The notes under the pieces were generated by a model. It had not been told where the DNA came from, searched no databases, and worked only from the letters and a program-made list of their open reading frames with translations. A DNA stretch of 11,652 bases from Candidatus Pelagibacter sp. (GTDB taxonomy: Bacteria; Pseudomonadota; Alphaproteobacteria; Pelagibacterales; Pelagibacteraceae): assembly GCA_013204495.1 (NCBI GenBank), contig JABMNQ010000180.1:1-11652 (forward strand). Direction: 5' to 3'. The translations under genes and the position numbers were made by a program. Below, one piece after another: positions 1 through 11,652 of this stretch (the first letter of the stretch is position 1; each line of letters starts with the position of its first letter).

Positions 1-1
1 G

Positions 2-499
2 TCTAATGATCATTTTGTTTTTAAATTTTTAAAAAATGCTCCTTTGTCTATACAAGGAGTAAAAGATGGATTATCGGCCAAATCTGAAATGATTAAATTT
101 TTTAATAAAAAAGAAAATAAAAAATTTGATAATTATATTTTATGCTGCTTTGACGATATTGGTCTTGAGGAAATTCAATCAATTGTAAATAAACCAGTTT
201 TTTCTCTGTGTAAATCATCTCTGCTGTATTGTGAGCTTATTCAAGGCAAAAGTGCCATTTTAACTATAAACAAAAATTCTGTACCAGTTATTAAAAAATT
301 ACTAAAAAAATATAAAGCTAATAATATAAAAGTATATTCATTAAATTTAGATATTATTAATATTCATGATAAAAATTTTTTTACTCATCTTAAGAAAAGT
401 ATTTCTCAATTAATAAAAAAATTGAATATTCAAAATGTTATTTTAGGCTCAACTGGACTGACTAATTTTAAAGAGCAATTACAAAAAAATCTAGTTTAA
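2..499 (+). CDS. Allantoin/hydantoin racemase-family protein, 5' end cut off by the window
   Basis: The frame is open from base 2, so the N-terminus lies outside the window; TTG at 44 is not needed as a start. The product fits the Asp/Glu/hydantoin racemase family, whose allantoin-specific member (HpxA) interconverts (R)- and (S)-allantoin. Visible landmarks are APLSIQG near the start, the first catalytic-cysteine block CCFDDIGLEE, the core NSVPVIKKL, and the late block ILGSTGL. Family members usually read LGCAGM in that last block, so the second catalytic Cys is replaced by Ser (codon TCA, 449-451). The frame stops at 497-499, about 15 residues before the expected C-terminus, which continues in another frame up to 552. 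Its place directly before allantoinase supports an allantoin role. Family assignment is fairly sure; activity is doubtful. Confidence 0.8.
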   Translation, partial: SNDHFVFKFLKNAPLSIQGVKDGLSAKSEMIKFFNKKENKKFDNYILCCFDDIGLEEIQSIVNKPVFSLCKSSLLYCELIQGKSAILTINKNSVPVIKKLLKKYKANNIKVYSLNLDIINIHDKNFFTHLKKSISQLIKKLNIQNVILGSTGLTNFKEQLQKNLV

Positions 500-552
500 A
501 TTTTATTGATGGTTTAGAGTGTTCATTGTATCTCTCTAGAATTAAAATATGA
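484..552 (+). other. Frameshifted C-terminal extension of the racemase gene
   Basis: Bases 483-489 are a run of seven A. In the incoming frame the gene stops at 497-499. In the frame reached by one extra A, or by a -1 slip on the heptamer A AAA AAT (484-490), translation continues as SSLNFIDGLECSLYLSRIKI and stops at TGA 550-552. FIDGLECSLYLS matches the usual racemase tail (V-I-D-G-V-x-x-A-V-K-L-A). The extended stop overlaps the puuE ATG as ATGA, like other junctions in this operon. A real 1-base deletion, a sequencing error in a homopolymer, and slippage-mediated decoding all remain possible. Confidence 0.75.
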
Positions 553-1451
553 AAAATAATCAAAAACGAGATTTAATCGGTTATGGTAAGAACCAACCGA
601 AAGTCAAATGGCCAAATAATGCAAAGTTAGCATTGCAGTTCGTTTTAAATTATGAGGAGGGAGCAGAGAGTTGCGTGCTAAATGGAGATACTTATTCAGA
701 GGTATTAAATTCAGAACTTATTAATCTTACCCCAATAAAAGGAAGGCATATGAACATGGAAAGTATCTATGAATATGGATCTAGAAGAGGGTTTTGGAGA
801 ATCTATGATTTATTTCAAAGAAATAAAATACCTTTTACAGTTTATGCAGTAGCCAATGCACTTCAACAAAATCCCGATGTTTGTGATGCATTAAAAAAAG
901 ATAGTATTGAAATTGCTTGTCACGGTCTAAAGTGGATCGACTATCAGCATGTAGCAAAAAAAATAAAGCAAAGGCACATGTTACAAGCTATTCAAATTTT
1001 GAAAAAAATTTTTGGAAAAAGACCACTGGGTTGGTACACAGGAAGATGTAGCCCCAATACTCTAAATTTACTCATGCAAGAAAAAGGATTTCTTTATTCG
1101 AGTGATAGTTATGCTGATGATATTCCATATTGGCATTATCAAAATAAAAATAAAATTTTAATAATTCCTTATACTTTTGATAATAATGATGGGAAATTTG
1201 TTACAGAAGAAGGTTTTGTAAAATCATCCGATTTCTTTGAGTACCTCAAGGATAGCTTTGATTCTTTATATAAAGAAGGGAATGAATTTCCTAAAATAAT
1301 GTCGGTCGGGTTGCATTGTAGAATTATTGGCAGGCCGGGAAGAATAGTAGCATTAGAAAATTTTATTAAATACGTAAAAAAGTTTAAGGATATTTGGATT
1401 TGTAAACGTATCGATATTGCCAAACACTGGATTAGACATTATTCATCTTAA
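549..1451 (+). CDS. puuE: Allantoinase, polysaccharide-deacetylase-like PuuE type
   Basis: This enzyme opens the hydantoin ring of (S)-allantoin to give allantoate in the cytoplasm. The 300 residues have the usual PuuE length and landmarks: NYEEG at 34-38, YEYGSRRGFWR at 74-84, ACHGLKWIDYQH at 123-134, GWYTGRCSPNT at 161-171, YSSDSYADDIPYW at 183-195, and GLHCRIIGRPGR at 254-265 near the C-terminus. PuuE belongs to the NodB/polysaccharide deacetylase fold and is unrelated to the AllB/DHOase-type allantoinase. The ATG at 549 gives the normal N-terminus. There is no clear Shine-Dalgarno; it overlaps the racemase frame extension by ATGA, so translational coupling is likely. The next gene starts directly after its stop. 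The assignment is secure. Confidence 0.95.
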   Translation: MKNNQKRDLIGYGKNQPKVKWPNNAKLALQFVLNYEEGAESCVLNGDTYSEVLNSELINLTPIKGRHMNMESIYEYGSRRGFWRIYDLFQRNKIPFTVYAVANALQQNPDVCDALKKDSIEIACHGLKWIDYQHVAKKIKQRHMLQAIQILKKIFGKRPLGWYTGRCSPNTLNLLMQEKGFLYSSDSYADDIPYWHYQNKNKILIIPYTFDNNDGKFVTEEGFVKSSDFFEYLKDSFDSLYKEGNEFPKIMSVGLHCRIIGRPGRIVALENFIKYVKKFKDIWICKRIDIAKHWIRHYSS

Positions 1452-2435
1452 ATGAAAAAAGAAAAAATTATATTTAAAAATAGTGTTGTAGACTTAGCTC
1501 AACCCAGACTTGGTTCAAAAATTGTTTATTGTACAGATGATTTTTTTGCAAAAGCTTCTAGAATTATTAGTCCTAATGATCCAGTTTTTATTGCAAATAA
1601 ATTTGATAATAATGGAAAATGGATGGATGGATGGGAGAGCCGTAGAAAAAGAACTCAAGGAAATGATCATTTGATATTAAAATTAGGTAGAGCAGGAAAA
1701 ATAAGAAAAGTATTAGTTGATACGGCTCATTTCTCGGGAAACCAACCAGATCAATTTTCGTTATTGGCTACGTCAGATGCTGATTATAAAAAAGCCAAGT
1801 GGGTCACTTTGATTAAACCTTCAAAAGCAAAACCTACTTCAAAGCATTTTTTTACTATCAATAATAATACTACTTTTAAATTTGTTAAATTGAATATTTT
1901 TCCAGATGGAGGGGTAGCAAGATTAAGAATTTATGGTGAAATTGATACAAGCTTATTAAACATAAGCAAAAATAAAATGATTAATTTATCATCTTTAGAA
2001 AATGGAGCTTCTATTTTTGCTTGTAATAATGAACACTTTGGTCAATCAGAAAATATATTAGCTAAAGGAAAAGCAAAAAATATGGGAGATGGCTGGGAGA
2101 CACGAAGACGTAGAGGATCTGGTTATGACTGGGTGATGATCAAATGTTTAAATGGTTCTGTAAAACAATTTGAAATTTCAACACATCATTTTAAAGGAAA
2201 TTATCCTGCTCAATTTTCATTGCAGGGCATTAAATGTATTGGCAAAGATTCTGCTATTCATAAAATACTTTTAAATTCTAAAAATTGGAAAAATTTAATT
2301 GATAAAAGTCAACTGAAGGCCCACAAAGTTCACAAATTTATAGTAAAAACAAAAGTCCAGGTTAATTATTTGAAATTAAATATTTATCCAGATGGAGGTG
2401 TTTCTAGGATTAAGACTTTAGGCATGCATCAATGA
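1452..2435 (+). CDS. alc: Allantoicase
   Basis: Allantoicase (allantoate amidinohydrolase) cleaves allantoate to (S)-ureidoglycolate and urea. The 327-residue protein shows the diagnostic internal duplication of two allantoicase domains. DGWESRRKR (59-67) pairs with DGWETRRRR (213-221), DTAHFSGNQPDQFSL (90-104) with STHHFKGNYPAQFSL (243-257), and FPDGGVARLR (150-159) with YPDGGVSRIK (312-321). Length and repeat spacing are normal for the family. It begins on the base after the puuE stop and ends in an ATGA overlap with allA, so it is an internal operon gene. Using the urea-releasing allantoicase, rather than the ammonia-releasing allantoate amidohydrolase, fits the urease genes downstream. 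Confidence 0.96.
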   Translation: MKKEKIIFKNSVVDLAQPRLGSKIVYCTDDFFAKASRIISPNDPVFIANKFDNNGKWMDGWESRRKRTQGNDHLILKLGRAGKIRKVLVDTAHFSGNQPDQFSLLATSDADYKKAKWVTLIKPSKAKPTSKHFFTINNNTTFKFVKLNIFPDGGVARLRIYGEIDTSLLNISKNKMINLSSLENGASIFACNNEHFGQSENILAKGKAKNMGDGWETRRRRGSGYDWVMIKCLNGSVKQFEISTHHFKGNYPAQFSLQGIKCIGKDSAIHKILLNSKNWKNLIDKSQLKAHKVHKFIVKTKVQVNYLKLNIYPDGGVSRIKTLGMHQ

Positions 2436-2920
2436 TTGTTATTAAGCCTACTTTAATTAATGACAAAAACTTCAAACCTTTCGGAACCATTATTTCAACC
2501 AACAAAAAAAAAGCAAAAATTATTAACGATGGATTTGCTGCCAAATATGAAAATTTAGTAGATTTACGACGATTCAAAAACAAAGGTTTTCCCTCAATTA
2601 ACATTTACAAAGCTAAAAAAAGAACATTTTCGCTAACTATTGATAGGCTGGAGATGCATCCTTTAAGTAGCCAAGCATTCATTCCACTTGAAAATGAGCA
2701 ATTTATTTGCTGTGTAAGTTTGGCTAAATCAAGACCAGATATAAAAGATATCAAAGCATTTATTGTTCCAAAGGGATTAGGAATTATTTATTCTAAAAAA
2801 GTTTGGCACTATCCTCTAATTTCACTTAAAAATATGCAGTTCCTTATTATTGAAAGATATGGAAAAGGGAAGAATTTGGTAGAATATTATTTTGATCAGG
2901 AAATCAAACTCATCAAGTAA
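2432..2920 (+). CDS. allA: Ureidoglycolate lyase
   Basis: AllA cleaves (S)-ureidoglycolate to glyoxylate and urea, the second urea of the pathway. The 162 residues can be aligned to E. coli AllA over their whole length, with FKPFGTII at 14-21, HPLSSQAFIP at 76-85 and GIIYSKKVWHYPL at 117-129; the last two blocks line the active site in this cupin-like family. The start overlaps the alc stop by four bases (ATGA), and its stop TAA shares one base with the ureD ATG (TAATG). Its C-terminal 54 codons recur in diverged form at 11483-11647 near the right edge. The assignment is secure. Confidence 0.95.
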   Translation: MIVIKPTLINDKNFKPFGTIISTNKKKAKIINDGFAAKYENLVDLRRFKNKGFPSINIYKAKKRTFSLTIDRLEMHPLSSQAFIPLENEQFICCVSLAKSRPDIKDIKAFIVPKGLGIIYSKKVWHYPLISLKNMQFLIIERYGKGKNLVEYYFDQEIKLIK

Positions 2921-3720
2921 TGCAAGGCATAATTGATATTCGTGTTAGTAATACCATACCAAGAGTTAATAAAATCTTTCAATCTAGTTTATCAAGAGTT
3001 TTTTTTCCAACAGAACATGACTCAAAAGTTTTAAATTGTATTTTAGTTAATCAAGCAGGGGGTATCCATGAAAATGATAAATTTAAAAATAAAATTACAT
3101 TATCTAAGCAGACTCATTTTAAATTTACTTCTCAAGCTGCAGAAAAAATTTATTTTTCTCATAAAAATTATTCAATAATTAATAATAATTTCTGTATTAG
3201 TGAAAAAAGTCACTTTAGTTATTTGCCTCAAGAATTAATTTTTTTTAATCAATCCAAATTAAAAAAAAATAACTTAATTCATTTAGATGAGGAATCTTCA
3301 TTTTTGCTTGTAGAGCAATTTGTAATGGGTCGTGAATTTTTTAAAGAAAAAATTAAAAAGATATTTTTTGAAGATATAACTAAAATTTTTGTTAATAATA
3401 AAATAGCATATACAGATCAAAGTATTATAGATGACATGGGAAAATTCTATAAGTTTAATTTATTGGCAAGTCAACCACAAAGTTTTGCTAATATAATCTT
3501 TTATAAAAAGAATATAAAAAATTTAAATTTGTCGATAAATAAATTCTTCCCAGATAAAAATTTTTATGGATATAGCTATCCATCTAGCTCATTACTGATA
3601 TGCAAGTTTATTGATAATAATACGCTTCAACTTAAACTAAAATTATTTGATTTAATCAATTATTTAGCAAAAAAAGTAATAAAAAAGAAAGACTATTTGA
3701 ATAAAAATATGTATTTTTAG
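2920..3720 (+). CDS. ureD: Urease accessory protein UreD (UreH)
   Basis: UreD is the scaffold that binds apo-urease and, with UreF and UreG, delivers nickel to the active site. At 266 residues it has normal length. It is the least conserved protein of the set, but shows LVNQAGGIHENDKF at 42-55 where the family has LV(N/H)xxGGxxxGD, PQELIFF at 103-109 (usually PQ-T-I-F), and GREFF at 136-140 in the usual GR position. The GGD core of the first motif is altered to END. Position at the head of ureABC, one base overlapping allA, supports the call. Its composition is extremely AT-rich, with many Asn, Lys, Ile and Phe codons. Confidence 0.88.
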   Translation: MQGIIDIRVSNTIPRVNKIFQSSLSRVFFPTEHDSKVLNCILVNQAGGIHENDKFKNKITLSKQTHFKFTSQAAEKIYFSHKNYSIINNNFCISEKSHFSYLPQELIFFNQSKLKKNNLIHLDEESSFLLVEQFVMGREFFKEKIKKIFFEDITKIFVNNKIAYTDQSIIDDMGKFYKFNLLASQPQSFANIIFYKKNIKNLNLSINKFFPDKNFYGYSYPSSSLLICKFIDNNTLQLKLKLFDLINYLAKKVIKKKDYLNKNMYF

Positions 3721-3723
3721 GTT

Positions 3724-4026
3724 ATGAAATTAACAAATAGAGAAAAAGATAAACTTTTAATAAGTCTTGCAGCAATAGTTTCTAAAAGTAGAAGAAAAAA
3801 AAAGTTAAAGCTTAACTATCCTGAATGTGTTGCTATTATTTCTGATTATGTAGTTGAAGGTGCTAGAGAAGGAAAAACTGTTGCGCAACTAATGTCGGAA
3901 GGTACTAATTTAATAAAGAAAAGTGAAGTCATGGAGGGAGTAAATGAAATGATTAAGGAAGTTCAAGTCGAAGCTACGTTTCCTGATGGAACTAAATTGG
4001 TAACCATTCACAAACCCATTAGGTGA
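3724..4026 (+). CDS. ureA: Urease gamma subunit
   Basis: This is the smallest structural subunit of three-chain bacterial urease, (UreABC)3. The 100-residue length is exactly the family standard. Conserved blocks are [11 protein letters not shown] at 3-13, LNYPE at 30-34, [17 protein letters not shown] at 41-57 and [16 protein letters not shown] at 81-96. It starts three bases after ureD and ends four bases before ureB. The ureA and ureB genes are separate, as in most proteobacteria, not fused as in Helicobacter. Confidence 0.97.
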
Positions 4027-4030
4027 TTAA

Positions 4031-4342
4031 ATGAAACCAGGAGAATTTATTTTAAGTAAAGAGGAAATAAACCTAAATCTTAAAGGAAAAAAATTAACTA
4101 TTAGAGTAAAAAATTCAGGAGATCGGCCAATCCAGGTAGGTAGTCATTACCATTTTTCAGAAACAAATAGTTATTTGTCATTCGATAGAAAAAAGACTTT
4201 AGGATTTCGTCTAAATGTTCCATCTGGAAGTTCAGTACGATTTGAACCTGGGCAAGAAAAAGATGTAGAGCTAACGTCTTTTTTAGGAAAAAAAATAGTT
4301 TTTGGTTTTAATGCAAAAGTTAATGGAAAAATAAAAAAATGA
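4031..4342 (+). CDS. ureB: Urease beta subunit
   Basis: This is the beta subunit of three-chain urease, which packs against the alpha subunit and closes the trimer. The 103 residues carry the hallmark blocks MKPGE at 1-5, [17 protein letters not shown] at 30-46, [16 protein letters not shown] at 51-66 and [13 protein letters not shown] at 69-81. The length is typical. An AGGTGA sequence that includes the ureA stop could serve as its Shine-Dalgarno. The stop overlaps the ureC start as ATGA. Confidence 0.97.
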
Positions 4343-6042
4343 AAATTAGTAGAAAAGCATATGCTGAAATGTTTGGTCCTACTACAGGTGACAAGGTAAG
4401 GTTGGCAGATACCAATTTAATCATAGAGATTGAAAAAGATTTTACCACTTATGGAGATGAAGTTAAATTTGGTGGAGGTAAAGTTATTCGGGATGGCATG
4501 GGTCAAAGCCAAGTATCAAGGTCAGAGGGTGCCGTAGATACAGTCATTACTAATTGTATTATTCTGGATTATGATAAAATTATCAAGGCCGACATCGGAA
4601 TTAAATCTGGGAAAATATTTGCTATAGGAAAAGCAGGTAATCCTGATATTCAAAATAATGTTAATATTATTATTGGTCCTGGTACAGAAGTAATTGCTGG
4701 AGAAAAAAAAATTGTTACCACTGGAGGGATTGATGCGCATATCCATTTTATTTGCCCGCAACAAATAGAGGAAGCTCTTTATTCAGGAGTAACTACGATG
4801 ATTGGTGGAGGTACAGGGCCGGCAACAGGAACCAATGCAACTACTTGCACCCCAGGTCCTTGGCATTTAGAACAAATGTTACAATCTTCAGAAAATTTTC
4901 CTATGAATCTGGGTTTTCTTGGAAAGGGAAATGCATCCAAGATGAAGCCATTGCAAGAACAAATAGCGGCAGGAGCTTGTGGTTTAAAATTACATGAAGA
5001 TTGGGGAACCACTCCATCTGCAATTGATACCTGTTTAAAAATTGCAGATAAGTATGATGTTCAGGTAGCAATACATACAGATACATTGAATGAGTCTGGA
5101 TTTGTTGAAAATACTATTAGTGCTATTTCGGATAGAGTTATTCATGCTTATCATACGGAGGGTGCAGGAGGCGGTCATGCCCCCGATATTATAAAAGTCT
5201 GTGGCTATAAAAATATTTTACCATCGTCAACTAATCCTACTCGACCATTTACTATCAATACTATTGACGAACATTTGGATATGCTAATGGTTTGTCATCA
5301 TTTAGATCCTAAAATTCCAGAAGATATAGCTTTTGCAGAAAGTAGAATTCGAAAAGAGACCATAGCTGCGGAAGATATTCTTCACGACATGGGAGCTTTT
5401 TCTATGATTGCATCCGACTCACAGGCAATGGGTAGAGTAGGAGAGGTTATTATTAGGACCTGGCAAACAGCAGCAAAGATGAAGTTACAGTTCGGTAAAC
5501 ATAAAGAAGAAAAGGGTGATAATGATAATTTTAGAGTAAAAAGATATCTTGCAAAATACACTATTAATCCTGCTATTAGTCATGGAATTGATGATTATGT
5601 AGGGTCTATTCATAAAGGTAAAATAGCTGATCTTTGTGTATGGTCTCCTGATTTTTTTGGAGTAAAGCCAGATTTGATTTTAAAAAACGGATCTATAGTT
5701 GCTAGTGTTATGGGAGATCCTAATGCATCTATACCAACCCCAGAGCCTAATATGTTTAGACCTATGTTTGGTTCTTTAGGTCAGTCACCTGCTCACAACT
5801 CATTTTTATTTGTTAGTCAATTATCAATGGATCAAAATATTAAAAGAAAATTTAAGCTTAATAAAATTTGCTTACCGGTAAGAAATATCAGGAAGTTAAG
5901 TAAGAAAAATATGATTTTAAATAATTATCTTCCAAAAATTGAAGTAAATCCGGAAACATATGAAGTGAGAGCAGACGGTAAAATATTAACTTGTGAGCCT
6001 GCAAAAGAACTCCCAATGGCGCAAAGATATTTTCTTTATTAA
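4339..6042 (+). CDS. ureC: Urease alpha subunit, catalytic
   Basis: UreC hydrolyses urea to ammonia and carbamate at a dinuclear nickel centre. At 567 residues it is collinear with Klebsiella UreC, and every catalytic residue falls at the canonical number: Ni ligands H134 and H136 (DAHIHF), carbamylated K217 (GLKLHEDWG), H246 (AIHTDTL), H272 (AYHTEG) and D360 ([13 protein letters not shown]), plus H219, flap residues C319 and H320 (VCHHL) and R336. It is therefore expected to be active. The GC content is visibly higher than in the accessory genes beside it, as expected for a conserved protein in an AT-rich genome. It overlaps ureB by four bases and precedes ureE by two. Confidence 0.98.
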
Positions 6043-6044
6043 AA

Positions 6045-6476
6045 ATGATACATGTAGAGTCTTATTTAAAAGAAAATTGTAAACTTAGCATAATTGATCA
6101 AATAGTATTAAAATATCAAGACCGTTATTTAAGAAAAAAAGTTTTAAACTCTAAAAAAAATAAAATTTTTATTAATTTTAAAACTGCAGTATATTTATCT
6201 CACAACTCCTATCTTATAACCAATGATGATAAAGCCATTCAAGTAATTGCCCAAAAAGAAAAGATTATTGAAATTAATATCAATAACCCCGTAAAAGGTT
6301 GTGAGGTAGCTTGGCATATTGGAAACAGACATATAGCTGCGGAGGTTGGAAAAAAAAGTATATGTATTTTATTTGATCCGGTTATTTGGAAAATGTTAAT
6401 TAAGTTAGGTTATCAAGTTAATAAAATTAATAAAATTTTTGAGCCACTTGGAGGCGCCTATGACCATAAACATTAA
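6045..6476 (+). CDS. ureE: Urease accessory protein UreE, nickel metallochaperone
   Basis: UreE carries nickel to the UreDFG-urease complex. The 143 residues have a divergent N-terminal peptide-binding domain and a clear C-terminal metal-binding domain: GCEVAWHIGNRHIAAE at 85-100, with the conserved nickel-binding His at 96, and [10 protein letters not shown] at the C-terminus. The terminal histidine-rich tail that many UreE proteins carry is reduced to DHKH. The final 17 bases overlap the ureF coding sequence. The assignment is secure from the GNRH motif and position. Confidence 0.92.
   Translation: MIHVESYLKENCKLSIIDQIVLKYQDRYLRKKVLNSKKNKIFINFKTAVYLSHNSYLITNDDKAIQVIAQKEKIIEININNPVKGCEVAWHIGNRHIAAEVGKKSICILFDPVIWKMLIKLGYQVNKINKIFEPLGGAYDHKH
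6449..6454 (+). promoter_or_regulatory. Shine-Dalgarno TGGAGG deciding the ureF start
   Basis: TGGAGG lies inside the 3' end of ureE, five bases before ATG 6460. It supports that ATG over the in-frame TTG at 6439, which has no such site and would add seven residues absent from the family. Confidence 0.7.
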
Positions 6477-7143
6477 AAAAAAATCTATCTTTTATTCTTT
6501 AAATACAGTTAATTCTAACTACCCTGTAGGAAGTTTTGTTTATAGTCATGGATTAGAATATTTAATAGAAAATAATATTATTGTTAATAAAGAAACCTTA
6601 GAAAACCATATAGATTATTTATTTTTTTATAGTCATTTTAAGCAGGACATAATTTTTATAAATCAAATATACAAAATGAAATCTACCAATAAAATTAAAA
6701 TTATAAAATTACTTGATTTATATCTTTCTTTAAACTGCTCTGAAGAATTAATCACAGAGAGTCTAAATACTGGAAGTTCTTTTTATAAAATTACTAATAA
6801 AATTTATAACTTGAAAAATATTACTTCCTTCTTAAAGAATCATGAGAAACCTTATTGTATTATGTATGCTTTGTTTTCAAAAATACTAAAACAAAATCAT
6901 GAGGAAACGTTAAAAGGGTTTGTTTACGCAACGTTAAATAATCTAGTTTCCAATTATGTAAAGATAAAGCCAGCAGGACAAGAAGAGGGACAGATTATTT
7001 TGAAAAAAATATTTTTAAAATTTGAAAAAAAAATTTCTTTAATGAAACGATGGAGTTTGCATAATCTATCTACATTTAGTTTGTACGCAGATATTGCAAG
7101 CTTTAAACATGAACAAATGTATACTAGGATCTATCAATCATGA
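6460..7143 (+). CDS. ureF: Urease accessory protein UreF
   Basis: UreF bridges UreD and UreG and gates GTPase-driven nickel insertion. From ATG 6460 the protein has 227 residues. The N-terminal block [18 protein letters not shown] matches the family's FPVGAFSYSHGLE consensus. The C-terminal block [18 protein letters not shown] matches the ADIASMRHExxYSRLFRS consensus. The middle helices are diverged and rich in Lys, Asn and Ile. It overlaps ureE by 17 bases and ureG by four (ATGA), so all three accessory genes should be translationally coupled. Confidence 0.93.
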
Positions 7144-7751
7144 AAAATAACCCTTTGCGCGTAGGAATAGGTGGTCCCGTTGGCTCTGGCAAAACAGCTT
7201 TACTGGATTGTTTGTGCAAACAAATGAGAGATCACTTTAATATCGCGGTAATTACTAATGATATTTATACTAAAGAAGATGCTAATTTTTTAATAAAATC
7301 AGGAGCGCTTCCGAAAGAGAGAATTTTAGGAGTCGAGACTGGTGGGTGTCCACATACAGCTGTAAGAGAAGATGCATCTATTAACTTAATTGCTGTTGAA
7401 AAAATGTGCAATAAGTTCAAAAATCTTGATTTAATTTTTATTGAGTCAGGGGGTGATAATTTAGCTGCAACCTTTAGTCCTGAATTAGCTGATATTATGA
7501 TATATGTCATTGATGTAGCTGAAGGAGAAAAAATACCAAGAAAAGGTGGTCCTGGTATTACCAAGTCAGACCTGCTAGTCATAAATAAAATTGATCTGGC
7601 AAAATATGTTGGTGCAAGTTTAAAGATTATGGAAAGAGATACTAAAAAAATGAGAAAAAAATTACCGTATGTTTTTACAAATTTAAAAAAAGGAACTAAT
7701 TTAAATTCGGTGATAAAATTTTTAATTAAAAAAGGAGGGCTAAATGACTAA
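7140..7751 (+). CDS. ureG: Urease accessory protein UreG, GTPase
   Basis: UreG is the SIMIBI-class GTPase that binds nickel and hands it to urease on GTP hydrolysis. The 203 residues are of normal length. Visible are the P-loop GGPVGSGKT at 11-19, TNDIYTKED at 39-47, the nickel-binding Cys-Pro-His motif at 70-72 (GGCPHTAVR), [17 protein letters not shown] as the switch/G3 region, and NKIDL as the G4 guanine-specificity motif. All essential residues are present. The last eight bases overlap the small His-rich gene that follows, whose Shine-Dalgarno lies within ureG. Confidence 0.97.
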
Positions 7752-7917
7752 ATTTTTATCAATCATAACTATTTTGTTAATTTCTCTGCAAAATAATGTA
7801 TACGCACATCCAGGACATGCAGGAGATCATTTTCATGATTTTCCAGCAGCATTTGTTGCGATTGCAGGAAGCTTGATAGTTATCGGTGTTGTAGGTTTGC
7901 TGTATAAAAAAAAATAA
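7744..7917 (+). CDS. 57-residue secreted/membrane His-rich small protein coupled to ureG
   Basis: I do not recognise a named family. Residues 1-21 look like a signal peptide (MTK, then a hydrophobic core [12 protein letters not shown], then VYA as a cleavage site). The predicted mature N-terminus is [12 protein letters not shown], with His at 22, 25, 29 and 31 and Asp at 28 and 32, a plausible divalent-metal site. Residues about 35-53 form one transmembrane segment, followed by a KKK tail that would lie in the cytoplasm. A strong Shine-Dalgarno (GGAGGG, 7734-7739) lies inside ureG, and the gene overlaps ureG by eight bases. The start resembles the AHxGH beginning of HupE/UreJ nickel permeases, but only one membrane span remains. 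Nickel or proton handling at the membrane is inference. Confidence 0.75.
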
Positions 7918-7949
7918 TTACAAATCTTCGAAAAGTTGACCCCAATCTG

Positions 7950-8444
7950 TTATTTAACTAAATCCTTTAATCGAAAGTTTGCAATTTTTTCTACTTGTTT
8001 TTTTGCAGTTATAAACTCTTTACTTATAGAGTTGTTAACTCTTTTTTTAAAACTATCTAAAATTATTTTTTTTGTTTTTCCTTTGACCGCAATGATAAAA
8101 GGAAAACCAAATTTTTGTTTATATTCCTTATTGAGGTGTTGAAATTCATTAAATTCTTTTAGAATACACTCGTTTAATTTGGCATTTTTTTGTTCTCTAG
8201 TAGACTCTTTGGTTAGTTTTTGTTTAACAGCAAGATCCGGATGTGCTCGTAAAATTTTTAATGCTCGCTTTTTGGTTGCATTGTTAAAAATAGCTATTGC
8301 GGTATAAAAAAGTGTTTGTTTATTTTTAAATGGTTTTTTAGTATACATTTTATCTGCAATCCATTTAGTTTTTTCAAAAATATTTTGAAAATAACTAACA
8401 AATTCAGATTTTTTTAGAATATTTATATTTTTTACTGATTTCAT
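7950..8444 (-). CDS. uraD: OHCU decarboxylase
   Basis: UraD decarboxylates 2-oxo-4-hydroxy-4-carboxy-5-ureidoimidazoline to (S)-allantoin, the third step from urate. The 164 residues show the catalytic His in LRAHPDLA (H68), LTKESTREQ at 77-85, LNKEYKQKFGFPFIIAVKG at 104-122 and KIANFRL at 153-159, all characteristic of the family. Length is normal. It is the only gene on the minus strand. It converges on the small His-rich gene with 32 bases between the stops, and diverges from uraH across 56 bases. I saw no convincing hairpin between the convergent stops. Confidence 0.95.
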   Translation of the reverse strand: MKSVKNINILKKSEFVSYFQNIFEKTKWIADKMYTKKPFKNKQTLFYTAIAIFNNATKKRALKILRAHPDLAVKQKLTKESTREQKNAKLNECILKEFNEFQHLNKEYKQKFGFPFIIAVKGKTKKIILDSFKKRVNNSISKEFITAKKQVEKIANFRLKDLVK

Positions 8445-8500
8445 ATACTTAGTTTATTTTATTATTATAATTATATAGTAGAGTAGTATAAAGATATTTA
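8445..8500. promoter_or_regulatory. AT-only divergent promoter region between uraD and uraH
   Basis: These 56 bases separate two divergent start codons, so promoters for both directions should lie here or in the gene edges. TATAAT at 8466-8471 is a perfect -10 hexamer on the plus strand, about 30 bases before the uraH ATG. The almost pure A/T sequence also gives -10-like words on the minus strand. No convincing -35 or operator palindrome is visible. Confidence 0.4.
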
Positions 8501-8854
8501 ATGACTAAATTAACCACTCACGTTCTAGATAATTATTCAGGTAAGCCAGGTAAAGGAATAAAAATAGACTTGTATTATTATCATGATCAAAATGAAAAAA
8601 AAAAAATTACTAGTATTACTCTGAATAGTGATGGCAGATCTGATCGTCCGCTAGTAGAAGGTGATATGTTTTTGACAGGTTATTATGAGTTAGTTTTTTT
8701 TGTAGCAGATTATTTTAAAGAATTTATCCAACCTAGCGAAATTCCTTTTTTACAAGATGTAAGTATCAAATTTGGGGTAAATAATAGTAAAGAACATTAC
8801 CATATTCCTTTGTTGGTCACTCCTTGGAGTTATTCAACGTACCGAGGAAGTTAA
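8501..8854 (+). CDS. uraH: 5-Hydroxyisourate hydrolase, transthyretin-like
   Basis: UraH hydrolyses 5-hydroxyisourate, the product of urate oxidation, to OHCU. The 117 residues match the family length. The diagnostic residues are present: His7 in LTTHVLD, Arg46 in DGRSDRPL, HYHIPLLVTPWSYSTYRGS at the C-terminus with H99 and H101, and the terminal YRGS that separates true HIU hydrolases from vertebrate transthyretins. No signal peptide is visible, so it should be cytoplasmic. It precedes puuD by nine bases, pairing the enzyme with the source of its unstable substrate. Confidence 0.96.
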   Translation: MTKLTTHVLDNYSGKPGKGIKIDLYYYHDQNEKKKITSITLNSDGRSDRPLVEGDMFLTGYYELVFFVADYFKEFIQPSEIPFLQDVSIKFGVNNSKEHYHIPLLVTPWSYSTYRGS

Positions 8855-8863
8855 ATAATTGTT

Positions 8864-9781
8864 ATGGATTTAATACCTTACGCTTTGAGATGGCTTGAGT
8901 TTATTTTGAGGTGGATGCATGTCATTTTTGCCATTCTTTGGGTAGGAAATAGTTTTTTGTTTGTTTATTTAGATAATAAATTGAATCAAAACGCATCTAT
9001 GAATACGGATAGTTCAGTTGATAAAGAAGGATATCTTATGCATTCTGGATATTTTTATAAGTTAAGTAGATTAAAAACTTCACCACCCACAGAATATCTT
9101 AAGAGTTTAGTTATTTTCAAATGGCAAAGTTATTTAACTTTTGTAACCGGAGTACTTTTATTATGCGTTACTTATTATTATAACGCAGGAATTTTAATGG
9201 TGAATAAAAAAGTTTTAGATATCGCGCCTCATACTGCAATTATTATATCAGTCGCTTTTTTATTCCTGTATTGGATTATTTATGATTTGTTATGCAAATC
9301 TTCTGTCATACATAATACAAAATTATTTTTGTCGATTGCTTTTGTTTTGTTAGTGACAACCTCCTATGGATTAACTCAGATTTTTAATGCTCGTTTTGCT
9401 TTTCTCAGCGTAGGACTAATTTTAGGAACTAATATGTTTGGAAATGTATTTACAATCATCATTCCTAATCAAAATAAAATTATTGAAAGTAGTTTAAATA
9501 ATCAAAAATTTGATGACAGCCTGTCGTTAGCTGCAAAGCAAAGATCTATTCATAATAACTACTCTACTTATATTGTTTTGTTTATTATGCTATCAGGTCA
9601 CGCAGGTTTGATTGTTTACAATAAATATAATTGGTTAATTTTATGTACAATCGCGATTATACTTATTTTTGCAAGACATTATTTTAATTTAAGAGGAAGA
9701 AATATAAATAATATTTTTATTTTAATGGGATCAATTTTTGCAACTTTGTTATTGGCCTCGATTATTTACATCTTCAAATAA
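8864..9781 (+). CDS. puuD: Membrane-bound urate hydroxylase PuuD, without cytochrome c domain
   Basis: PuuD oxidises urate to 5-hydroxyisourate at the inner membrane. The 305 residues contain about eight hydrophobic spans (near 8-35, 83-106, 123-143, 154-174, 177-200, 234-251, 257-273, 283-304). Family landmarks are present: LRWMHVIFAILWVGNSF at 15-31, HSGYFYKL at 60-67, FKWQSY at 85-90, IIPNQNKII at 199-207 and RSIHNNYSTYIVLF at 227-240. Described PuuD proteins have about 400 residues, with a C-terminal cytochrome c domain after the last span. Here the protein ends right after span eight, there is no CxxCH motif, and none is encoded in the 168 bases that follow. Electrons would need another acceptor. 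The family call is firm; catalytic competence is inferred. Confidence 0.88.
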   Translation: MDLIPYALRWLEFILRWMHVIFAILWVGNSFLFVYLDNKLNQNASMNTDSSVDKEGYLMHSGYFYKLSRLKTSPPTEYLKSLVIFKWQSYLTFVTGVLLLCVTYYYNAGILMVNKKVLDIAPHTAIIISVAFLFLYWIIYDLLCKSSVIHNTKLFLSIAFVLLVTTSYGLTQIFNARFAFLSVGLILGTNMFGNVFTIIIPNQNKIIESSLNNQKFDDSLSLAAKQRSIHNNYSTYIVLFIMLSGHAGLIVYNKYNWLILCTIAIILIFARHYFNLRGRNINNIFILMGSIFATLLLASIIYIFK

Positions 9782-9949
9782 AAATAGAATTTGATTCATA
9801 ATCATCTAATTTAACTTATTTTATTATTCTACTAAAAGTTGAAATAAACTTAATAATAGCAGTTTTGGTTGGGTTTTATTGTATTTTCTAAATATTGAAA
9901 TATTAAATAAGTGGAGTAAAATCTTATTAATCAATTTAGGAGGTAAATT
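9782..9949 (+). promoter_or_regulatory. Intergenic region with candidate permease promoter
   Basis: This 168-base gap separates puuD from the permease. TTGAAA (9895-9900) and TAAAAT (9917-9922), spaced by 16 bases, form a good sigma-70-like promoter ending about 27 bases before the permease ATG. A weak 5-base dyad, AAGTT/AACTT (9836-9851), lies upstream. I saw no convincing terminator for puuD, so read-through is possible. No coding frame or RNA gene was found. Confidence 0.5.
9938..9943 (+). promoter_or_regulatory. Strong Shine-Dalgarno AGGAGG of the permease
   Basis: A full consensus AGGAGG sits six bases before ATG 9950. Most other genes in the window rely on overlaps and have weak or no such site, so the permease appears built for independent, efficient translation. 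Confidence 0.8.
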
Positions 9950-11251
9950 ATGAGTGGAAAGTCTCGAAGCGATCAGTCGCTTCCTTTAAACCAAGCAATC
10001 CCTTTAGGAATTCAACATGTTCTAGCTATGTTTGCTGGTAACATTACCGTTCCTATTATTGTTGCTGGTGTCTTTGGACAAAGTCCAGAAGAAAAAATAT
10101 TTTTAATTCAGATGGCACTATTTATAGCCGGTGTCGCAACACTTATTCAAACTATTGGATTTAAAGATGTGGGATCAAGGCTTCCAATCATTCAAGGAAC
10201 TAGCTTTGCATTTATTCCCATTATGCTTCCCTTTAAAGCGGCAGGTTTAGGAGCAGTTTTTACAGCAGCATTTATCGGTGGAATTTTTCAATTCATTCTT
10301 GGTAAAGTATTAAAACCAATAAGACATATGTTTCCTCCTTTAGTAACAGGAATCGTCGTTTTGACGATTGGACTTAGTTTGCTAAAAGTAGGGTTTATGT
10401 ATGCTGGAGGTGGTGCGTGGTTAATGAATAACAAACCAGAAATCTTTGCAAATTCAAATCATCTTATTATTTCCGGAACTGTTTTGGTTGTAACTTTACT
10501 TTGTAATATTAAAGGAAAAGGGATGGTGTCTTCAGCTTCTATTCTTATTGGAATTGTTGCTGGATTTTTGGTGGCTATGTCTTTTGGAATGGTAAATTTT
10601 GGAAAAATAGCAAACGCACCTTGGTTTGCTCTTCCTATGCCTCTTCAATACGGAATTAGCTTTGTTCCTGGAGCCATCATTCTCATGTTGTTTATGGCAG
10701 TTGTAACGACGATTGAAACTATTGGTGATATTAGCGCAACTACGATTGGTGGAGATAATAGAGAAGCAACAGATAAAGAATTAGCAGGCGGAATCATGGC
10801 TGATGGTCTTGGTACTGCATTGGCAGCTTTGTTTAATGCTTTTCCAAATACTTCTTATTCTCAAAACGCAGGCTTAGTTGCATTTACTGGTGTTATCAGC
10901 AGGCATGTTGGAACTATCGCGGGTGTTATTTTAATTTTGATGGGTTTATTTCCAAAACTAGGAGGAGTAATCGCGTCAATGCCTGAGTCAGTTATAGGTG
11001 GTGCTGCTATTATTATGTTTGGATTGATTACTTCAGCTGGAGTTAAATTGATTTCAAGAGCGGAAATGAATCAAACAAACCTTTTAATCTTAGGACTATC
11101 CTTGTCCTTTGGTTTAGGCATGTCTTTACTGCCTCAGTTCGTGGCTCATATTCCTGATTTTGGAATTAGCTTAAAACTTTTATTAACCACTGGATTAATC
11201 CCAGCTGGGATCTTGGCATTTATTTTGAACGCTACTCTTAATAAAAAATAA
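9950..11251 (+). CDS. NCS2 family purine permease (urate/xanthine type)
   Basis: This is a nucleobase:cation symporter-2 transporter of 433 residues with about 12-14 hydrophobic segments. Diagnostic features are GIQHVLAM in the first span (H23), SRLPIIQGTSFAFI at 76-89, TTIETIGDISATT at 253-265 (E256, matching the essential Glu of span 8), DGLGTALAALFNAFPNTSYS at 285-304 (D285), and the NCS2 signature QNAGLVAFTGVISRHVG at 305-321, with Q305 and N306 at substrate-binding positions. The QN signature favours xanthine/urate-type transporters over uracil permeases, which have Glu there. Its place next to puuD makes urate or xanthine import the likely role. It has its own promoter-like sequence and ribosome binding site and is followed by two inverted repeats. 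Exact substrate cannot be read from sequence alone. Confidence 0.92.
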   Translation: MSGKSRSDQSLPLNQAIPLGIQHVLAMFAGNITVPIIVAGVFGQSPEEKIFLIQMALFIAGVATLIQTIGFKDVGSRLPIIQGTSFAFIPIMLPFKAAGLGAVFTAAFIGGIFQFILGKVLKPIRHMFPPLVTGIVVLTIGLSLLKVGFMYAGGGAWLMNNKPEIFANSNHLIISGTVLVVTLLCNIKGKGMVSSASILIGIVAGFLVAMSFGMVNFGKIANAPWFALPMPLQYGISFVPGAIILMLFMAVVTTIETIGDISATTIGGDNREATDKELAGGIMADGLGTALAALFNAFPNTSYSQNAGLVAFTGVISRHVGTIAGVILILMGLFPKLGGVIASMPESVIGGAAIIMFGLITSAGVKLISRAEMNQTNLLILGLSLSFGLGMSLLPQFVAHIPDFGISLKLLLTTGLIPAGILAFILNATLNKK

Positions 11252-11261
11252 TTAAATATAG

Positions 11262-11293
11262 TATTTTCGCGGGAAATTATTCCCGCGAATATA
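11262..11293 (+). terminator. GC-rich hairpin after the permease
   Basis: TTCGCGGGAA (11266-11275) and TTCCCGCGAA (11280-11289) are perfect reverse complements around the loop ATTA; beyond one mismatch, three more pairs form. It lies 14 bases after the permease stop and is the most GC-rich short segment of the window. The downstream side is TATAAAAATTTAT rather than a clean T-run, so it is terminator-like but not textbook. Confidence 0.6.
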
Positions 11294-11316
11294 AAAATTT
11301 ATCTATAAATTTTTAT
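11291..11316. repeat. AT-rich perfect inverted repeat next to the hairpin
   Basis: ATAAAAATTTAT (11291-11302) and ATAAATTTTTAT (11305-11316) are perfect 12-base reverse complements separated by CT. It abuts the GC-rich hairpin and ends in a T-rich stretch, so the pair may act together as a terminator. The arms contain only A and T, so a chance origin is easier here. Confidence 0.5.
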
Positions 11317-11482
11317 TTATAAATCAATACAATATTGGCTTATTTCATTAATAAATAGGCGGCATAAAAAAATAAAAGCAAAAGTAAAAAAAATTTTTTA
11401 TGTAAAGTCGAAACCTTATCCTAGTATTAAAAACTTATTAAAAAAATTACAAGTTAGCAGTATGCTCCAATAAGCTAGAAAA
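11317..11482. other. Intergenic stretch with no confident feature
   Basis: The sequence between the inverted repeats and the allA fragment is very A-rich. Apart from the possible eroded allA remnant in frame with the downstream fragment and a small 5-base dyad (AAGCT/AGCTT, 11472-11486), nothing can be supported here. Confidence 0.4.
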
Positions 11483-11647
11483 GCTTTTCTCATACCTAAA
11501 GATCATGGAATTATTTATAATAAAAACGTTTGGCATTTTCCTTTAATCTCATTAAAAAAAATGAACTTTTTAGTTTTAGAGAGAAGAGGTAAAGGAAAGA
11601 ATTTAGTTGAATATTTTTTTGATCAAAAAATTCAATTAAGAAAATAA
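11483..11647 (+). pseudogene. 3' end of a second, diverged allA copy (5' part missing)
   Basis: These 54 codons align without gaps to AllA residues 109-162 (2756-2920); by hand, 38 of 54 residues are identical and most changes are conservative. Shared blocks are GIIY, KxVWHxPLISLK, ERxGKGKNLVEY, FDQ and the terminal Lys. A stop (TAA 11471-11473) lies just upstream in the same frame, and there is no usable start, so no full AllA is encoded. The same frame at about 11309-11470 is open and faintly resembles AllA residues 35-80 (for example an RR followed by a Lys-rich stretch, then a KSK region and SS), as if eroded with an internal deletion; this upstream part is speculative. Confidence 0.8.
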
Positions 11648-11652
11648 TGCAA
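11647..11652 (+). other. Possible start of a second ureD-like gene at the window edge
   Basis: The allA fragment ends TAATGCAA, exactly as the intact allA/ureD junction at 2918-2925. The shared base and the codons ATG CAA (Met-Gln) are preserved. Six bases cannot identify a gene; the context suggests that another ureD copy, or its remnant, continues beyond the window. Confidence 0.35.

Follow-up and report, generated by a model that had tools for sequence, protein, structure and literature searches.

The window analyzed here is a stretch of 11,652 nucleotides from Candidatus Pelagibacter sp. and makes up an entire contig (C172). The draft genome to which this contig belongs has 197 contigs and a total length of 1,224,312 bases, and is 85.67% complete with 2.49% contamination. 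The purine operon of the window encloses a urease operon. The intact ureidoglycolate lyase gene allA (positions 2432 to 2920, plus strand; PF04115, E 1e-40) shares a 4-base overlap with alc and a 1-base overlap with ureD, and the intact ureDABCEFG genes occupy 2920 to 7751 on the same strand. For ureA, ureB, ureE, ureF and ureG, we take the names from tblastn comparison with urease loci. A small histidine-rich gene of 57 codons (7744 to 7917, plus strand) follows ureG and overlaps its stop. To the right of these lie uraD, uraH, puuD and the NCS2 purine permease gene ncs2 (9950 to 11251, plus strand; PF00860, E 9.6e-95). Since the urease lies inside the purine operon, production of urea from allantoin and the enzyme that splits urea may be co-expressed. 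The left end of the contig holds a 5′-open gene of the Asp/Glu/hydantoin racemase family (2 to 499; PF01177, E 1.6e-21), possibly an allantoin racemase; no overlap with another contig end of the draft was found there, and the matches that did appear were short (43 bases or fewer).

The right end of the window carries part of a second allA. Positions 11480 to 11641 on the plus strand translate into 54 residues, 38 of which are identical, without gaps, to residues 108-161 of the window allA; with a further AAA codon this 3′ third (allA′) extends to 11644 and is closed by a TAA at 11645-11647. A tail of exactly this length and likeness was part of the original prediction and is confirmed by translation, by a search of the draft genome (E 4.8e-22), and by the ureidoglycolate lyase profile PF04115, which it matches with 42.5 bits against a cut-off of 23 (E 7.1e-11). 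On these alignments, chance likeness to allA is excluded. The match covers only profile positions 108-161 of 162, so allA′ lacks the complete domain by which a working ureidoglycolate lyase would be recognized. Its stop overlaps by one base the ATG at 11647-11649 that opens a second ureD, whose first two codons (ATG CAA; 11647-11652, plus strand) end the window. In the intact copy, TAA 2918-2920 and ATG 2920-2922 overlap in the identical way, and the junction TAATGCAA is common to both sites, as had been noticed from the letters alone.

Between ncs2 and allA′ lies a spacer of 228 bases (11252-11479, plus strand). Immediately downstream of ncs2 it contains an inverted repeat, whose arms lie at about 11267-11276 and 11280-11289. 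A frameshift-tolerant comparison of this spacer, using P0004 residues 1-106, P0001 residues 1-107 and P0004 residues 85-106 as queries, detected no 5′ part of allA, as 45, 26 and 20 of 150 Markov resamples reached or beat the observed scores. The same-frame peptide KPYPSIKNL in the spacer, allA-like by eye, was rejected because the comparison did not rise above the resamples. Since the spacer does no better than resampled sequence, the 5′ part of allA′ looks deleted and not merely eroded; of the two fates proposed for it at the outset, loss is the likelier.

Because the window is all of C172, allA′ sits exactly at a contig end. The terminal 41 bases of C172 (11612-11652, plus strand) recur without change at one end of contig C118 (locus L137, 4,294 bases; 4254-4294, minus strand), and in a search of the draft genome this word occurs at these two sites only. 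The identity looks like an assembler's word overlap between neighboring contigs, and C172 and C118 are presumably contiguous in one chromosome, although a 41-mer common to two ends can also join two strains. When 24 contigs were compared at their ends, C172-C118 was the sole overlap among the 18 that were readable; 6 of 20 sampled contigs were masked, and their apparent overlaps were runs of N that we dropped. As the two ends share these 41 bases, the sequence past the window edge can be read on the minus strand of C118, where the second ureD continues.

Beyond the overlap, C118 continues with TAATGCAAGG, and reading on gives ATGCAAGGTATCATTGATCTTAAAGTTATAGATCAAGATACC. The second ureD starts (MQGIID) and then, without a change of frame, passes into the last ~43 codons of ureG. 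The resulting fusion has 49 codons and is open in C118; its last 43 residues agree with ureG codons 161-203 at 36 positions, and the ureG end is found with E 4.6e-17. Only the first ~6-9 codons of ureD are retained. The intact gene begins with MQGIIDIRVSNT, and MQGIID is also present in P0118 to P0121. The boundary between the two fused parts is ambiguous within CTTAAAGTT, a stretch that fits both genes. Compared with the intact copy, 4,682 bases (~4.7 kb) are missing, from ureD codon 7 (2938) to ureG codon 161 (7620). The second copy thus has its ureD start, with the same junction as the intact copy, and lacks ureABC and all complete accessory genes: the operon is left as a scar, in which both edges are present, in order and orientation, and the middle is missing. 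A fusion of 49 codons is not expected to have urease function.

It had been suggested that a second ureD or a whole urease operon may lie just past the edge of the window. A complete operon after the tail would explain the conserved junction and the ureD-like start, but C118 passes from about codon 9 of ureD directly into ureG, and the draft genome holds one ureD and one ureC, with no second intact copy of either found. A complete second operon is refuted for C118, and we give it hardly any weight otherwise. A strain with an intact second operon could exist, and the assembly may have branched toward it at the 41-mer, where the contig breaks.

The scar is also seen beyond this assembly. A protein search with the 49-residue fusion returned a single protein, P0116, of 33 residues, whose record lists 19 contigs of up to 32,561 bases drawn from ncbi, mgnify, jgi, lgn and ena. 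Removal of one A from a run of seven in C118 gives P0116 exactly, letter for letter. P0116 therefore has the identical ureD::ureG join, but its reading frame shifts inside the fusion and ends short of the small gene; its occurrence is taken from the protein record. These 19 records of the join show that the scar did not arise as an artifact of this assembly. The concern that the end of the window might be a chimeric assembly product is thus answered for the scar, though not for the join between ncs2 and allA′ inside C172. Either the fusion is frameshifted in most of the recorded copies or a homopolymer error is involved, possible on the side of C118 as on that of P0116, with C118 encoding the longer form. 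One source calls P0116 a urease maturation GTPase, and a short gene call of this kind need not indicate urease, since it can be a fossil. With a 495-base query for the scar, the longest match outside its own genome among 399 genomes of the genus was 104 bases, at a racemase end in G535; 86 of the 399 matched at E 1e-4 or better, the others through short matches, and none apart from its own genome showed the scar. Viral contigs gave no match. In the literature on SAR11 urease and on urease-operon loss, we found no published account of such a scar.

The fusion also bears on the suggestion that the tail is retained because it drives translation of the next gene. The next gene is the scar itself, and the P0116 version is frameshifted in it. 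Selection might nonetheless keep the remnant if the chain of stop/start overlaps (TAATG, then ATGACTAA) carried ribosomes to the small gene, given that both overlaps survive, that the fusion is in frame in this genome, and that the small gene is intact in the scar copy, with a 13-residue core unchanged between the copies. An in-frame fusion, however, has a one-in-three chance, and the form recorded on 19 contigs ends before the small gene is reached. We consider retention for this purpose very improbable.

What follows the scar is twinned with what follows the intact operon. After the relic ureG, C118 carries a diverged copy of the small gene (L137 3944-4117, minus strand; 34 of 57 residues identical), then a complete racemase gene (L137 3211-3936, on the strand opposite to the fusion and small gene; PF17645 and PF01177) that ends in ITGWGQLFQDL and a stop, and then a TRAP transporter set. 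After the small gene of the window comes a racemase scrap (7918-7953, minus strand) consisting of the last 11 codons, ITDWGQLFEDL, and a stop. The scrap is cut off where uraD ends (7950-8444, minus strand; PF09349, E 9.8e-43), the uraD stop overlapping it, and marks the joint between two units. Altogether, an alignment of 341 bases of C118 with window 7620-7953 covers the ureG end, the small gene and the racemase end and shows 75.7% identity. Since the small gene and the racemase end accompany both copies, a unit made up of these two together with allA and ureDABCEFG once existed in duplicate, and if C172 and C118 are neighbors, uraD-uraH-puuD-ncs2 would separate the two units. The racemase was found in one of 377 genomes of the order, namely its own.

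The small protein has 57 residues, rich in histidine, and one likely membrane stretch. Compared with DUF6732 (PF20506), the two copies reach 19.3 bits (E 0.001) and 13.9 bits (E 0.051), short of the family cut-off of 27. In a plus-strand scan of urease loci with a home-made pattern, seven loci (L028, L036, L068, L074, L083, L085 and L090) have ORFs of 51-58 residues of the AHPGAHLHPHG type between ureA and ureC. The protein is possibly a periplasmic metal-binding accessory peptide of urease.

At its left end, C118 matches the interior of contig C19 over 60 bases at 97% (102 bases at 96%), which is not an end overlap. C19 carries there a similar looking fusion (L232 about 7031-7175), in which a gene start, 90% like C19 1423-1525, is joined to the 3′ end of the C118 cupin gene (C118 141-242, 96% over 102 bases); it contains an in-frame TGA. 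The C19 fusion hints that this genome may repeatedly lose genes by deletions inside operons of the form seen in the scar.

The two copies are probably of different lineage. The allA′ tail shares 46 of 54 residues with P0004, compared with 38 for the allA of its own genome and 33-35 for P0002, P0003 and P0005, and in a tree of 16 rows and 54 columns it groups with P0004 and P0005, with a support of 86/87 that is below the usual 95/80 mark. Relative to the intact copy, 38 of 54 residues are kept in the tail, 34 of 37 in the ureG end, and 34 of 57 in the small gene. In neutral simulations that started from the intact copy under a simple AT-leaning model, none of 2000 runs reached the observed retention for any of the three pieces; stop codons appeared in 94% of runs for the tail, 68% for the ureG end and 92% for the small gene, whereas the real pieces contain none. 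This retention implies that the copies diverged mostly while both were under selection, which favors import or an old, retained duplication and argues against a recent duplication of the cell's own cluster with subsequent decay of one copy. A recent duplication would account for the gene order and stop/start overlaps being alike in both copies. It is hard to reconcile with dS values against the intact copy of 1.93 in the tail (30.7 sites), apparently near saturation, 0.6 in the ureG end and 0.87 in the small gene, all rough figures from 22-37 sites, with residues retained far beyond neutral drift, or with a tail nearer to P0004 than to its own allA, and we regard it as largely refuted.

Because most of the divergence arose under selection and the relic is nearer to P0004 than to its neighbor, the two sets were probably brought together by import from a related lineage. 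Over 54 codons, an old duplication kept in several lineages would look the same as import. These were the two origins first put forward, and the twinned flanks and the affinity of the tail for P0004 support their common element, that a second allA-ureD set, probably of different lineage, was once present here.

The host of this region is in doubt. The puuE, alc, uraH and puuD of the window are only 52-69% identical to those of the genus; puuD, at 67-69%, falls outside the range among five relatives (79-97%), and the NCS2 permease, at 79-83% to SAR11 relatives, lies in the lower part of theirs (80-96%). On contig C181 of the draft lies another puuE-alc pair (L231 1143-3034), this one of genus type. 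This pair is 73-90% (puuE) and 57-76% (alc) identical to SAR11 loci, whereas the window pair reaches 61-63% and 52-55%. C181 ends 31 bases after alc, at the position occupied by allA in L095 and L097. With the window purine genes far from the genus and the C181 pair of genus type, C172 and C118 may be misbinned; the window set may have been imported as an island, or its contig may belong to another lineage and have been binned with this draft. Compared with the draft, the composition of C172 scores 0.613 and that of C118 0.615. Both values fall in the range spanned by 11 other contigs (0.491-0.811), but equally high scores are reached by loci of other taxa (L021, 0.72; L016, 0.824), so that composition cannot settle the host. 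The host question leaves the nature of the feature unchanged.

Another alternative is a mixture of strains, in which the operon and the scar come from different co-occurring strains or species and were joined at the ncs2-tail spacer or at the 41-base overlap; the scar would then be real but not beside an intact copy. Its location at a contig end of a draft with the fragmentation, completeness and contamination given above, the two puuE-alc sets within this draft, and an allA′ tail of another lineage would all fit. A chimeric join inside C172, however, needs a shared word, and the spacer has no second match longer than 26 bases within the genome. Moreover, a tandem arrangement would be expected to give just this picture, a racemase scrap that runs into uraD and a whole racemase gene on C118. 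We judge a mixture unlikely. The main doubt, together with the host assignment, is that the ncs2-tail path and the C172-C118 link both rest on one assembly.

The explanation we favor, with good though not full confidence, is that two diverged urease sets stood in tandem and that one of them was deleted, with allA′ forming the left edge of the resulting scar. Each copy would have comprised allA-ureDABCEFG-small gene-racemase end, and uraD-uraH-puuD-ncs2 would have separated the two. The left copy would have stayed intact, as it is in the window, and the right copy would have lost two pieces. The first would be the initial two thirds of allA, up to the spacer after ncs2, and the second the stretch of about 4.7 kb from ureD codon ~7-9 to ureG codon ~161, presumably by a short-homology deletion at CTTAAAGTT, in which the remaining ends are joined in frame. 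The residue of the right copy would then be the 49-codon fusion of ureD start and ureG end, followed by the small gene and racemase. We infer both the order of these events and the mechanism of deletion.

How the tandem arose can be proposed more tentatively. It is possible that recombination in shared flanks placed an imported purine-urease set next to the resident one, that both were carried for some time, and that one was removed by short-homology deletion, leaving a scar that is now common (19 contigs). If such an exchange in place occurred, resident, double and resolved states could occur in one environment, and the ureD::ureG join and the racemase-uraD joint provide exact sequences for counting these states in metagenomes. 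According to a SAR11 survey, urease decides whether a purine-eating marine bacterium keeps the purine nitrogen or returns it as urea (PMC11698098). A scar beside an intact operon would mean that this trait turns over via the addition and deletion of whole diverged sets. The relic is a clear case of ordinary genome turnover, with survivor and scar readable side by side.

Among 399 genomes of the genus, ureC is present in 32, its own included, and the window UreC differs from the SAR11 urease type in being 73% identical to that of all 31 others. Of 1,414 candidates, 7 are related to the window ureD, at 59-99% identity, and none of these carries an ncbi name. With P0004 as the query, allA was found in 77 of 397 genomes of the order, again including its own, the best other being 53% identical; peptide patterns detected no allA in genome_contigs or viral_contigs. 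The SAR11 loci L219-L221 hold puuE, allA, alc, uraD, uraH, puuD and ncs2 in one region without urease, and in the SAR11 urease loci L224 and L225 the urease stands apart from purine genes, in contrast to the window, where it lies inside the purine operon.

The gene content resembles the SAR11 purine set as described in the survey, in which puuE, alc, ureidoglycolate lyase, uraD, hiuH (uraH here), an NCS2 permease and urease free purine nitrogen; urease is given there for ~5% and purine catabolism for ~18-22% of genomes, and the two are read as nitrogen harvest versus urea release (PMC11698098). The history proposed here likewise recalls SAR11 polymorphism. SAR11 genomes gain, duplicate and delete genes in variable places, and that study describes variable regions, duplicates lost in one strain, and rearrangements mostly at operon boundaries (PMC2217521). 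The present case differs from that polymorphism in that a diverged seven-gene operon was lost beside its intact counterpart, with both ends of the deletion readable. Among other alphaproteobacteria, locus L021 (SAR116, AG-895-J18) is similar in having allA and alc ~2.5 kb from ureD, and uraH and uraD ~7 kb after ureG; it differs in that allA and alc are on the strand opposite to the urease genes, and no relic was noted. Finally, in xenologous operon replacement, the resident set gives up its role to an orthologous one that derives from a different lineage. Here, with the direction of exchange and the donor presumed, the arrangement would differ in that the losing set leaves a readable scar near the winner.
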